DNA of 64,000 nt from Parashewanella spongiae. Its GTDB lineage: Bacteria; Pseudomonadota; Gammaproteobacteria; Enterobacterales; Shewanellaceae. Below the pieces are notes generated by a model, which saw only the letters and a list, made by a program, of their open reading frames with translations, was not told the DNA's origin and did no database searches. The translations under genes were made by a program, and so were the position numbers. The stretch lies in contig NZ_CP037952.1 in assembly GCF_004358345.1 (NCBI RefSeq), positions 868,001-932,000 of the forward strand, read 5' to 3'. Below, piece after piece: positions 1 to 64,000 of the stretch; within the stretch, counting starts at the first letter, position 1, and each line of letters starts with the position of its first letter.

Positions 1-141
1 CTTTTGATTGCGAGATTGATGGCTTTCTTGAGCACCTTTAGCGAAGTCACCAAGTGATTTTTGAGCTTGTGAACTGGTGCAACCAACAGTTAAAGCAGAA
101 AGTAATACGAGCACTAAAAAATTAGAATAAGCTTTATTCAT
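1..141 (-). CDS. small lipoprotein, N-terminal part only
   Basis: The first 47 codons of a minus-strand gene run off the left edge of the window. The start is the ATG at 141-139, preceded by an AGGA ribosome site. The protein opens with a short basic segment and a hydrophobic stretch ending in the lipobox LTVGC (Cys21), so a signal peptidase II-processed lipoprotein is expected. The visible mature part is short, polar and rich in Gln, Ser and Lys. Its function is unknown and the family cannot be named from this fragment. Confidence 0.7.
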   Translation of the reverse strand, partial: MNKAYSNFLVLVLLSALTVGCTSSQAQKSLGDFAKGAQESHQSRNQK

Positions 142-206
142 AATGTCACATCCTGTGAATAAAAAAATTAAAAGGGGGAAGTGGCGCCCCCTCATGCAGT
201 TACAAA

Positions 207-1436
207 TTAAATCTGATGTTTCTTTTCCGTTTGGTCAACAATGGTTACTACGGCACTGTCGCCAACGACATTGCTAGACGTCACAAACATATCGATGATA
301 CGGTCGATTGCCGCAACAATAGCAAATGCTTCAATGGGTAAGCCTGTTTGGTGGATTAACACACCTATCATCACCATACCGCCACCCGGTACACCGCCAG
401 CACCCACAGACAGCAAAAAGATACTGAATATTAAGGCGGGAATTTGCTCCATAGTAAATGGCGTGCCAAAGGCGTTGGCTACAAAGAAAATTGCCACCGT
501 AATATAAATGGATACCCCGCCCATATTCATGGTCGCGCCAAGTGGCACACCAAAACCAGCAACGGCTCTATTGACACCTAACTTTTCAGTCAGGGTACGC
601 ATAGTGACAGGAATGGTGGCATTCGAGCTGGCTGTTGAAAGCGAAAACAATACTTGCTCTTGAGTCTTATCTCGGAACGTTTTAGCTGAAATGTTAGTAA
701 ATAAGCTCACTGCAAATGGGTAAACCACAAAAATCCACAATACCAACAAAACTAAAATCAATATCACGTATTCAGCTACGCTGATGAAGGCGTCGGCTTG
801 TAATGTTGCGCCTAATTTAAACATCAAAGCAAATACACCAACAGGGGCAAGATTCATCACAACAGTGATCAATTTCATCATGATTTTGTTGGCCGTTTGG
901 AAACCTGAAACAGCGCTTGAAACGTGCTCACCCAACGACTTAATTACACCTCCAACAAGTAATGCCATGAAGATAATTTGCAGCATGTTGCCATCGTAAA
1001 ACGCTCGAATTGGGTTACTTGGTACAATGTTTACAAGTAATGACATTAAATTAGGTAGCTCAGTTGCAGTGATAGCAACTTGAGAATCACTGCTCATGTC
1101 TACACCTGAGCCGGGTTGTAAAATTAATGATACGGTTAATGCTGCACTGATGGCGACGACGGTATTAATGATATAAAAGCCAAAGGTCTTGCCACCTAGT
1201 CGCCCGAAACTTTTTAAATCCGGTAATTCACACACACCGCATACAATACTGACGAAAACCAAAGGCACAACCAGCATCATGATCATATTAACGAACATGC
1301 TGCCAATGCCACTAAAAAAGCTAACCAAAGATCCCGAGAAAAAACTGATATCAGCCAATGCATATTGCACTGTCGTGCCCAGCAGTAGACCGAGAAATAG
1401 ACCAATAAAAATTTTGGCCGAAAGTGACTTCATCAT
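207..1436 (-). CDS. dicarboxylate/amino acid:cation symporter (DAACS family)
   Basis: A 409-residue multi-spanning inner-membrane protein of the GltP/DctA/SstT type, which couples uptake of acidic amino acids or C4-dicarboxylates to Na+ or H+. Visible signs are about eight hydrophobic segments, the serine-rich re-entrant motif STASSNATIPVTM (about residue 265), a GATMNMGG segment (binding-region NMGG) near residue 297 and a glycine-rich hairpin GAGGVPGGGM near 345. Length fits the family. The start MMKSLS leaves Met2 as an alternative. It is a single-gene unit. The exact substrate cannot be read from the sequence. Confidence 0.88.
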   Translation of the reverse strand: MMKSLSAKIFIGLFLGLLLGTTVQYALADISFFSGSLVSFFSGIGSMFVNMIMMLVVPLVFVSIVCGVCELPDLKSFGRLGGKTFGFYIINTVVAISAALTVSLILQPGSGVDMSSDSQVAITATELPNLMSLLVNIVPSNPIRAFYDGNMLQIIFMALLVGGVIKSLGEHVSSAVSGFQTANKIMMKLITVVMNLAPVGVFALMFKLGATLQADAFISVAEYVILILVLLVLWIFVVYPFAVSLFTNISAKTFRDKTQEQVLFSLSTASSNATIPVTMRTLTEKLGVNRAVAGFGVPLGATMNMGGVSIYITVAIFFVANAFGTPFTMEQIPALIFSIFLLSVGAGGVPGGGMVMIGVLIHQTGLPIEAFAIVAAIDRIIDMFVTSSNVVGDSAVVTIVDQTEKKHQI

Positions 1437-1650
1437 AATTTATCGCTACCCAATGTTGTTGTTCTATTGCTTCCAAGCTCGTTTTTATTAAGCAAAGATT
1501 TTTAATCTAGTCGAGAAATATAACACTTACCGCTCCCAAAAGTCACAATAGAAATTCATTGAGGCTTCAAGGGTAAAAGTCTTACCTGATTACCGACAAA
1601 GCTCAGTTAATACCAGTTACAGTAATCTCTCACTCAACAAGAGCTAGGGG

Positions 1651-1800
1651 ATCTAGCGATTTAGAAAGTACCAATCTTTGTCATACCAGCGAAGGCTGGC
1701 ATCCAGTGACTTTCTATAGGAAAAAGCAAAGGCACTAGACTCCAGCCTGCGCTGGAGTGACGAAAACTCATCGGTATACTTTCTTCCGCAACTTTCCTAA
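1651..1800. repeat. dispersed repeat family F, copy 1
   Basis: The 551-bp gap between the symporter and mrcB holds no gene. This block begins ATCTAGCGATTTAGAAAG, contains hairpin-forming words such as CATACCAGCGAAGGCTGG and CCAGCCTGCGCTGGAGTGAC, and ends CGCAACTTTCCTAA. The same block recurs at 18099-18333 with another repeat inside it. Just upstream (about 1613-1645) is a fragment of family E, and 1801-1920 carries further inverted CCAGC words plus a copy of the CGACA...TGTCG hairpin module. Confidence 0.7.
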
Positions 1801-1987
1801 AGGTTTTTTGGTATAACTTTGTCGTCACTCCAGCTAAAGCTGGAAAAGAAGTAACGACAGCTTTTTATGTCGGTAGTCTAATGGTTTTCTCGTTTTCTAG
1901 AAAAAACACTAGATACCAGCCTACGATGTTATGACGATATAGTAACTGAATTTTTCAATAAATTATTTAATGGGTAATCAAAAAATC

Positions 1988-4315
1988 TTAAAATACTTTT
2001 TGCCACCAAGATAAAGGCTTGCCACAGTTTTCAACGGGTCGATAACTTTGTTTTACTGCGGGCAATGACACCACACTTTCACAGCTAGCTTGTTTGGCAT
2101 CGCCATTGGTTTTATCAAAGTAGCCTGTAGTGATATTACTCGGTGGGGATAGTCTCAAACTAATTGGTGCTCGGTTTTTCAAAAAGTTTTGATAAATTGC
2201 CATTGCACCACTGCTGCCGTACAAGTGTGTTTTACTGTTGTCATCTTTGCCTACCCATATGGCGGCCACATTACGCTCATCAAAACCCGCGAACCATGAA
2301 TCACGATTATTATTACTGGTTCCCGTTTTCCCTGCGAGACGTGTATTGGGGAAAGCCTTTCCTAATCGTGCTGCTGTGCCAGACTGCACCACTTGATTCA
2401 TGGCGTATTGGATTAAATAAGCCGTGCTTGGGTCAATGGCTTGCTCAGCATCTGCTTGGTAGGTGATGATCAGCTTATCTTGATTATCCAGAACATGAGT
2501 GACAGCCTGTAGAGGTCTAAAACGGCCATTATCAGCGACAGTTTGGAAAATTTGAGCCACCATATATGGTGACCCATTTAAGGCTCCCAGCAACATGGAT
2601 GGATAACCGGATACAGGCTCTTTCCAGCCAGAGTCCATTAATGTGTCAACGACGTTATCTAAACCTAATGCCATGCCTAAATTTACCGTAGGTACATTGC
2701 GTGATTTTTTAAAGGCATAGAGCAATGGTACTTGGCCGAGAAACTTCTTATCCACGTTTTGTGGCGACCAAGTTTTTCCTTTACCATTTTTAAGTGTAAT
2801 TGGCTGATCGGCTAATGGCGTTGCTAAGGTATACACGTTTGGCTTAGCCAATGCAGTTGCATAAACGAAGGGTTTGACTAAGGAACCAATAGGGCGACGA
2901 ATGGTCATTGCACGATTATAACCACGGTAATCAGGTCGACGATCGCCAACCATAGCTGCAATTCCTGCGTTATATTTGTCCGTCACTACCATACCGGCTT
3001 GAACATTTTGCGGTTGTTTATTTAAGCGTTTCATTGTATCAATTACCGCTTTTTCTGCCGCTTTTTGCGCCAGTGGATCTAAGCTAGTGTAAACCTTAAT
3101 TCCGGACTGTTTGAGTAACTCTGGACCATATCGCTGGGCGAGTTCTTGCTTCACCAAATCGAAGAACGCTGGCAGTTTTGAGCGAACGTCTCGCTCGCTA
3201 TTTCTCAGGCCTAATGGAGAATTAACCGCAACACGGTATTGCTGGACATTAAGATCGCCAGCTTCCATGAGCAATCTCAGTACCAAATCGCGACGTTGCT
3301 GAGCTCTTTCTGGGTTCCTCCAAGGGTTGTAATAGGATGGACCTTTAATCACAGCCACCAAAAATGCTTGCTGTGATAAGGATAATTCTCGGATGGGGCG
3401 TCCAAAATAAAATTGCGATGCGAGTCCCATACCATGAACTGAACGAGACTTATCTTGCCCCATATACACTTCGTTCAGGTAAGCCTCTAAAATTTCATTC
3501 TTGCTATAGCGATAATCGATAATGATCGCCATTAATGCTTCTCTTGCTTTACGCACTAATGTTCGTTTACTGGTTAGAAAAAAGTTCTTTGCCAGCTGTT
3601 GAGTTAGGGTTGACCCCCCTTGAACAGTGCGGCCAGCAGAAATATTAACAAATACCGCGCGTAAAATAGCAAGAGGACTAACACCATGATGGAGATAAAA
3701 GTCCCGATCTTCAGTTTGTAATAGTGCTTTGACCACTAGTGGCGGTATCTTCTCTGAAGGAACAAATAGGCGATCTTGACCATCATTGGTAATGATCCTA
3801 TCCAGTAATTTCGGCTCCATATAAAAAACGGCCAGTTGCCTGCCATCAGGACGAGTGACTTTATTAATGCCTAATGAGTCGAAACTTATCATCACTCGCT
3901 GCTCAGATTGACTGCCTTCAGGGTGTTGAAATGGGCGCCGCCATAAATCCACTTTTGTTTTTGAAGCTGAAAATTCACCCACTTGTTGAGGGTGACGAAC
4001 TTTTCGATAACCTAAGAGTTTTAATTCTGAAATAAACTGTTGATGACTTATGGCCGCAGAAGGATAGAGCGCCATTGAGCGGCCATAAATTTGAGCGGGC
4101 AAATGCCATTTTTGGCCTTCAAATTTACGTGCGATGATTTGATCTAAATAAATGCCATAGCTGCACACAGCGACTAAGATAATTAATGCCACTTTCCAAA
4201 AAAACGACCAAATTCGCCTTAATACACCAGAGCTTACTGTTTTCTTCGTTTTCGCTTTAGTTTTGTTTTTTGCTTTTGCTGGTGGCTTTTTAGTGCTTGC
4301 CTTAGGCTTAGTCAT
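1988..4315 (-). CDS. mrcB: bifunctional penicillin-binding protein 1B (class A PBP)
   Basis: Peptidoglycan glycosyltransferase/transpeptidase, 775 residues, anchored in the inner membrane by one N-terminal helix (about 35-55) behind a Lys-rich cytoplasmic tail. The transglycosylase domain shows TEDRDFYLHHG (catalytic Glu) and GGSTLTQQLAKN. The transpeptidase domain shows the SxxK motif in IGSLVKPF, SxN in SRNVPTVNL and KTG in AGKTGTSNNNRDSW. A UB2H-like region precedes the transglycosylase domain. The order and length are those of PBP1b. Its stop lies downstream of hrpB in the same direction, 22 bp apart, as is common in Shewanella-like genomes. Confidence 0.95.
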   Translation of the reverse strand: MTKPKASTKKPPAKAKNKTKAKTKKTVSSGVLRRIWSFFWKVALIILVAVCSYGIYLDQIIARKFEGQKWHLPAQIYGRSMALYPSAAISHQQFISELKLLGYRKVRHPQQVGEFSASKTKVDLWRRPFQHPEGSQSEQRVMISFDSLGINKVTRPDGRQLAVFYMEPKLLDRIITNDGQDRLFVPSEKIPPLVVKALLQTEDRDFYLHHGVSPLAILRAVFVNISAGRTVQGGSTLTQQLAKNFFLTSKRTLVRKAREALMAIIIDYRYSKNEILEAYLNEVYMGQDKSRSVHGMGLASQFYFGRPIRELSLSQQAFLVAVIKGPSYYNPWRNPERAQQRRDLVLRLLMEAGDLNVQQYRVAVNSPLGLRNSERDVRSKLPAFFDLVKQELAQRYGPELLKQSGIKVYTSLDPLAQKAAEKAVIDTMKRLNKQPQNVQAGMVVTDKYNAGIAAMVGDRRPDYRGYNRAMTIRRPIGSLVKPFVYATALAKPNVYTLATPLADQPITLKNGKGKTWSPQNVDKKFLGQVPLLYAFKKSRNVPTVNLGMALGLDNVVDTLMDSGWKEPVSGYPSMLLGALNGSPYMVAQIFQTVADNGRFRPLQAVTHVLDNQDKLIITYQADAEQAIDPSTAYLIQYAMNQVVQSGTAARLGKAFPNTRLAGKTGTSNNNRDSWFAGFDERNVAAIWVGKDDNSKTHLYGSSGAMAIYQNFLKNRAPISLRLSPPSNITTGYFDKTNGDAKQASCESVVSLPAVKQSYRPVENCGKPLSWWQKVF

Positions 4316-4337
4316 TAATATCCTGCTTGATTTTAAA

Positions 4338-6860
4338 TCAGTTTTTTGCGAGTTTTCTTTTTGTTAGCTTAGTCGCTTGAGCTTGTAGTGGATCGTCTGG
4401 CCATGGGTGCTTGGGGTAACGACCTCGCATTTCTTTTTTTACTTGCTCATAAGAGCCACTCCAAAATGCCGCTAAATCAGCAGTAATTGCTAAAGGACGC
4501 CTAGCTGGAGAAAGTAGCTCCATAGTAACTAACAGCTTGCCTTTAGCCAAGCTTGGGCTTTGTGCCTGCCCAAAAGCTTCTTGCAGTTTTAAGCTCATTA
4601 AGGCTCGACCATCTTCGGTATAGCGTATTGGTGCTTTAGTACCAGTAACAAGCGACCATTTTTCAGGAAACTCTTGATTGAGTAATTGCTGTTGTTGCCA
4701 ATCAAGTTGGTTGAATATGAGCTGAAACGTATCAAGTTTCGCCAACTGTTTTAAATTGTTTATTTCAGTAACATATGGAGCTAACCAATCTTTGCAAGTA
4801 CTAAGCAAACTTTTTGCATCGACATCTGGCCATTTCATGGTTTCACTCAACAAATTTTTTGCCAGTTTTATCCGGATTTGTAATTGTTGTGTGTTTTCAG
4901 GCCATTCGAGTAAATCTAGGCCTTTATTCTCAACTTGCTGAAGAATTGCTTGCGTGCGTTGCTCTGTAGATAGCTTTCTTATTGGTTCACGTTTAATGAC
5001 AATTGCGCCTAATGCGTGCTGCTTCTCTGCAATAAAACGGCCTGTATTTTCATCCCAGCTGCTGTGTAGTTTCGAGGTCACTAAGTAGTCGAGGTGAGTT
5101 CCCAATGAAATAGGGTTTAATTGGCAAGCTAAGTAAGCTTTAGCGTTACTTTTGCTTTCGGTCTCTTGTAGAATGGCGATTACGACAAACTTGGCTTGAG
5201 CAAGTGACTCTTCTTCGGCAATCACAACACCGCTGCCAATGGCTGTGATAAAACTGCCGTTACCGCGGTTTTTGGCAATTCTATCGGGAAACGCAAACGC
5301 TAATAATAAGCCGATATCCTGCCAGCGAGCTAATTGGGTTACTTGGTTTACATTGGCTGAAATCCCAAACTTTGCTAACCATGCCTTGGTTTGCTTTGCT
5401 GCTAAACCGCTATGGCTGATATTGAGATAATTTTGAATATCGCAGCCACGTCGAGGTAAACCACGAGCTTCAAGCACACTGGCTAAAACACAGGCTAGAA
5501 CGAGTAACTGATTATCTTGAGTTGCTGTTAATGCTTGGGCTCGCAACAGCATGTGTGCCAATCTGGGATCGCACCCCAATTCGTATGCTTTTTTTCCTTC
5601 AATTGTGAGTTTGTTATCGTTGTCGACAAACTCTAAGCGCTTCAATAAATTCCAAGCTTTTATCTCATGAATTGCTGGGGGTTGGTTGAGCAATGGAAGA
5701 TCGTTAAACTGCCGAGCTCCCCAATAAGCACAATTATGCGCCATGCTCAGCAAGTCGGCATTCATAATCTCAGGTTCGTCGTTTTCAAGGCGACGTAAAT
5801 GATCTTCTTCACGCCAAAGGCGAATACATTGTCCGGCACTTACTCGCCCAGCGCGTCCACTGCGCTGAGTCGCTGATGCTTGGCTAATGGGTTTTAAACT
5901 TAAGCGAGTGACATCAGATTTTGGGTTATAACTGGCGTGGCGCTTTAAACCACTATCGACAACTGTGCGTATGCCTTCGATGGTTAGACTGGATTCAGCG
6001 ACATTGGTGGCAAGCACAATTTTTTGTTTTTGTCCTTGCTGGCCAGTATGAGGCTTTATCGCTGCATCTTGTTGTTGATGGCTAAGCTCTCCGTATAATG
6101 GCATTACGATACACTGCTGACTGATGCGTTGATCAAGATACGATTGGAGCTTAAGGATTTCAGATTTTCCGGGTAAAAATGCCAATATATCTCCCACTTC
6201 ATTCATGCTTTGGCTTGTTGATGTCAGCCGGAGGATAGTTTCTCCCATATGATCAAGCCAAGGTGAAGTGCCATGTACGGCTGCACTTTTGGGTGATGAG
6301 TAACTGATGTTTACCGGAAAACTCCGGCCTTCGCTTTGTAGGATTATGGCATTGGGCAGCTGAGCTTTTAATTCTTTTTGTGCCAAAGTGGCTGACATTA
6401 AAATAATTTTTAAGTCTTCTCGCAGACTTTGTTGTACTTCAAGAGCCAATGCTAACCCTAAATCTGTTGTGAGATGCCGCTCATGAACTTCATCAAAAAT
6501 GATGGTATCAATGCCTGTTAGTTCAGGATCTTGCTGGATCATTCGCGTGAGTATGCCTTCGGTGACAATTTCTAACCGAGTGTGCTTACTTACTTTGGTT
6601 TCACCACGTACTCGATAACCAACTTGTTGCCCAACATGTTCTCCTTTTAGTTTAGAGATATACTCGGCAATGCTACGGGTCGCAACGCGGCGTGGTTCGA
6701 GCATAAGGATTTTGCCGCTGATTTCAGGCCAATCGAGAAGAACCGCAGGAAGTGCTGTGGATTTACCCGAACCTGTAGGGGATTGAATCAAAAATTGTGA
6801 GCAGGTGGAAAAACTTGCTTTTAATGAAGGCAGTATTGAGTTTATGGGCAATAATTTCAA
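4338..6860 (-). CDS. hrpB: ATP-dependent DExH-box helicase HrpB
   Basis: An 840-residue DEAH/RHA-family helicase. Motifs in order: Walker A SPTGSGKST (about residue 28), the DEVHER box, SAT, and the C-terminal RecA motif QRSGRAGR, followed by an HA2/ratchet region and the HrpB-specific C-terminal domain ending ...RYPKHPWPDDP. HrpB in E. coli has no essential role and its RNA substrate is poorly defined. Length matches the family. It is followed on the same strand by mrcB, suggesting co-transcription. Confidence 0.95.
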   Translation of the reverse strand: MKLLPINSILPSLKASFSTCSQFLIQSPTGSGKSTALPAVLLDWPEISGKILMLEPRRVATRSIAEYISKLKGEHVGQQVGYRVRGETKVSKHTRLEIVTEGILTRMIQQDPELTGIDTIIFDEVHERHLTTDLGLALALEVQQSLREDLKIILMSATLAQKELKAQLPNAIILQSEGRSFPVNISYSSPKSAAVHGTSPWLDHMGETILRLTSTSQSMNEVGDILAFLPGKSEILKLQSYLDQRISQQCIVMPLYGELSHQQQDAAIKPHTGQQGQKQKIVLATNVAESSLTIEGIRTVVDSGLKRHASYNPKSDVTRLSLKPISQASATQRSGRAGRVSAGQCIRLWREEDHLRRLENDEPEIMNADLLSMAHNCAYWGARQFNDLPLLNQPPAIHEIKAWNLLKRLEFVDNDNKLTIEGKKAYELGCDPRLAHMLLRAQALTATQDNQLLVLACVLASVLEARGLPRRGCDIQNYLNISHSGLAAKQTKAWLAKFGISANVNQVTQLARWQDIGLLLAFAFPDRIAKNRGNGSFITAIGSGVVIAEEESLAQAKFVVIAILQETESKSNAKAYLACQLNPISLGTHLDYLVTSKLHSSWDENTGRFIAEKQHALGAIVIKREPIRKLSTEQRTQAILQQVENKGLDLLEWPENTQQLQIRIKLAKNLLSETMKWPDVDAKSLLSTCKDWLAPYVTEINNLKQLAKLDTFQLIFNQLDWQQQQLLNQEFPEKWSLVTGTKAPIRYTEDGRALMSLKLQEAFGQAQSPSLAKGKLLVTMELLSPARRPLAITADLAAFWSGSYEQVKKEMRGRYPKHPWPDDPLQAQATKLTKRKLAKN

Positions 6861-7008
6861 GATGTGTACTGTTTTAACGTTGATTCTTCGATGTTAACAC
6901 AAAGAGTAAGATTTGCAGAAAACAAGTATTACGGGTAGTTAAGATTTATCGCTTGAGCAAAGGCTCAGTAATCACTGAGCCAATAACACTGCTGTTGCTA
7001 GAGCTTTT

Positions 7009-7824
7009 CTATCCTTTAAAGCCACCCATGCGATGTAAAGCTTTAGCTGGTGAGCGGGAGCTCGATTCCACGTTTTCAGCTTGATAAAGACTTACTAGCC
7101 TTGCAAGTATTAAATCATCTCTGAATATACCTAAGTCTTCCATGAAATATTTTAATTCTGCTGCTTCTGGGCAGTGCTCTAAGAAACTTCTAACCTCTTC
7201 GATTTCTTGTAGCGCTTTTTCTGACAAGCCTGAAGCGCTGAAAGAGGATTCTATGTTAATTGATTTATCAAAATTGCAAGCATAACTGTTTGCTTTGCGA
7301 ATAAGACAAGACATTAATGGTGAGTTCCCCATTGTACACTTATCAAGTATGAGTTTAATTGGTTTTTGTAAAATACGACTGCCCGCAATAACAAAGATGA
7401 GCTCATTATCATCATTAAAAGAAACCTTAAACTGGCTTTGAGCTTCAGGCTTTGCCATCTTTTTAAGCTGGTAAAACTTACTGATAATGCCTAGATCTGT
7501 GCAATAGGACTCTGCATCCACAGCGTATAGTGGGTTGCTCATCATTGATGCATCAAGTATGTTTTGTTCGTTGTTAAAATCGGCAGCTTCTGTTTGCTCG
7601 ACCTGATGAGAGTCTTGCGTCCCTTTCATTATATCGCTAAGCAAATCGAGTGCTTTTTGTTGCTTTTGGCCTCTAAAAAAATCGATAAATTTTTCTAAAA
7701 AACTCATTGATTTAATTTTGTCCGCATCACCTTCGATAAAAGATTGCGCGCGCGCTTTATTAAGGCCGATGTTTAAATCGGTGTTAGCGTCTTGTGAACG
7801 TACAGTGAGTTCAATCATAGCCAT
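7009..7824 (-). CDS. hypothetical protein, 271 residues
   Basis: No family recognised. The start ATG at 7824 has AGGA seven bases upstream. The protein has no signal peptide or membrane segment and is mixed acidic/basic. Predicted helices dominate the C-terminal half (around EIEEVRSFLEHCPEAAELK). A short basic patch (FFRGQKQQKA) lies near residue 50. It stands alone between hrpB and pepB, flanked by AT-rich gaps (148 and 285 bp) in which I see nothing else. It could be a cytoplasmic or exported accessory protein; nothing in it indicates a function. Confidence 0.6.
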   Translation of the reverse strand: MAMIELTVRSQDANTDLNIGLNKARAQSFIEGDADKIKSMSFLEKFIDFFRGQKQQKALDLLSDIMKGTQDSHQVEQTEAADFNNEQNILDASMMSNPLYAVDAESYCTDLGIISKFYQLKKMAKPEAQSQFKVSFNDDNELIFVIAGSRILQKPIKLILDKCTMGNSPLMSCLIRKANSYACNFDKSINIESSFSASGLSEKALQEIEEVRSFLEHCPEAAELKYFMEDLGIFRDDLILARLVSLYQAENVESSSRSPAKALHRMGGFKG

Positions 7825-8109
7825 AACTACTTCCTCATATGGAAAGGCTTATAATTAAAGATAATGCTTGATTGTAGAGTGTGCAACTTAATGCTTTTAT
7901 TATGAAAAAAGCTTAATAGCTCAGATAAGAATGGTTTAAGTAACTTTATAAAATCTTTAAGGGTGAGTAGTGCATTAAGTGTTTAAATTCAGTGGTTTGT
8001 AAAGTTTTTGTTAAGTGAAACCGCTTTTCGTATCTGCGCCTAAAAATTTTCATTCAGATAGAAAAGCAGCTCTACATGTTACTTATCCAGAGTTCAGGAT
8101 ATTTAGTCT

Positions 8110-9390
8110 TTAATTATTAATTAACTCTGCAATAGTTAATACACCGTGAGTGGTTGCTCCTGCAGCCCAAAGGGATGAATTATTATCTTCGAAGGCTGCG
8201 GCTAAATCCATGTGTAACCAGTTAGCATCTTCTCTTACAAAACGAGATAAGAAGCCTGCTGCATTAGAAGCGCCCCCCGCACCACCACCTTTAGCTGGGC
8301 GGCTGTTTGCGGTATCCGCATAAGGGGATGGGCACATGGTTTTATGCCAAGGATCTAGTGGAAGCGGCCAAACACGTTCAGCAACGTCACCAGCCTTATT
8401 ACGAGCCAGCTCAAGCATTTCAGGTTGTGGTGAGAAAATGGCATTGTAGTTCGTGCCAACAGCCATTACCACTGCACCTGTCAATGTTGCTGCGTTAATG
8501 ATCAAAGGTGCGCCCGTTTCGGAAGCGGCTTGCAATCCATCAGCAAGTACTAAACGGCCTTCAGCATCGGTGTTTACAATTTCAACCGTGGTGCCATTTT
8601 TATAAGTAATAATGTCACCAAGTTTATAAGCGTGGCCACTAATCAGGTTTTCAGCGCAGCAAAGGAACAATTTTACACGCTTTGTTAGTCCTGATTGGAT
8701 TGCTAATCCTAATGCTGCGGTTACCGTTGCTGCACCACCCATGTCAGCTTTCATACCCAGCATGCCTTCTGAGCTTTTGATGCTGTAACCACCAGAGTCG
8801 AAAGTGATTCCTTTACCAACAAGAGCAATATCAACGTCCGCGTTTACATCACCACTTGGGTTGTAATCTAATTCGAGCAATGCTGGTGGGCGTTCACTAC
8901 CGCGACCAACGGCATGAATACCAGCCCATTCATGAGTCAGCAAGTCATCGCCTTTAATGATTTTAAAGCTGATTTTGTCAGCGGCCAGTTCTTTTAACCA
9001 GTTTGCAGACAGTTGAGCTAATGATACTGGTGGGAGATCTTCAGGAGTTGCATTTACTAGTTGTCGTGCAAAAGTTGCACTGTAACGACGGTATTCGAGT
9101 TGCTGTTGAACTTCATCACTGCCAGTCCATTGCACCTCGTACCCTGTCTTTGCTGTCGCAAAGCCTTGGAAGAATGCCCATTGGCAGTCAATACTCCATA
9201 AATCACCTGCCAGTGAGACTTGGTTTAACCCTTGTGAGCGAAGTTTACGGGCTGCCATTTGTATTTGGCGAAGGTCATCCGAACCTTTTAGATGAATTGA
9301 AGCTGAGTTGCTGTCGAAGCTAACATCTGCTTTTCCCCACAAGCTTTGTGGTGGCTGTTGGGTCAGTGCTACAGTAATAAATTGTGTCAT
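8110..9390 (-). CDS. pepB: leucyl aminopeptidase family M17 (PepB-like)
   Basis: Cytosolic dimetal M17 aminopeptidase that removes N-terminal residues from peptides. The metal/active-site region is plain: VGKGITFDSGGYSIK with MKADMGGAA, and the family signature NTDAEGRLVLADG. About 426 residues from the chosen start, close to E. coli PepB (about 427) and shorter than PepA. I chose ATG 9390 (MTQFITVAL) because AAGGAT lies just upstream; the frame extends 11 codons further to 9423 without a ribosome site. Single-gene unit, divergent from sfsA. Confidence 0.9.
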   Translation of the reverse strand: MTQFITVALTQQPPQSLWGKADVSFDSNSASIHLKGSDDLRQIQMAARKLRSQGLNQVSLAGDLWSIDCQWAFFQGFATAKTGYEVQWTGSDEVQQQLEYRRYSATFARQLVNATPEDLPPVSLAQLSANWLKELAADKISFKIIKGDDLLTHEWAGIHAVGRGSERPPALLELDYNPSGDVNADVDIALVGKGITFDSGGYSIKSSEGMLGMKADMGGAATVTAALGLAIQSGLTKRVKLFLCCAENLISGHAYKLGDIITYKNGTTVEIVNTDAEGRLVLADGLQAASETGAPLIINAATLTGAVVMAVGTNYNAIFSPQPEMLELARNKAGDVAERVWPLPLDPWHKTMCPSPYADTANSRPAKGGGAGGASNAAGFLSRFVREDANWLHMDLAAAFEDNNSSLWAAGATTHGVLTIAELINN

Positions 9391-9497
9391 TTTATATCCT
9401 TGAAGCATAAATTTAAGCGACATTCAGTGTACCTGCAACAATACTCTGAGGGAAATTTGTGTTAGTTTTTAGGCCAAATTTTGTAAGTGAGTGAATT

Positions 9498-10199
9498 ATG
9501 GAGTTTGAGCCTGGGCTTGAGTGTGGTGTTTTAATTAAACGTTACAAGCGATTTTTAGCCGACGTTCGTTTGCAAGATGGTTCGGAAGTCACCATTCATT
9601 GCCCTAATACAGGCTCAATGAAAAACTGCCAATTCCCTGATCAGCAAGTTTGGTTTTCTACTTCTGACAACCCGAAGCGCAAGTACAGCCGAACATGGGA
9701 GCTCATGGAAACCCCAGTTGGTGATTATATTGGAATTAATACTGGCCGAGCCAATCAATTGGCTGCTGATGCTATTAATACTAAGGTGATCCAAGAGCTT
9801 GTTGGTTACCACTACATTAAGCGTGAAGTCAAATATGGCAGTGAGAATAGCCGAATAGATATTTTGCTGACGTCGAGCGGTAAACCTGACTGTTACGTAG
9901 AAGTCAAAAGCTGTACATTGCTCGAAGATGGAAAAGGTTATTTTCCTGATTCTGTGACCACTCGAGGACAAAAACACCTACGGGAATTAATACAGATGGT
10001 AGAAAACGGCCATCGAGCCGTGTTGTTATTTGTTGTTCAACACACGGGAATAGATACTGTCTCGCCAGCAAAACATATTGATCCAGCTTATGCGAGTTTA
10101 TTCTATGAGGCGATGTATCAAGGGGTAGAAGTTTTAGCCTATAAAGCAGCACTCTCTCCCACAGAATTTGTCTTAACAGATAAAGTAAATATATTATAA
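9498..10199 (+). CDS. sfsA: DNA/RNA nuclease SfsA
   Basis: A 233-residue SfsA-family protein, once described as a sugar fermentation stimulation factor and now regarded as a nucleic-acid-binding, PD-(D/E)XK-type nuclease. Visible features: RYKRFLADV near the N-terminus, the HCPNTGSMK segment, and YVEVKSCTL, whose E-x-K pattern is the nuclease core. Placement directly before dksA is the usual gammaproteobacterial order. The start ATG is the first in frame. Confidence 0.93.
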
Positions 10200-10246
10200 G
10201 TTTTTATTCTATTGATTTTTATAACTAATTTTAATTTTTAAAATTT

Positions 10247-10276
10247 TTGATATATCTCGGAGAAGGTGGCTATACT
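10247..10276 (+). promoter_or_regulatory. possible sigma70 promoter upstream of dksA (distal)
   Basis: TTGATA at 10247-10252 and TATACT at 10271-10276 are separated by 18 bp. It lies about 200 bp before the dksA start, so it would give a long 5' leader. Confidence 0.4.
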
Positions 10277-10396
10277 TTCTGGTTATGCTTTGAAGATTAG
10301 AGCGGTGGTTAATTACTCTTTTCAGTTATTGTTACGTCTATCTGGATGTTTTATCTGCTATTGAGTCAATTAACGGGCTATAAAGTACTAAAAAAT

Positions 10397-10425
10397 TTGC
10401 CTAGCTGTTAAACTTTTGGTATAGA
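10397..10425 (+). promoter_or_regulatory. likely sigma70 promoter for dksA (proximal)
   Basis: TTGCCT at 10397-10402 and TATAGA at 10420-10425 with a 17-bp spacer, about 55 bp before the dksA start. The run GGAG just before the dksA ATG supplies the ribosome site. Confidence 0.45.
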
Positions 10426-10479
10426 TAGCGGCCGTTCTTAAAGACGCCCTAAAACGCAATTAAAGACAGGAGATGCGTT

Positions 10480-10923
10480 ATGCCTGAAGGCAACAAACAA
10501 CTTGGCGTGCTCGCTATCGCAGGTGTGAGTCCATACCAAGATAAGCCGGGTGAGGAGTATATGAACGCTGATCAGCTGGACCACTTTAAGACTATTCTTG
10601 AAGCGTGGAGAAACCAGTTGCGTGAAGAGGTCGACAGAACTCTTAATCATATGCAAGACGAAGCAGCTAACTTCCCTGACCCAGTTGATCGTGCAGCCCA
10701 AGAAGAAGAATTCAGTTTAGAGTTAAGAGCTCGTGATCGTGAGCGTAAGCTGATCAAAAAAATTGAAAAAACACTTCAAAAGATTGAAGATGATGATTTC
10801 GGTTTCTGTGATTCATGCGGTATCGAAATTGGTATTCGCCGCTTAGAAGCTCGACCAACAGCAGATCAATGTATTGATTGTAAAACACTTGCAGAGATCA
10901 GAGAAAAGCAGATGGTTGGCTAA
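10480..10923 (+). CDS. dksA: RNA polymerase-binding transcription factor DksA
   Basis: A 147-residue coiled-coil zinc-finger protein that enters the RNA polymerase secondary channel and, with ppGpp, mediates the stringent response. Visible are the coiled-coil with the tip [11 protein letters not shown] (two acidic tip residues typical of functional DksA) and the four-cysteine finger CDSCG...CIDCKT near residues 113-137. Length is close to E. coli DksA (151). It lies between sfsA and gluQ, its normal neighbours. Confidence 0.97.
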
Positions 10924-10945
10924 TCGCTGCGATTTAGATTTGAGT

Positions 10946-10964
10946 GGGAAGGCATTGACTTCCC
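10946..10964 (+). terminator. weak hairpin after dksA
   Basis: GGGAAG and CTTCCC form a 6-bp stem with a 7-base loop, 23 bp after the dksA stop. The T-run behind it is poor, so it may only attenuate read-through into gluQ. Confidence 0.35.
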
Positions 10965-11048
10965 GTTCTTGATCTACTCGTTTTACTTTACATACTGATA
11001 TCTAATCATAAAAGGTTAAATCAACTCACCTTGATTACACCGCCCGTT

Positions 11049-11912
11049 ATGCCATCACAATATCTTGGCCGTTTTGCTCCATCTCCTTCAGGTTCCTTAC
11101 ACTTTGGTTCACTTGTGGCTGCGCTTGGTAGTTATCTGCGCGCACGATCGGTAAACGGAAAGTGGTTACTGAGAATCGAAGACATAGATCCTCCAAGAGA
11201 AGTGGCTGGTGCTGCCGATGATATTATGCGAACGCTTGAAGCCTTTGGACTGTATTGGGATGAAACCGCCCTCTATCAAAGCCAGCGAATTGATGCTTAT
11301 GAAGCTCAACTCGAACAACTTCGGCTAAATAACCAAGCCTATTACTGCCAATGCACACGTAAGCAGATAAAAGCTATGGGAGGCGTATATGATGGCCGAT
11401 GTTTTGAGACAAGGTCAGCACAAGGTGCGATTCGAGTTCGCAACTCTGCAGGAGTCTCCCAGTTCAATGACATGTTAAAAGGGCAAGTTAATACCGATGC
11501 TCATTTTGCCAAAGAGGACTTTATCATAAAACGCAGTGATGGATTACAAGCCTACCAACTGGCTGTTGTCCTCGATGATGCCTATCAGGGTATTACTGAA
11601 GTGGTACGTGGAAGTGACTTGCTTGAAGTGACCTGTAGACAACTTAGCCTTTACCAGATATTTGAATTATCGGCACCCAATTGGATTCACTTACCTTTAG
11701 CTTGCACTAAACCTGGTTTTAAACTTTCAAAACAAAACTCAGCAACGGCTGTTGATGCAAAACATCCTCATGAAAGTCTGCAATTAGCGCTGCAATTCCT
11801 CAACCAAAAAACTGTGGAGTATCACACTGATATTTCACTTATGATCGAACAAGCTGTTAAGCAGTTTCAGCTGAAGGACATATCAACAGAAAATGAAATT
11901 CTGATAAAGTAA
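11049..11912 (+). CDS. gluQ: glutamyl-Q tRNA(Asp) synthetase
   Basis: A GluRS-like paralogue lacking the anticodon-binding domain; it attaches glutamate to queuosine in tRNA(Asp). From ATG 11049 it has 287 residues. Features: RFAPSPSGSLHFGSL (HIGH-like), cysteines in YYCQCTRKQ and GRCF that fit the zinc-binding site, and FKLSKQN in place of KMSKS. The frame also opens at TTG 11031; I chose 11049 because MPSQYLGRFAPSPSG matches the family N-terminus. In many relatives pcnB and folK follow; here they do not, and an accessory segment begins instead. Confidence 0.92.
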   Translation: MPSQYLGRFAPSPSGSLHFGSLVAALGSYLRARSVNGKWLLRIEDIDPPREVAGAADDIMRTLEAFGLYWDETALYQSQRIDAYEAQLEQLRLNNQAYYCQCTRKQIKAMGGVYDGRCFETRSAQGAIRVRNSAGVSQFNDMLKGQVNTDAHFAKEDFIIKRSDGLQAYQLAVVLDDAYQGITEVVRGSDLLEVTCRQLSLYQIFELSAPNWIHLPLACTKPGFKLSKQNSATAVDAKHPHESLQLALQFLNQKTVEYHTDISLMIEQAVKQFQLKDISTENEILIK

Positions 11913-12110
11913 TTCATGATCATCGCTTTTATGTGTATGATTTTAATTGATTTATGTGTGAGGTGTCAACTTGGTTTATCATCTTCGCATAGCACAAATA
12001 TGATAGATTTGTGTTGGTTTACATGAATCATATTTAACCTCACCTTAGCTACTAATTATCTCACTCTGAACCATAATGAATGGTAATAAAAATTGTCAGT
12101 AAAGGGTAAA

Positions 12111-12373
12111 CTTAAATAAATCGGTTGGGAGCGTTCATAAACGCAGAAAAAATTACAGATAGCAAGGCATGAATAGCAGCAAGTAGTGGTTACCGACATA
12201 CAAAACTGTCGTTACTTCGTTTCTACTTGCAAAATTTATAACGCAGCTAGCGGCGATTTTGGCAAGTATATGAATGTTCAGCACTCATCTGATGGGTGAA
12301 TTCGGATTGTTTGATTTTGTATTTAACTTCAATAGATTAAAGTTAAATTGTGCGTTCAACCGGTTTATTTAGG
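12111..12373. mobile_element. MITE family C, intact copy (263 bp)
   Basis: Non-coding element between gluQ and the next gene. Its ends are inverted repeats (CTTAAATAAATCGGTTG and CAACCGGTTTATTTAGG). It is flanked by the 5-bp direct repeat GTAAA at 12106-12110 and 12374-12378. It contains the 31-bp hairpin module (core CGACATACAAAACTGTCG). No reading frame of note lies inside. The rest of the 541-bp gap shows nothing I can identify. Confidence 0.85.
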
Positions 12374-12453
12374 GTAAAGGAATCATGGAGGAATAAACTG
12401 ACTAATAATAGTCAAATAATGATAAGTAACTGAATGATGAAGTGTGAGGAGTA

Positions 12454-13221
12454 ATGTCGATGGCGGTAATTTTGGGCGATGAAGTCCGATTTTCATTGAA
12501 AGGTGAACATAAAAAATTAAGAGAAAATCAATTGAGTATTAAAGGTACTAGCCAGTCTGCTTTTGTACCGCATCATCAATCCCCTCATCTCACTGATATA
12601 TTTTATAAAAAACAACAGAAACAAGCCTCAGAGTATTTATACTTATTTGAAAACACCCATTGGCAGATTTGTAATGAACTCGCTGAAGTACACCAACGAA
12701 TAGGAATATTTAACTGGCTTAAATATCAATGCAAAATGAAACATCGACCTCATTTGAATTTGAATATTTCGATGAATGCCAATAGGCAATTCGTCTGTCG
12801 ATTACAGTTTAAGCAAGATTGTCAGAAAAGTAATGACTTATCGATCGAACTGAATGAAAGTATAGAAAGTAAAGCCACATTGATACTCGATATAAAGCGA
12901 GAAATTAAGTTTGTTTTTAAGGTTGGAAATTTAGCTGTGACACGGCTACCTCAACCTACATTTCACGATCAAAAAAATCGTTATTTTGATTTTTTATTTA
13001 GCCATTATCGTTTACTGCTTGGATGCAAAATCATGGATGCTGCTACAGAGTTTGAAACGAGGTGGAATCAAGCGGTTGAAGTTTGTATTGTAAATTTAGT
13101 AAATAGAGCGACGCAACAGCTTGCTGGTACGAATGGATTTTCTCAATTTCCAAGTATTATGGAAATTGAATCGAGTTTTGCTGAATCGATAATTGCGAAA
13201 GCGCTGGAACTTGTTTTTTGA
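12454..13221 (+). CDS. hypothetical protein, 255 residues
   Basis: No family recognised. The start is supported by GAGGAG shortly upstream. The protein is soluble, rich in Lys, Gln and His in its first half, and has a beta-rich centre (SKATLILDIKREIKFVFKV) and a helical C-terminus. There is no signal peptide or membrane helix. It sits in an AT-rich, repeat-laden segment between gluQ and the ankyrin gene, consistent with accessory DNA. Function cannot be inferred. Confidence 0.55.
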   Translation: MSMAVILGDEVRFSLKGEHKKLRENQLSIKGTSQSAFVPHHQSPHLTDIFYKKQQKQASEYLYLFENTHWQICNELAEVHQRIGIFNWLKYQCKMKHRPHLNLNISMNANRQFVCRLQFKQDCQKSNDLSIELNESIESKATLILDIKREIKFVFKVGNLAVTRLPQPTFHDQKNRYFDFLFSHYRLLLGCKIMDAATEFETRWNQAVEVCIVNLVNRATQQLAGTNGFSQFPSIMEIESSFAESIIAKALELVF

Positions 13222-13369
13222 TAATTTTTTGAAATTTCGAAAGCCGTGGGCTTTCCGCTCACACTCGAATGTCCTGAAGCACATGGATGTGCGAGAACGA
13301 CCTGTATCCCAGAGCTTGGTTCGACGCCCATGTATCACCCATGTCATTTTATATTAAAATTACCTTTAA

Positions 13370-13594
13370 CTTAGAAAAATCAGTTGGTGGCGCTCTTAAA
13401 TGCAAAGAAAATTTTCGATAGCAAGGCGCGACTTGAAGTAATACCAATTACAGTAATTAAATGCTCAACCCAGAGCTATGTATGTGCTCAAAGTGCAATC
13501 GAAATTGATGAAAACATAGCTGTTACCGACATATAAAGCTGTCGTTATTACATTGCTACGTCAAGACAGTTTTGAGAAGTATTCTTTATAAACC
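13370..13594. repeat. truncated D element interrupted by a truncated E element
   Basis: 13370-13440 matches the first 70 bases of family D (complete at 48062-48324, reverse orientation). At TAA (13439-13441) it switches to the left end of family E (TACCAATTACAGTAATTAA...), which runs only to about 13594. Neither element has its right end, so a deletion or later rearrangement removed them. The 13222-13369 stretch upstream is unique sequence with a possible hairpin around AGCACATGGATGTGC. Confidence 0.65.
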
Positions 13595-13778
13595 CAACCG
13601 ATCCATTAGATTTAATATAAAACTTTGAATTCTGTGATCTTTGTGTCGGATAGATGACAGTGAACAAATACTGTCTTCCTAAGAGCCTCAATAATTCATA
13701 GCTTTGTTGTTGAATGTATCTCATTACGTCACCGTGTTCAGAGTTTTGTGGTGCGGACTTAATGAGGCTGTTAACCAT
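13548..13778 (-). pseudogene. possible gene remnant ending inside the E element
   Basis: A minus-strand frame of 76 codons starts at ATG 13778. Its first 60 or so codons are unique sequence, and its last ones are translated from E-element DNA. That is what a coding sequence truncated by a repeat would look like, but the ribosome site is weak and the product is unrecognised. It may equally be a chance frame. Confidence 0.25.
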
Positions 13779-13963
13779 TAAACTCGGGTTTCAGAAAGAA
13801 TGAAAATCTTGGCAGTTAACGTATTCTGCTTGCATAGAGGGGTATATTGGTTAGCAGTTAGATATAAGAGATAGTTATTACCATTAAACTAAATTTTGAA
13901 TGACGCTTCATATTGACCGCTTACAATTTATCAACTCATCGAAGACAAAGAATCGGAATGTGA

Positions 13964-16900
13964 ATGTGCAATCCCCTAGGCGCCGTCAGCTCAAATACTT
14001 CAATCGCTGCACAGTTAGACTTTCAGCCTCAGCAGGCAAACCTTGAATCAAACACCGTTGATATTGACGGTCAGTTGTTTAGGGTCAGCCTGCTTGGGCA
14101 ATATGATGCATTCCTCAAATTTATTCGTGATGAAGAAGTAACGAAAAACCACGCTGAACTAGAGTTAACTGATGATGTAGCGAAGTTACCAGGAGCAAAT
14201 TTTGATGAAAAATTAACAGGCGTGATAATGCGGGCTGAGCAACAAGGAAAGGCCATTCTAGCTCGGGACACCAAAGGCAGGGAGGATTATTTTGCGCGAC
14301 TCGAAAAATTAAAGACGCATATTATTGGTCAAATCAATTTCGCTCAACAATTACCGGATGACGCCTTACTTTTTCTTGTTGAATTTTCAAACAGACTGGA
14401 CGAAATGAAACTCTGGCCTGAGTCACAGCAACTGCTTCATCTCGGTGCCTTTCCTATGGCGGTTGAAAGCGAAGGTGAATGGCGGTGCATAGACGGTCTT
14501 CGAATTCGTTTGGATTTGTGTGATAGACCATCGACAACGATTTTTAATTTATTGTGTCGGGATCAAATGAATGACGCATTACTGAAGTTAACTTCAAAGG
14601 TTAAGTCTGCCAATCGTGTACATTTAGCGGCGGCGGTGCCTTGGGTGCTTACGGGGATCGACTCTCAGAAAGACACTCATTTTAAGTTACCGCTGCACGA
14701 TCTGTGTGCGTCAGATATTTATGATTTACTTCTCACTGCTCCAGAAGATTATCACCGCCATTTATTGAGCAGTATTGACGATTATTTGGAATTATCGCAG
14801 CAGGTATTATTTCTGAAAGAGCAATACATTCAGTCAGAGGATGATGATCTGCTAATGGAAATAGATGGCATAGTTGATCGGTTAAAGGAAAACGCTTGGA
14901 CTGCGTTATTAAAACTGGCTCCTAACCATTTTTATGATGGCAGCCAGACAAGAGAGAGTATCAGTAATGAGCTTTTAAAGCGTATTCAGACAAACCAGCA
15001 GCTAACACGTTTTATAAAAAGTGTATTTACACCGGAAAAGCCTGAGCTAACGGATTACACTGACAATATCAGCCACTGGTGTGAAAAACTTTATTGTGGT
15101 GATTTCTGTGCGCTGGCAGCACTGGTTGTTTACTGTCTCCCCGTGTTTGATAAACGTCCGTTGATGATGTGTTTATTGTCACATACATGGCGAACTCTCT
15201 ACAGTGATACGCTATGTAGGCACCTTGAACAGTTAAAAGTTAAGTCGGAGTTTGTCACTGTTTGGAGTAAGCAAATTGTTGAGCGATTAACTGAATTTAA
15301 TGCAAAATACGATGAGGTAGTAGAAAAATACCTGAATAACAGAGAGGTTTGGCAAACCTTACCGTTAAACCGTAAACAAGACTTATTGCAGCAATGCATC
15401 TCAGGCGGCGTCAGTTTTTCTATAATACAAGCGCTTCATAACTCAGGAGCTGATGAGGTACCTTTAAGTTCACTTAATTGGCGAGCTTGGGTAAATTCAA
15501 GAGACTGGCCAAAATTAATTGATTTATTGAGTCATCAGGTTAATTTCAATGAAGTAATACATTACTCTTTACCTATCATTAGAAATGATAATCAACTGTT
15601 GCATATCGCAGCGTACTTTGGGCGGGCAGATGTGGTGGAAGCATTATTGAAGACTCCGGATATTGAGGTTCATAGCGCTAACAAAAACGGGTATACGCCA
15701 TTGCATGTGGCCTGCGGTCTTGGTAAAGAGAAGGTGGTGAAGGTATTGCTGGATTATAAGGGGCAGCCCCCTAATGCCGGTATTGGGCTAACCAGGGAGC
15801 ATTCAACAAGTAATAATTCACCACTGTTTGAGGCTTGTGTCGCTGGTCATGATGGTGTGGTGAAGGTACTACTGGATTATAAGGGGCAGCACCCTGAGGC
15901 TGATATCGGGCTATCCAGAGAACATTCAACACATAAGAATACGCCACTGCATGAGGCTTGTATAGATGGTCATGATGGCGTGGTGAAGGTACTGCTGGAT
16001 TATAAAGGGCAGCACCCTAATGCCGATATTGGGCTGCTCAGGGAGCATTCAGAAACTAAGAATACGCCACTGCATGAGGCTTGTATAGATGGTCATGATG
16101 GCGTGGTGAAGGTACTGCTGGATTATAAGGGGCAGCACCCTAATGCCGATATTGGGCTGCTCAGGGAGCATTCAACATTTAATACTACACCACTGCATGC
16201 GGCCTGCAGTATTAGTAAAGAGAAGGTGGTAAAGGTACTGCTTGATTATAAGGGGCATAACTCTAAGGCCGATATCGGGCTAACCAAGGGGCATTCAACA
16301 CATCAAAATACGCCACTGTATGAGGCTTGTATCGCTGGTCATGATGGTGTAGTGAAGGTACTGCTGGATTATAAAGGGCAATACTCTGAGGCTGATATCG
16401 GACTGAGCAGAGAGCATTTAACACATAAAAATACGCCACTGCATGCGGCTTGTATCGCTGGCCATGATGGTGTGGTGAAGGTACTACTCGATTATAAGGG
16501 GCAGCACCCTGAGGCTGATATCGGGCTGCTCAGGGAGCGTTTAACATATAAGACCACGCCACTGCATACTGCTTGCCGTCTTGGTAAAGAGGGGGTGGTT
16601 AAGTTATTGCTGGACCATAAGGGGCAGTACCCTGAGGCTGATATTGGGCTAACTCGGGAGCATTCAACATATAAAAATACGCCACTGTATGAGGCTTGTA
16701 TCGCTGGTCATTATGGTGTAGTGAAGGTACTACTGGATTATAAGGGGCAGCACCCTGATGCTAATATCGGACTGACCAAGGAGCATTTAATATATAAAAA
16801 TACGCCACTGCACGCGGCTTGTATCGCTGGTCATGATGGTGTGGTGAAGGTACTACTGGATTATAAGGGGCAGCACCCTGAGGCTGATATCGGGCTATTC

Positions 16901-17902
16901 AGGGAGCGTTTAACACATAAGACTATGCCACTGCATGCAGCTTGCCGCCTTGGTAAAGAGGAGGTGGTTAAGTTATTGCTGGACCATAAGGGGCAGTACC
17001 CTGAGGCTGATATTGGGCTAACATGGGAGCATTCAACATATAAAAATACGCCACTGCATGAGGCTTGTATCGCCGGTCATGATGGTGTGGTGAAGGTACT
17101 ACTGGATTATAAGGGGCAGCACCATAATGTCGATATCGGGCTAACCAAAGAGCATTCAGAATCTAAGAATACGCCATTGCATGCGGCTTGTATCGCCGGT
17201 CATGATGGTGTGGTGAAGGTACTGCTGGATTATAAGGGGCAAGATCCTAAAGCTGATATCGGGCTAACCAAAGAGCATTCAATATACAAAAATACGCCAC
17301 TGCATGCGGCCTGCATTCTTGGTAAAGAGAAAGTGGTGAAGTCATTGCTGGATTATAAGGGGCAGTACCCTAAAGCCGATATTGGGCTAGCAAAAATGCA
17401 CGCCCTTTACCCCAATACGCCATTGCATGTAGCTTGTATCACCGGTCATGATGGTGTGGTGAAGGTACTGCTGGATTATAAGGTGCAGTACTCTAAGGAG
17501 GATATCGGGCTAACCAAGGAGCATCCAAAATCTAAGAATACGCCACTGTATGAGGCTTGTATCGCCGGTCATGATGGCGTGGTGAAGGTACTACTGGATT
17601 ATAAGGGTCAGTACCCTGAGGCTGATATTGGGCTGACCAGTAAGCATTCAACATATAAAGATACCCCATTGCATGGGGCCTGCTGTCTTGGGGAAGAGAA
17701 GGTGGTGAAGGTACTGCTGGACTATTTATCCATACATCCGATAGATTCTATTCGATTGTTTAGTAAGGAATTTGGAATGTCACCGCTAAAACTGGCATGC
17801 AAATATAAGCGCGAGGTTGTAATTACTCTCATACTCACATGGAAAGGTATTGAGTTGGTGTCCAGGAAAGATAAAATAGGTGTGTTTTTTGCGAAAAAAT
17901 AA
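13964..17902 (+). CDS. large ankyrin-repeat protein
   Basis: 1312 residues. The first 540 or so are predicted mostly helical, with no signal peptide and no domain I recognise. From about 543 comes one canonical ankyrin unit (QLLHIAAYFGRADVVEALL), then sixteen 41-residue units of the pattern NTPLHEACIAGHDGVVKVLL-DYKGQ-PEADIGL, then two degenerate units and a short tail. The 41-residue length means a canonical 33-residue repeat with an 8-residue longer loop. Such arrays are protein-binding scaffolds; many in host-associated bacteria act on eukaryotic partners, but that is inference here. The start ATG 13964 follows GGAATG. Repeats flank the gene on both sides. Confidence 0.85.
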   Translation: MCNPLGAVSSNTSIAAQLDFQPQQANLESNTVDIDGQLFRVSLLGQYDAFLKFIRDEEVTKNHAELELTDDVAKLPGANFDEKLTGVIMRAEQQGKAILARDTKGREDYFARLEKLKTHIIGQINFAQQLPDDALLFLVEFSNRLDEMKLWPESQQLLHLGAFPMAVESEGEWRCIDGLRIRLDLCDRPSTTIFNLLCRDQMNDALLKLTSKVKSANRVHLAAAVPWVLTGIDSQKDTHFKLPLHDLCASDIYDLLLTAPEDYHRHLLSSIDDYLELSQQVLFLKEQYIQSEDDDLLMEIDGIVDRLKENAWTALLKLAPNHFYDGSQTRESISNELLKRIQTNQQLTRFIKSVFTPEKPELTDYTDNISHWCEKLYCGDFCALAALVVYCLPVFDKRPLMMCLLSHTWRTLYSDTLCRHLEQLKVKSEFVTVWSKQIVERLTEFNAKYDEVVEKYLNNREVWQTLPLNRKQDLLQQCISGGVSFSIIQALHNSGADEVPLSSLNWRAWVNSRDWPKLIDLLSHQVNFNEVIHYSLPIIRNDNQLLHIAAYFGRADVVEALLKTPDIEVHSANKNGYTPLHVACGLGKEKVVKVLLDYKGQPPNAGIGLTREHSTSNNSPLFEACVAGHDGVVKVLLDYKGQHPEADIGLSREHSTHKNTPLHEACIDGHDGVVKVLLDYKGQHPNADIGLLREHSETKNTPLHEACIDGHDGVVKVLLDYKGQHPNADIGLLREHSTFNTTPLHAACSISKEKVVKVLLDYKGHNSKADIGLTKGHSTHQNTPLYEACIAGHDGVVKVLLDYKGQYSEADIGLSREHLTHKNTPLHAACIAGHDGVVKVLLDYKGQHPEADIGLLRERLTYKTTPLHTACRLGKEGVVKLLLDHKGQYPEADIGLTREHSTYKNTPLYEACIAGHYGVVKVLLDYKGQHPDANIGLTKEHLIYKNTPLHAACIAGHDGVVKVLLDYKGQHPEADIGLFRERLTHKTMPLHAACRLGKEEVVKLLLDHKGQYPEADIGLTWEHSTYKNTPLHEACIAGHDGVVKVLLDYKGQHHNVDIGLTKEHSESKNTPLHAACIAGHDGVVKVLLDYKGQDPKADIGLTKEHSIYKNTPLHAACILGKEKVVKSLLDYKGQYPKADIGLAKMHALYPNTPLHVACITGHDGVVKVLLDYKVQYSKEDIGLTKEHPKSKNTPLYEACIAGHDGVVKVLLDYKGQYPEADIGLTSKHSTYKDTPLHGACCLGEEKVVKVLLDYLSIHPIDSIRLFSKEFGMSPLKLACKYKREVVITLILTWKGIELVSRKDKIGVFFAKK
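15692..17659 (+). repeat. sixteen tandem 123-bp ankyrin-coding units
   Basis: Sixteen in-frame units with no length variation run from TATACGCCATTGCATG to the unit before GATACCCCATTGCATG. Two unit types alternate irregularly (AGHDGVV and LGKE-VV). The pair starting 16430 is repeated almost exactly at 16799, a 369-bp (three-unit) higher-order period. Confidence 0.9.
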
Positions 17903-17906
17903 ACTG

Positions 17907-17940
17907 TAAGCGAGTGAAGATGGTATTCTCTACTCGCTTA
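17907..17940 (+). terminator. putative terminator of the ankyrin gene
   Basis: TAAGCGAGT pairs with ACTCGCTTA over 9 bp, 5 bp after the stop codon. The loop is 16 bases and the following sequence (GAACTTTATT) is only partly T-rich. Confidence 0.45.
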
Positions 17941-18098
17941 GAACTTTATTGGTGTAAGTGTAACATGTTGATTTGTAGGTGAAGATCGATTTTACCCATA
18001 AGCTTGCTTCATTCTTTACGCTACCTAGCCAGCGTAAAGTGGTAAATAAAGTTCCTCTTATCTGTATCTGACAAGAGGAACAGGAAGAGACCTAAAGA

Positions 18099-18333
18099 AT
18101 CTAGCGATTTAGAAAGTACCAATCTTTGTCATACCAGCGTAGGCTAGTATCCAGTGACTTTTATAGAAAAAAGCAAAGGAACTAACTATGTCTTCACCAA
18201 TTTCACTTGTACTTTGAACACCTACATAGCTCTGAGCTGGGAATTTAATTACTGTAATTGGTATTACTTCGTTTCCAGCCTGCGCTGGAGTGACGATAAC
18301 TCATCGATATACTTTCTTCCGCAACTTTCCTAA
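18099..18333. repeat. repeat family F, copy 2, with an E-derived segment inside
   Basis: Matches the block at 1651-1800 at both ends. Its middle (about 18187-18271) is replaced by the right end of family E, ending TTAATTACTGTAATTGGTA followed by TTA. Its last bases overlap the stop codon of the hydroxyacid dehydrogenase gene. The preceding 17941-18098 holds two further inverted repeats (CTTTACGCT/AGCGTAAAG and TTCCTCTT/AAGAGGAA) but no gene. Confidence 0.65.
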
Positions 18334-19283
18334 GCATGCACAAGGTTCTGCAACTCACCTGCCAAATAACTTTTAATATTAGCAACTGTCACTTTTATCA
18401 AAGCTTGTCTTGCTTCTAATGTTGCCCAAGCAATATGAGGGGTAATGCTGATATTTGGTGCTGATAGTAATGGATTATCTGTCGCTGGTGGCTCTGTCGA
18501 TAACACGTCAACACCAGCGAATAATGTTCCAGTTTTGAGCTTGTCGGCTAAATCTTGTTCATTGATTAAGCCACCTCTGGCGCAATTGATGAGCAGGGCA
18601 TCTGTTTTCATTAGCGAGAGTGTTTTATGGTTAACTAACTGCTCTGTATGAGGAGTTAACGGACAATGTAAAGATACAATATCAGATTGTTGAAATAACG
18701 AAGATAAATCACTCAATGTGGTATTAGGTGGCAAAACTTCAGGCTGAGTTCGTGAGTGTACTATGACCTTCATGCCAAACGCTGCGGCGATTTGAGCCGC
18801 TTGTTTACCGGTTTCACCAAAACCGATAATCCCAATAGTCTTATTTTTTAATGATTGTAGAGAACCATGACGAAAGCAAAAATCATTGCAGTTTTGCCAA
18901 TCACCTTTAGCTACGGCTCGGTGATGCTGAGCGACTCGCTGGTAGTGGTTTAATATATGTGCAAACACCATTTGAGCGACAGACTCAGTGCTATAAGCCG
19001 GAACGTTACACACTGTGATACCCAGCTTATTAGCTGCAGCAATATCAACAACATTGGTGCCAGTAGCTAATACGCTGATCAATTTTAAATTGGGTAAATT
19101 AGCAAGAGTTGTGGCTGAAAGCGGCGTTTTATTGGTGAGAATAATTTCACTTTCAAAGGCTCTATCCACAATATCTTTTTCAGCCGTTCTTGGATAACAG
19201 GTTACATTGGCCAAATTTAATAGCTCGGAGTCGTCAATGTCACCTGAGTTTAAAGTGTGATAGTCAAGTACAGTTATGTTCAT
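18330..19283 (-). CDS. D-2-hydroxyacid dehydrogenase (glycerate dehydrogenase-like)
   Basis: A 317-residue NAD(P)-dependent D-isomer dehydrogenase, closest in look to HprA/glycerate dehydrogenase (hydroxypyruvate to D-glycerate). The Rossmann motif is GIIGFGETGKQ near residue 150; the catalytic triad is Arg in NCARGGL, Glu in DVLSTEPP and His in TPHIAW. Its ATG shares one base with the stop of djlA upstream (TAATG), so the two are translationally coupled. The substrate is inferred only from family resemblance. Confidence 0.87.
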   Translation of the reverse strand: MNITVLDYHTLNSGDIDDSELLNLANVTCYPRTAEKDIVDRAFESEIILTNKTPLSATTLANLPNLKLISVLATGTNVVDIAAANKLGITVCNVPAYSTESVAQMVFAHILNHYQRVAQHHRAVAKGDWQNCNDFCFRHGSLQSLKNKTIGIIGFGETGKQAAQIAAAFGMKVIVHSRTQPEVLPPNTTLSDLSSLFQQSDIVSLHCPLTPHTEQLVNHKTLSLMKTDALLINCARGGLINEQDLADKLKTGTLFAGVDVLSTEPPATDNPLLSAPNISITPHIAWATLEARQALIKVTVANIKSYLAGELQNLVHA

Positions 19284-20062
19284 TATTTAAACCCACGGGT
19301 ATGTTTAATTTTGTCGTAAGCGGCTTGGATATCTTGGGCTTTGCGTTTGGCTAGCTCCATCATCTCGTTAGGTAACCCCTTTGCTACTAATTTATCGGGG
19401 TGATGCTCATTCATCAGTTTACGATAGGCGCGTTTGATGTCTTTATCTGATGATGATCCCGTAAGCCCAAGCAGTTGGTAAGCGTCGGCCTCAGAAGTGG
19501 TATTGCTGCCCGAGGCTGACTGCTGGAATTTAAATTCTGCTTTCCAGCGTTCTAACATGCTTTCGAGTTGCTGCTGACTAAAACCAAGCTGCTTGGCTAT
19601 AGAGGATAAAACTTGCAGCTCTTTGGGGTGAAGTTCGCCGTCCGCTAATGCCGTTTGGATTTGAATTTCTAAGAACATCTTGAGCAGTTCAGTGCGTCGG
19701 CCAGCGATTTGTCTAAAGCTTTGTAAGCAAGCTTCTAAATCAAAATCAGCCTGTTTTCCTTCACGAAATGCATTTTGAGCATCACGTTTAGCATCACCTT
19801 GTAAGCGCATTTGCTGCATTAACATTGTAGCAATGCGGATATCAGTTTCAGTCACTTGACCAGATGCTTTAGCGACGTGACCCATCACTGCAAAAGTGCT
19901 GTTAAAGAACTGAGCTTGGCGTTGTGCTGCTGTTTTTAATAAGCCGACCATTCCTTGACGACGATCGTAAGCGTGACCTAACCAGAGTCCAAGTAAGGCA
20001 CCAAAAAATCGACCAAACATAAAGCCGATAATTACACCAAAGACCTTGCCCCAAATCTTCAT
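19283..20062 (-). CDS. djlA: co-chaperone DjlA
   Basis: A 259-residue inner-membrane J-domain protein that stimulates DnaK. It has one glycine-rich N-terminal membrane segment (VIIGFMFGRFFGALLGLWLG), a central TerB-like helical domain and a C-terminal J domain (AYQLLGLTGSSSDKDIKRAY) with the required HPD tripeptide in NEHHPDKL. Domain order and length match DjlA. It lies next to lptD/amgK/murU, as in many gammaproteobacteria, and is coupled to the following dehydrogenase. Confidence 0.95.
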   Translation of the reverse strand: MKIWGKVFGVIIGFMFGRFFGALLGLWLGHAYDRRQGMVGLLKTAAQRQAQFFNSTFAVMGHVAKASGQVTETDIRIATMLMQQMRLQGDAKRDAQNAFREGKQADFDLEACLQSFRQIAGRRTELLKMFLEIQIQTALADGELHPKELQVLSSIAKQLGFSQQQLESMLERWKAEFKFQQSASGSNTTSEADAYQLLGLTGSSSDKDIKRAYRKLMNEHHPDKLVAKGLPNEMMELAKRKAQDIQAAYDKIKHTRGFK

Positions 20063-20084
20063 TTTTCTACCTTTTAATTTATGT

Positions 20085-20756
20085 CTATTGTTTGTTCATT
20101 GATTGGTTTAATTCATTCAAACGTTGCAATGTACCCACATCACACCAATTGCCTGATAGCAGCTCACCATTGATTTTGTTATTGTCGATGGCAGGGCGCA
20201 ATATCTGCGGTAATGGGAAGGCGCCATCAGGTGCATTGGTAAATAGATCGGGATGATATAGGCCAATGCCTGCAAATGTATATTTGTTTTCGCCAATATT
20301 GCTGATTTTATTGTCTATTAACGAAAAATCACCATTTAGGTTGTGATTTGGGTTTTTCACCAACCATAAATGCGCTAATCGATTTTTATTTAGCTTAATG
20401 TCCTGAAGCGATGTGGGTAAGGCATCAATGTAAACATCGCCATTGATAACAAAAAATGGCGCATGGCCCAGTAATGGTAAAGCATTTTTTATGCCTCCTC
20501 CGGTTTCTAGGGCCTCAATTTCATTGCTGTAAATGAGTTCAATGTTCCACTGGCGGCCATCACCTAATGCTTTCGGCAACATTTCACCCAACCATGCCGT
20601 ATTAATGACGATTTGTTTGAAACCTGCTGACGCTAAACGCTCTATGTGATAAACGATTAAAGGTTTGCCGTTTACTTCAACCAAAGGTTTAGGTTTGGTG
20701 TCTGTCAGAGGGGCTAAGCGAGCGCCGCGACCTGCGGCAAGGATCATAGCTTTCAT
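20085..20756 (-). CDS. murU: N-acetylmuramate alpha-1-phosphate uridylyltransferase MurU
   Basis: A 223-residue nucleotidyltransferase with the N-terminal pattern MILAAGRGARLAPLTDTKPK and Lys in KPLVEVNGKPL, plus the NGDVY metal-site motif. With AmgK it makes UDP-MurNAc from recycled MurNAc, bypassing de novo synthesis and the fosfomycin target MurA; this was shown in Pseudomonas. Its start overlaps the end of amgK by 4 bp. Other sugar-1-phosphate nucleotidyltransferases look similar, but the amgK neighbour supports this call. Confidence 0.88.
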   Translation of the reverse strand: MKAMILAAGRGARLAPLTDTKPKPLVEVNGKPLIVYHIERLASAGFKQIVINTAWLGEMLPKALGDGRQWNIELIYSNEIEALETGGGIKNALPLLGHAPFFVINGDVYIDALPTSLQDIKLNKNRLAHLWLVKNPNHNLNGDFSLIDNKISNIGENKYTFAGIGLYHPDLFTNAPDGAFPLPQILRPAIDNNKINGELLSGNWCDVGTLQRLNELNQSMNKQ

Positions 20757-21757
20757 AATTTATCCTCAACGCGAGGTAATATCTCACATTCAATCCAGTG
20801 CTTTAGTGATGCGAATTCTGAGTATTTAGCTGAAACTTGGATAAGATATTTAAGTGCTTGAGGAATATCTTTTAGATAGCCACTTTTATTATCACGATGA
20901 TAGAGTCTGGCAAAAATACCGGCAATTTTAATATGACGTTGCATTCCCATTAAATCAAACCAGTGTTGGTATTGAGCAAAACTGATGCTTTCATTAATGA
21001 GTTTGTGCGCTTTGCAGAGCTGATAATGATGTTGCATAAGTTGCTGAATACACTCTTCTGGCCAAATAATATAGCAATCACGTAAAAGCGATACGGCATC
21101 GTATGTTACAGGGCCAATGACTGTGTCTTGAAAATCGATTAAATGTAGCTGATTATCTTGCAACATGATATTTCGACTATGATAATCTCGATGCATAGCA
21201 TACTGAGGTTGTTGCAAGGCATTGTTTGTTAAGTCTTCAAAGCAAGTGTCAAGCATGGTTTGAGTTTCTGAGTCTATTTTTAGATTTAAATGAAACTCGA
21301 GTAGCCACTCGTTGAAAATATTCAGCTCTTTTAAGATAAATGCTTGGTCGAACTGAGGTAGAGCATGCTGAGTAGTGCCATTGACTCTCGTCACTTTTGG
21401 AAGCAAATTTAATGCTTCTGAATAATAGTGATGTACAGTATTTTCGGTTAGTTGGTTCAGTAGTTGAATATCGCCAAGGTCGGATAACAGCATAAAGCCT
21501 TGAGTTTTATCAGTAGCGATTACTTTTGGAACTTTTAATCCCGCTAGGGTATAAGCATTTGCCATCTCGATGAACGGATCTATTGGCACGAGATCGACGG
21601 GTGAATCAACGGCAATATAGTTAGAGTTTGGTCGTATGACTCGGAAGTAACGACGAAAACTGGCATCACCCGAAACAAGTGAAATGGATACTGGCTCGCC
21701 AAAATATTTTTCAAGCCATTGGGTTAAACAAATAAATCTCGGATCTGACAAAGGCAT
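20753..21757 (-). CDS. amgK: N-acetylmuramate/N-acetylglucosamine kinase AmgK
   Basis: Aminoglycoside-phosphotransferase-fold sugar kinase, 334 residues from the chosen start. The catalytic loop is MHRDYHSRNIML (HxD...N) and the metal Asp is in LIDFQDTVIGP. It phosphorylates the anomeric hydroxyl of MurNAc/GlcNAc to feed MurU. I prefer ATG 21757 (MPLSDPRF) to the longer frame opening at 21826, because a TATAAT-like box (21786-21791, minus strand) lies inside that extension. It is divergent from lptD and overlaps murU. Confidence 0.87.
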   Translation of the reverse strand: MPLSDPRFICLTQWLEKYFGEPVSISLVSGDASFRRYFRVIRPNSNYIAVDSPVDLVPIDPFIEMANAYTLAGLKVPKVIATDKTQGFMLLSDLGDIQLLNQLTENTVHHYYSEALNLLPKVTRVNGTTQHALPQFDQAFILKELNIFNEWLLEFHLNLKIDSETQTMLDTCFEDLTNNALQQPQYAMHRDYHSRNIMLQDNQLHLIDFQDTVIGPVTYDAVSLLRDCYIIWPEECIQQLMQHHYQLCKAHKLINESISFAQYQHWFDLMGMQRHIKIAGIFARLYHRDNKSGYLKDIPQALKYLIQVSAKYSEFASLKHWIECEILPRVEDKL

Positions 21758-21999
21758 ATCTTGGCTCTTATAGGAAAATTGATTTATTATAGCGATTAAT
21801 TTTGTGGAAACAGCTAAAGAAATCATAAAGCTGGTTCTAATTTCTTCTGATGGAAACTTATTAAATACCTGAACATAAGTTTTCTGCCACTTTTTTGGAA
21901 TAGTTGCCGTTTTGCGGTATGGTCATTTCACGACACTAAATGAAAGCTATGTACCAAAAATATGAGATAAATTACGTTCAGGTATTTAATGAATAATTA

Positions 22000-24339
22000 A
22001 TGAAAATTCGCTACTTTCTGGCTTTGAGTTTGTCACCTCAGCTCGGGTTTGCTCAAGATATTACGACAAGCAACACTCAGACTTCTGCTCCTACACAGGC
22101 TGCCGCAGGGCAGTGTGTCATTGTTACTCCGGTTGCGCCAAGGCGTAATGTTCTCACCAACGCCGATATTGAAAGTGGGGACATTAATGTTGAGGCTGAT
22201 CATGCCGAAGCTAAAATGGGTAAAGAGGCTCATTTTTCTGGTGGGGTAACCTTTAGTCATGGAGAGCGACAAATCTATGCTGAAGAAGCTACGTTAAACC
22301 GCGAAACACAACAGCTATCCGCTAAAGGCAATCTTACCCTTGAAGATCCACGATTAACCATTACTGCTGACTCCATTGATGCTGAGATCGAAGCCAATAA
22401 TGCAGTGATGAAGGGCGCAGAATATTGGATTAAAGGGCAGCAAGTACATGGCGCTGCCCGTGAGCTTGAAATTACGCCGAATAATGATTTGATACTATCA
22501 AACAGTAGTTTCACAACATGCCCACCCGGACAAGAATCTTGGAAGCTTCAAGCGGGTCGCATTAAAATAAACAGCGAAGAGGAATGGGGCGAAATTTGGA
22601 ATGCGAAGTTAAAAATTGCTGATGTACCTGTGTTATATATTCCTTATATGAGCATTCCTATTTCTGATAAACGAAAATCAGGTTTGCTGTTTCCAAAGTT
22701 TAGTACCAGCACAATTAATGGTGTTGAAGTCGCAACCCCAATTTATTGGAATATAAATCCTCAATATGATTTAACCTATACACCGCATTACATGTCTAAT
22801 CGTGGCTTGTTCAATAAGCTCGAGTTTCGTTATTTATTAGACAATGAACAAAGTGGTCAACTTAATGTTGAATACCTGCCAACAGATGATTCATTGAATG
22901 GTAGCCCAAACCGTTATTTATATCACTGGGATCATCAAGGTAAAGTCGATGATAACTGGCGGTTTATGGCAAACTTTACAGATGTTTCAGATAATAACTA
23001 CTTCACCGACCTTGATTCGGACATCAGAAAGTCCCATGACAATCAATTAATTCGTGTTGGTGAAGTTAATTATTTAGAAAAAAATTGGGATTTAGGGTTA
23101 AAAGTTCAAGACATTAAAGTATTAGGGATATCTGATAAACCCTATCAAGTGATGCCCCAATTGAGGTGGAACTACCGAGCGCTTAATGTGTTTAAAAACA
23201 TCAATTTTTCGATGTACTCTGAAGTCAGTAATTTTGAAAATAAAGATAATGCACAAAGTTCAGCGACTCGTCTTCACCTTGAACCCAGTGTTATTTTGCC
23301 AATTTATGGTCCTGCAGGCTCATTTACTACCGAGCTAAAATTGTATCAAACCAATTATTGGCAAGATGATTCTCGAGTTGCTGAAGCGGCGCAATTATCA
23401 CCACTAGATGATAGTGTGAGCCGCACCATTCCATCGGTAAGAATACATGGACAAATTAATTTTGAAAAACAACTCCAGCTTTTCAATCAATCCTATCGTC
23501 AGACACTAGAGCCACAGGCACAGTACCTTTATGTGGGACACCAAGATCAATCCAAAATAGGCCTTTATGATAGTGCATTATTACAAGAAGATTATTATGG
23601 CTTATTTAGAGATCGTCGCTTTTCAGGTTTAGATCGTATTGCCGATGCCAATCAATTTACAGTTGGTCTTACCACGCGTTTATTTGATGAACACAACAAA
23701 GAGCAAATGAAGTTCAGTTTTGGACAAATTTTCTATTTGCGAGATAGCCGTGTGAATTTAAATAATTCTGAAAATATCGTGAATCGACCGTCTTCATCTG
23801 TCCTTGCTGCTGAATTGGATGCGCATATTTATAACGATTGGTATTTAGGCTCAGAAATACAGTATGACACCAAGAACAGAGAATCTAAAAAGACGGAGTT
23901 TACACTTGATTTTCGACCAGAAAATAACAAGTTATTTCAATTGAGTTATCGATTTGTGCCCGATTTGCTGAATACCAATACGAATAACCAAGTGGATATC
24001 GCTCAGGCCGGCACTCGAGTAGCATGGCCCATAAAAGACAACTTATATTATGTCGGCAATTGGTATTACGATCTTAAGCAAAAGCGAAGCGTAGAAGCTT
24101 ATACAGGCTTTCAATATGAGTCATGTTGTTGGGCTGTTAGACTAAGCTATCGTTATCGTATAAAAGCGAACTATGACGATAATTTTACGCCAACTCCTGA
24201 TGAGAGAGAGCAATTTGAAAGTGGTGTATATTTGAACTTTGTAATTAAAGGACTCGGTAGCGCCGGTTCATTAGGTGTAACAGATATGTTGAACGATGGC
24301 ATATTTAATTATCGAAAACCGCTTTATTTACGAAATTAA
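22000..24339 (+). CDS. lptD: LPS-assembly protein LptD
   Basis: Outer-membrane beta-barrel that, with LptE, inserts lipopolysaccharide into the outer leaflet. 779 residues: signal peptide ending near GFAQ, an N-terminal OstA/LptA-like domain (EADHAEAKMGKEAHFSGGV), then a large barrel with many aromatic-rich strands. The four cysteines expected of LptD are present: one in AAGQCVIV, one in TTCPPGQ and the adjacent pair in ESCCWAV, consistent with the inter-domain disulfides. It heads the conserved lptD-surA-pdxA-rsmA-apaG-apaH cluster. Confidence 0.96.
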   Translation: MKIRYFLALSLSPQLGFAQDITTSNTQTSAPTQAAAGQCVIVTPVAPRRNVLTNADIESGDINVEADHAEAKMGKEAHFSGGVTFSHGERQIYAEEATLNRETQQLSAKGNLTLEDPRLTITADSIDAEIEANNAVMKGAEYWIKGQQVHGAARELEITPNNDLILSNSSFTTCPPGQESWKLQAGRIKINSEEEWGEIWNAKLKIADVPVLYIPYMSIPISDKRKSGLLFPKFSTSTINGVEVATPIYWNINPQYDLTYTPHYMSNRGLFNKLEFRYLLDNEQSGQLNVEYLPTDDSLNGSPNRYLYHWDHQGKVDDNWRFMANFTDVSDNNYFTDLDSDIRKSHDNQLIRVGEVNYLEKNWDLGLKVQDIKVLGISDKPYQVMPQLRWNYRALNVFKNINFSMYSEVSNFENKDNAQSSATRLHLEPSVILPIYGPAGSFTTELKLYQTNYWQDDSRVAEAAQLSPLDDSVSRTIPSVRIHGQINFEKQLQLFNQSYRQTLEPQAQYLYVGHQDQSKIGLYDSALLQEDYYGLFRDRRFSGLDRIADANQFTVGLTTRLFDEHNKEQMKFSFGQIFYLRDSRVNLNNSENIVNRPSSSVLAAELDAHIYNDWYLGSEIQYDTKNRESKKTEFTLDFRPENNKLFQLSYRFVPDLLNTNTNNQVDIAQAGTRVAWPIKDNLYYVGNWYYDLKQKRSVEAYTGFQYESCCWAVRLSYRYRIKANYDDNFTPTPDEREQFESGVYLNFVIKGLGSAGSLGVTDMLNDGIFNYRKPLYLRN

Positions 24340-24475
24340 TGTGATAGATTGCTGAACCTCAACGAGTTCTTACAGTCAAATGAAACTCATGGACTGCATT
24401 TGTGCTCAGTGTTAATGCTGAGTAATGCTCAGTTTGTATCGAATAACAACTTATTATCAGCCAAGGATTTTCTGG

Positions 24476-25765
24476 ATGAGACTCTGTAAACAACTGATTT
24501 GTGCGATTTTTACTTTGGTTTTAAGCCAACAAGTTACAGCAATTCCACAGCCGCTCGACAAAGTGGCTGTACAGGTAGATGACGGCATTATTTTAGAAAG
24601 TGAAATCCAAGATTTGATCTCCTCTGTTAAATCTAACGCAGTTACGAATAAACAGGAACTCCCTTCTGACAATGCTCTTAGAACTCAGGTTGTAGAACGA
24701 TTGATCCTGACGCATTTGCAATTGCAAATGGCGGCAAGAATTGGTTTACACATTGGTGATTTACAACTCGATCAGACGATAGAAAATATTGCAAAAGAAC
24801 AAAATCTGTCGATTGAGGAAATGAAGCAACAAATTGAAGGCAGTGACGGCAGTTTCTCACAATATCGTGAGCAAGTGCGTAAGGACATGACAATCGGAGA
24901 AATTCAACGAATTCAAGTTCAGCGTCGTATTCAAGTTTCACCCCAAGAGATTAATAACTTAGTTAAGTTGATCCAAGAGCAAGGCAACAAGAACGTTGAA
25001 TATCAAATTGGTCACATTTTGATTGAAGTACCATCAAATCCAAGCGGTGAACAGCTGGAAGCTTCTAGTAAACGTGCTAAAGCAGTATTGAAGCGTTTAA
25101 ATGACGGTACAGACTTTAAAAGAACCGCTATTGCTGCATCTTCTGGCCCTAAAGCCCTTGAAGGTGGTATTTGGAATTACATGAACATCAATGAGATGCC
25201 AACATTATTTGCTGAAGTTGTTAATGGTACTCATACAGACGATATCTTAGGCCCAATAAAAAGTGGCTCAGGGTTTCATATCATTAAAGTCATAGACGTA
25301 CGTGGTCAACAAATCCAAGAAATTAAAGAAGTTCGAGCTCGTCATATTCTGTTGAAACCTTCACCAATTTTATCTAATGAACGCGCTCAAAAATTACTAA
25401 GCCAGTTGCTTGAGCAAATTCGTTCAGGTAAAGCAAAATTTGAAGATTTGGCGCGTAAATATTCGGAAGATCCGGGTTCGGCCACAAAAGGCGGAGAACT
25501 TGGATGGGCTCAACCTAATGTTTATGTCCCTGCTTTTGCTAAGACATTGAACGAGCTAGATATCGAGCAAATCAGTGAACCCTTCCGTACCAGTCACGGT
25601 TGGCACATTGCACAATTGGAAGAGCGTAGAACCGTTGATGCAACCGATAAAAATAATACCAATCGAGCGCACCAATTGATTTACCGTCGTAAATTTAATG
25701 AAGAATTACAGAAGTGGTTTGATGAAATGCGAGCTGACGCATTTATCGACGTATTAAATCAATAG
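24476..25765 (+). CDS. surA: periplasmic chaperone/peptidyl-prolyl isomerase SurA
   Basis: Outer-membrane-protein chaperone, 429 residues from ATG 24476 (MRLCKQLICAIF), chosen because AAGGA precedes it and a signal peptide ending TAIPQ follows. An N-terminal SurA domain (VDDGIILESEIQDLI) is followed by two parvulin domains, recognisable by YQIGHILIEVP and VRARHILLKPS, the second with GGELGWAQP. The frame opens 17 codons earlier, but that extension lacks a signal-peptide pattern. It promotes folding of barrels such as LptD, encoded just upstream. Confidence 0.95.
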   Translation: MRLCKQLICAIFTLVLSQQVTAIPQPLDKVAVQVDDGIILESEIQDLISSVKSNAVTNKQELPSDNALRTQVVERLILTHLQLQMAARIGLHIGDLQLDQTIENIAKEQNLSIEEMKQQIEGSDGSFSQYREQVRKDMTIGEIQRIQVQRRIQVSPQEINNLVKLIQEQGNKNVEYQIGHILIEVPSNPSGEQLEASSKRAKAVLKRLNDGTDFKRTAIAASSGPKALEGGIWNYMNINEMPTLFAEVVNGTHTDDILGPIKSGSGFHIIKVIDVRGQQIQEIKEVRARHILLKPSPILSNERAQKLLSQLLEQIRSGKAKFEDLARKYSEDPGSATKGGELGWAQPNVYVPAFAKTLNELDIEQISEPFRTSHGWHIAQLEERRTVDATDKNNTNRAHQLIYRRKFNEELQKWFDEMRADAFIDVLNQ

Positions 25766-25777
25766 AGGTTAAGTTAT

Positions 25778-26764
25778 TTGACGATCAAACGTATCGCCAT
25801 CACTCCGGGGGAGCCAGCAGGTATAGGTCCGGATCTTGTTATTCAGCTAGCTCAACAGGCTTGGCCTGCTGAGCTAGTGGTTTGTGCAGATCCTAATTTA
25901 CTTGCTAATCGAGCGAAAAAGTTAGGGCTGCCACTCAAATTAAAACCCTATCAACCGACACTCGAACCTAAGCCACAAGAAGCGGGCAGTTTAACGATTG
26001 TTCCCTTTTCTTTAGCCGTAGAATGCGAAAGTGGGAAGTTAGATGAGCAAAATAGTGGCTATGTTGTTGAAACACTTACCTATGCTGGCGAGCACAACAT
26101 GAATGGTGAGTTTGATGCGGTAGTTACTGGCCCTGTGCATAAGGGCATCATCAACCAAGCAGGTATTCCATTTAGTGGCCACACAGAGTTTTTTGCGAAT
26201 CAGGCCAAGTGCCGTGATGTGGTCATGATGTTGTCCTCACCTGAATTACAAGTGGCGTTAGTAACGACTCACATACCGTTAGCTTATGTATCTAAAGCGA
26301 TTACGCCAGAACGACTGCGAAATATCCTATCGATTTTGAATAAGGACTTAATTAATAAGTTCGGGATTGCTCGTCCAAGATTTTATGTATGTGGCTTAAA
26401 TCCCCATGCTGGAGAGGATGGGCATTTAGGGCGGGAGGAAATTGATATTATTATTCCAACCCTCGACGCGATGAGAACAGAGTTTGATATGGATATCGTA
26501 GGCCCTTTACCCGCGGATACCTTATTCCAACCAAAATATTTGGAAGATGCAGACATCGTCTTAGCCATGTATCATGACCAAGGTTTGCCCGTTTTGAAGT
26601 CTCTTGGATTCGGCAAATCGGTAAATATCACCTTAGGGTTGCCATATATTAGGACTTCCGTTGATCATGGCACAGCCCTTGAGTTAGCGGGGTCAGGTCA
26701 GGCTGACATAGGAAGTTTTGTCTGTGCGTTAAATAAAGCCATTGAACTGGCTCAAAAAAATTAG
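25778..26764 (+). CDS. pdxA: 4-hydroxythreonine-4-phosphate dehydrogenase PdxA
   Basis: Pyridoxal-phosphate biosynthesis enzyme of 328 residues. Family marks: [13 protein letters not shown] at the N-terminus, GHTEFFA, the metal-site histidines in [12 protein letters not shown] and [11 protein letters not shown], and the C-terminal [14 protein letters not shown]. The start appears to be TTG at 25778 behind AGAGGTTAAG; no ATG is available before the conserved N-terminal motif. It lies 12 bp after surA. Confidence 0.95.
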
Positions 26765-26778
26765 ATTAGTAAAAATTC

Positions 26779-27579
26779 ATGAGTAGTAAAGTACATTTAG
26801 GCCATACGGCCAGAAAACGTTTCGGTCAAAACTTTTTAACTGACATTAATATTATTGACAGTATTGTTGGAGCGATTTCGCCTGATAATGATCACGTTAT
26901 GGTCGAGATTGGTCCAGGGCTGGGAGCATTAACCGAACCCGTTGCTGAAGGTATTGAAAAGCTGACAGTCGTTGAGCTCGATAGAGATCTGGTTGAGCGT
27001 TTGCACAATCATACTGTGCTTAAAGATAAGCTCGAAATCCATCAAGGCGATGCATTACAATTTGATTTTAATCAGCTGATCAAGCCGGGGAAAAAATTAA
27101 AAGTATTTGGTAACTTACCGTACAATATTTCTACGCCTCTGATGTTCCATTTGTTTACCTTTGCAGAATCCATTGAAACGATGCATTTCATGCTTCAAAA
27201 AGAAGTCGTGTTGCGTTTATCTGCGAGTCCAGGGACCAAAGCATACGGTCGTTTGACAGTAATGGCACAATATTATTGCCAAGTAGTACCTGTCATTGAA
27301 GTACCACCAGAAAGTTTTGCTCCACCGCCAAAAGTAGACTCAGCCGTCGTTCGTTTGATACCTTATGAAATAAAACCTTGGCCATGTGACGACACCGAAG
27401 TGCTTCGTAAACTTTGTGCTCAAGCTTTCTCCATGCGTCGTAAGACGTTGAGAAATAATTTAAAATCGTTGATCAATGATGATGACTTCAAACAATTAGG
27501 CATTGATGCCACGTTAAGACCAGAACAAATTAGCGTTGAACAATATGTCAATATGGCTAATTTACTGTGTCGTAGATAA
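26779..27579 (+). CDS. rsmA: 16S rRNA dimethyladenosine transferase RsmA (KsgA)
   Basis: Dimethylates two adjacent adenosines in the 3' end of 16S rRNA during 30S maturation. 266 residues with [10 protein letters not shown] at the start, SAM motif [13 protein letters not shown], acidic motif VVELDRDL and the catalytic NLPYNIS. Ends with the usual helical C-domain. It sits 14 bp after pdxA in the canonical cluster. Confidence 0.97.
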
Positions 27580-27614
27580 TTTATCGTCAGACATTAAGCA
27601 TTTCAGGATTGATA

Positions 27615-27995
27615 ATGACCGAAGTAAATACTTCTATTCGAGTGGAAGTGAAAACCCAATATATTGAAGAGCAGTCTTCTCCAAAAGAAGAAAAGTATTT
27701 GTTCAGCTATACAATAACCATTGTTAATCTTGGTAAAAAGCCAGTTAAGTTGATGACTCGTCATTGGGTTATCACTGATGGTAATGGTCAAAAAAGTGAA
27801 GTGCAAGGTGAAGGCGTTGTAGGTGAGACACCTATCATTGATCCTGACACGGCTTATCAATATACCAGCGGTACCATGCTCGATAGTCCACTAGGCTTTA
27901 TGGAAGGTTACTACGGCATGGTGGTTGATGATAGCGAACCATTTCATGCTGTAATTCCAAGATTTAGACTAGCGGTTCCAGGACTACTGCATTAG
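27615..27995 (+). CDS. apaG: ApaG protein (Co2+/Mg2+ efflux-associated)
   Basis: A 126-residue single-domain protein of fibronectin III-like fold, matching the E. coli ApaG length. Visible: FSYTITIVNLG, TRHWVITDGNG and the glycine-rich GEGVVGETP, then SPLGFMEGYYGMV. I use ATG 27615, which follows AGGATTGAT; the frame opens six bases earlier at a TTG. Normally apaH follows directly, but here 933 bp of nested repeats intervene. Confidence 0.93.
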   Translation: MTEVNTSIRVEVKTQYIEEQSSPKEEKYLFSYTITIVNLGKKPVKLMTRHWVITDGNGQKSEVQGEGVVGETPIIDPDTAYQYTSGTMLDSPLGFMEGYYGMVVDDSEPFHAVIPRFRLAVPGLLH

Positions 27996-28121
27996 TTCAT
28001 ATATCTGTGATGCTTGAACCTAAATAAATCGGTTGAGAGCGTTCATATGCGCAGAAAAACTACTGGTAGCAAGGCATGAATAGCAGCAAGTAGTGGTTAC
28101 CGACATACAAAACTGTCGTTA

Positions 28122-28728
28122 TACCAATTACATTAATTAATCTCTCACTCAGCAAGAGGTAAAGAGCTAAAGAGTTTCAGTGCAAGTCACAAACTCGAAG
28201 TACTATATACCCTAACGGCCGCCATACAAAGCTGGCGTTCAACGCACTTCGTGCTTTTGTCGGGATAATTCAAGTGCTTGTAACACAGTAATGGAACCCT
28301 TTAGCCTTGCCCTTCGGGAGCTTGTATGTGCTCACTTTGGTTTATAAACCTAAATAAATCGGTTGGGAGCGTTCATATACGCAGAAAAAATTACTGATAG
28401 CAAGGCATGAATAGCAGCAAGTAGTGGTTCTACTTGCAAAATTTATAACGCAGCTAGCGGTGGTTTTGCCAAGTATATGAATGTTCAGCACTCACCTGAT
28501 GGGTGAATAAGGGTTGTTTAGTTTTGTATTTAACTTCAATAGATTAAAGCTAAATTGTGCGTTCAACCGATTTATTTAGGATAAAGAATACTTCTCAAAA
28601 TTGTCTTGACGTAGCAATGTAATAACGACAGCTGTGTATGTCGGTAACAACTATGCCTTCATCAATTTCGATTGCACTTTGAGCACATACATAGCTCTGA
28701 GTTGAGCATTTAATTACTGTAATTGGTA
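28122..28728. mobile_element. MITE family E, nested in C and itself interrupted
   Basis: Ends TACCAATTACATTAATTAA and TTAATTACTGTAATTGGTA, flanked by TTA at 28119-28121 and 28729-28731. It is interrupted by a C copy at 28349-28580. The E sequence without that insert is about 370 bp. Confidence 0.88.
28349..28580. mobile_element. MITE family C, inner copy (232 bp)
   Basis: Complete C element inside E, flanked by ATAAA at 28344-28348 and 28581-28585. The uninterrupted E copy at 54096-54456 has a single ATAAA at the corresponding place. It lacks exactly the 31-bp hairpin module found in the copy at 12111. Confidence 0.88.
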
Positions 28729-28928
28729 TTATTTCGTTTCTACTTGCAAAGTTTATAACGCAGCTAGTGGTGATTTTGGCAAGTATATGAATGTTCAGCA
28801 CTCACCTGATGGGTGAATTCGGGTTGTTTAACTTTATATTTAACTTCAATAGATTAAAGTTAAATTGTGCGTTCAACCAATTTATTTAGGTTGAAGATGT
28901 ACACAAGAATAAATAGGGATTTTGATTG

Positions 28929-29756
28929 ATGGCGCACTATTTTGTTGGTGATGTACAAGGATGCTTTCTAGAGCTTAACGCTTTACTTAATAAAGTCGAT
29001 TTTAATCCTTCCAAAGATCAACTCTGGTCAGTAGGCGATCTTGTGGCTAGAGGCCCTGATTCACTTGCAACCTTGCGTTTTTTTCACCAATTGGGCGAGA
29101 GCGCCAAAGTTGTATTAGGTAATCATGATCTCCATCTGCTTGCCTTAGCAGCAGGGATAAAAAAGCCAAACCCGAAAGATCAGCTTCAGTCGTTACTTGA
29201 TGCTCACGATTTACCGATGCTTACCGATTGGTTGCGCCAACAACCCCTTGTTAGAGAGTTACCTCAATATCATGTGCTTATGAGTCATGCAGGCATACCT
29301 CCACAATGGGACTTGAATACATTAAGAGCACAATCGTCAGCTGTGTCTGCGGCTTTGCAGTCAAACGATTATGTCGAGCAAATCATTTCTAGAATGTATC
29401 ACTCTAAGCCAGCTCAATGGCATCAGTGCGGATCAAGTTTTGAGAAATTGTTATTCAGTATTGATGGACTCACTAGAATGCGATATTTGCATCGTGACGG
29501 CAGCTTGAACTTTTCTTGCAAGCAGCCTCCAGAGCTTTGTACTGATAACAGTCTCGTACCTTGGTACCAAGCATCTAGTGAACTGAGAAATAACCATACT
29601 TTAGTATTTGGTCATTGGGCCGCATTAATGGGAAATGTACCACAGCAAAATTTACAAGCCCTTGATACAGGGTGTGTTTGGGGAGGAAATATGACGCTAT
29701 GGCACATTGAAACGAATGAAAAAATTACCCAGAAAAAATTACCCAGAAAAAATTAA
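28929..29756 (+). CDS. apaH: symmetrical bis(5'-nucleosyl)-tetraphosphatase ApaH
   Basis: Hydrolyses Ap4A to two ADP. 275 residues from ATG 28929 (MAHYFVGDVQGC), with AGGGAT upstream. Metallophosphatase motifs: FVGDVQGC, VGDLVARGPDS, LGNHDLH and LMSHAGIPP, with a late GHWAALMG. The C-terminus ends in a tandem duplication (KITQKKLPRKN-like; the DNA repeats TTACCCAGAAAAAA). Separated from apaG by nested repeats, so it may depend on its own promoter or on read-through. Confidence 0.95.
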   Translation: MAHYFVGDVQGCFLELNALLNKVDFNPSKDQLWSVGDLVARGPDSLATLRFFHQLGESAKVVLGNHDLHLLALAAGIKKPNPKDQLQSLLDAHDLPMLTDWLRQQPLVRELPQYHVLMSHAGIPPQWDLNTLRAQSSAVSAALQSNDYVEQIISRMYHSKPAQWHQCGSSFEKLLFSIDGLTRMRYLHRDGSLNFSCKQPPELCTDNSLVPWYQASSELRNNHTLVFGHWAALMGNVPQQNLQALDTGCVWGGNMTLWHIETNEKITQKKLPRKN

Positions 29757-29799
29757 AGTAAGTGTGAAATGATGCCGATAATAACGGTGTAAATATAAA

Positions 29800-30032
29800 C
29801 CTAAAAACATCAATTGAACGCTGAGTATACGAGTAACTGTTTGAGCAATACGATGATTTTATTATCATGTTTTTCACCCAGTGAGTGAAGTGCTCTACGC
29901 TCACAAGCTTGCTAAAATGACTGCTATCTGCGTTGTAACTTTTGCAAGTAGAATAACTACTTGCTGCAAGCTACGTCTTACTATCAGCCATTTTTTCTAC
30001 GCTTGTGAACGCAGTCAACTGATGTTTCTAGG
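29800..30032. mobile_element. MITE family B (233 bp)
   Basis: Ends CCTAAAAACATCAATTG and CAACTGATGTTTCTAGG, with the 5-bp duplication ATAAA at 29795-29799 and 30033-30037. It lies 43 bp after the apaH stop, in opposite orientation to the other B copies. The remaining 30038-30236 is the MCP upstream region; I see no clear promoter there. Confidence 0.88.
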
Positions 30033-30236
30033 ATAAAAGCTTAAATTCGCAATAAGCGTTGAAAAAATAAAAATTATAAAAGTAAATTTAACTGTGTTCA
30101 GTGCGGCTACACACATAATGAATACCTGCCAGTGTGAATTATTTTACTTCAATCATAATCGACTCCGTTACGGATAATGGTGTCATTGGTCTCGTTGTGT
30201 TGTATCTAATAAGAACTATCAGAGTCGGAGTACCCT

Positions 30237-32258
30237 ATGAAAATATCTGTTGCCAGTCGAGTGATTGGTGGTTTTAGTATTATTACATTGATGTTGATAG
30301 TTCTTGGGGTGTTATCCCATACGAGCAACAGCAGCTCAAAAGAAAGTGCACTTGTTATGCAACAAGTCAGCTTACCTGCTTATAAGTCGACCAGTTTATT
30401 GTCTAAAACATTAAGTGAACAACAACGATTATCCTTAGTCGCTTATCACGAGGTGAATTCTAATAAGCTACCTAAGGTCATTAATGACTTTAGGCTGCAA
30501 GCGCAAACATTTGAATCCCAGCATCGTGCGTTAATCGAGCTAATGAGCTCAAACGATCAATTCACTCATAGTTTGAATCAGGCAGGCCAACAGTTTGAAC
30601 AATTCAGACGAGCCAGCAATCAGATGTTAGAACAACATCAACAAGCACGTTTATTACAAGAAAGTATTATTCAGCAAGCGGATAGATTAGAAACGCTTAC
30701 TGATGATACGTCTTCTCTATTACTGGATTTGATTGATTTTGAAACCAGTGACGATGCTCAACTAAGAGATATTGCAGCGACTGCCGCTTCGATAGATCAA
30801 AGTTTGATCAGTATGATCACGGCTATTCAAGATCTTGTTAAGAGCAAAGAGAAAAAACATTACCAAGTGGTCTCTAAGGAACTGAATTTTAGTGTGAGTG
30901 ATATTCGTGAAAAGAAAGATTATCTTCAAAGACAGAATGTTTCGGGCGAAGTTGAAGATACACTAAAACAAATCACGACAGAGCTTGAAAAAGTAATAAA
31001 TGCCTTAGCTGGGAGTAACGCGCTTACTTCACTGAAAGATAAGCAAATTAATACGGAACTCACTACAAAGCAGCATTTTAAATCAACGGAAAGCTTTGCT
31101 AGTTCGTTATCTAAAACCTTGCAAAATCTCAATACTCAAATTGACGAGTTTAGTGAAGGCATCAATATGCAAGCGATCGCTGACATAGACAGTGCAAGCT
31201 TCACGACAAAAATTGTAGAAGCCATTGCATTCATTGTCGCTGTTGTTGTCAGTTGGGCTGTTGTGGTGCCATTGAGAACATCATTAAATGAAGTCAATCA
31301 TGCGTTGCAAGTATTAGCCTCTGGTGACTTAACTCATAAGCTTGATGATTCCGGACATGATGAATTTGCTACACTAGCGGTAAATTGTAATAAGTTGGTT
31401 GATAGCCTTCGCTCGGTGGTAACAGGAATACTTGATCGCTCAACACAACTTGCAGCGGCTGCGGAAGAAACGTCATCAATTACCATGCAAACGACAGCTG
31501 GTATTAAGCAACAGAAAGAACAAGTCGATTTAGCGGCAACCGCAACAACAGAGCTTAACTCTAGCGCCCAACAAGTTTCTGAAAGTGCTGAGCAAGCGTT
31601 ACTACAAATTAAGCAAGCCGATGAAGAAGCCAAACACATTCGTGAAATAGCAGAAGATAATAAACAAACCATTTTAGCCTTAGCTGACGAAGTGACTAAA
31701 GCGGGGCAAGTGATCAATAAAGTGCATTCTGATAGCGCGTCCATTGGTTCTATTTTGGATGTTATTAGAGGCATTGCCGAGCAAACTAACCTATTAGCAT
31801 TGAACGCTGCTATTGAAGCAGCACGAGCAGGCGAGCAGGGTCGTGGTTTTGCTGTAGTAGCTGATGAAGTCAGAAACTTAGCATCACGTACTCAAGAGTC
31901 GACCAGTGAAATTCAACAAATGATTGAAGTACTGCAACAAGGGACTGAACAAGCGGTTAAAGTCATGGATGTGGGGCGTGCACAAGCCAGCAGTTGTGTG
32001 GAAAAGACTGAGCAAGCCAACCAAGCACTTGAAGCTATTAGTGATTCTGTGCATAAGGCTTATGATTCTGGTAGCCATATTGCCAATGCCGCGCAAGAGC
32101 AAAACTTGGTCAGCCATCAGGCTTCTGAAAAATTAGAATACATAGCAGCGATTTCTCAAGAAACAGCAGTCGGTGCCGATCAAACCGCAGTATCGAGCCA
32201 TCAAGTGGCTCAATTAGCAGAAGAGCTGCAAGTTTCAGTCGGTGAATTTAAAGTGTAA
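30237..32258 (+). CDS. methyl-accepting chemotaxis protein
   Basis: A 673-residue transmembrane chemoreceptor. Order: membrane helix about residues 8-28, a long helical periplasmic sensor (about 30-320), a second membrane helix ([16 protein letters not shown]), a HAMP domain ([20 protein letters not shown]) and the cytoplasmic signalling domain with the conserved hairpin tip [20 protein letters not shown]. The ligand is unknown. GGAG lies just before the ATG. Single-gene unit ended by a strong terminator. Confidence 0.95.
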
Positions 32259-32278
32259 TGCTTCTTTATTCAATCGAG

Positions 32279-32318
32279 GGCCTGCTATGAATACAGTCAT
32301 TGCAGGCCTTTTCTTTTA
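32279..32318 (+). terminator. terminator of the chemoreceptor gene
   Basis: GGCCTGC (32279-32285) pairs with GCAGGCC (32302-32308), followed by TTTTCTTTT, 20 bp after the stop. Confidence 0.85.
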
Positions 32319-32381
32319 TATCACTGAAAATTCTGTAATATCTATCAATATTCATCTTCATATTCTCCAATGAATAACTAA

Positions 32382-32743
32382 TACCAATTACAGTAATTAA
32401 ATGCTCAACTCAGAGCTATGTATGTGCTCAAAGTGCAATCGAAATTGATGAAGACATAGTTGTTATCGATAAACAAAATTGTCGTTATTACATTGCTACG
32501 TCAAGACAATTTTGAGAAGTATTCTTTATAAACCAAAGTTAGCACAGACAAGCTCCCAAAGGGCAAGGCTAAAGGGTTCCATTACTGCGTTACAAGCACT
32601 TGAATTATCCCGACAAAATCACGAAGTGCGTTGAACGCCAGCTTTGTATGGCGGCCGTTAGGGTATATAGTACTTCGAGCTTGTGCCTTGCACTGAAACC
32701 CTTTAGCTCTTGCTGAGTGAGAGATTAATTACTGTAATTGGTA
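32382..32743. mobile_element. MITE family E, complete copy (362 bp)
   Basis: Ends TACCAATTACAGTAATTAA and TTAATTACTGTAATTGGTA, flanked by TAA at 32379-32381 and 32744-32746. It contains a diverged version of the CGACA...TGTCG hairpin module. It is the best uninterrupted E reference in the window. Confidence 0.88.
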
Positions 32744-32810
32744 TAAAAATTTGTTATTGAAACAAAGAGATGGGATCTATTTTTGAATCTTGAACAAAAG
32801 GAATTAAGCA

Positions 32811-32964
32811 ATGACACTTGGTCAGATAATTAAACAAATTAGAGTTGAAAAAGCATTAAGCCAACCAGAACTCGCTGAGAAAATAGGCATAGAACAGTCG
32901 TATTTATCAAAGCTAGAAAATGACAAATCCCTCCCATCGAATGAAATGCTACAAGCTATTCTGT
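32811..32964 (+). pseudogene. 5' part of an XRE-type HTH regulator gene
   Basis: Starts at ATG 32811 behind AAGGAA and encodes an N-terminal Cro/C1-type helix-turn-helix (LSQPELAEKIGIEQSYLSKL). The frame is cut after ...MLQAIL-L by a 2154-bp element and would stop at TAA 32967-32969, leaving a 52-residue HTH-only peptide. Joining base 32964 to 35124 restores the frame: ...MLQAILLAFGIKLEAML.... The truncated peptide might still bind DNA; that is speculation. Confidence 0.85.
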
Positions 32965-33256
32965 TGTAATGAGGTAATAAAGAATCATACTGGGCAATAA
33001 AGATTCATACTAAACAGCTTGAAATGATGATATTTTCAATCCTTGCTAACACACAATTGCCCCAAAACGTGTTTCAACCTTTGTTAGTTACCACTTGTAA
33101 GTTGCTAATTTAATTAACTAAGATTGATAAATTAGCTCGAATAGAGTTTTGGTCAAAACTACTAATTATTAACTTCTCATACGTAGTCTTTTTTAACTAA
33201 AGTAATCGACTATTTTAAACCGTTCGTGGGTGATTCTATCTGAGTGCAGCTTTGGG

Positions 33257-33286
33257 AGTGCGCAATAAGACACGTTATGGTAAATA
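33257..33286. repeat. inner inverted repeat, left arm
   Basis: AGTGCGCA then, after 9 bases, GTTATGGTAAATA. The reverse complement of both words occurs at 34789-34817, so the two arms bracket the Pycsar gene pair within the larger unit. The surrounding 33011-33457 has no gene; AT-rich promoter-like sequence (TGATAAAAT) lies just before the effector gene. Confidence 0.7.
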
Positions 33287-33457
33287 AGACTTAATTTCCA
33301 AAGCAATAAGTGCCTAGTACACACTTTTGGTACTTGTTCTTCCACCTAGGAGGTATGTTGTTTAACTATGTAAGACCCCTATGTCTATGTATAGATAAAT
33401 AATAAGTGATAAAATTCCGCTTAATTGTTCTGTTAGAATCACTAAGGTTACTCCTAG

Positions 33458-33979
33458 ATGGACGAAAAACTTAAGGATATATTTTCAAATATTAATGATT
33501 GGCTGAAATATGCGGAAGCAAAATCTGCAACTTTAATCGCAGGCAATGGTGCATTAATTTGGGGGTTGGTAAGAGTCTCAAAATCCTTTGAACTAAGCTA
33601 TTCCTTCAATATTTGCCTATTAATTTCAGTATTGCTCTGTGTTGCATCTTTAGTGGTATGTTTACTTTCCATTATTCCATCATTAAATATGCCGTGGGAG
33701 GTTAAACCCAAGGGGAAAGCAGATGATGATAATCTTCTATATTTTGCTGACATATCAAAATATACTCCTGTAGCATTCTTAAATGCTTTGGAAACTAAAC
33801 TTGGTTTAAAACATAGTGAATACACGGGGTATCAAAAAGACATTTCCAGTCAGATCATAGTCAACTCAGTAATCGCTAATGCTAAGTATAAAAACTTTCA
33901 GATTGCAATTTGGTTAACTCTATCCGCTTTGATAACTCCGATTGGAGTTTTAGTCATATTTTTAATAAGGAAATCTTAA
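33458..33979 (+). CDS. Pycsar-type membrane effector (PycTM-like)
   Basis: A 173-residue protein with membrane helices at about 24-40, 50-73 and 150-170 and a soluble loop of about 75 residues between the second and third. The N-terminal pattern AEAKSATLIAGNGALI and the long second helix ending SIIPSL resemble the Pycsar effector-domain (DUF5706-like) proteins. In known Pycsar systems a cyclic pyrimidine nucleotide activates the effector, which depolarises the membrane and aborts phage infection. Its stop overlaps the cyclase ATG (TAATG). The assignment rests on architecture and partner, not on a database match. Confidence 0.75.
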   Translation: MDEKLKDIFSNINDWLKYAEAKSATLIAGNGALIWGLVRVSKSFELSYSFNICLLISVLLCVASLVVCLLSIIPSLNMPWEVKPKGKADDDNLLYFADISKYTPVAFLNALETKLGLKHSEYTGYQKDISSQIIVNSVIANAKYKNFQIAIWLTLSALITPIGVLVIFLIRKS

Positions 33980-34707
33980 TGAAGGATGGGATTGTTTCAA
34001 AGGTCAAGCAAATTATCGATGATAGTTTTGACGTCACAGATATTACAGATGTCCCCAATATAGACGATACTCGGTTAACTTTTGGCAATAAAGGTTTGCG
34101 ATTTGAAGCGACAACCTTGTTTATTGACATGAGGGGATCCACTGCTGTTCTAAATAATCATAATCGGACTACCGTAGCCAAGATACATAAAGCATATTTT
34201 CACACAATAGTTACGATAGCTAAGAACCTTGGTGGAGAGGTGCGAAGTTTTAATGGTGATGGTATGTTGGTGTTCTTTCAAGGGACTTCAAAAGTCACAT
34301 TGAGCAACGCAGTTGAAGCAGCCATGAAAATGAAATGGATGCTCTCTTCCTCTGATTCTGAAGTTAAAAAAAAGATGGAAAAATATTCTACTGTCGATTT
34401 TGGTATTGGAATTGATGATGGAAAAATACTCTGCGCAAAGGTAGGTATTGCTGGTGCCGATAATAGAGATTTAGTTTGGATTGGTAATGCTGTAAATAAG
34501 TCGGTAAAGGTAGGTGATATGTTACACGGTAATATAGGCATATCATCATATGTGTATAGTAATTTACTCGATCGAGTGAAATATTATACAGAAAAGGATA
34601 TATGGGGCCATGAAGTTCAGAAAGATATGTGGCAGTCCGCATACTTCGAATACAACGGGAAGCAGGAGTTGTATTATTTCACTACTTATCATTGGGTTGT
34701 GTCGTGA
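33979..34707 (+). CDS. class III nucleotidyl cyclase, Pycsar PycC-like
   Basis: A 242-residue stand-alone class III cyclase domain. Metal-binding aspartates are D50 in LFIDMRGS and D94 in FNGDGMLVFF; the substrate/transition-state strand is LVWIGNAVNKSVKVG with N173 and, three residues on, K177 where adenylyl cyclases usually have Arg. Soluble, with no sensor or membrane domain. Being a minimal cyclase coupled to a small membrane protein is the arrangement of Pycsar (cCMP or cUMP signalling). The frame extends upstream to 33910, but ATG 33979 follows AAGG and is coupled to the effector stop. Nucleotide specificity cannot be read here. Confidence 0.8.
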   Translation: MKDGIVSKVKQIIDDSFDVTDITDVPNIDDTRLTFGNKGLRFEATTLFIDMRGSTAVLNNHNRTTVAKIHKAYFHTIVTIAKNLGGEVRSFNGDGMLVFFQGTSKVTLSNAVEAAMKMKWMLSSSDSEVKKKMEKYSTVDFGIGIDDGKILCAKVGIAGADNRDLVWIGNAVNKSVKVGDMLHGNIGISSYVYSNLLDRVKYYTEKDIWGHEVQKDMWQSAYFEYNGKQELYYFTTYHWVVS

Positions 34708-34788
34708 TTCTAACAAGTTGTTTCACACGGATAATTTACTCGCTCCGCTCATAAATTACCGATGAGCAAAGCGTTTTAATTCAAAACC

Positions 34789-34817
34789 TATTTACCATAA
34801 CCGCCGTTGTGCGCACT
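34789..34817. repeat. inner inverted repeat, right arm
   Basis: TATTTACCATAAC and TGCGCACT, reverse complements of the left arm at 33257-33286. Between the cyclase stop and this arm is an imperfect hairpin (TAATTTA...TAAATTA around 34733-34760). Confidence 0.7.
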
Positions 34818-34825
34818 TCTGTTGC

Positions 34826-34852
34826 AAGCCCTAAGTTGTTTTTTTAGGGCTT
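34826..34852 (+). terminator. hairpin downstream of the cyclase gene
   Basis: AAGCCCTAA pairs with TTAGGGCTT, with T-rich loop sequence. It follows the right inner arm and may end Pycsar transcription. The rest of the segment to 35118 holds a second hairpin (AAACTTAAGC/GCTCAAGTTT) and no gene. Confidence 0.5.
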
Positions 34853-35123
34853 ATCGTGATTTTGAGCAATTTGATGTTCATAATCTGACTTTAGAGGCAT
34901 TTTTTGCTAATGCTATCGGATGATTATTAATTGAAGCCGAAACACGGAAATGTCCAATAACGTGTTTCGTTCGGTATGATTCTTTATTACTTCATTTTTC
35001 TAGTCAAAATGCCTTTAAGAGCAAATCAGTATGAAACTTAAGCTTTTATAGCTCAAGTTTCAACGTATTAATCAGCTCTACAGAGTAATCGAGGATGAAT
35101 CTTTATTGCCCGACTACATCTGT

Positions 35124-35691
35124 TGGCATTTGGTATCAAGCTTGAAGCCATGCTTTCACTTATAGATTCAAACAGCGAGAAGCAACGTCTCAAACAGATA
35201 CCCATTGTAAATGACTGCTATCAAAACCAAGCTAAGTATAATTTCGAAAAGCAACGGCGTTATTTGTACCTGAGTAGTCTACTGATTATTTTGGGTATCT
35301 GTGTATTTTATGCCGGATTCAGCAAAGAGTTATTCAAAGAAGTTAAATATGAATATAAATCGAGGGGAGTAGTTTTAGAAGGCGAACCAGTTGATATATA
35401 TTGGGATTGGCGCAGTTTTGTCAAAAGAAGCCCGCAGAATATACAAGAACAAAAAAACTAGAAATAGGCAAAAGAAAATCACCAAATACATTGTTGCTAA
35501 CGAGCTATAAAGGGGAGTCTTTTGTTACTGAAACTGAAGGGGGAAGAAGGCTGTATTATTTAAATAATGATGACGATGGTGGTGTAAAGCAGATACCTGA
35601 TATTAGAAATTTGTACATAAAAGTTATTGGCTTATTCTTGCTCTGCTCAGGTGTATTTGGCTTCGTGCTTGAGCAAAAACTATTTAAGTAA
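35124..35691 (+). pseudogene. 3' part of the HTH membrane-regulator gene, with a frameshift
   Basis: Continues the gene begun at 32811. It encodes a linker (AFGIKLEAMLSLIDSNSEK), a membrane helix (YLSSLLIILGICVFYAG) and, after a TAG at 35459-35461, a second segment in the -1 frame ending with another membrane helix (VIGLFLLCSGVFGFVLEQ). The shift sits at A_AAA_AAC (35452-35458) immediately before the stop, a classical -1 slippery heptamer. It may be programmed frameshifting, a homopolymer indel, or decay after disruption. Read through, the intact product would be about 240 residues: HTH plus two membrane helices. A start at ATG 35150 could still give a headless protein. Confidence 0.7.
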
Positions 35692-35704
35692 CCAGAAATA
35701 TAAA

Positions 35705-35728
35705 GAAGCCACTAAAAATAGTGGCTTC
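35705..35728 (-). terminator. terminator of the DUF3718-like gene
   Basis: GAAGCCACTA and TAGTGGCTTC form a perfect 10-bp stem, followed on the minus strand by a T-rich tail. It is 15 bp beyond the stop of the minus-strand gene. Confidence 0.75.
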
Positions 35729-35743
35729 AAGTACATGAGCATT

Positions 35744-36112
35744 TTATAGCTTGAGTTTAGACTTTAGTGCCGCAGTAATTGGGCTGTCGGCATGTCCATT
35801 TGCATTCGCCCAGTCCCATACTTTGCTTTGAGTCAACGCTTTACTTGAAACACGCTTTACGATGTATTCACCAACTTCATCAGCACTGCTTGAGTAAGCG
35901 GTTTGCAATAAGTTGTTGCTATTACATTTTAGATCGGCATAGATATTTCTTAAGGTAATGCGACCTTCTTTTAGTTTTTTACGTAAGCGACTTTTATCAT
36001 TATCTTTCACATAGCTACAAACACTGATTAAAAGTTGTTCGTTAGCATGAGAGGTTGGAACGATGAACGATGTGGCAATCAGAACCACTCCAGCGAGGAT
36101 AATACTACGCAT
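35744..36112 (-). CDS. small exported DUF3718-like protein
   Basis: 122 residues from ATG 36112, chosen because GGAG lies 6 bp upstream; the frame opens four codons earlier. A signal peptide ends in TSHA, giving a mature protein starting NEQLL. It has two cysteines (SVCSYVKDN and DLKCNSNN) and the spacing RLRKKL...ITLRNIYADLKCN...LLQTA reminiscent of DUF3718 proteins from Shewanella-type bacteria. Periplasmic, of unknown function. Confidence 0.75.
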   Translation of the reverse strand: MRSIILAGVVLIATSFIVPTSHANEQLLISVCSYVKDNDKSRLRKKLKEGRITLRNIYADLKCNSNNLLQTAYSSSADEVGEYIVKRVSSKALTQSKVWDWANANGHADSPITAALKSKLKL

Positions 36113-36176
36113 CTGATACTCCATAGGGGCGAGAGTTTAGTTATTAATGTTATAAAGTGACAAAAAACGCTTTAAT

Positions 36177-36659
36177 TTAACATTTTTTAACTAAAGTTAA
36201 AAATCTATATTCAATACCTTTATCATTCACTTTATTAGTGCAACTTATCTGTAACCAGTTGCCGTCATCCCAATATGGAAAATAGGTATCTCCTGCAACA
36301 TCAATGTTTATTTGGGTTAGATACAGCTTGTCCGCTTGTGGAAGTAGAGCTTCATAGAGCTGTCCGCCACCGATAACCACTAATTCATCACATGTACCTA
36401 CAAGCTCTTTAGCTTGCTCAAAACTCGATACGACACTGATGCCTTCTTGAGCATAATCAGGTTGGCGACTGATAACAATATTGTGTCGACCCGGTAAAGG
36501 GCTACCAATTGATTCAAAGGTTTTTCTTCCCATCACAATAGGTTTGTTCATCGTCATGGCTTTGAAATGCTTAAGATCTTCGGGTAAATGCCATGGCATT
36601 TTATTGTCTTTTCCTATGACTCGGTTTACCGTCATAGCTGCAATCATTGCGATTTGCAT
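36177..36659 (-). CDS. folA: dihydrofolate reductase
   Basis: Reduces dihydrofolate to tetrahydrofolate with NADPH; trimethoprim target. 160 residues with IAAMTVNRVIGKDNKMPWHL (Met20-loop region and Trp), catalytic Asp replaced in position by the usual E/D in HLPEDLKHFK, MGRKTFESIG, and the C-terminal GGGQLYEALL. Length matches chromosomal FolA. The MITE A copy lies 33 bp upstream of its start. Confidence 0.95.
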   Translation of the reverse strand: MQIAMIAAMTVNRVIGKDNKMPWHLPEDLKHFKAMTMNKPIVMGRKTFESIGSPLPGRHNIVISRQPDYAQEGISVVSSFEQAKELVGTCDELVVIGGGQLYEALLPQADKLYLTQINIDVAGDTYFPYWDDGNWLQISCTNKVNDKGIEYRFLTLVKKC

Positions 36660-36692
36660 AATTTCTTCCTGAAAATGTTCATTATTGGACTA

Positions 36693-36986
36693 GGGGCTGT
36701 TTATCTTTCGTGATTATTTTTTGCAGCGATAAATTGGTCGTTTTATACAAGACAGAGCTTGTGCGGTTTGGTATTATCGACATACAAAACTGTCGTTACT
36801 TCGTTTCCAAATAAGCAAGCGATAACGCAGTAGAAATGACCAATTTACGCTGTCTTAGATGCTTTTGAGCGTTCACTGTTCTGTGTTGTAACCCGTTTAC
36901 TTAGATGACTAAGCTTCACTGCTTACGCCTTGAACAGATAAACACTCAAATAGCACAAAATTTAATCCTGAAAGATAAACAGCCCC
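36693..36986. mobile_element. MITE family A, copy 1 (294 bp)
   Basis: Terminal inverted repeats GGGGCTGTTTATCTTTC and GAAAGATAAACAGCCCC, flanked by TA dinucleotides (36691-36692, 36987-36988). A TA target duplication is the mark of IS630/Tc1-mariner-type transposition. It carries the 31-bp hairpin module. No coding sequence. Confidence 0.88.
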
Positions 36987-37012
36987 TAGCATGTTACTGA
37001 AATAGTATTGAT

Positions 37013-37039
37013 AAAAAAGAGAGCCAAAAGTAGGCTCTC
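37013..37039 (-). terminator. terminator of obgE
   Basis: GAGAGCC and GGCTCTC form a 7-bp stem followed on the minus strand by six T, 17 bp beyond the obgE stop. Confidence 0.8.
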
Positions 37040-37055
37040 ATGAATACTGTTTTTA

Positions 37056-38252
<1,197 letters not shown>

Positions 38253-38285
38253 TTATACTCTTTCTTAAAATGCATCTAAAGCTCA

Positions 38286-38316
38286 GAAAAACAAAAGCCC
38301 CGCCAAAGGCAGGGCT
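38286..38316 (-). terminator. terminator between rpmA and obgE
   Basis: AGCCCTGCC/GGCGGGGCT stem (read on the minus strand) followed by TTTTGTTTTT, 26 bp after the rpmA stop. It would partly separate the ribosomal-protein pair from obgE. Confidence 0.8.
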
Positions 38317-38342
38317 AATTTATGTAGCAGTTGAAGTTTAAA

Positions 38343-38600
<258 letters not shown>

Positions 38601-38613
38601 TTAGACTCCTAAT

Positions 38614-38925
38614 TTATGCTGTAATAGCAGTTATTTTAACTTCAGTGAACCATTGACGGTGACCCATAGTCTTGTCATGGTGCTTACGACGTTGGAACTT
38701 AACGATGCGAACTTTTTCACCGCGACCGTGGTTAACAACTTCAGCAACAACTTTGCCACCAGCAACTAATGGTGAACCTACATGAACATTTTCACCGTCA
38801 GCAACCAAAAGTACTTGGTCAAATTCAATGGTTTCGCCTGTAGCGACTTCTAATTTTTCTAAACGTACTACGTGGCCTTTAGCAACTCTGTGTTGCTTGC
38901 CGCCACTTTGAAAAACAGCGTACAT
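38614..38925 (-). CDS. rplU: 50S ribosomal protein L21
   Basis: 103 residues, [17 protein letters not shown] at the start and [16 protein letters not shown] near the end, both diagnostic of L21. First gene of the rplU-rpmA-obgE cluster, divergent from ispB as in E. coli. Confidence 0.98.
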
Positions 38926-39200
38926 AGCTATTTTACTCCGAGATCGTTAGTGCACTGCGCACGGTATGCGTCAATGGACTACAAAAATTTTTAATGACAA
39001 TGGTCGCGGATTTTACGTGAAGAATATAAAGTTGACAAGCCTTTAATGGCAAAGATTAATAAACATCTGATGAGTTTATGCAAAAGCGAGGTAAAAGCTG
39101 TCTTATGGCGTAAATTTAGGTAAAATCCAGTTAATTTACTTACTATATGATTTACATTGGAGTGGCTCAATTGCGTTACTCCCATAAACTAGAGTCTACT

Positions 39201-40172
39201 ATGGATTTAAACGCCATTCGAGCGCTGGCTGATACTGATATGAAAGCAGTGGATCAGCTAATTTATAAGCAGTTAGAGTCAGATGTTGCACTAATCAGTC
39301 AACTCGGATTTTACATCGTCAATAGTGGCGGTAAGCGTTTAAGGCCTTTATTGTCAATTTTAGCGGCAAAAGCGGTCGACTATTCGGGAAACGATCATTT
39401 AAAACTTGCTGCGATCGTAGAATTTATTCATACCGCGTCATTACTTCATGATGATGTCGTTGATGAGTCAATGATGCGCCGTGGTCGTCAAACAGCCAAT
39501 GCTATGTTTGGTAATAGCGCATCTGTTTTAGTGGGTGATTTCTTATATACTCGCTCATTTCAAATGATGACAGAGCTCAATAGCTTAAAAGTACTGAGGA
39601 TACTGGCTGATACCACAAATGTACTTGCTGAAGGCGAGGTGATGCAATTGATGAACCTCAATGAGCCTGATACCAGTGAAGAAAACTATATGCGCGTCAT
39701 TTACTGTAAGACCGCAAGATTATTTGAAGCGGCAACTCAGTTAGGCGGAGTGTTAGCCGACGTTGATGAATCGACAGAAAAAGCACTGGGTGAGTACGGT
39801 AAATATCTAGGTACAGCGTTTCAGATCACTGACGATCTTTTGGATTATACCGCCGACAGTGAGGAGCTAGGCAAAAACATTGGCGACGATTTAGCTGAAG
39901 GCAAACCAACGCTACCACTGATCTACGCTTTAGCTCATGGAAATCCAGACGAACAAAAGCTGATCCGTAGTGTGATCGAAAAAGCCGATGGAACGCAAGT
40001 CATCGATCAAGTGATAAAGGCCTTTAAGCGTACTGGAGCATTGGAGTACACTCAAAAGCGCGCAGAAGAAGAGTCAGATAAAGCCATATTAGCTCTGAAT
40101 GTTTTACCTGAGAGCGATTATAAACTTGCGCTACTTTCTCTAGCTAAGATTGCGGTTAAACGCTCAAGCTAA
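39201..40172 (+). CDS. ispB: octaprenyl diphosphate synthase
   Basis: Trans-prenyltransferase making the C40 side chain of ubiquinone/menaquinone. 323 residues from ATG 39201 (MDLNAIRAL), the same length as E. coli IspB; the frame opens 18 codons earlier without support. The two aspartate-rich motifs are LLHDDVVDES and FQITDDLLDYT. Divergent from rplU with about 275 bp between. Confidence 0.95.
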   Translation: MDLNAIRALADTDMKAVDQLIYKQLESDVALISQLGFYIVNSGGKRLRPLLSILAAKAVDYSGNDHLKLAAIVEFIHTASLLHDDVVDESMMRRGRQTANAMFGNSASVLVGDFLYTRSFQMMTELNSLKVLRILADTTNVLAEGEVMQLMNLNEPDTSEENYMRVIYCKTARLFEAATQLGGVLADVDESTEKALGEYGKYLGTAFQITDDLLDYTADSEELGKNIGDDLAEGKPTLPLIYALAHGNPDEQKLIRSVIEKADGTQVIDQVIKAFKRTGALEYTQKRAEEESDKAILALNVLPESDYKLALLSLAKIAVKRSS

Positions 40173-40188
40173 AATACATTCCTAGTTG

Positions 40189-40851
40189 CTATAATTGCCA
40201 TTTGATCGGCTGTTGAGCATTTTTTTCGAGTAATTGATTGGTCGATGAAAAATGCCTACAGCCGAAAAATCCTCGATAAGCCGATAACGGTGACGGATGA
40301 GGGCCTTGCAAAATTTTATGTGCAGGGTTGGTAATTTTTTCTGATTTCTTAATCGCATGACTTCCCCACAATAAAAAGATAATTTGCTGTGGTTGCTGAT
40401 TCAACAATTCTAATGCCTTATCGGTGAATTGCTCCCAACCTTTTTTTGCATGAGAATGGGCTTTGCCTTGTTCAACGGTAAGTACAGTATTAAGCATTAA
40501 AACGCCTTGCTCTGCCCATGCTCTTAAATCACCGTGTTGAGGTTTTTCAAACCCTTCAATATCCGTGGCTAATTCTTTATATATATTTGCCAATGAAGGT
40601 GGAATCTTCACGCCTTTGTTTACTGAGAAGCTTAATCCATGTGCTTGATTTGGGCCGTGATAGGGATCCTGCCCGATGACGACAACCTTGACTTTGTTTA
40701 ATGGGGTTAACTCAAATGCGCTGAATACATCTTCTTCATTTGGGTAAATCACTTTCCCTGCATTTCGTTCAGACGTAATAAAATGCTGCAATGTTTGATA
40801 GTAAGGTTTATTAGTTTCTGTTTCGATAAAGGATAGCCATGAGCTTGTCAT
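40189..40851 (-). CDS. ung: uracil-DNA glycosylase
   Basis: Excises uracil from DNA to start base-excision repair. 220 residues with the catalytic water-activating loop [19 protein letters not shown], the LLWGSHA segment and the leucine loop [10 protein letters not shown]. Convergent with ispB; its start lies six bases after the LysE-family gene stop, so the two are probably co-transcribed. Confidence 0.97.
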
Positions 40852-40857
40852 CAGGAT

Positions 40858-41478
40858 TTATAACTCCAAAGTAAATAGAACACGGGCGGCGAGCAATAAA
40901 AGTACTATGCCTGAAAGTTTGTCTATCCAAATCGATTTTTCTCGCAACTTTGGCAGTACTGCTGGATGAGAAAGGATGAGTGCGATGATGGTGTACCAAA
41001 TACCGTCAGTGAGTAAAGGTGTCACTACAATGATGATTTGGCTAACGTGATCGCTAGCATCACGGACAAATTGGCTGAATAAGGCCAGAAAAAATAATAA
41101 AATTTTAGGATTAAATAGTGATATGGCTAAGCCATCGCGTGCCGCTTGCCATAAACTGGCGGAGTCACCTTTTGCTAATTTTTGTTCCATACCACCGTTG
41201 GAACCGAGAGCTTTAACACCCATCCATGCTAGGTAGCCAGCACCCATTAATGAAATGCTATTAAACAATAATGGTGATTGTTTAAAAATAATTGCAAGGC
41301 CAAATAAAGTAATTAGCGCATAAAAACCAATACCAATAGAATGTGTCCAAGCACAGACAATACCGTGCAAACGACTACCACCAACTGTATGACGAATGAC
41401 CATAGCTAAAGATGGCCCTGGTGACATTGCGCCTAAACAACAAATAGCGAGTAGGCCAAACCAAACACTTAATGACAT
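40858..41478 (-). CDS. LysE/RhtB-family amino-acid exporter
   Basis: 206 residues with about six hydrophobic helices and the N-terminal family signature AMSPGPSLAMVIRH. Members export amino acids or related metabolites from the cytoplasm. The substrate is not readable. It lies directly upstream of ung. Confidence 0.88.
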   Translation of the reverse strand: MSLSVWFGLLAICCLGAMSPGPSLAMVIRHTVGGSRLHGIVCAWTHSIGIGFYALITLFGLAIIFKQSPLLFNSISLMGAGYLAWMGVKALGSNGGMEQKLAKGDSASLWQAARDGLAISLFNPKILLFFLALFSQFVRDASDHVSQIIIVVTPLLTDGIWYTIIALILSHPAVLPKLREKSIWIDKLSGIVLLLLAARVLFTLEL

Positions 41479-41497
41479 AATGTTTCCTTCAAAAGTA

Positions 41498-41525
41498 TAA
41501 AGCCCAGTATGTTGACTGGGCTTTA
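41498..41525 (-). terminator. hairpin, probably the displaced terminator of the S10 peptidase gene
   Basis: TAAAGCCCAGT and ACTGGGCTTTA form a perfect 11-bp stem, with T-rich flank. It lies between the LysE gene and a MITE that separates it from the S10 peptidase stop; without the MITE it would be 26 bp after that stop. Confidence 0.65.
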
Positions 41526-41533
41526 TGATACTA

Positions 41534-42033
41534 GGGGCTGTTTATCTTTCAGGATTAAATTTTGTGCTATTTTAGCGTTTATCTGTTCAACCTAGAAACA
41601 TCAGTTGACTGCGTTCTCAAGCGTAGAAAAAATGGCTGATATTAAGACGTAGCTTGCAGCAAGTAGTTATTCTACTTGCAAAAGTTACAACGTAGATAGC
41701 AGCCATTTTAGCAAGCTTGTGAGCGTAGAGCATTTCACTCATTGGGTGAAAAACATGATAATAAAATCATCCTATTGTTCAAACAGTTACTCATATACTC
41801 AGCGTTCAACTGATGTTTTTAGGTTCAAGGCGTAAGCAGTGAAGCTTAGTCATTTAAGTAAACGGGTTACAACACAGAACAGTGAACGCTCAAAAGCATC
41901 TAAGACAGCGTAAATTGGTCATTTCTACTGCGTTATCGCTTGCTTATTTGGAATACCAAACCGCACAAGCTCTGTCTTGTATAAAACGACCAATTTATCG
42001 CTGCAAAAATAATCACGAAAGATAAACAGCCCC
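41534..42033. mobile_element. MITE family A, copy 2, interrupted by a B element
   Basis: Same terminal repeats as copy 1 in the opposite orientation, with TA at 41532-41533 and 42034-42035. A 233-bp family B element sits inside. Without it and its duplication the element is 262 bp, 32 bp shorter than copy 1, mainly because the 31-bp hairpin module is absent. Confidence 0.9.
41591..41823. mobile_element. MITE family B nested in MITE A (233 bp)
   Basis: Ends CCTAGAAACATCAGTTG and CAACTGATGTTTTTAGG. Flanked by TTCAA at 41586-41590 and 41824-41828; the uninterrupted A copies at 36.7 and 61.4 kb have one TTCAA at this spot, so the 5-bp target duplication is proven by comparison. Confidence 0.93.
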
Positions 42034-42053
42034 TAATTAATTACAGCAGTATA

Positions 42054-43568
42054 TTAGCGATAAAAGGATTGCAAGTCTTGAGCAAGTTGCTTTAACGACT
42101 CAGGCTCGATATACATCATGTGTCCAGCGGGGTAATACTTCATCTCGACCCGCTTTGGATCAAAGCCATTATCAGCGATGGTATTCTCGGTGGCGAAAAA
42201 AGGGGTCGCAAAATCATAATACCCATTACCAACGAAAATTTTAAAGTCTTTGTTTTCACGCTGTGCTTTGCTTAAATAGGGCGCAACATTAATATAATGC
42301 ATTTGTTTACCACTGATGTGCCAATCCCAACTACGATTTACATCAATGGATAACACATTAAATGGACGATCGAGTTTTACTTTTAGATCGTTAATTAGAT
42401 AATGGTTGATGGCTGCGGTATAGGCACCATCAATGCCATAACCTGAAGGATCATTATCAAATCGTTCACCGCCAGAGTCGTAATCTTTACCGATAAATCG
42501 ACTGTCTAAACGTCCTACCGTTTTGAACTGTTTTCTTAATAATTGTTTTTCATAACGACTTGCGCTGACGCGTAAGTTCACTTGCTCAAGGTAATTTTGC
42601 TCTAGACCTGTGAAACGAGATAGCTCAGCTAATACTTGTTGTTTCTTGTTGGCTTGGAGACGATTTCCTTGGATGAGTGCGCTGGCGTAATCACCAAGTG
42701 CAAATTGGCGTGAAGCTTCAATAAACGATTCTAAGCCCAGCTTTTTATCTTCTTGAGATACTTTGTCATGGTAATACGAAGTGGCGGCCATTGTAGGTAA
42801 AAACGCAATGTAGGGTTGGTTATTGCCGGGCTGGTAACGAGCGTGACTGAAATCCAAGATCGATGAAATCAGCATAACCCCATTTAATGAGACATCAGTC
42901 CAACCACTTTGAAGCTCATGAGTAACGGCAGCTGCGCGGGTGGTGCCATAACTTTCGCCAGCTAAGTATTTTGGAGAGTTCCAACGGTTATGTTTTGTTA
43001 GCCACAGCTTTATAAACTGTGCGATGGATTTAGCATCCTGTTTTACACCCAAAAAGTCTTTATTTTCTCCCTCTCCGACAACATGGCTGGTGCCAGTGCC
43101 GACAGGATCGATAAATACTAAGTCGGTAGTATCCAGTAACGAATATTGATTATCTACAAGTTGATAAGGCGCAGCACCATCATCTTTCGCATGAGCAGGA
43201 AGAATAATGCGTTTAGGTCCATATAAGCCAAGGTGTAACCATATCGATGCCGATCCTGGGCCGCCGTTGAAAACAAAAGTAACTGGCCTTGGGGTTTTAT
43301 TGTTAACGTTCAAACGCAAGTAAGTGGTGGAGAATATATTGGCCACGGCTTGCTGTTTGTCATTTTTTAACAGGGTACCGCCAGCGGTGGCCTCGTATTT
43401 AATTTTTTGCCCATTAATCTCAACTGTGTGTTTGGTACTTGATAGGATAGGGTCAGTGACCGCAATGACAGGCTTAGTACTCTTTTCGGCTGAAAACGCG
43501 ACGGTACTGAAGACTAAAGGGGAAATTAATAGAATACTGAGTAAGGGTTTAAATGTGTTGACGGTCAT
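42054..43568 (-). CDS. S10-family serine carboxypeptidase-like protein
   Basis: About 504 residues with a signal peptide (ILLISPLVFSTVAFSA). The oxyanion segment is FNGGPGSASIWLH and the nucleophile elbow AGESYGTTRAA; a late GHMMYIEP supplies the His. Alpha/beta-hydrolase carboxypeptidase, expected in the periplasm. I chose ATG 43568, which has GGAA 6 bp upstream, over ATG 43580. A MITE begins 20 bp after the stop. Confidence 0.85.
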   Translation of the reverse strand: MTVNTFKPLLSILLISPLVFSTVAFSAEKSTKPVIAVTDPILSSTKHTVEINGQKIKYEATAGGTLLKNDKQQAVANIFSTTYLRLNVNNKTPRPVTFVFNGGPGSASIWLHLGLYGPKRIILPAHAKDDGAAPYQLVDNQYSLLDTTDLVFIDPVGTGTSHVVGEGENKDFLGVKQDAKSIAQFIKLWLTKHNRWNSPKYLAGESYGTTRAAAVTHELQSGWTDVSLNGVMLISSILDFSHARYQPGNNQPYIAFLPTMAATSYYHDKVSQEDKKLGLESFIEASRQFALGDYASALIQGNRLQANKKQQVLAELSRFTGLEQNYLEQVNLRVSASRYEKQLLRKQFKTVGRLDSRFIGKDYDSGGERFDNDPSGYGIDGAYTAAINHYLINDLKVKLDRPFNVLSIDVNRSWDWHISGKQMHYINVAPYLSKAQRENKDFKIFVGNGYYDFATPFFATENTIADNGFDPKRVEMKYYPAGHMMYIEPESLKQLAQDLQSFYR

Positions 43569-43780
43569 AAATGTTTCCATCTTATTTTTATATTTTCACA
43601 GATTAAATTTTAATGACTTTGATTGCAAAGGAATAATTGAAACAGAGTATATTGAAACGAGAAGGCGGTTTTCACTTCTACCTGCTTGTTGAATATATGC
43701 TGACAGTATTGAGTTTTTAAATCGAACCAAATGCAAACAAGCATTAGAGTCAGAAAAGAGTCAATAAAAATAGAGGAACT

Positions 43781-44776
43781 ATGGCAACATATTTACCCGT
43801 TAACAGCGCCTCGGAAAACGGAATCTGCATATTGGGGAGTGAAAGTTATCCTGCAGATGGGGACAAACTCGAAATTAATTTTCAAAGTGAATACTATATC
43901 GCTGTTATGCAATTAGAAAAGCATTCATTCTTAGTGGCAGGGGTGTATTCTGATGATCAAAACTACCAGCTCGCTCGATTTGGAAAAACATGCCCTCCCA
44001 TTAATGAGACATCTAAGTTTACTCGCTTTTTTAAAATGTACTTGAGTGAGAATCCAGCCTCAATGAAACGAGAAGGTTTGTTATTGAATGGTTCGTTCAG
44101 ATATTCAGCTCACACAATATCTAAGGAAATGTATCAGCGTCTTGTTGAATTCATGCCTGAGTTCAAATATAAGAAAGAAGCAGGTTGTTATTATTTAAAC
44201 GGCTCAGAACAAAGCTATCAATACAAAACTTTTCATCCCATAGAATCTTGCAATGCTCAATCTAGTTTGGGTTTTGAGGAGCAAGAAATTATTGAAGAAG
44301 CTAAGACACTGACCAATAGCAATAGCTGCAGGACAACGGCTTCGAGGATTGTTGAAATGGTGACAAACGGTAATGTCAAAATAAGTCGAAACCACCGAAT
44401 CCCTTTACCTTGTTATGATTCGTTTGCAAGAGGAAAACCTGAGCAATTTTTGTATGTAATGCCAGAACCAGCAAGCTTGTTTTTAACCGCAGACAGCTTT
44501 GTGTTGCAGGCTATATATCAAAGAATGGATGTGTTAAGAACAAGAACAGGAGGTGTCGATAAATTTAAGGCACTAAAAAAATTATACGCTGATATAGCTA
44601 AAGTTCCCGCTGAAGATCAACAACAAATTTTAAGTGTACTGACACAATTTAAAAAAGAGCAAAAAGAGGTATTAACACGCCGCCGTAATCAATTTGATTG
44701 GGTACATCGCAGTACAAATACAGCCATATTGATAGATTATTTACTAGCCACAATGAGGCTAAAACGAGCTATGTGA
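43781..44776 (+). CDS. hypothetical protein, 331 residues
   Basis: No family recognised. Start ATG follows GAGGAAC. No signal peptide or membrane helix. The N-terminal half is beta-rich with several cysteines (KTCPP, GCYYL, ESCNAQ); the segment NSCRTTASRIVEMV near residue 180 followed by RIPLPCY stands out as motif-like; the C-terminus is helical and basic (KKEQKEVLTRRRNQ). Isolated between an unrelated gene and a repeat block. A secreted or host-directed protein is conceivable but unsupported. Confidence 0.6.
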   Translation: MATYLPVNSASENGICILGSESYPADGDKLEINFQSEYYIAVMQLEKHSFLVAGVYSDDQNYQLARFGKTCPPINETSKFTRFFKMYLSENPASMKREGLLLNGSFRYSAHTISKEMYQRLVEFMPEFKYKKEAGCYYLNGSEQSYQYKTFHPIESCNAQSSLGFEEQEIIEEAKTLTNSNSCRTTASRIVEMVTNGNVKISRNHRIPLPCYDSFARGKPEQFLYVMPEPASLFLTADSFVLQAIYQRMDVLRTRTGGVDKFKALKKLYADIAKVPAEDQQQILSVLTQFKKEQKEVLTRRRNQFDWVHRSTNTAILIDYLLATMRLKRAM

Positions 44777-44792
44777 TTACTGTTAGTTAGCT

Positions 44793-45288
44793 TTGTAAAA
44801 TTTAAAACGCAGCTAGCGGTGATTTTGGCAAGTATATGAATGTTCAGCACTCACCTGATGAGTGAATTCGGTTTTTTTAATTTTGTATTTAACTTCAATA
44901 AATTAAAGTTATACCAATTACAGTAATTAAATTCCCAGCTCAGAGCTATGTATGTGTTCACAGTACAAGTGAAATTGATGAAGACATAGTATTACTGACA
45001 TACAAAACTGTCGTTATTACATTGCTACGTTGAGACAGTTTTGCGTAGTAATTTGGACACATACAAGCTCCCGAAGGGCAAGGCTAAAGGATTCCATTAC
45101 TAGGTTACAAGTTTTTGAATTATCCCGACAAAAGCACCAAGTGCGTTGAACGCCAGTTTTGTATGGCGGCCGGAGGGAATATAGTACTTCAAGCTTGCGC
45201 CTTGTACTGAAATCCTTTAGCTCTTGCTGAGTGAGAAGTTAATTACTGTAATTGGTATTAAATTGTGCATTCAACCAGTTTATTTAGG
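44793..45288. repeat. MITE family C remnant interrupted by an E element
   Basis: Carries the right two-thirds of C, ending CAACCAGTTTATTTAGG at 45288; the left end is missing. An E element (44912-45257) is inserted at TTA. The remnant starts 17 bp after the preceding gene's stop. Confidence 0.75.
44912..45257. mobile_element. MITE family E inside C (346 bp)
   Basis: Ends TACCAATTACAGTAATTAA and TTAATTACTGTAATTGGTA with TTA at 44909-44911 and 45258-45260. The uninterrupted C copy at 12111-12373 reads through this point with one TTA. Confidence 0.88.
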
Positions 45289-45347
45289 TTAAAAGGGCTG
45301 GAATAATCAGCAATTCATAAAGGTAATAATAAAAACCTGAGAAAAAT

Positions 45348-45375
45348 AAAAAGCCAGTCAATTGACTGGCTTTTT
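45348..45375 (-). terminator. terminator of the PCuAC gene
   Basis: A perfect 28-bp palindrome: five A, GCCAGTCAATTGACTGGC, five T. It lies 47 bp past the stop of the minus-strand gene and could work in both directions. Confidence 0.85.
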
Positions 45376-45422
45376 ATTTTTAACGGTTACCGCTTTTTAT
45401 ATTCAGAAAGTAACTCAAGATC

Positions 45423-45878
45423 TTAATGATGATGACTATGATCTTCCGTATCGGCGCTCATTTTTACTGTTGCGGTAATGCTAACTTTATCGCCATTGCT
45501 TAAGGTGAGAGTTAAAGGTACAGACTCACCTTTTGCTGGTACACCATCGGTAAAATTCATTAGCATGCCGTGAAATCCAGCTGGTTCTAATTTGCTCTTT
45601 CCTCCAGCGGAAATGTCGACTTTGTCGACCTGTTGCATGCGCATCATGCCGTCTTTCATCAAGGTTTGATGAATTTCTACATAACCTCTAGGACTGCTAA
45701 TTGCAGTCAAGGAGACTGTTTTTGAACCAGTATTTTCCATTGTTAAGTAAATCGGTACAACCCTTGAGGTTGGTGGCATAGCGCGGATCCAAGCATCATC
45801 AATTTTAACGTCTGTTGCAAAGGTACTGCTGCTGAAAACTGAAACAAGCGCAACAAAAATGGTTGAAATCATTCGCAT
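45423..45878 (-). CDS. periplasmic copper chaperone, PCu(A)C family
   Basis: 151 residues with a signal peptide ending in STFA. The copper-ligand pattern is present: His in EIHQTLMKDG, Met in MMRMQQV, and HGMLM (His and Met) further on. The C-terminus ends DHSHHH, an extra metal-binding tail. PCuAC proteins deliver Cu(I) to cytochrome c oxidase or other copper enzymes together with SCO, which is encoded upstream on the same strand, with a B element between them. Confidence 0.9.
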   Translation of the reverse strand: MRMISTIFVALVSVFSSSTFATDVKIDDAWIRAMPPTSRVVPIYLTMENTGSKTVSLTAISSPRGYVEIHQTLMKDGMMRMQQVDKVDISAGGKSKLEPAGFHGMLMNFTDGVPAKGESVPLTLTLSNGDKVSITATVKMSADTEDHSHHH

Positions 45879-45901
45879 TGGAATCTCCTACAATTCTTAA
45901 A

Positions 45902-46134
45902 CCTAGAAACATCTGTTGACTGCGTTCTCAAGCTTAGAAAAAATGGCTGCTGGTAAGGCGTAGCTTGTAGCAAGTAGTTATTCTACTTGCAAAAGTTACA
46001 AAGCAGATAGCAGTCATTTTAGCAAGCTTGTGAGCGTAGAGCACTTCACTCATTGGGTAAAAGCCATGATGATAAAATCATCCTATTGCTCAAGCAGTTA
46101 CTCGTATACTCAGCGTTCAACTGATGTTTTTTGG
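45902..46134. mobile_element. MITE family B between SCO and PCuAC genes (233 bp)
   Basis: Begins CCTAGAAACATCTGTTG; flanked by TTAAA at 45897-45901 and 46135-46139. It lies between the SCO stop and the PCuAC start, 23 bp from the latter, so it forms most of the intercistronic region. Confidence 0.88.
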
Positions 46135-46161
46135 TTAAACCAAAAATTAAAAATACTGTAT

Positions 46162-46812
46162 CTACAAAAGCTCAATTATTTGTTCGCGCATTTCTGCTAA
46201 TGGTGTTCCTGTGTAGAAGAAGCCACGAACACGACTCTTGCCATCAATAACAAAGATTTTTGCCGTATGTGAATACAAATAACCTTTGCGCTTTGGAGCA
46301 TTCTTTTCTTCAACACTCAGTTTTTTAAACTCTGTGGTGACTTTAACATCAGCCAATTTTGCATATTCGGCACTGTAAAGTTTGGCTACATGTTCGGTTT
46401 TTTCGGTATCATCGACCAAACCGATAAAGCTAGGATCAAAATAACTTAAGTATTTATTCAAATGCTTAGGTGTATCATACTCGCTATCAATACTGACAAA
46501 CAATACTTGAACTTGTGCTTTTTGTTCAGGAGTCAGTTTGCGCATCATTTGGCTGATGTGGGCCATAGTTGTTGGGCAAATATCTGCGCAATTGGTGTAA
46601 CCAAAAAACATGAGTACCACTTTGCCCTTGAAATCTGACAAACTTACATCGCCACCTTTACTGCTTTTTAAGGTGAAGTCTCCGCCAATTCCTTTAAGTA
46701 TTGGCATCTGAGCATGGCTAAATGAAGCTGTGCTGGTAAATAATGCGACCACCAATGAAAAGCATATTGATGCCGATAGTACGACTTTGAATACTGGTTT
46801 TAAAATGTTCAT
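46162..46812 (-). CDS. SCO1/SenC-family copper/thiol protein
   Basis: 216 residues: N-terminal membrane anchor or signal, then a thioredoxin-like domain with the copper-binding CxxxC in GYTNCADICPTT and the distal His in YSHTAKIFVID. SCO proteins mature the CuA or other copper centres of respiratory enzymes. Located between a 278-residue secreted protein and PCuAC, with NirK nearby; a role in supplying copper to NirK or an oxidase is inferred. Confidence 0.93.
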   Translation of the reverse strand: MNILKPVFKVVLSASICFSLVVALFTSTASFSHAQMPILKGIGGDFTLKSSKGGDVSLSDFKGKVVLMFFGYTNCADICPTTMAHISQMMRKLTPEQKAQVQVLFVSIDSEYDTPKHLNKYLSYFDPSFIGLVDDTEKTEHVAKLYSAEYAKLADVKVTTEFKKLSVEEKNAPKRKGYLYSHTAKIFVIDGKSRVRGFFYTGTPLAEMREQIIELL

Positions 46813-46822
46813 AGCATAACTC

Positions 46823-47659
46823 CTAGCAGCGGATCTCTGCGCCTAAATCGGTAACTGGTGGAAGGTAATTCGCTTTATATCGATGGATGATGATTTGCCC
46901 GTTTTTGATCTCTAACTCAATGTTAATTCCAACTTGAGCGAGCTCATTCTCATCATATGAATTGATGCCTTTCCATTGATATTCAAATTCAACACTATAA
47001 CGAGTGCTATTATCTTGGAGCGAGTTAGATTGTGCTCTGATGTTGAGGTTTTTAATTTCATGGCGACTATTTTTCATCTGTAAAGTCGACAAATACGCTA
47101 AATAGTTAGGGATAGATTTCAAGCCAGATTCTTCTGGATTGAAAGTAGACTTGCTCGAAAATTGTTTTTGCCATTGTTTAGGATTAACTTGTTTACTTGT
47201 ACTGGCGTTGTCTAATAGTTGACTCCAACGGTATACGAATGCACGGATCAAATTTGTATCACTTGAACTGCGATATCGCGATGTAAAATCATCCACTTCG
47301 TCTAATACGACTTCAGTATTTTTTACTTGTGCGTTAACGGGATTTATCAGAATTTTTTGAATTTGGTAGTGACCGACAATTTCATCACTGCCAATCTTTT
47401 GAGGAAGATACTCGAGCTCAACTTCGACTTCTGTTAACCCATTTTTCATCCTTAGTGGGGTAATAGAAAGTATATGGTGAGCACCGTTCTTACCTTTTTT
47501 TTGTGGAGTAATATCCAATTGACCGTACCAAGAGTACACCGCACCTTGAAGCTGATAATCGAGTTTAGTAGTTGCAGCGTATGTGGTTGGGACGAAAGAA
47601 ACAAAAAAGATCAGTAAACAAAATGACCATTGATAGGGCAAAGTAGATGCAAGTTTCAT
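46823..47659 (-). CDS. exported hypothetical protein in the copper cluster
   Basis: 278 residues with a signal peptide (WSFCLLIFFVSFVPTTYA). The mature part is beta-rich with alternating charged strands and no recognised domain. Its stop is 10 bp before the SCO start, so it shares a transcript with SCO and perhaps PCuAC. One cysteine lies at the C-terminus (GAEIRC). A periplasmic accessory to copper-enzyme assembly is inference from position only. Confidence 0.65.
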   Translation of the reverse strand: MKLASTLPYQWSFCLLIFFVSFVPTTYAATTKLDYQLQGAVYSWYGQLDITPQKKGKNGAHHILSITPLRMKNGLTEVEVELEYLPQKIGSDEIVGHYQIQKILINPVNAQVKNTEVVLDEVDDFTSRYRSSSDTNLIRAFVYRWSQLLDNASTSKQVNPKQWQKQFSSKSTFNPEESGLKSIPNYLAYLSTLQMKNSRHEIKNLNIRAQSNSLQDNSTRYSVEFEYQWKGINSYDENELAQVGINIELEIKNGQIIIHRYKANYLPPVTDLGAEIRC

Positions 47660-47681
47660 AGCAGGCCTCTCTTTTGGGTAA

Positions 47682-48011
47682 TACCAATTACAGTAATTAA
47701 TCTCTCACTCAGCAAGAGATAAAGGCTTTCAGTACAAGGCGCATGTTCGAAGTTCTATATACCCTAACGGCCGCCATACAAAGCTGGCGTTCAACGCACT
47801 TCGTGCTTTTGTCGGGATAATTCAAGAACGTGCAATGCAGTAATGGAAACCTTTAGCCTTGCCCTTCGGGAGCTTGTATGGGCACACTTTGGTTTATAAA
47901 GAATACTTCACAAAATTATCTCAACGTAGATAACTATGTTTTCACCAATTTCGTTTGTACTTTGTGCGCATACATAGCTCTGAGTTGAGCATTTAATTAC
48001 TGTAATTGGTA
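47682..48011. mobile_element. MITE family E (330 bp)
   Basis: Usual E ends, flanked by TAA at 47679-47681 and 48012-48014. It lacks about 32 bp corresponding to the hairpin module present in the copies at 32382 and 54096. It lies in the 679-bp gap between nirK and the next gene. Confidence 0.88.
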
Positions 48012-48031
48012 TAATACTCCATTGATCAAAC

Positions 48032-48053
48032 AGGGAGTGCAATTGCACTCCCT
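48032..48053. terminator. perfect palindrome, probably the nirK terminator
   Basis: AGGGAGTGCAA/TTGCACTCCCT, 22 bp with no loop mismatch. A D element separates it from the nirK stop; without that element it would be 17 bp downstream of the stop. The T-run is weak. Confidence 0.55.
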
Positions 48054-48061
48054 ATGTTAAT

Positions 48062-48324
48062 CCTAGAAAAATCAGTTGGACGCATAGAAGTAAGATAAAT
48101 AACTCAAGTTCAACCATAAAAGTCATAAAGTGTATTCATCCATTGAGTGAATGCTTGATGTTCGTAAACTGGTTAAAATTACCGCTTGCTGTGTTGTAAC
48201 TTTTATAAGTAGAAACGAAGTAACGACAGTTTTGTATGTCGGTAACCACTACTAACTTCAAGTCACGCCTTGCTATCGAAAATTTTCTCTGCGTTTAAGA
48301 GCGCCACCAACTGATTTTTCTAGG
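48062..48324. mobile_element. MITE family D (263 bp)
   Basis: Ends CCTAGAAAAATCAGTTGG and CCAACTGATTTTTCTAGG; flanked by TTAAT at 48057-48061 and 48325-48329. Same length as family C and similar termini, and it carries the 31-bp module, but the interior differs. Confidence 0.88.
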
Positions 48325-48338
48325 TTAATGATGACGAC

Positions 48339-49511
48339 TTAAACGATTGGAGCTGGTTTTTTAAGTTGAACCATTAGGTTGTCATCCCATTCACCATCGA
48401 CTTTCACATGAGCCGCAGCACCTTTCATGATGGCTTCAATCAAGTTGTGATTAACGTACGCATACAAACCAGGCTGAAGGAAAGTATATACCGCGGCACC
48501 TGTACAGCCTCCAGGGATACCCCAAGTCTCTAGATCTGTTTGAGGTGCATCATTAAATGACCCCGTTGGCCATACATAGTCACCGTGGCCACCAATAAGA
48601 TGCGGACGTGTATCACGGTTTGGCTGCGAGTGAATAAACATAACAGTCTCACCGACTTTGGCCGTCATAGAGTTTTTGCCCGTTATGGCACCAACTTTAC
48701 CATTGAACACGATGTGCGATGGAGTAAGGGTCTTCATGACTTCCAAGGTATCAGCCATGCTGCCAGTTACAGTGTCATAAGTCTTATAGTTACCATTTTT
48801 GTCGGTTGGTACGTAGAAGTCTTGCTCTCCGATGTAATAAGCTTTGTCATAAGTGATTGGGTGACCATTTCCGTCTTTTAAACCATCACGTGGGAGTACC
48901 ATAATCGCACCAGCCATACCCATTGCAACGTGCCAAGGGATCATGATACCGCCCGGTGCACAGTGATACACAAAAGTACCTACTTTAGTCGCTTTAAAGC
49001 GGAATGTAACTTGCTCACCTGGTGCGACTAGAGTTAGCTCACCACCACCTAATGCACCTGTTGATGCGTGTAAATCAATGTTGTGTGCTAAGGCGTTAGC
49101 TTTTGGGTTAATTAATGTCAGTTCAATGTAGTCATGCTGATGACAAACGATAAGAGGACCTGGAACACTGCCGTTAAATGCGCTAACCCAAGCTTTAACA
49201 CCATTTTCTAACTCTACTTGTTTTTCTTCGACAGTAAGAGTGACTTCGATGACTTTTGGCTTACCTTTAGCAACTTGATCATGCTTAGGCACCATAGGAG
49301 GAGCAACTAATGTTTGAGTCACACGCTCTAATTGGTCTGCAGTGTAGTTAGCCATACGATCGTGTTTTTTATGGTTTGATGCAGACGCTGAAGTTGATAC
49401 TAAACCCGCGGCTAAACCAGCACCTACAATGCCAACGCCTACAGAACCGCCTAAAAAGTTACGACGATCAGTATTCACTTCAGTTTTTTCTACCGTGTTG
49501 TTCTTATCCAT
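48339..49511 (-). CDS. nirK: copper-containing nitrite reductase NirK
   Basis: Reduces nitrite to nitric oxide in the periplasm. 390 residues from ATG 49511 (MDKNNTVEK). A Tat signal is seen ([20 protein letters not shown]). Two cupredoxin domains; copper-site residues occur in [23 protein letters not shown] and [10 protein letters not shown], consistent with type 1 and type 2 centres, and a late NHNLIEA. The frame extends to 49553 but that part precedes the Tat signal. Neighbouring SCO and PCuAC genes fit a need for copper delivery. Confidence 0.94.
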
Positions 49512-49780
49512 TATATGCTCCGAAATTCGCATTACATGTTGTCGATGTTGCACAACTGCAGCCTTTTCTATAACAGGCCATCTCTTGTGCTGTTGCGGTA
49601 AGATTAAACAGAGTGAAAAATATGGAATTGACTTTGGTCAATTAGAAGTGAAATTTTTGTTTTAATTGATTAGTTATTGATAAAAAACATAACTAAGATC
49701 ACGTTTTAGTTACATTTTATGACTGGCTGTTTATTTTGATATAAAAATTAAGAATTCTATATGAAAATCTATAAGTTAGA

Positions 49781-50563
49781 TCATTTTTTACTTTTGGAGT
49801 TTCTAAGGTAAAGCGTCATTCCTGAAACGGCTAAAAATATTAAACAAAAAGCCACTAAGTCCCAGAGAAATTTACCAAAAACACCGAGTAATTGACCGCT
49901 ATGTAGATCTAATATCACTTTTTGCCAATTGAGGTGGATACTTCTAGCTTGCAACACAAGTTCAGGCTTTGTTGATTCTGTTAAGTTGATCCAAGCTAAA
50001 GGCGCTTTAGGCTGTCCTAGATACCAGTCGATCATGTCTGCATCACTTTGATAGTGAGTTTCGTTGCTTCGTATCCAAAGGGTATTGTTTTCATCAATGG
50101 CCATTGCATCAACGGGTGTTGGTAAGCCTGTACTTAGGTCTTGAGTTTCTTGCAGTTCACCGATTTTGTTCAATACATAAAGCTGATTTTTATTTGCCAC
50201 AACAATATAGTCATGAGTTATAGCAGCCATTGTTAAACGAGAATCTGCTTCTAAAATAAAATGGTCATTTAGCCAAACCAGATTGTCTGCAATGGTAACG
50301 GTTTGTTTCTGGATAGAGTGTGTAAGTAATTGATTAGGTGCTTTTATTTTGTAAATATCCAGTAGCCATTCTTGAGTGACAGGGGTTTGTGCAAGATCAA
50401 ATTCTTTTGTGTGATTAATGGCTAGGCCAGTAACACTAATGATAATAATAAAAGTCGCACAGACAAGACCAAGTTTATGGTGCAAGGATTTGAGGCCACG
50501 CATGAGCTTTCTATTCAATTTTTTATTGCGCTTTTTACCAACACGATGTTGTTTGTGGCTCAT
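49781..50563 (-). CDS. PepSY-associated membrane protein
   Basis: 260 residues: basic N-terminus (KKRNKKLNRKLM), first membrane helix (LGLVCATFIIIISVTGLAIN) carrying the HHKLG pattern of PepSY-TM proteins, a periplasmic beta-rich domain with a beta-propeller-like stretch, and a C-terminal helix (LVAFCLIFLAVSGMTLYL). Such proteins often act in ferric-siderophore reduction or electron transfer. It is preceded by an FMN-binding protein and a porin on the same strand. Confidence 0.8.
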   Translation of the reverse strand: MSHKQHRVGKKRNKKLNRKLMRGLKSLHHKLGLVCATFIIIISVTGLAINHTKEFDLAQTPVTQEWLLDIYKIKAPNQLLTHSIQKQTVTIADNLVWLNDHFILEADSRLTMAAITHDYIVVANKNQLYVLNKIGELQETQDLSTGLPTPVDAMAIDENNTLWIRSNETHYQSDADMIDWYLGQPKAPLAWINLTESTKPELVLQARSIHLNWQKVILDLHSGQLLGVFGKFLWDLVAFCLIFLAVSGMTLYLRNSKSKK

Positions 50564-50640
50564 GAGCTATCCATACAATCAGAAAACGCCAATATTGTTG
50601 ATGAGATTTCAGATTATATCAATCAAATTGATAAGAAACC

Positions 50641-51162
50641 TTATTCTGATAAAACCTCTTTATGCAGCATTAAGGCAATTCTGGATACTTTTGTCAGTGC
50701 ATTAACAGAAAGGGTCGCACCTGAAATACCATCAATATGCTTAGATAATTTGAGTTCATCAGTTAATTCAGCATTAACAAATTGGTTAGTAAAAAAATCA
50801 TGTCGAACTTCATCACCGCGGCTTTCACGATAAACCAGTACTTTTGTTCTGACGATTTTATTATCACGAATATGAATGCCAATGGTAATCGGAGACTCTT
50901 TGCCGATTTCATTTAAGATCCAAACCGTTTGTTGCTTATGTTGCCAATACCTTAAGCGTAACTTTTTAAATCTATGCCCTAAGATAGATTCGATTGTTTT
51001 CTTAGTATCATCTTCTAACCAGTAGACTTTTCGTTGGCTTGGTTCGCCATTAAACGATTGGCTGATGAAGTCCTTTGAAGACAAGTATTCTTTAGCCAAA
51101 GACAGAGGAGAAATACATAATGACAGCGAAAAACAAAAAATAAGCAACTGGATTTTTTTCAT
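50641..51162 (-). CDS. periplasmic FMN-binding domain protein
   Basis: 173 residues with a signal peptide (IFCFSLSLCISPLSLA). The flavinylation motif DGISGATLSV is present; in this family ApbE links FMN to the Thr through a phosphoester. A covalent flavin carrier for periplasmic electron transfer is the expected role. It precedes the PepSY-like membrane protein by 77 bp, a pairing known from iron-reduction and respiratory modules. Confidence 0.87.
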   Translation of the reverse strand: MKKIQLLIFCFSLSLCISPLSLAKEYLSSKDFISQSFNGEPSQRKVYWLEDDTKKTIESILGHRFKKLRLRYWQHKQQTVWILNEIGKESPITIGIHIRDNKIVRTKVLVYRESRGDEVRHDFFTNQFVNAELTDELKLSKHIDGISGATLSVNALTKVSRIALMLHKEVLSE

Positions 51163-51196
51163 GAATATTTAACCTAGCTTCAGGAATACCTAATAG

Positions 51197-51231
51197 AAAC
51201 AAAAAGTGCCGCAGATAGACTGCAGCACTTT
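51197..51231 (-). terminator. terminator of the porin gene
   Basis: AAAGTGC-x-GCAG and CTGC-x-GCACTTT form a stem of about 11 pairs with a 5-base loop, followed on the minus strand by T-rich sequence, 35 bp past the porin stop and before the FMN-binding gene. Confidence 0.7.
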
Positions 51232-51265
51232 GAAGGTTAACATAAATGTTAAGGGCTACTGATTA

Positions 51266-52417
51266 TTAGAAAGAGTAACCAACACCTAAGTTAAAGCCTT
51301 TAGAGTCGTTGCGACCGCCTTGCTTTTCGTAATCAGCTTTGAATACAACGTGCTCGTTTAACCAGTAGTTAACACCATAGTTGTACTGTTTAACGTCTTC
51401 AGCATCGCTGCCAGCTTCGTTGTTATAAACATTGTAGCGAGCGAAAACACCAAAGTTTTCGTCAATGCGGTATGCAGGCTCTATATAATAACCCATCTGC
51501 TCATCACGACCCAAAGCTTCAGCTTCTTTACCATCAACATTCCACTGTGCATATAGTGCTTTTACAGTAAAATCTTCGATGCTGTAGATAGCATGCGCGC
51601 TGAATAACGTTGCTGAAGCGGCATCAGTAGCTGCGTTACCTTGAGTAATATCTGTTTGATGTTGTAGTGTTGCAGCTAATTCTAAGCCATTAACACCAGT
51701 GTATTTAACACGACCGGTATAAGCTAAATCGTTTGCTTTTGCTTTTGCCACTTTTTGGCGACCACTACGGATTTTAAAGCTATCATCAACTTCTAAACCA
51801 GAAGTAACAGCAACATCAAATGCAAGGCCTGGAGCGGCTTTAATATTTAATGCAGCACCTGCTTCCCACCAAGTAGCTGGGATAATGTTTTTCTCAACTG
51901 GGTTACGCTCAACACCATAAAACGTTTCTGGTTCATGAGTTTCATTGATTATGCCAACAGGTACTAAGAATAAACCTGCTTTACCAGTATAAGTATCACT
52001 GAAATCATGCTCAATATAAGCTTGTTCTAGTTCAACTTCACCTGGTTTACCATCACCTGAAAGAGAGTGTTCTACTTCTAATTCAGAGAAAAAGCGAGTT
52101 GTTTCGTTAAATTCATGACCAACGAAAAGTACAAAACGGTGGAAATCGATTTTATTATCTTTTCCGTCTATGTTGTTATAGTGAAGTTCACCATAGCCAC
52201 CAATTGTTGTCGCACTTGTGCTTTCTGCTTTGTCTTCTACGGCATCAGCTGTTTTTTCAACACGCTTTTCAGTTGCTTCAAGACGTTTTTCAAGTTGCTT
52301 CAATACTTTTTGCTGTTCTTTAATGATCTTGCGAAGTTCAGCGGTATCATCAGCAGCGAAAGCGCCTTGGCTTGCAAAAAATCCAAGCATTGCTGTAGCG
52401 AGTAGAGTCTTTTTCAT
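51266..52417 (-). CDS. outer-membrane porin
   Basis: 383 residues from ATG 52417 (MKKTLLATAMLGFFASQG), chosen for its signal peptide; the frame extends 23 codons further. The mature N-terminus is a coiled-coil (LRKIIKEQQKVLKQLEKRLE) followed by a phosphoselective-porin-like barrel (GGYGELHYNN, EFNETTRFFSELEVEH) and a C-terminal Phe (GVGYSF), required for barrel insertion. Precedes the FMN-binding and PepSY genes. Confidence 0.88.
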   Translation of the reverse strand: MKKTLLATAMLGFFASQGAFAADDTAELRKIIKEQQKVLKQLEKRLEATEKRVEKTADAVEDKAESTSATTIGGYGELHYNNIDGKDNKIDFHRFVLFVGHEFNETTRFFSELEVEHSLSGDGKPGEVELEQAYIEHDFSDTYTGKAGLFLVPVGIINETHEPETFYGVERNPVEKNIIPATWWEAGAALNIKAAPGLAFDVAVTSGLEVDDSFKIRSGRQKVAKAKANDLAYTGRVKYTGVNGLELAATLQHQTDITQGNAATDAASATLFSAHAIYSIEDFTVKALYAQWNVDGKEAEALGRDEQMGYYIEPAYRIDENFGVFARYNVYNNEAGSDAEDVKQYNYGVNYWLNEHVVFKADYEKQGGRNDSKGFNLGVGYSF

Positions 52418-52500
52418 CGTTTCTTCCCGTGTTATCGGTTCGTTGATAATATAAGTGATATACAATTTGGCGCAGATTTTAGTCAATTGAGTTGGTTAAT

Positions 52501-52519
52501 GCAAACCATTATCATTGTT
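52501..52519 (-). promoter_or_regulatory. possible Fur box upstream of the porin gene
   Basis: Read on the minus strand, AACAATGATAATGGTTTGC matches the 19-bp Fur consensus at 13 positions. A TTGACT box follows at 52481-52486 (minus strand) with TATATC about 18 bp beyond. The site lies upstream of that -35, so its effect is uncertain. Confidence 0.45.
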
Positions 52520-52834
52520 ATTTATTGATCTAGAGCAATTTTTTTTACTTTTTTAATGTGTGCTTTGTTTTGTGACATTTTAACCTTTTGATTTATATGT
52601 TTTTAATTTCATCTTGTGAGAATGGCGTATCTGGTCAGATAAGTTGGTCATCGGGTGAGTTATTTAGGTCTTATCGTGTAAGCTGTGCGCATTAATTACT
52701 TATGCGATTAATCAATGAAGGTGAGGGAAGTAAATATTTTTATTGATTAAGGGTATATATCCGTTTTAACGCTCAACTTCCGATGAAAGTAAATCATTGC
52801 GAGTCTACGCTTTATAGATCTATTTAGAGGCTTT

Positions 52835-53548
52835 ATGTTTTTATCTCCGTACTTTTCAAAAAACCAACAATCAATTTGTGTATCAGGAGAGCAGGCCAGT
52901 GATTTTGCCAAAAAAATCGCCAAAGACTTTAACCCTATCCATGATGTTGCAGCAAAAAGGTTTTGTGTTCCCGGCGACCTATTATTTGCATTAGTATTAA
53001 ATGAGTATGGACTGAGCCAACAAATGAAGTTTAGCTTTTCCGGTATGGTCGGCGATAGTGTTGAGCTTCAATTTCCAAATACTTCTGATGAAGACTTTTC
53101 GATTTCAGATAACAAAGATAAACCTTACTTAAATGTGAAGCGAGAAGGAAATGTAGAGCATGATCAGGCTCAAATTGAGGCATTTATTAGGAGTTACGTT
53201 GCATTCTCGGGGCATAACTTCACTCAAGTACTTGTTCCTTTGATGAAAGAACATCAGGTTATGATCAACCCTGCACGTCCATTAGTGATATACGAAAGTA
53301 TGTCATTTCATCTCAATCACTTTGAGTTTTCTAGTATTGAGCTGCAACTTGTCAAAAGTGAGTTAAAAGTGGATGGTAAGCGTGGTGATGTCACCCTATT
53401 ATTCGAACTGTGTAATGGTGATAAAATTGTAGGCTCTGGTGAGAAAACTTTAGTGCTAAGTGGGTTAAGGGCTTATGAAGAAAAAGCAATGCATGGAATG
53501 TGTGATTTGTATGAACAGCGTTTCAACCAGTTTATGCAGGTTGCATAA
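52835..53548 (+). CDS. DUF3581-like hotdog-type protein
   Basis: 237 residues. The N-terminal segment AKKIAKDFNPIHDVAAKRF resembles the DFNPIH pattern of hotdog-fold dehydratase-like proteins, and the overall pattern fits DUF3581 proteins of Shewanella/Vibrio-type bacteria. Cytoplasmic, no signal. Function unknown. Upstream, 52523-52834 shows no further gene. A B element has inserted at its stop codon. Confidence 0.75.
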   Translation: MFLSPYFSKNQQSICVSGEQASDFAKKIAKDFNPIHDVAAKRFCVPGDLLFALVLNEYGLSQQMKFSFSGMVGDSVELQFPNTSDEDFSISDNKDKPYLNVKREGNVEHDQAQIEAFIRSYVAFSGHNFTQVLVPLMKEHQVMINPARPLVIYESMSFHLNHFEFSSIELQLVKSELKVDGKRGDVTLLFELCNGDKIVGSGEKTLVLSGLRAYEEKAMHGMCDLYEQRFNQFMQVA

Positions 53549-53549
53549 T

Positions 53550-53782
53550 TCTAGAAACATCAGTTGGCTGCGTTCTCAAGCGTAGAAAAAATGGCTGATA
53601 GTTAGGCGTAGCTTGCAGCAAATAGTTATTCTACTTGCAAAAGTTACAACGCAGATAGCAGTCATTTTAGCAAGCTTGTGAGCGTAGAGTACTTCACTCA
53701 TTGGGTGAAAGCCATGATGATAAAATCATCGTATTGCTTAAACAGTTACTCTTATACTCAGCGTTCAACTGGTGTTTTTAGG
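53550..53782. mobile_element. MITE family B at the DUF3581-like stop codon (233 bp)
   Basis: Begins TCTAGAAACATCAGTTGG; flanked by ATAAT at 53545-53549 and 53783-53787. The duplication includes the TAA stop (53546-53548), so the stop is preserved. Confidence 0.9.
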
Positions 53783-53814
53783 ATAATTGAAAAGGTAGCC
53801 GTTAAAGAAAGGTG

Positions 53815-54568
53815 TTAATTGCCAGAGCTTGGAGTAACACCGTCTTTTGCATGTTTGATTAAATCCTCAATGATTTGTAATAACTCTTTGGCTGAGTCTC
53901 GAACATCGCTGTAAGCATGAAGGAATGGCTCCTTGTCACTTGCTGGAACAACTTTACTAAACTTTTTAAGCGTGCGTAACTCCTCTCTCAGTTGCTTTGT
54001 TACTCTCACTTCCGCCTCTTCATTTTTGTTTATAAAGAAATTTATTAAACGTTGAGATGTGTCTTGAGGTGCACCTTTAGATGAAAAATCATTTATACCA
54101 ATTACAGTAATTAATTTCTCACTCAGCAAGAGCTAAAGGGTTTCAGTGCAAGGCACAAGCTCGAAGTACTATATTCCCTACGGCCGCCATACAAAGCTGG
54201 CGTTCAACGCACTTAGTGCTTTTGTCGGGATAATTCAAGAGCTTGTAACGCAGTAATGGAACCCTTTAGCCTTGCCCTTCGGTAGCTTGTATGTGCTCAC
54301 TTTAGTTTATAAAGAATACTTCTCAAAATTGTCTTGACTTAGCAATGTAATAACGACAGCTTTGTATGTTGGTAACAACTATGTCTTCATCAATTTCGAT
54401 TGCACGTTGAGCACATACATAGCTCTGAGTTGAGCATTTAATTACTGTAATTGGTATTACTCTAGAAGATGCTATTTGCAAAACCTCTAATTCAGTTGGG
54501 GCTTTCTTAGGTACTGTGTAACTAGCAATATCAGAAGCATGCCTTGACTTAGGCACCCGTGAAGGCAA
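53815..54568 (-). pseudogene. small gene split by an E element
   Basis: Two minus-strand coding pieces (54568-54460 and 54095-53815) are separated by a 361-bp E element. Removing it with one TTA copy gives 390 bp, 129 codons, and restores the frame across ...LQIASSRVNDFSSKG.... The product is helical and charged (RVTKQLREELRTLKKF, ELLQIIEDLIKHAK). Start seems to be TTG 54568 immediately after the stop of the upstream gene; GTG starts are also possible. Unknown function. It lies beside, and points away from, the Wadjet-like operon. Confidence 0.65.
54096..54456. mobile_element. MITE family E interrupting a gene (361 bp)
   Basis: Ends TACCAATTACAGTAATTAA and TTAATTACTGTAATTGGTA (one-base variants), flanked by TTA at 54093-54095 and 54457-54459. 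Contains the hairpin module. Confidence 0.92.
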
Positions 54569-54823
54569 TTAATCATTATTATTCCAATTTGAAGGGGGTT
54601 TAAAATCATAATCAGTATATGGATTTGATTTTGAACAAGGTCCTATAGCCATCAAATTTTTCCTGCAATGTTGCTCAATTATCGATAAGTTTATATAAGC
54701 ATCACTGAATGTTAAGTGAACGAGATACGAAATAAGCTTCTGGCTGGCGCAATAGTCGTCGAGTAGACTGAGAAATATTGCCTTCATAAAATCAATTCGG
54801 TTATCCTGCGTTATATTCGGCAA
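54569..54823 (-). CDS. hypothetical protein, 84 residues
   Basis: Small soluble protein, helical at the N-terminus (FMKAIFLSLLDDYCASQKLI) and polar at the C-terminus. Start unclear: TTG 54823 or ATG 54787. It directly abuts the split gene downstream, so the two were probably one operon. Divergent from the SMC-like gene with 67 bp between. No family recognised; an association with the defence operon is only positional. Confidence 0.45.
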   Translation of the reverse strand: MPNITQDNRIDFMKAIFLSLLDDYCASQKLISYLVHLTFSDAYINLSIIEQHCRKNLMAIGPCSKSNPYTDYDFKPPSNWNNND

Positions 54824-54890
54824 AAATCACTTCAGTTTTCTCGATTCGTAATCTGAAATTGACTTTCATTATGTTTGCAAAAGGATAAGC

Positions 54891-57800
54891 ATGCCAAGCT
54901 TGATTCGTATTGTGTTAATAGACACACACCTTCCGGGTGTCGTTGAGTTAGAACTCGACGGACACACCAATATTTGTGGTACAAATGCATCGGGTAAAAC
55001 CACACTTCAGCGTTTGGTACCTGTGTTTTATGGTGAATATCCCAGCCGAGTTGTTCCTTCAACTCGTGATAGTTTTGAACGTTGGTATTTACCTCACGAT
55101 GGCAGTTACATCATTTATGAATACAGAAAAAGTGACGGGCTTATTTATCAAGCGGTATTGTCGTCAGCCGGTGATGGCAAAGGCGTAAACTACCGCTTTA
55201 TTGCTAAGGCATTTGAGCTTGATGATTTTGTAAAAACACGCCATGGCGACAATATTATTTGCCATACTACTGCGGAGTTAGGTCGGCAGTTCAAACGTGA
55301 TGGGGTGTTAGTTTCAAAACACCTTAATACTCGTGAATACCGCGCGGTTATTCAGCACGATAGAAGTTTGTTAAATATTGGCAGTAGCCGTAGTGAGCTA
55401 CGGGGTTATGCTAATCAGTTTTCACTGTGTGACTCTGAGCATTCATTACGTCATATCGAGAAACTGGCCAAAGCGGTGCATTCTAAAGAAGGCAAAATGG
55501 AGACGATTAAGTCTATGATTGCCGCTATTTTAGAAGAAGACGGTGTTAATCCTCCCAGTTCTCGGGTTAACCCTCAGCACGTTGAAGCGTGGATTAATGA
55601 AAGTCAATTAGTGAAGGGTTTTGAGCAACTTCAGCCAGAATACGTAAAACTAGAACAAGAATTTAATCAATTATTGAGCGTTGAACATCGTCTAAGCAGC
55701 TTAACTCGCGTTTACAAAAACGATGAAGAGCTTGAAATTCAACGTAAAGAACTCGCTGAAAATAAAGCAAAAGAAGAATGTATCAAGCTTAAAATGCTTG
55801 AAGAAAATTGGAAAGAAACCCGCGACGAGTTAAACCAAGAGCTTTCAGCCGCAAAAGCAGATAGTAGCAAATACGAGCAAGAACTTGATTTAATGGAAGA
55901 GCAGCATGGCGCTTTTCTGGATGCCGATATTGAGCAAGCGAAAATAGATCTTACCTTAATCCCAAATTGGCAAACTGATTTGGAGAATATGCGAGAGCGT
56001 CATAAGCTTCAAACCGAAAAACACCATGATGTTGAGTCGGCTTATAACGAACGGCGCAGTAAAATCAGTGAAAAACTCAATCGTGATTTAGAAAAGCTGC
56101 ATACGCAACTAGAAACACAGCGCGAGCAAAAAGAACAGCAGCGAGATACGGCTCGCAAAGATATAGAAACACTTAACGACAAAGCACGCGAGCAAATTGC
56201 CAGTATTAATGCTGAACACAATGAGCAGCGCAGCGAATTTAAACTCAAAGCCGCCGAGTATAATATTCAGCTGCAAAACGTCACATATACACAAGCTGAA
56301 AAGCACACGCTGGCTGAATTTGATGCGCGTATTAATCTAGGTCGAGAACAAGAGCAAAGTAGCAGTCACAAAGTAGATCGGTTAACCACAGAAGAACGTA
56401 AATTACGTGCAAAGCGCGAACAAGCCAATGAAACACTGCGAAGTGCAAGTAAACGGGTGATTCAGCGTCAGCAGCAACTCGACGAAGTTGAACAAGCCTT
56501 GTATCCGCAATCTCATACACTACTCGAATTTTTGAGGAAAGAAGCGGATGGTTGGGAGCAAAACGTCGGCAAGGTGATTGCACCTGAGTTGCTACATCGA
56601 ACCGATCTTCATCCTCAGGTAGCAACGGAGGTTCATGATAGTTTATTTGGCATCCATCTTGACTTAAAAGCAGTTGAGGTGCCTGAGTGTGCAGAGACAG
56701 AGCAAGCACTTAGGATCCGCTTTAATAAAGCAGAAGAGGCGGTCGAGCTTGCAAAAGAGCAACAGCAAATTGCAGAAGCTCAGTTGGTTGAAGTGAATAC
56801 GCAATTAGATGATCTTAGCCGTGAGTTAACGATTGCTCGTACAGCTTATCGAAATTGTCGTGATGATTTACAGCGTTTATGGGAAGACAAAACCACGGCA
56901 CAAGAGAAAATAGATCAAGCGTTGAAATCACGGCAATCAGATACTCAGCAGTTGTTAGTCAAATTAGAGAGCGAGCTAAAGCGTCAAGCTCAACAGCATC
57001 AAACTCGCGTAGAAGAGCACCAAGCTCAAGCCCGCGATGACAAAATGGAGCGACAAGCCTACTGGCAAGAAGTCATAGGCGTCATTGACAACCAAATCAA
57101 CCAAACACGCAACAGCATCGACCAGCGTAAAACTAATGCAAAAGTAGAGCAAAAAGAGTGTGATGTTTGGTACAAAGACGAATTGCAATCTCGCGGCGTC
57201 GATGAAGGAAAAATCGTTAAGCTAAAACAAGACATCAACAATTATGAAACGCGAATTTCCAATGCAGAAAGTCGCCGCAATGATGTCCTGAAATTTGATG
57301 ATTGGTATCAACGAGAATGGATAATACGTAAGCCGAAGTTACAGACCATGCTGACCGAAGTAAAACAAGCTGTGGCTGAATTCAGTCAACGATTGTCAAC
57401 GGAATCAAGCAAAGTTAAAACCCAACGTGAAACGATTGATAAGACACGTAAACAACAAGAAGCCATACAGGTTGAGACTTCAGAAAACTTAACTCGATTA
57501 CGTGAGCTTATTCGTAAATTGTCTGACTTAAAACTGCCAGCCAATGACGACGAAGTACAGGGCGGGCTTGCAGAAAGAATGCGGCAAGGCAGTGATTCAC
57601 TCTTGATGCGGGAAAACTTACTCAGCTCAATAAAACAATATGTTGAACATTTTGACTCTATTATTGCCAGTAAATCAGGTTCACGATTTGCGGAAATGTG
57701 GGAAAAATCTCGCGAAGAATCAAGTTCAGTGAATGATAAAGGGATCCGCATACTCGATTATCGTAAATTAGTCCCTGAGCTGGACAATCTCCTCAATGTG

Positions 57801-58562
57801 ATTGTGTCGCAGCAGTTTAGAGCGATTCAAGAGCAAGGGCGAATTTTTGGTGTTGATTTAACGGCTTACTATGATGTGCTTGCTGATATTGATCGTCGCA
57901 TCGCCTCACAAAGTGCGCGCATCACACGTGAAGTGGGCGAAGAACTGTTTTTGGATGGTGTTTCAGAATCGGCCGTTAAAATTCGCTCTCGCATCTCCGA
58001 ACTAGAATTTTGGCCTGAACTCGAACGCTTTGTAAAAGCCTTCGCAACATGGAAGGCGTCAGGTTTTGATGGATTACCAGATGAAGATTACATCATTAGC
58101 ATGCGCAGAGTGCTAGATATTATTGGACGCTCAGCATTAGCTGGTGGCATTTCAAAACTTTTAGAAATTGAATTGAGGTTACGTGAAGGTCACAGTGATT
58201 TAGTGATCCGCACTGACCGTCAGCTTAATGAATCATCCAGTCATGGTATGGCTTATTTGATTTTGTGTAAGTTCCTTTTAGCCTTTACACGTCTGTTACG
58301 TGGGAGAGCACAGGTGACTATTCACTGGCCGATTGATGAACTTGGCACTCTGCATCACAATAATGTGAAAAAGATTTTCGATGCCTGTGAAAATAACCAA
58401 ATATCAGTGCTAGGTGCGTTTCCAAACCCTGAGTCAGAGGTGCTAACGTTATTTAAAAATCGGTACATAATCGACAAAAAAACCAAAAAATTGCAGGTCG
58501 TGAAACCTAAAGTGAACCCAATTGCTGAGAAGTTAAAAAATCGTCTTAAGGAGAGCGCATAA
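54891..58562 (+). CDS. SMC/MukB-like ATPase of a Wadjet/Mks-type system (JetC-like)
   Basis: 1223 residues. Walker A is GTNASGKTT (about 30-38); a very long coiled-coil runs from about 255 to 900 with a central non-coil segment that could be the hinge; the C-terminal head has the ABC signature region LNESSSHGMAYLIL (about 1110) and Walker B VTIHWPIDELGTL (about 1140). This is the head-coil-head plan of condensin-like ATPases, close to MukB/MksB/JetC and DUF3584-type proteins. AAGGAT precedes the ATG. Its stop overlaps the next start (TAATG). It loops or extrudes DNA in known relatives. Confidence 0.85.
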   Translation: MPSLIRIVLIDTHLPGVVELELDGHTNICGTNASGKTTLQRLVPVFYGEYPSRVVPSTRDSFERWYLPHDGSYIIYEYRKSDGLIYQAVLSSAGDGKGVNYRFIAKAFELDDFVKTRHGDNIICHTTAELGRQFKRDGVLVSKHLNTREYRAVIQHDRSLLNIGSSRSELRGYANQFSLCDSEHSLRHIEKLAKAVHSKEGKMETIKSMIAAILEEDGVNPPSSRVNPQHVEAWINESQLVKGFEQLQPEYVKLEQEFNQLLSVEHRLSSLTRVYKNDEELEIQRKELAENKAKEECIKLKMLEENWKETRDELNQELSAAKADSSKYEQELDLMEEQHGAFLDADIEQAKIDLTLIPNWQTDLENMRERHKLQTEKHHDVESAYNERRSKISEKLNRDLEKLHTQLETQREQKEQQRDTARKDIETLNDKAREQIASINAEHNEQRSEFKLKAAEYNIQLQNVTYTQAEKHTLAEFDARINLGREQEQSSSHKVDRLTTEERKLRAKREQANETLRSASKRVIQRQQQLDEVEQALYPQSHTLLEFLRKEADGWEQNVGKVIAPELLHRTDLHPQVATEVHDSLFGIHLDLKAVEVPECAETEQALRIRFNKAEEAVELAKEQQQIAEAQLVEVNTQLDDLSRELTIARTAYRNCRDDLQRLWEDKTTAQEKIDQALKSRQSDTQQLLVKLESELKRQAQQHQTRVEEHQAQARDDKMERQAYWQEVIGVIDNQINQTRNSIDQRKTNAKVEQKECDVWYKDELQSRGVDEGKIVKLKQDINNYETRISNAESRRNDVLKFDDWYQREWIIRKPKLQTMLTEVKQAVAEFSQRLSTESSKVKTQRETIDKTRKQQEAIQVETSENLTRLRELIRKLSDLKLPANDDEVQGGLAERMRQGSDSLLMRENLLSSIKQYVEHFDSIIASKSGSRFAEMWEKSREESSSVNDKGIRILDYRKLVPELDNLLNVIVSQQFRAIQEQGRIFGVDLTAYYDVLADIDRRIASQSARITREVGEELFLDGVSESAVKIRSRISELEFWPELERFVKAFATWKASGFDGLPDEDYIISMRRVLDIIGRSALAGGISKLLEIELRLREGHSDLVIRTDRQLNESSSHGMAYLILCKFLLAFTRLLRGRAQVTIHWPIDELGTLHHNNVKKIFDACENNQISVLGAFPNPESEVLTLFKNRYIIDKKTKKLQVVKPKVNPIAEKLKNRLKESA

Positions 58563-59236
58563 TGAGTGAGTTAGCCAATATGAGCCATGAATCGACAGGA
58601 TCAGTAATGGTGGGCACCAGCGCATTGATTGAGTCTTTGCTAAAAGGTGATTTTGTTTGCCGTACCACAGATGAAGACAGTTGGCGTGCACTGCAAAATC
58701 AAGCGACTCGCGATCGAATCGAGCAGTACTTGAACCAAATTAATCGCACATTAGCCTCTGCTGCCGAGGGCGAAGTGTACTTTTGTGGCTATTTAGAACT
58801 TGGTGACAATGAGCGCAAGGTAATATCAAGTCAGTTTCGTGATATTTGCCAGTCATTAACTCCACTGGTGGAATGGCTCGTGTTAGTGCAAGAGTCCAGT
58901 GGTGCCGATGCGCCATTGACTCAAGGTGCGCCCATTCGGCTTACTGAGCTGCAAACGCGCATTGAAGATACCCCCGCTTTTCGTGAGCAACTTAGCCAGT
59001 TGAGTCAATATCGCTTATTTGGTTCGACTAGCTCGGCCGCTGATAATCAAATTAAACTTGTATTTAAGCGGTTGCTGGAGTTGGGCTACCTCATAAGACC
59101 TAATAAAGATAAACAAATATATATCGCCACAGGCAAGCTTGATTACCTTTATGAAGTGATCCGTTTTATTGACGAAACCGAGGCGCTTAGTCTTGAAGCT
59201 CAAGCTGAAACGATCACTCAAGCGGATTTAATCTAG
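58562..59236 (+). CDS. MukE/MksE/JetB-like accessory subunit
   Basis: 224 residues, soluble, with winged-helix character. The pattern ALIESLLKGDFVCRTTDEDS then LNQINRTLA...EGEVYFC resembles MukE/DUF4194-type subunits, which bind the kleisin and DNA. Overlaps the ATPase stop by one base and is followed after 9 bp by the next gene, so translation is coupled. Assignment is by size, pattern and position. Confidence 0.72.
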   Translation: MSELANMSHESTGSVMVGTSALIESLLKGDFVCRTTDEDSWRALQNQATRDRIEQYLNQINRTLASAAEGEVYFCGYLELGDNERKVISSQFRDICQSLTPLVEWLVLVQESSGADAPLTQGAPIRLTELQTRIEDTPAFREQLSQLSQYRLFGSTSSAADNQIKLVFKRLLELGYLIRPNKDKQIYIATGKLDYLYEVIRFIDETEALSLEAQAETITQADLI

Positions 59237-59245
59237 GAGTTCGTG

Positions 59246-60466
59246 ATGAGTAATAATTTACATCAAGCGGGTGTTAAGCTGCTCAAACAACTGAGTAAAC
59301 ACGCTGATTTGATCATGGATGCTTATGTGGCAGGCTCAGTTGATGAAACCAAAGCTGAGTCGAAAGCGATCGACAAACTAAAAAATGCTGGCATTTTGTG
59401 GCGACCTGATCTAGAGCAAGATCTCAGGTTAACTCGAACTGTGCGAGCAATGCTGGAGGAAGCATTAAGCGATGAACGCAATCGGCAAATCGACTCAAAT
59501 GCTGGTTCGGCATTAGCAACGATTAAGACCTTAGCTAATCATTATAAAGAAGCTCGTCATAATGTTGATCATGCTGCCGCAGAAGCTTATCTGGCTGACT
59601 TAAGTGAGCATGTATATAGCTTTACTGAAAGCTTGGCATACTCAACCCGTGTACTTTGGAGCCGTATTAATAATGACTTCGGTTATGTTGGCAGCATAAA
59701 TGCCAAAATTCGCGAAAACGAACTCGCTCAAACTCAGGTGACAGAGCTACTCAATGGATTGGAGATGTTTCAATTTGAAGAACTGACAGAGATAGCAGGT
59801 GATGTACGTGAGCTGCGAAAGTTGCTAGTGACAGCACTGCATGAAAGCTTAAGTTTGAATATCGAAGAATTAAGTTTAGTTCAAGGTCGCTTACTTGAAT
59901 TATTAGGGCGTTTTCGCCAAATACGTGGGCGTACTCGTTTACTGAAAGGCTGGTTGTTAAATGCAGAAATGCATCCAGATTACACTCCTGATAACCATGT
60001 TAATCACAAGCAAATCCCTTCAATTTTTAATCAAGCCGAGTCACTCTTAGCACCAGCTTCGGTAGATATTCGCAACACAATGCATGAGGCTGAAATTATG
60101 CAATTAGTCGCTAAGGTTAAAAGCTTTAGTGACAGGCCTAAATCTACCGAATCTGAAAAAGAATTATCTAGCTTTACTTTGGAAGATACACAAGATTTTG
60201 AAATCATAGAAAGCGCCATTAAGGTGGCGGTTGATAAGTATTTGTGTGACGTCATTGAAAGTGGTCAACCGACTTCAGCATTGGAGTACTTATCAGCCAA
60301 ACAATTAGCTTTTGATAGCGAAAGTTGGCTGTATCAAGTTATTGGTGGATATGAAGGCCTAGCTGAAGAATATAAAGAGCACTTCAGTTTATTAGCTGAA
60401 GGAAAAAATCACTCTGTTTATACAGGTAACTTTATTGTGAGTGATATTATTATTGGATTAGATTGA
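59246..60466 (+). CDS. kleisin-like subunit (MukF/MksF/JetA-like)
   Basis: 406 residues from ATG 59246, with AGGAG 6 bp upstream. N-terminal winged-helix-like part (KAIDKLKNAGILWRPDLEQD), a long helical middle (ELLNGLEMFQFEELTEIAG...) and a C-terminal domain, as in kleisins that bridge the SMC heads. Sequence similarity to MukF is not obvious by eye; the call relies on its place between MukE-like and Toprim subunits. Confidence 0.65.
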   Translation: MSNNLHQAGVKLLKQLSKHADLIMDAYVAGSVDETKAESKAIDKLKNAGILWRPDLEQDLRLTRTVRAMLEEALSDERNRQIDSNAGSALATIKTLANHYKEARHNVDHAAAEAYLADLSEHVYSFTESLAYSTRVLWSRINNDFGYVGSINAKIRENELAQTQVTELLNGLEMFQFEELTEIAGDVRELRKLLVTALHESLSLNIEELSLVQGRLLELLGRFRQIRGRTRLLKGWLLNAEMHPDYTPDNHVNHKQIPSIFNQAESLLAPASVDIRNTMHEAEIMQLVAKVKSFSDRPKSTESEKELSSFTLEDTQDFEIIESAIKVAVDKYLCDVIESGQPTSALEYLSAKQLAFDSESWLYQVIGGYEGLAEEYKEHFSLLAEGKNHSVYTGNFIVSDIIIGLD

Positions 60467-60490
60467 TAAACATCGAGGACGAAGACTACA

Positions 60491-61357
60491 TTGGGTAAAC
60501 TCACGGACATGCATTTCAAGGCTATTGCGAATCTTGTTAAACAGCGACGACAAGTGACTTTTCGATTAAATCCAATGTGGCAAGAAATTTATGATGTGAC
60601 CGAAATCGGGGATTACATTCAGCAGAGCCGGAAATTGATATTGTCTGCTAGTCACTTAAAAACTCTTCGCCAAACTATCAAAGATATTTGCAAAGTTGAT
60701 GTGTTGAGTTATTCGCCTGATATTGAACGAATAGAAATGACGACTCAAGGCGCTGACGATAAACTGGCTAAAATTAAACCCGAAGATGATTTTGTCCTGT
60801 TTAAGATCTTGGGTGTGACTTTTAATTTTCAGCCTTTTACAAACGCATGCTCAATGAGAGTGAAAGTCGATGAGCTTTTAGCTTTTTTCGCAAATGAAAA
60901 TATTTCAACAGTTTTAGTCGTAGAGAATCTTGATATTTTTGATCGAATTTATGAGTTTGATCTCCCTTGTAATAAAGAATCAACTTTGGTGGTTTATCGT
61001 GGAGATAGCAAACATTCACCAACAGGGTTGAAACGATTTTTAGTTAACATACCTAAGAAAAGTGAGATCATTGCTTTTACCGATTTTGATCCAGAAGGAT
61101 TAAGAATTGCTTTAACACTTCCATCCATAAACGCTGTATTGCTTCCAAATCTGAAACATATACCTGTGGAAACCTTGCGTAAGTATAATCAAATTGATGA
61201 CTACGTAAAGCAAAGTAATGCTAGAAGTTTTTTAAGCACATCTTGTAATGAAAAAATCGAACCAGATTGGCAGTTCATGAAAACTCATCGATTGAGCATT
61301 AAACAACAGACTATGTTGTCTAACCAAGTACCATTGAAATTGAACACGATTAATTAG
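60491..61357 (+). CDS. Toprim nuclease subunit (JetD/MksG-like)
   Basis: 288 residues. The C-terminal half has a Toprim signature: Glu145 in VLVVENLDIF and the DxD pair D198/D200 in IIAFTDFDPEGLRIAL. In Wadjet, JetD/MksG is the topoisomerase-VI-like nuclease that cuts looped plasmid DNA. The start appears to be TTG 60491 behind GAGGACG; ATG 60509 is an alternative. A MITE A copy begins at its stop codon: TAG here, TAA if the element is removed. Confidence 0.78.
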   Translation: MGKLTDMHFKAIANLVKQRRQVTFRLNPMWQEIYDVTEIGDYIQQSRKLILSASHLKTLRQTIKDICKVDVLSYSPDIERIEMTTQGADDKLAKIKPEDDFVLFKILGVTFNFQPFTNACSMRVKVDELLAFFANENISTVLVVENLDIFDRIYEFDLPCNKESTLVVYRGDSKHSPTGLKRFLVNIPKKSEIIAFTDFDPEGLRIALTLPSINAVLLPNLKHIPVETLRKYNQIDDYVKQSNARSFLSTSCNEKIEPDWQFMKTHRLSIKQQTMLSNQVPLKLNTIN

Positions 61358-61670
61358 GGGCTGTTGATCTTTTAGGATTAAATTTTGTGCTATTTGAGTA
61401 TTTATCTGTTCAAGGCGTGAGCAGTGATGCTTAGCCATCTAAGTGAGCTGGTCACAACACAGAACAGTGAATGCTCAAAAGCATCGAAAAAAGAGAGAGC
61501 GTAAATTGGTCGCTCTTTCTAAATCAAAGGTGCTGCATTATCGTTTTCTTATTTGGAAACGAAGTAACGACAGTTTTGTATGTCGATAATAACCAAACCT
61601 CACAAACTTTGCCTTGCATAAAATAACCAATTTATCGCTGCAAAAACAATCACGAAAGATCAACAGATCC
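61357..61670. mobile_element. MITE family A, copy 3 (314 bp)
   Basis: Termini GGGGCTGTTGATCTTTT and AAGATCAACAGATCC, diverged from the other two copies, flanked by TA (61355-61356, 61671-61672). Carries the 31-bp module and a second local inverted stretch (AAAGAGAGAGCG...CGCTCTTTC). The 226 bp to the next gene hold no feature I can name. Confidence 0.85.
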
Positions 61671-61896
61671 TAATCATAACTGCGATTTCATAAATTTTAG
61701 GCCTGTCTTTAACCATCGTACACCTATTTTATTTCCAATATATTTCAGTGGAAACATTTTTACACATAACTCGAGTATAAAATAGATTGTATACAGTATT
61801 CATTTGGTGTATGTTTTCGTTGTTCGAGTAAAAAATAGGCAATAACTAAGCGGTAATCGCCTCGAATATTACCTCAAAGGGATGAAGGAAAGGTTT

Positions 61897-64000
61897 ATGA
61901 ATACGAATTATTTTATAAGTAAATGTCCATCCCGAAAAACGCTTGCTGCCATTGCGGTTAGTTCAGCGTTGTTGTTTTCGGCTCCTGCAGCTTTAGCTGT
62001 GGATGGTAGCGGTATCGTCAAAGGTCATATTGAAAATGTTTCAGGTCAAAGCATTGCTAACGCAACGATAACCTTGAAGCACAAAACTAAAGGTTTGGTT
62101 TATTCTATATCAACTAATGACAACGGTGAGTATATTCTTCGTAATGTTCCTGTCGGGGACTACGATATAACGATCAGCAAAAACGGATTTTCACAAGCTT
62201 CTGAAAACAATGTTGAAGTGACCATCGGGCAAGCTCTAATACTAGATAGTCAACTTCAAAGTGCTTCAAGTGAAAATATTGAGCGTATCGAAGTTACTGG
62301 CAGCAGTATTCGTCGAGTAGATTTAGAAAACTCAACTTCTGGCGTAACCTTGACCCAGGCAGAATTGAATGTATTGCCTGTTAGTACAGGTTTTGAAAGC
62401 ATTGCTTTATTAGCGCCAGGTACAGCAGCACCTGGCGGTAGTAACTTTAAAGGTGCTTCAAGTTTTGGTGGTGCTTCTTCTGCTGAAAACGGCTACTATT
62501 TGAACGGATTGAATGTCACTAATATTCGTACTGGTTTAGGTTCTATAGCCTTGCCATGGGAAGCGATATCTCAGACGCAAGTCCAAACGGGAGGAGTTAC
62601 TCCTGAATTTGGCGGAGCAATGGGTGGAATAGTGAACGCAGTTTCTAAATCAGGTAACAATGATTTTAGTTTCGGCGTAGAAGCAAGGTGGGATCCTTCT
62701 TCACTTCGATCTGAACACCAATCAATTTATGATTCTGAAGGTGTTATCCAAACAAACACTCAGCGTGATAGTACTGATTTTAAATATGTAAGACTTTGGG
62801 CTAGTGGCTCAATTATTGAAGATAAACTGTTCTATTACGGTTTGTATGCACCACGCAGAACTGAGAGCGAATGGGCTGGCCAAACAACAGCAACTGACAG
62901 GGTTTATGAATCGGATCGGTATTTTGCTAAAGTCGATTGGTTTATATCGCCAGAACACTCTATTGGCTTGACTGCAATGAATAATAAAGAAACATACGAA
63001 ACAAGTGTGTTTGGTTATGATGCAGATACCAATGTTGTGAGCGCCCAAATAGGCTTAACCTCTCCAGGTCGAGAAGGCGGGCAAGTCTACGGTATCAGTT
63101 ACAATGGTTATTTTGGCGATAACTTTTCTGTTTCAGCTGTCGCAGGTAGAACATCAGAAAACATTGATAATGTCGCGATATCTGCAGATCCTGGTGTTTG
63201 GGATCGCAGGTTTGGAACGACTTTAAGCCAACATACTCAGTCTAGTATTTCTGAAGAAGAATACATTCGTGATCAAGCTCGTATTGACTTTAACTGGGAT
63301 CTGGAATCTCATTCAATACAGTTTGGTGTTGACTACACGAATGTAAGTGTAGACTTTACTTCAGGTCAGAATGGTATTGGGGATGCAGAAGGTTGGTGGA
63401 ACGTTAGGACCTCTAACGGTGATGATTTGTCAGGCTTAGATGCTGGCGAGCACTATATTGAGCGTCGTGTGAGAACAAGGTTTACTGACTCAGAAGTGAA
63501 CTCTTTAGCTTTTTATGCCAGTGACACTTGGCAAGTGACTGATGAACTTGTATTAAAATTTGGTGCTCGTTACAGTGGCTTTGAAAATACCGTAAGTGAT
63601 GGTCGCGCTTATGTCGATATTGATAATCAATTTGCACCAAGACTGCAAGCTATTTACGATGTATTTGGTGACGGAACGTCAAAAGCTTATGCAACATTTG
63701 GTCGTTACTTCCAGCCAGTATCCGCCAACATGAATATTACTCAAGGTTCATCTTCTATCGAATGGTTTGAACATTTTTCATTAGCTGAGCTTGATGGTGA
63801 TGGATCTCCTACGCTTTCTGCTGATGGTTCTCCAAATCGTGGTGCTATGGTTCGTGATAGATTTTATCGCCAACGTGGCATTACCGAACCTGGTTTGATT
63901 TCTTCTGCTTCAATAAAACCTATGTATTCTGATGAATTTACACTGGGCTATGAGCAAGAAGTGTTTGGTGACATGACAGCAGGTGTTCGTTTTGTTTATC
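61897..64000 (+). CDS. TonB-dependent receptor, Oar-like, N-terminal part
   Basis: The frame is open from ATG 61897 (GAAGGAAAGG upstream) to the right edge, 701 codons. Order: signal peptide (IAVSSALLFSAPAALA), carboxypeptidase-regulatory-like beta domain (GIVKGHIENVSGQSIANATI), plug domain starting IERIEVTGSSIRR with GGVTPEFGGAMGGIVNAV, then barrel strands. Such receptors import large ligands such as peptides, glycans or siderophores using TonB energy; the ligand is unknown. The C-terminal barrel lies outside the window. Confidence 0.9.
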   Translation, partial: MNTNYFISKCPSRKTLAAIAVSSALLFSAPAALAVDGSGIVKGHIENVSGQSIANATITLKHKTKGLVYSISTNDNGEYILRNVPVGDYDITISKNGFSQASENNVEVTIGQALILDSQLQSASSENIERIEVTGSSIRRVDLENSTSGVTLTQAELNVLPVSTGFESIALLAPGTAAPGGSNFKGASSFGGASSAENGYYLNGLNVTNIRTGLGSIALPWEAISQTQVQTGGVTPEFGGAMGGIVNAVSKSGNNDFSFGVEARWDPSSLRSEHQSIYDSEGVIQTNTQRDSTDFKYVRLWASGSIIEDKLFYYGLYAPRRTESEWAGQTTATDRVYESDRYFAKVDWFISPEHSIGLTAMNNKETYETSVFGYDADTNVVSAQIGLTSPGREGGQVYGISYNGYFGDNFSVSAVAGRTSENIDNVAISADPGVWDRRFGTTLSQHTQSSISEEEYIRDQARIDFNWDLESHSIQFGVDYTNVSVDFTSGQNGIGDAEGWWNVRTSNGDDLSGLDAGEHYIERRVRTRFTDSEVNSLAFYASDTWQVTDELVLKFGARYSGFENTVSDGRAYVDIDNQFAPRLQAIYDVFGDGTSKAYATFGRYFQPVSANMNITQGSSSIEWFEHFSLAELDGDGSPTLSADGSPNRGAMVRDRFYRQRGITEPGLISSASIKPMYSDEFTLGYEQEVFGDMTAGVRFVY

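Follow-up and report, generated by a model that had tools for sequence, protein, structure and literature searches.

The two genes of a predicted Pycsar anti-phage system of Parashewanella spongiae are carried within a 2154-bp unit at positions 32965-35118 of the window, i.e. of the whole 64,000-nucleotide stretch of DNA that was analyzed. This unit is probably a non-autonomous mini-transposon of the Tn7 family, whose ends enclose a nested, apparently exchangeable module, and within that module the Pycsar pair is organized as an integron-type gene cassette.

Boundaries of the unit and the interrupted gene

The unit is bordered by a target site duplication and by the two halves of a disrupted regulatory gene:
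32960-32964: left copy of the duplication, TCTGT, matching the right copy perfectly.
35119-35123: right copy of the duplication, TCTGT, matching the left copy perfectly.
32811-32964, plus strand: 5′ half of a gene encoding an XRE-type helix-turn-helix (HTH) regulator (Pfam HTH_3, 9.8e-13), ending with the first TCTGT.
35119-35461, plus strand: 3′ half of the XRE-type gene; the joined flanks are collinear with homologues.

The termini, TGTAATGAGGTAATAAAGAATCATAC and TGTAGTCGGGCAATAAAGATTCATCC, start with TGTA and are identical at 20 of 26 positions. An earlier note on this DNA had described such termini, a perfect TCTGT repeat on both sides and the lack of an internal transposase. Base-by-base comparison confirmed the termini, the repeat was found as described, and PycTM and PycC account for all ORFs of 90 aa or more within the unit, while genome-wide searches for TnsA and TnsB gave no match there. 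Within the whole window, 73 TGT...ACA pairs spaced 1-15 kb apart agree at no fewer than 18 of 26 positions, and only one of them, the unit itself, is bordered by a 5-bp direct duplication.

When the flanks are joined with one TCTGT kept, they form a single reading frame of 163 codons. The 3′ half of this gene was matched in 7 of 97 genomes (P. spongiae included), which provided six homologue loci for a tblastn search with the joined flanks. The junction was gap-free in each of the four alignments displayed (47-58% identity); the alignment with locus L167 is shifted to a different frame for its first 23 residues. The homologous ORFs comprise five of 221-267 aa and a partial one of 114 aa. In P. 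spongiae the gene stops after 163 codons and is followed by an ORF in a different frame (35401-35691); the XRE gene has thus itself decayed since the insertion. The presumed empty site is deduced from the homologues in other species. Since the flanks are halves of one frame and the same ends recur at other loci (see below), the unit has independent support, and the observed unit, its ends and its duplication are confirmed as real. No tRNA gene was identified in the window and no Rfam family reached the gathering score within 32300-35800; a promoter scan found 7 sites versus 9.7 expected in shuffled sequences.

End architecture and relationship to Tn7

Tn7 has TGT ends, arrays of ~20-bp transposase-binding sites, and generates a 5-bp duplication; its fixed attachment site is glmS, although not all members of the family have a fixed site. 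The ends of the unit are organized as follows:
32965-33011, plus strand: left Tn7-like end of the overlapping type, with two TnsB-like sites (motifs 32976-32990 and 32996-33010).
34974-35118, minus strand: right Tn7-like end of the spaced type (motifs 34988-34974 and 35107-35093).

The unit thus has TGT termini with multiple, asymmetrically arranged TnsB-type sites as well as the 5-bp target duplication. The two 15-bp motifs of the left end are spaced by 20 bp and those of the right end by 119 bp; the inner motif on each side is the additional internal copy of the end sequence reported in the earlier note. The outer stretch on the left and the inner one on the right share 96% complementarity across 23 nt, and the outermost 38 bp of the right end are found, with no more than 3 mismatches, at seven further places in the P. 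spongiae genome. No fixed attachment site could be distinguished: the unit interrupts the XRE gene and its copies lie at unrelated sites. Neither TnsABC nor a target selector is encoded within the unit according to ORF, Pfam and TnsA/TnsB searches, and it is therefore classified just as a non-autonomous Tn7 derivative.

The end repeat, AATAAAGNNTCATAC, adjoins tnsABC genes in Aliagarivorans marinus (locus L094), where the overlapping motif layout abuts tnsA (motifs at 19915, 19895 and 19875 [one mismatch]; tnsA from 19822). The products encoded there match the Pfam TnsA N- and C-terminal domains, Mu-transpos_C and Tn7_TnsC_Int. A TGT end and similar 20-bp repeats also precede tnsA in a Citrobacter IncN plasmid, whose TnsA is 58.8% identical to that of L094. 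Because identical repeats flank a TnsA/TnsB/TnsC set in L094, a Tn7 origin is preferred, and a Tn5053/Tn402- or Mu-type origin is less likely. The proposal that the unit is a non-autonomous element of the Tn7, Tn5053 or Mu type therefore stands in its Tn7 form; this reading was mostly right, and the present analysis adds a family of copies as well as cassette and exchange layers.

A family of elements with common ends

Ends in the P. spongiae genome were collected by a pattern search and BLAST, and the ten elements or part-elements recognized were named E1-E10, E1 being the unit 32965-35118. Five of the seven elements with sites at both ends are flanked by perfect 5-bp duplications, all of them different (E1 TCTGT, E2 ATTAT, E3 TCAAG, E4 GAGGT and E8 ATTAC). 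The two misses are E5 (GAGGC versus AGAGG), which lacks the outer right site, and E6, whose left side lacks TGT; E7, E9 and E10, with one end mapped, were excluded from this count. TnsA or TnsB is encoded by none of the ten.

The cargo of these elements is diverse. E2 carries genes for a PPR-repeat protein, an ISAs1-type transposase (Pfam DDE_Tnp_1) and proteins of unknown function, E3 carries an ankyrin gene and IS remnants, E4 encodes a DUF1877 protein and a 154-aa protein, and E8 encodes one unknown and a protein judged to be PPR-like because its gene resembles the PPR gene of E2 in DNA sequence. A PADLOC analysis of ten proteins (nine from E2, E3, E4 and E8, and one from locus L098) gave a single match, that of the E3 ankyrin protein to the candidate model PDC-M72A (3.7e-12). 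With such mixed cargo, the family is not dedicated to defense and looks like a general carrier. The earlier statement that phage defense is the only cargo thus holds for the proteins of E1, but not for the family, which carries many kinds of cargo.

Of 295 genomes of the order, 14 (P. spongiae included), from 11 of 100 genera, have the paired left-end pattern (up to 2 mismatches), whether or not a transposase adjoins it. The reversed control pattern matched once in each of three of the same 295 genomes, again including P. spongiae. Exact left-end matches were found in 36 stretches of the named collection, from genera including Psychrobacter, Idiomarina, Aliidiomarina, Rheinheimera, Vibrio, Pseudoalteromonas and Acinetobacter. 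The occurrence of these ends at other loci, both in the P. spongiae genome and in other genera, runs counter to the outcome that, according to the earlier note, would have spoken against a transposon.

Seven pairings of ends were tested in other genera, and four of them, from three genera, proved to be units flanked by perfect duplications. The ORFs in these units were inspected by eye, with Pfam used for one, the long ORF in the 1480-bp unit. These four units and one from another species of the same genus (G002) are:
G006: 2172 bp, duplication CCGCC.
G230: 3425 bp, duplication ATAAG.
G230: 1480 bp, duplication TGAGT, long ORF being a beta-lactamase-family gene.
G302: 5248 bp, duplication CCTAT, two ORFs resembling tyrosine recombinases.
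G002: 1238 bp, duplication TTTAC, with a 179-aa ORF.
The remaining three pairings (two in L092 and one in L105) lacked both a TGT right end and a duplication and were left out of the count of elements.

It could be argued that E1 is a decayed Tn7-like element, which lost tnsABCD on site by internal deletion and has not been mobile since; tnsABC sets adjoin the same kind of end in other genera, and broken TnsA/TnsB remnants exist in the P. spongiae genome. We consider this unlikely, as four other copies in the same genome combine similar arms and different cargo with perfect 5-bp duplications of their own, and short elements of the same layout occur in other species. These copies and the short elements elsewhere indicate that the small forms moved repeatedly.

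Search for a partner transposase

Matches of the TnsA type were found at two places in the P. spongiae genome, neither of them within E1-E10. The first is a type I-F3 CRISPR-associated transposon (CAST) encoding a TnsAB fusion, TnsC, TniQ, a Csy2-domain protein, Csy3 and Csy4, and adjoining an ffs-like sequence (ffs recognized by eye). The second is a broken TnsA/TnsB remnant, its pieces separated by an ISAs1-type gene. With the TnsB of L094 as a query, only these two loci were detected in the genome (E-values 7e-10 and 1.9e-7), while relatives with 47% identity are encoded in G002 and G005; the end beside the TnsA gene of G002 has AATAAAG repeats, a different sequence. The linkage of the ends to a transposase, which the earlier note proposed to look for, was therefore borne out in another genus (tnsABC of L094), but TnsA and TnsB searches of the P. 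spongiae genome revealed no close partner for these ends.

As the sole intact set of Tn7-type transposase genes detected in the genome, the resident CAST could in principle mobilize the mini-elements. This is very improbable, since the stretch from ffs to tnsAB contains other repeats, of the TTTTCAGGAAAA type (by eye), and in the surrounding 39 kb the only AATAAAG-TCAT sites are scattered ones with 2 mismatches. As no TnsA or TnsB of the right type was found at home, we infer that the elements are mobilized in trans by a visiting element.

A probable exchangeable module

Comparison with other copies distinguished a further layer between the transposon arms and the Pycsar genes:
33057-34956, plus strand: inner exchangeable module of ~1.9 kb, with edges TTGCCCC (33057-33063) and TGTCCA (34951-34956) defined via other copies.
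34785-34956, minus strand: conserved right unit with the hairpin AGCCCTAA..TTAGGGCTT; nine further copies from the P. spongiae genome were aligned, and the unit is also present in G001 and G002.
34938-34969, no strand assigned: junction CGAAACACG-N14-CGTGTTTCG between the module and the right arm of the transposon.

Two conserved non-coding units in inverted orientation separate the arms from the cassette, and both end inward in GTTATGGTAAATA. Within the stretches examined, one or both of these units were identified at 13 further places in the P. spongiae genome (14 with a weaker match of the E3 left unit), and they are also present in two other species of the genus (G001 and G002). Other modules carry genes for a protein kinase, a TonB_C protein, a papain-like protease and a DUF1877 protein. 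A Septu pair (PtuA in two frames, and PtuB) is located beside one left unit, at a place where the right unit was not found. The whole inner module was also considered as an integron cassette, and this was rejected: the conserved units are inverted and not in the orientation of an array.

The modules of E4 and E9a are 99.885% identical over 1738 bp, while their flanks differ on both sides; no similarity was detected past either edge and no duplication was seen. Among the edges listed, which were placed partly by eye, TGCCC is present at 11 of 11 on the left and TGTCC at 9 of 12 on the right, often within an imperfect palindrome. Six of the eight right transposon arms compared are alike up to TGGACA and then diverge. 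This suggests a further, site-specific exchange step.

The edges might instead be scars of homologous recombination or of insertion sequences. The responsible recombinase was not found: no recombinase gene was seen in any module copy, and no module unit was detected near 33 of the 36 tyrosine recombinase matches in the P. spongiae genome, around which ~1.5 kb or more was searched. These observations, together with the placing of the edges partly by eye, leave such scars a possible but less probable source, against which stand the near-identity of the E4 and E9a modules with no likeness beyond their edges and the recurrence of TGCCC and TGTCC at the positions listed. Recognition sites of a recombinase are the reading that we favor.

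Pycsar genes and a probable integron-type cassette

The module contains two overlapping genes, the pycC start overlapping the pycTM stop codon:
33458-33979, plus strand: pycTM, membrane effector of 173 aa (Pfam PycTM 3.8e-13; PADLOC 2TM effector 5.3e-42 and PycTM 2.8e-30).
33979-34707, plus strand: pycC, pyrimidine cyclase of 242 aa (PADLOC PycC 4.7e-66; PDB 7r65 2e-25).

In Pycsar systems a phage is sensed, PycC produces a cyclic pyrimidine nucleotide, and PycTM responds by damaging the membrane. Both defining components, a PycC cyclase and an adjacent PycTM-type effector, are present here, and PycTM passes the Pfam cut-off, while neither protein matched an NCBIfam model at 0.001. Among 394 genomes of the order searched at an E-value of 1e-20, the 393 other than P. 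spongiae gave no match to PycC, which was thus probably acquired from outside. Searches with PycC gave one record in phages and 41 in plasmids, all of the latter below 60% identity.

Judged from the sequence, the Pycsar pair is laid out like an integron gene cassette:
33433-34773, plus strand: cassette of 1341 bp, with a 3′ attC, an 11-bp box pairing, a leader and a fitting stop position.
33432-33442, plus strand: 5′ edge of the cassette, GTTAGAATCAC, with the G|TT cut between 33432 and 33433.
34704-34773, plus strand: attC, with R'' = GTGATTCTAAC and homology to other attC stretches.

The outer attC box, GTGATTCTAAC (34704-34714), is complemented exactly by GTTAGAATCAC over 11 bp. On the plus strand both sequences occur a single time in the window; 1.2e-4 occurrences would be expected in 500 bp. 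A 25-nt leader precedes the ATG of pycTM, and the stop codon of pycC lies inside attC. BLAST of the unit against 60 relatives (matches within 34709-34776) and a plasmid search showed that the attC stretch has 80-84% identity with sequences from G050, G012, G027 and a Saccharobesus plasmid; in the search of distant plasmid DNA with 32400-35700, the attC stretch of this one plasmid was the sole match. All four homologues are located between ORFs, and those of G050 and G012 belong to arrays that begin with an integron-integrase-like gene and have most of their genes on one strand (the integrase-like gene being in G012 a 234-aa ORF, apparently cut short). In the G050 array, 13 of the 16 spacers inspected, the attC homologue among them, have the TAAC...GTTA form (by eye), and the other three show only one half of it within the piece inspected. 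Two integron integrases are encoded in the P. spongiae genome (401.5 and 454.8 bits against TIGR02249, cut-off 265), and a genome-wide search for tyrosine recombinases gave no match in the window.

The cassette is solitary inside the module and not part of an attI-led array, and its right flank, G|TTTTAAT, is not a canonical site. The lowest-energy single-strand DNA fold of the attC stretch alone lacks the full canonical stem (a bottom-strand structure in attC sites), while two of its homologues fold into one long stem. The cassette identity is thus well supported by sequence and less so by structure. The solitary position, the non-canonical fold and the homologues being 80-84% but not nearly identical would also be expected if the Pycsar pair were ordinary chromosomal cargo captured by the transposon, with a chance likeness to attC. 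This explanation appears improbable, given the location of all four homologous stretches between ORFs, two of them in integrase-led arrays, the 11-bp pairing at the expected place, and the leader and stop positions that fit a cassette. Both the cassette and the module, which we take as separate layers, were missed in the earlier note.

Proposed assembly and significance

From these features we infer a sequence of events in which each nested layer would have been mobile. A TnsABC-type transposase, acting in trans, would recognize the AATAAAGNNTCATAC sites at the two asymmetric ends and paste the element via a 5-bp staggered cut, the landing site being here the XRE gene. The outer arms would enclose a module exchanged at TG(T/C)CC-centered sites, probably by a site-specific recombinase, and an integron integrase may have deposited the Pycsar pair in this module, as a cassette, at a secondary G|TT site. 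Once expressed, the pair would be predicted from its family to sense phage infection, with PycC producing the nucleotide and PycTM damaging the membrane.

More tentatively, the elements may constitute a two-stage cargo system of transposase-less Tn7-type shuttles with a recombination dock inside their ends, where modules are loaded or swapped by a recombinase and then spread by a visiting Tn7-type transposase. It is conceivable, with similar reserve, that the module holding the Pycsar cassette and the one adjoining the Septu pair are both instances of such loading.

Surveys of Tn7-like transposons based on transposase genes would miss such elements. If short transposase-less units with these ends are common, a hidden share of the traffic of defense, resistance and accessory genes rides on them. 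The nesting provides a concrete route by which a cassette, and Pycsar in particular, may leave an integron and become mobile on its own, and the exchange sites offer a starting point for a direct search for the recombinase.

Comparison with known systems

The unit shares with Tn7 and Tn7-like transposons the TGT ends, the arrays of ~20-bp sites and the 5-bp duplication; it differs in the lack of tnsABCD, in its size of 2.15 kb and in its insertion into an ordinary gene. As described by Benler et al. 2021 (PMC8649781), Tn7-like transposons also carry defense systems and integrons as cargo, 10% of them holding an intact or partial integron, and CBASS is widely mobilized. The terms "Pycsar", "nonautonomous" and "non-autonomous" are absent from the main text of that article. 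The view of the earlier note that this mode of Pycsar spread is undescribed fits the open-licence literature searched, in which no account of Pycsar on a non-autonomous Tn7-like element was found.

With Pycsar systems (PycC/PycTM) the pair shares the cyclase, the membrane effector and the overlapping genes; the best PDB relative, 7r65, is just moderately similar. Integron cassettes and their secondary (attG) insertions (Loot et al. 2024, as cited in PMC12901181) have in common with the Pycsar cassette the ORFs with a short leader, the 3′ attC, the G|TT edges and a position outside attI. The Pycsar cassette differs in lying inside a transposon module. Sedentary chromosomal integrons, proposed as defense biobanks (Darracq et al. 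2025, as cited in PMC13064858), likewise hold defense genes as integron cassettes, whereas this cassette is located outside an integron, on a mini-transposon. The unit itself is real, and the nested combination reads as a variant built from known kinds of elements.

Genes in and beside the mini-transposons

A gene family encoding very long proteins with repeats of about 84 aa is represented by several copies in or adjoining the mini-transposons and their exchangeable inner modules (stretches L031, L033, L036, L037, L038, L108, L146-L152 and L155). The member in mini-transposon E2 (1186 aa), the only one of these proteins tested, matches pentatricopeptide-repeat (PPR) families. The cargo of E5 (L038/L033, G000 5402298-5412489, G000 being the P. 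spongiae genome) includes a protein of 503 aa, judged catalase-like by eye. A Septu-like pair, composed of PtuA split over two overlapping frames and PtuB, adjoins a left module unit (L150:901-2906, G000 4268900-4270905).

Interspersed repeats in the window

Interspersed repeats occur within the window as inverted pairs, with 20-26 of 26 bases matching at many points:
32475-32615 and 28258-28635, inverted pair
36851-36887 with 41871-41907, inverted pair
45009-45160 with 54193-54358, inverted pair
One such repeat lies immediately upstream of the XRE regulator gene that is split by the Pycsar unit.

Other Tn7-type sequences

In G230, a genome from another genus, a mini-element of 1480 bp (L104:36-1515) has ends of the mini-transposon kind and a TGAGT duplication, and its long ORF encodes a beta-lactamase-family protein. 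At L103:46-2410 of the same genome, a Tn7-type end is followed immediately inside by a gene resembling an integron integrase (by eye), and then by opposite-strand genes.

The P. spongiae genome carries remnants of Tn7-type TnsB and TnsA genes with an ISAs1-type gene between them (L055:5949-8709, G000 3853948-3856708). It also contains a type I-F3 CRISPR-associated transposon (L054:562-9157, G000:C1:1986562-1995157), adjoined by an apparent ffs gene and encoding a TnsA-TnsB fusion (822 aa), TnsC, TniQ, a Csy2-domain protein, Csy3 and Csy4.
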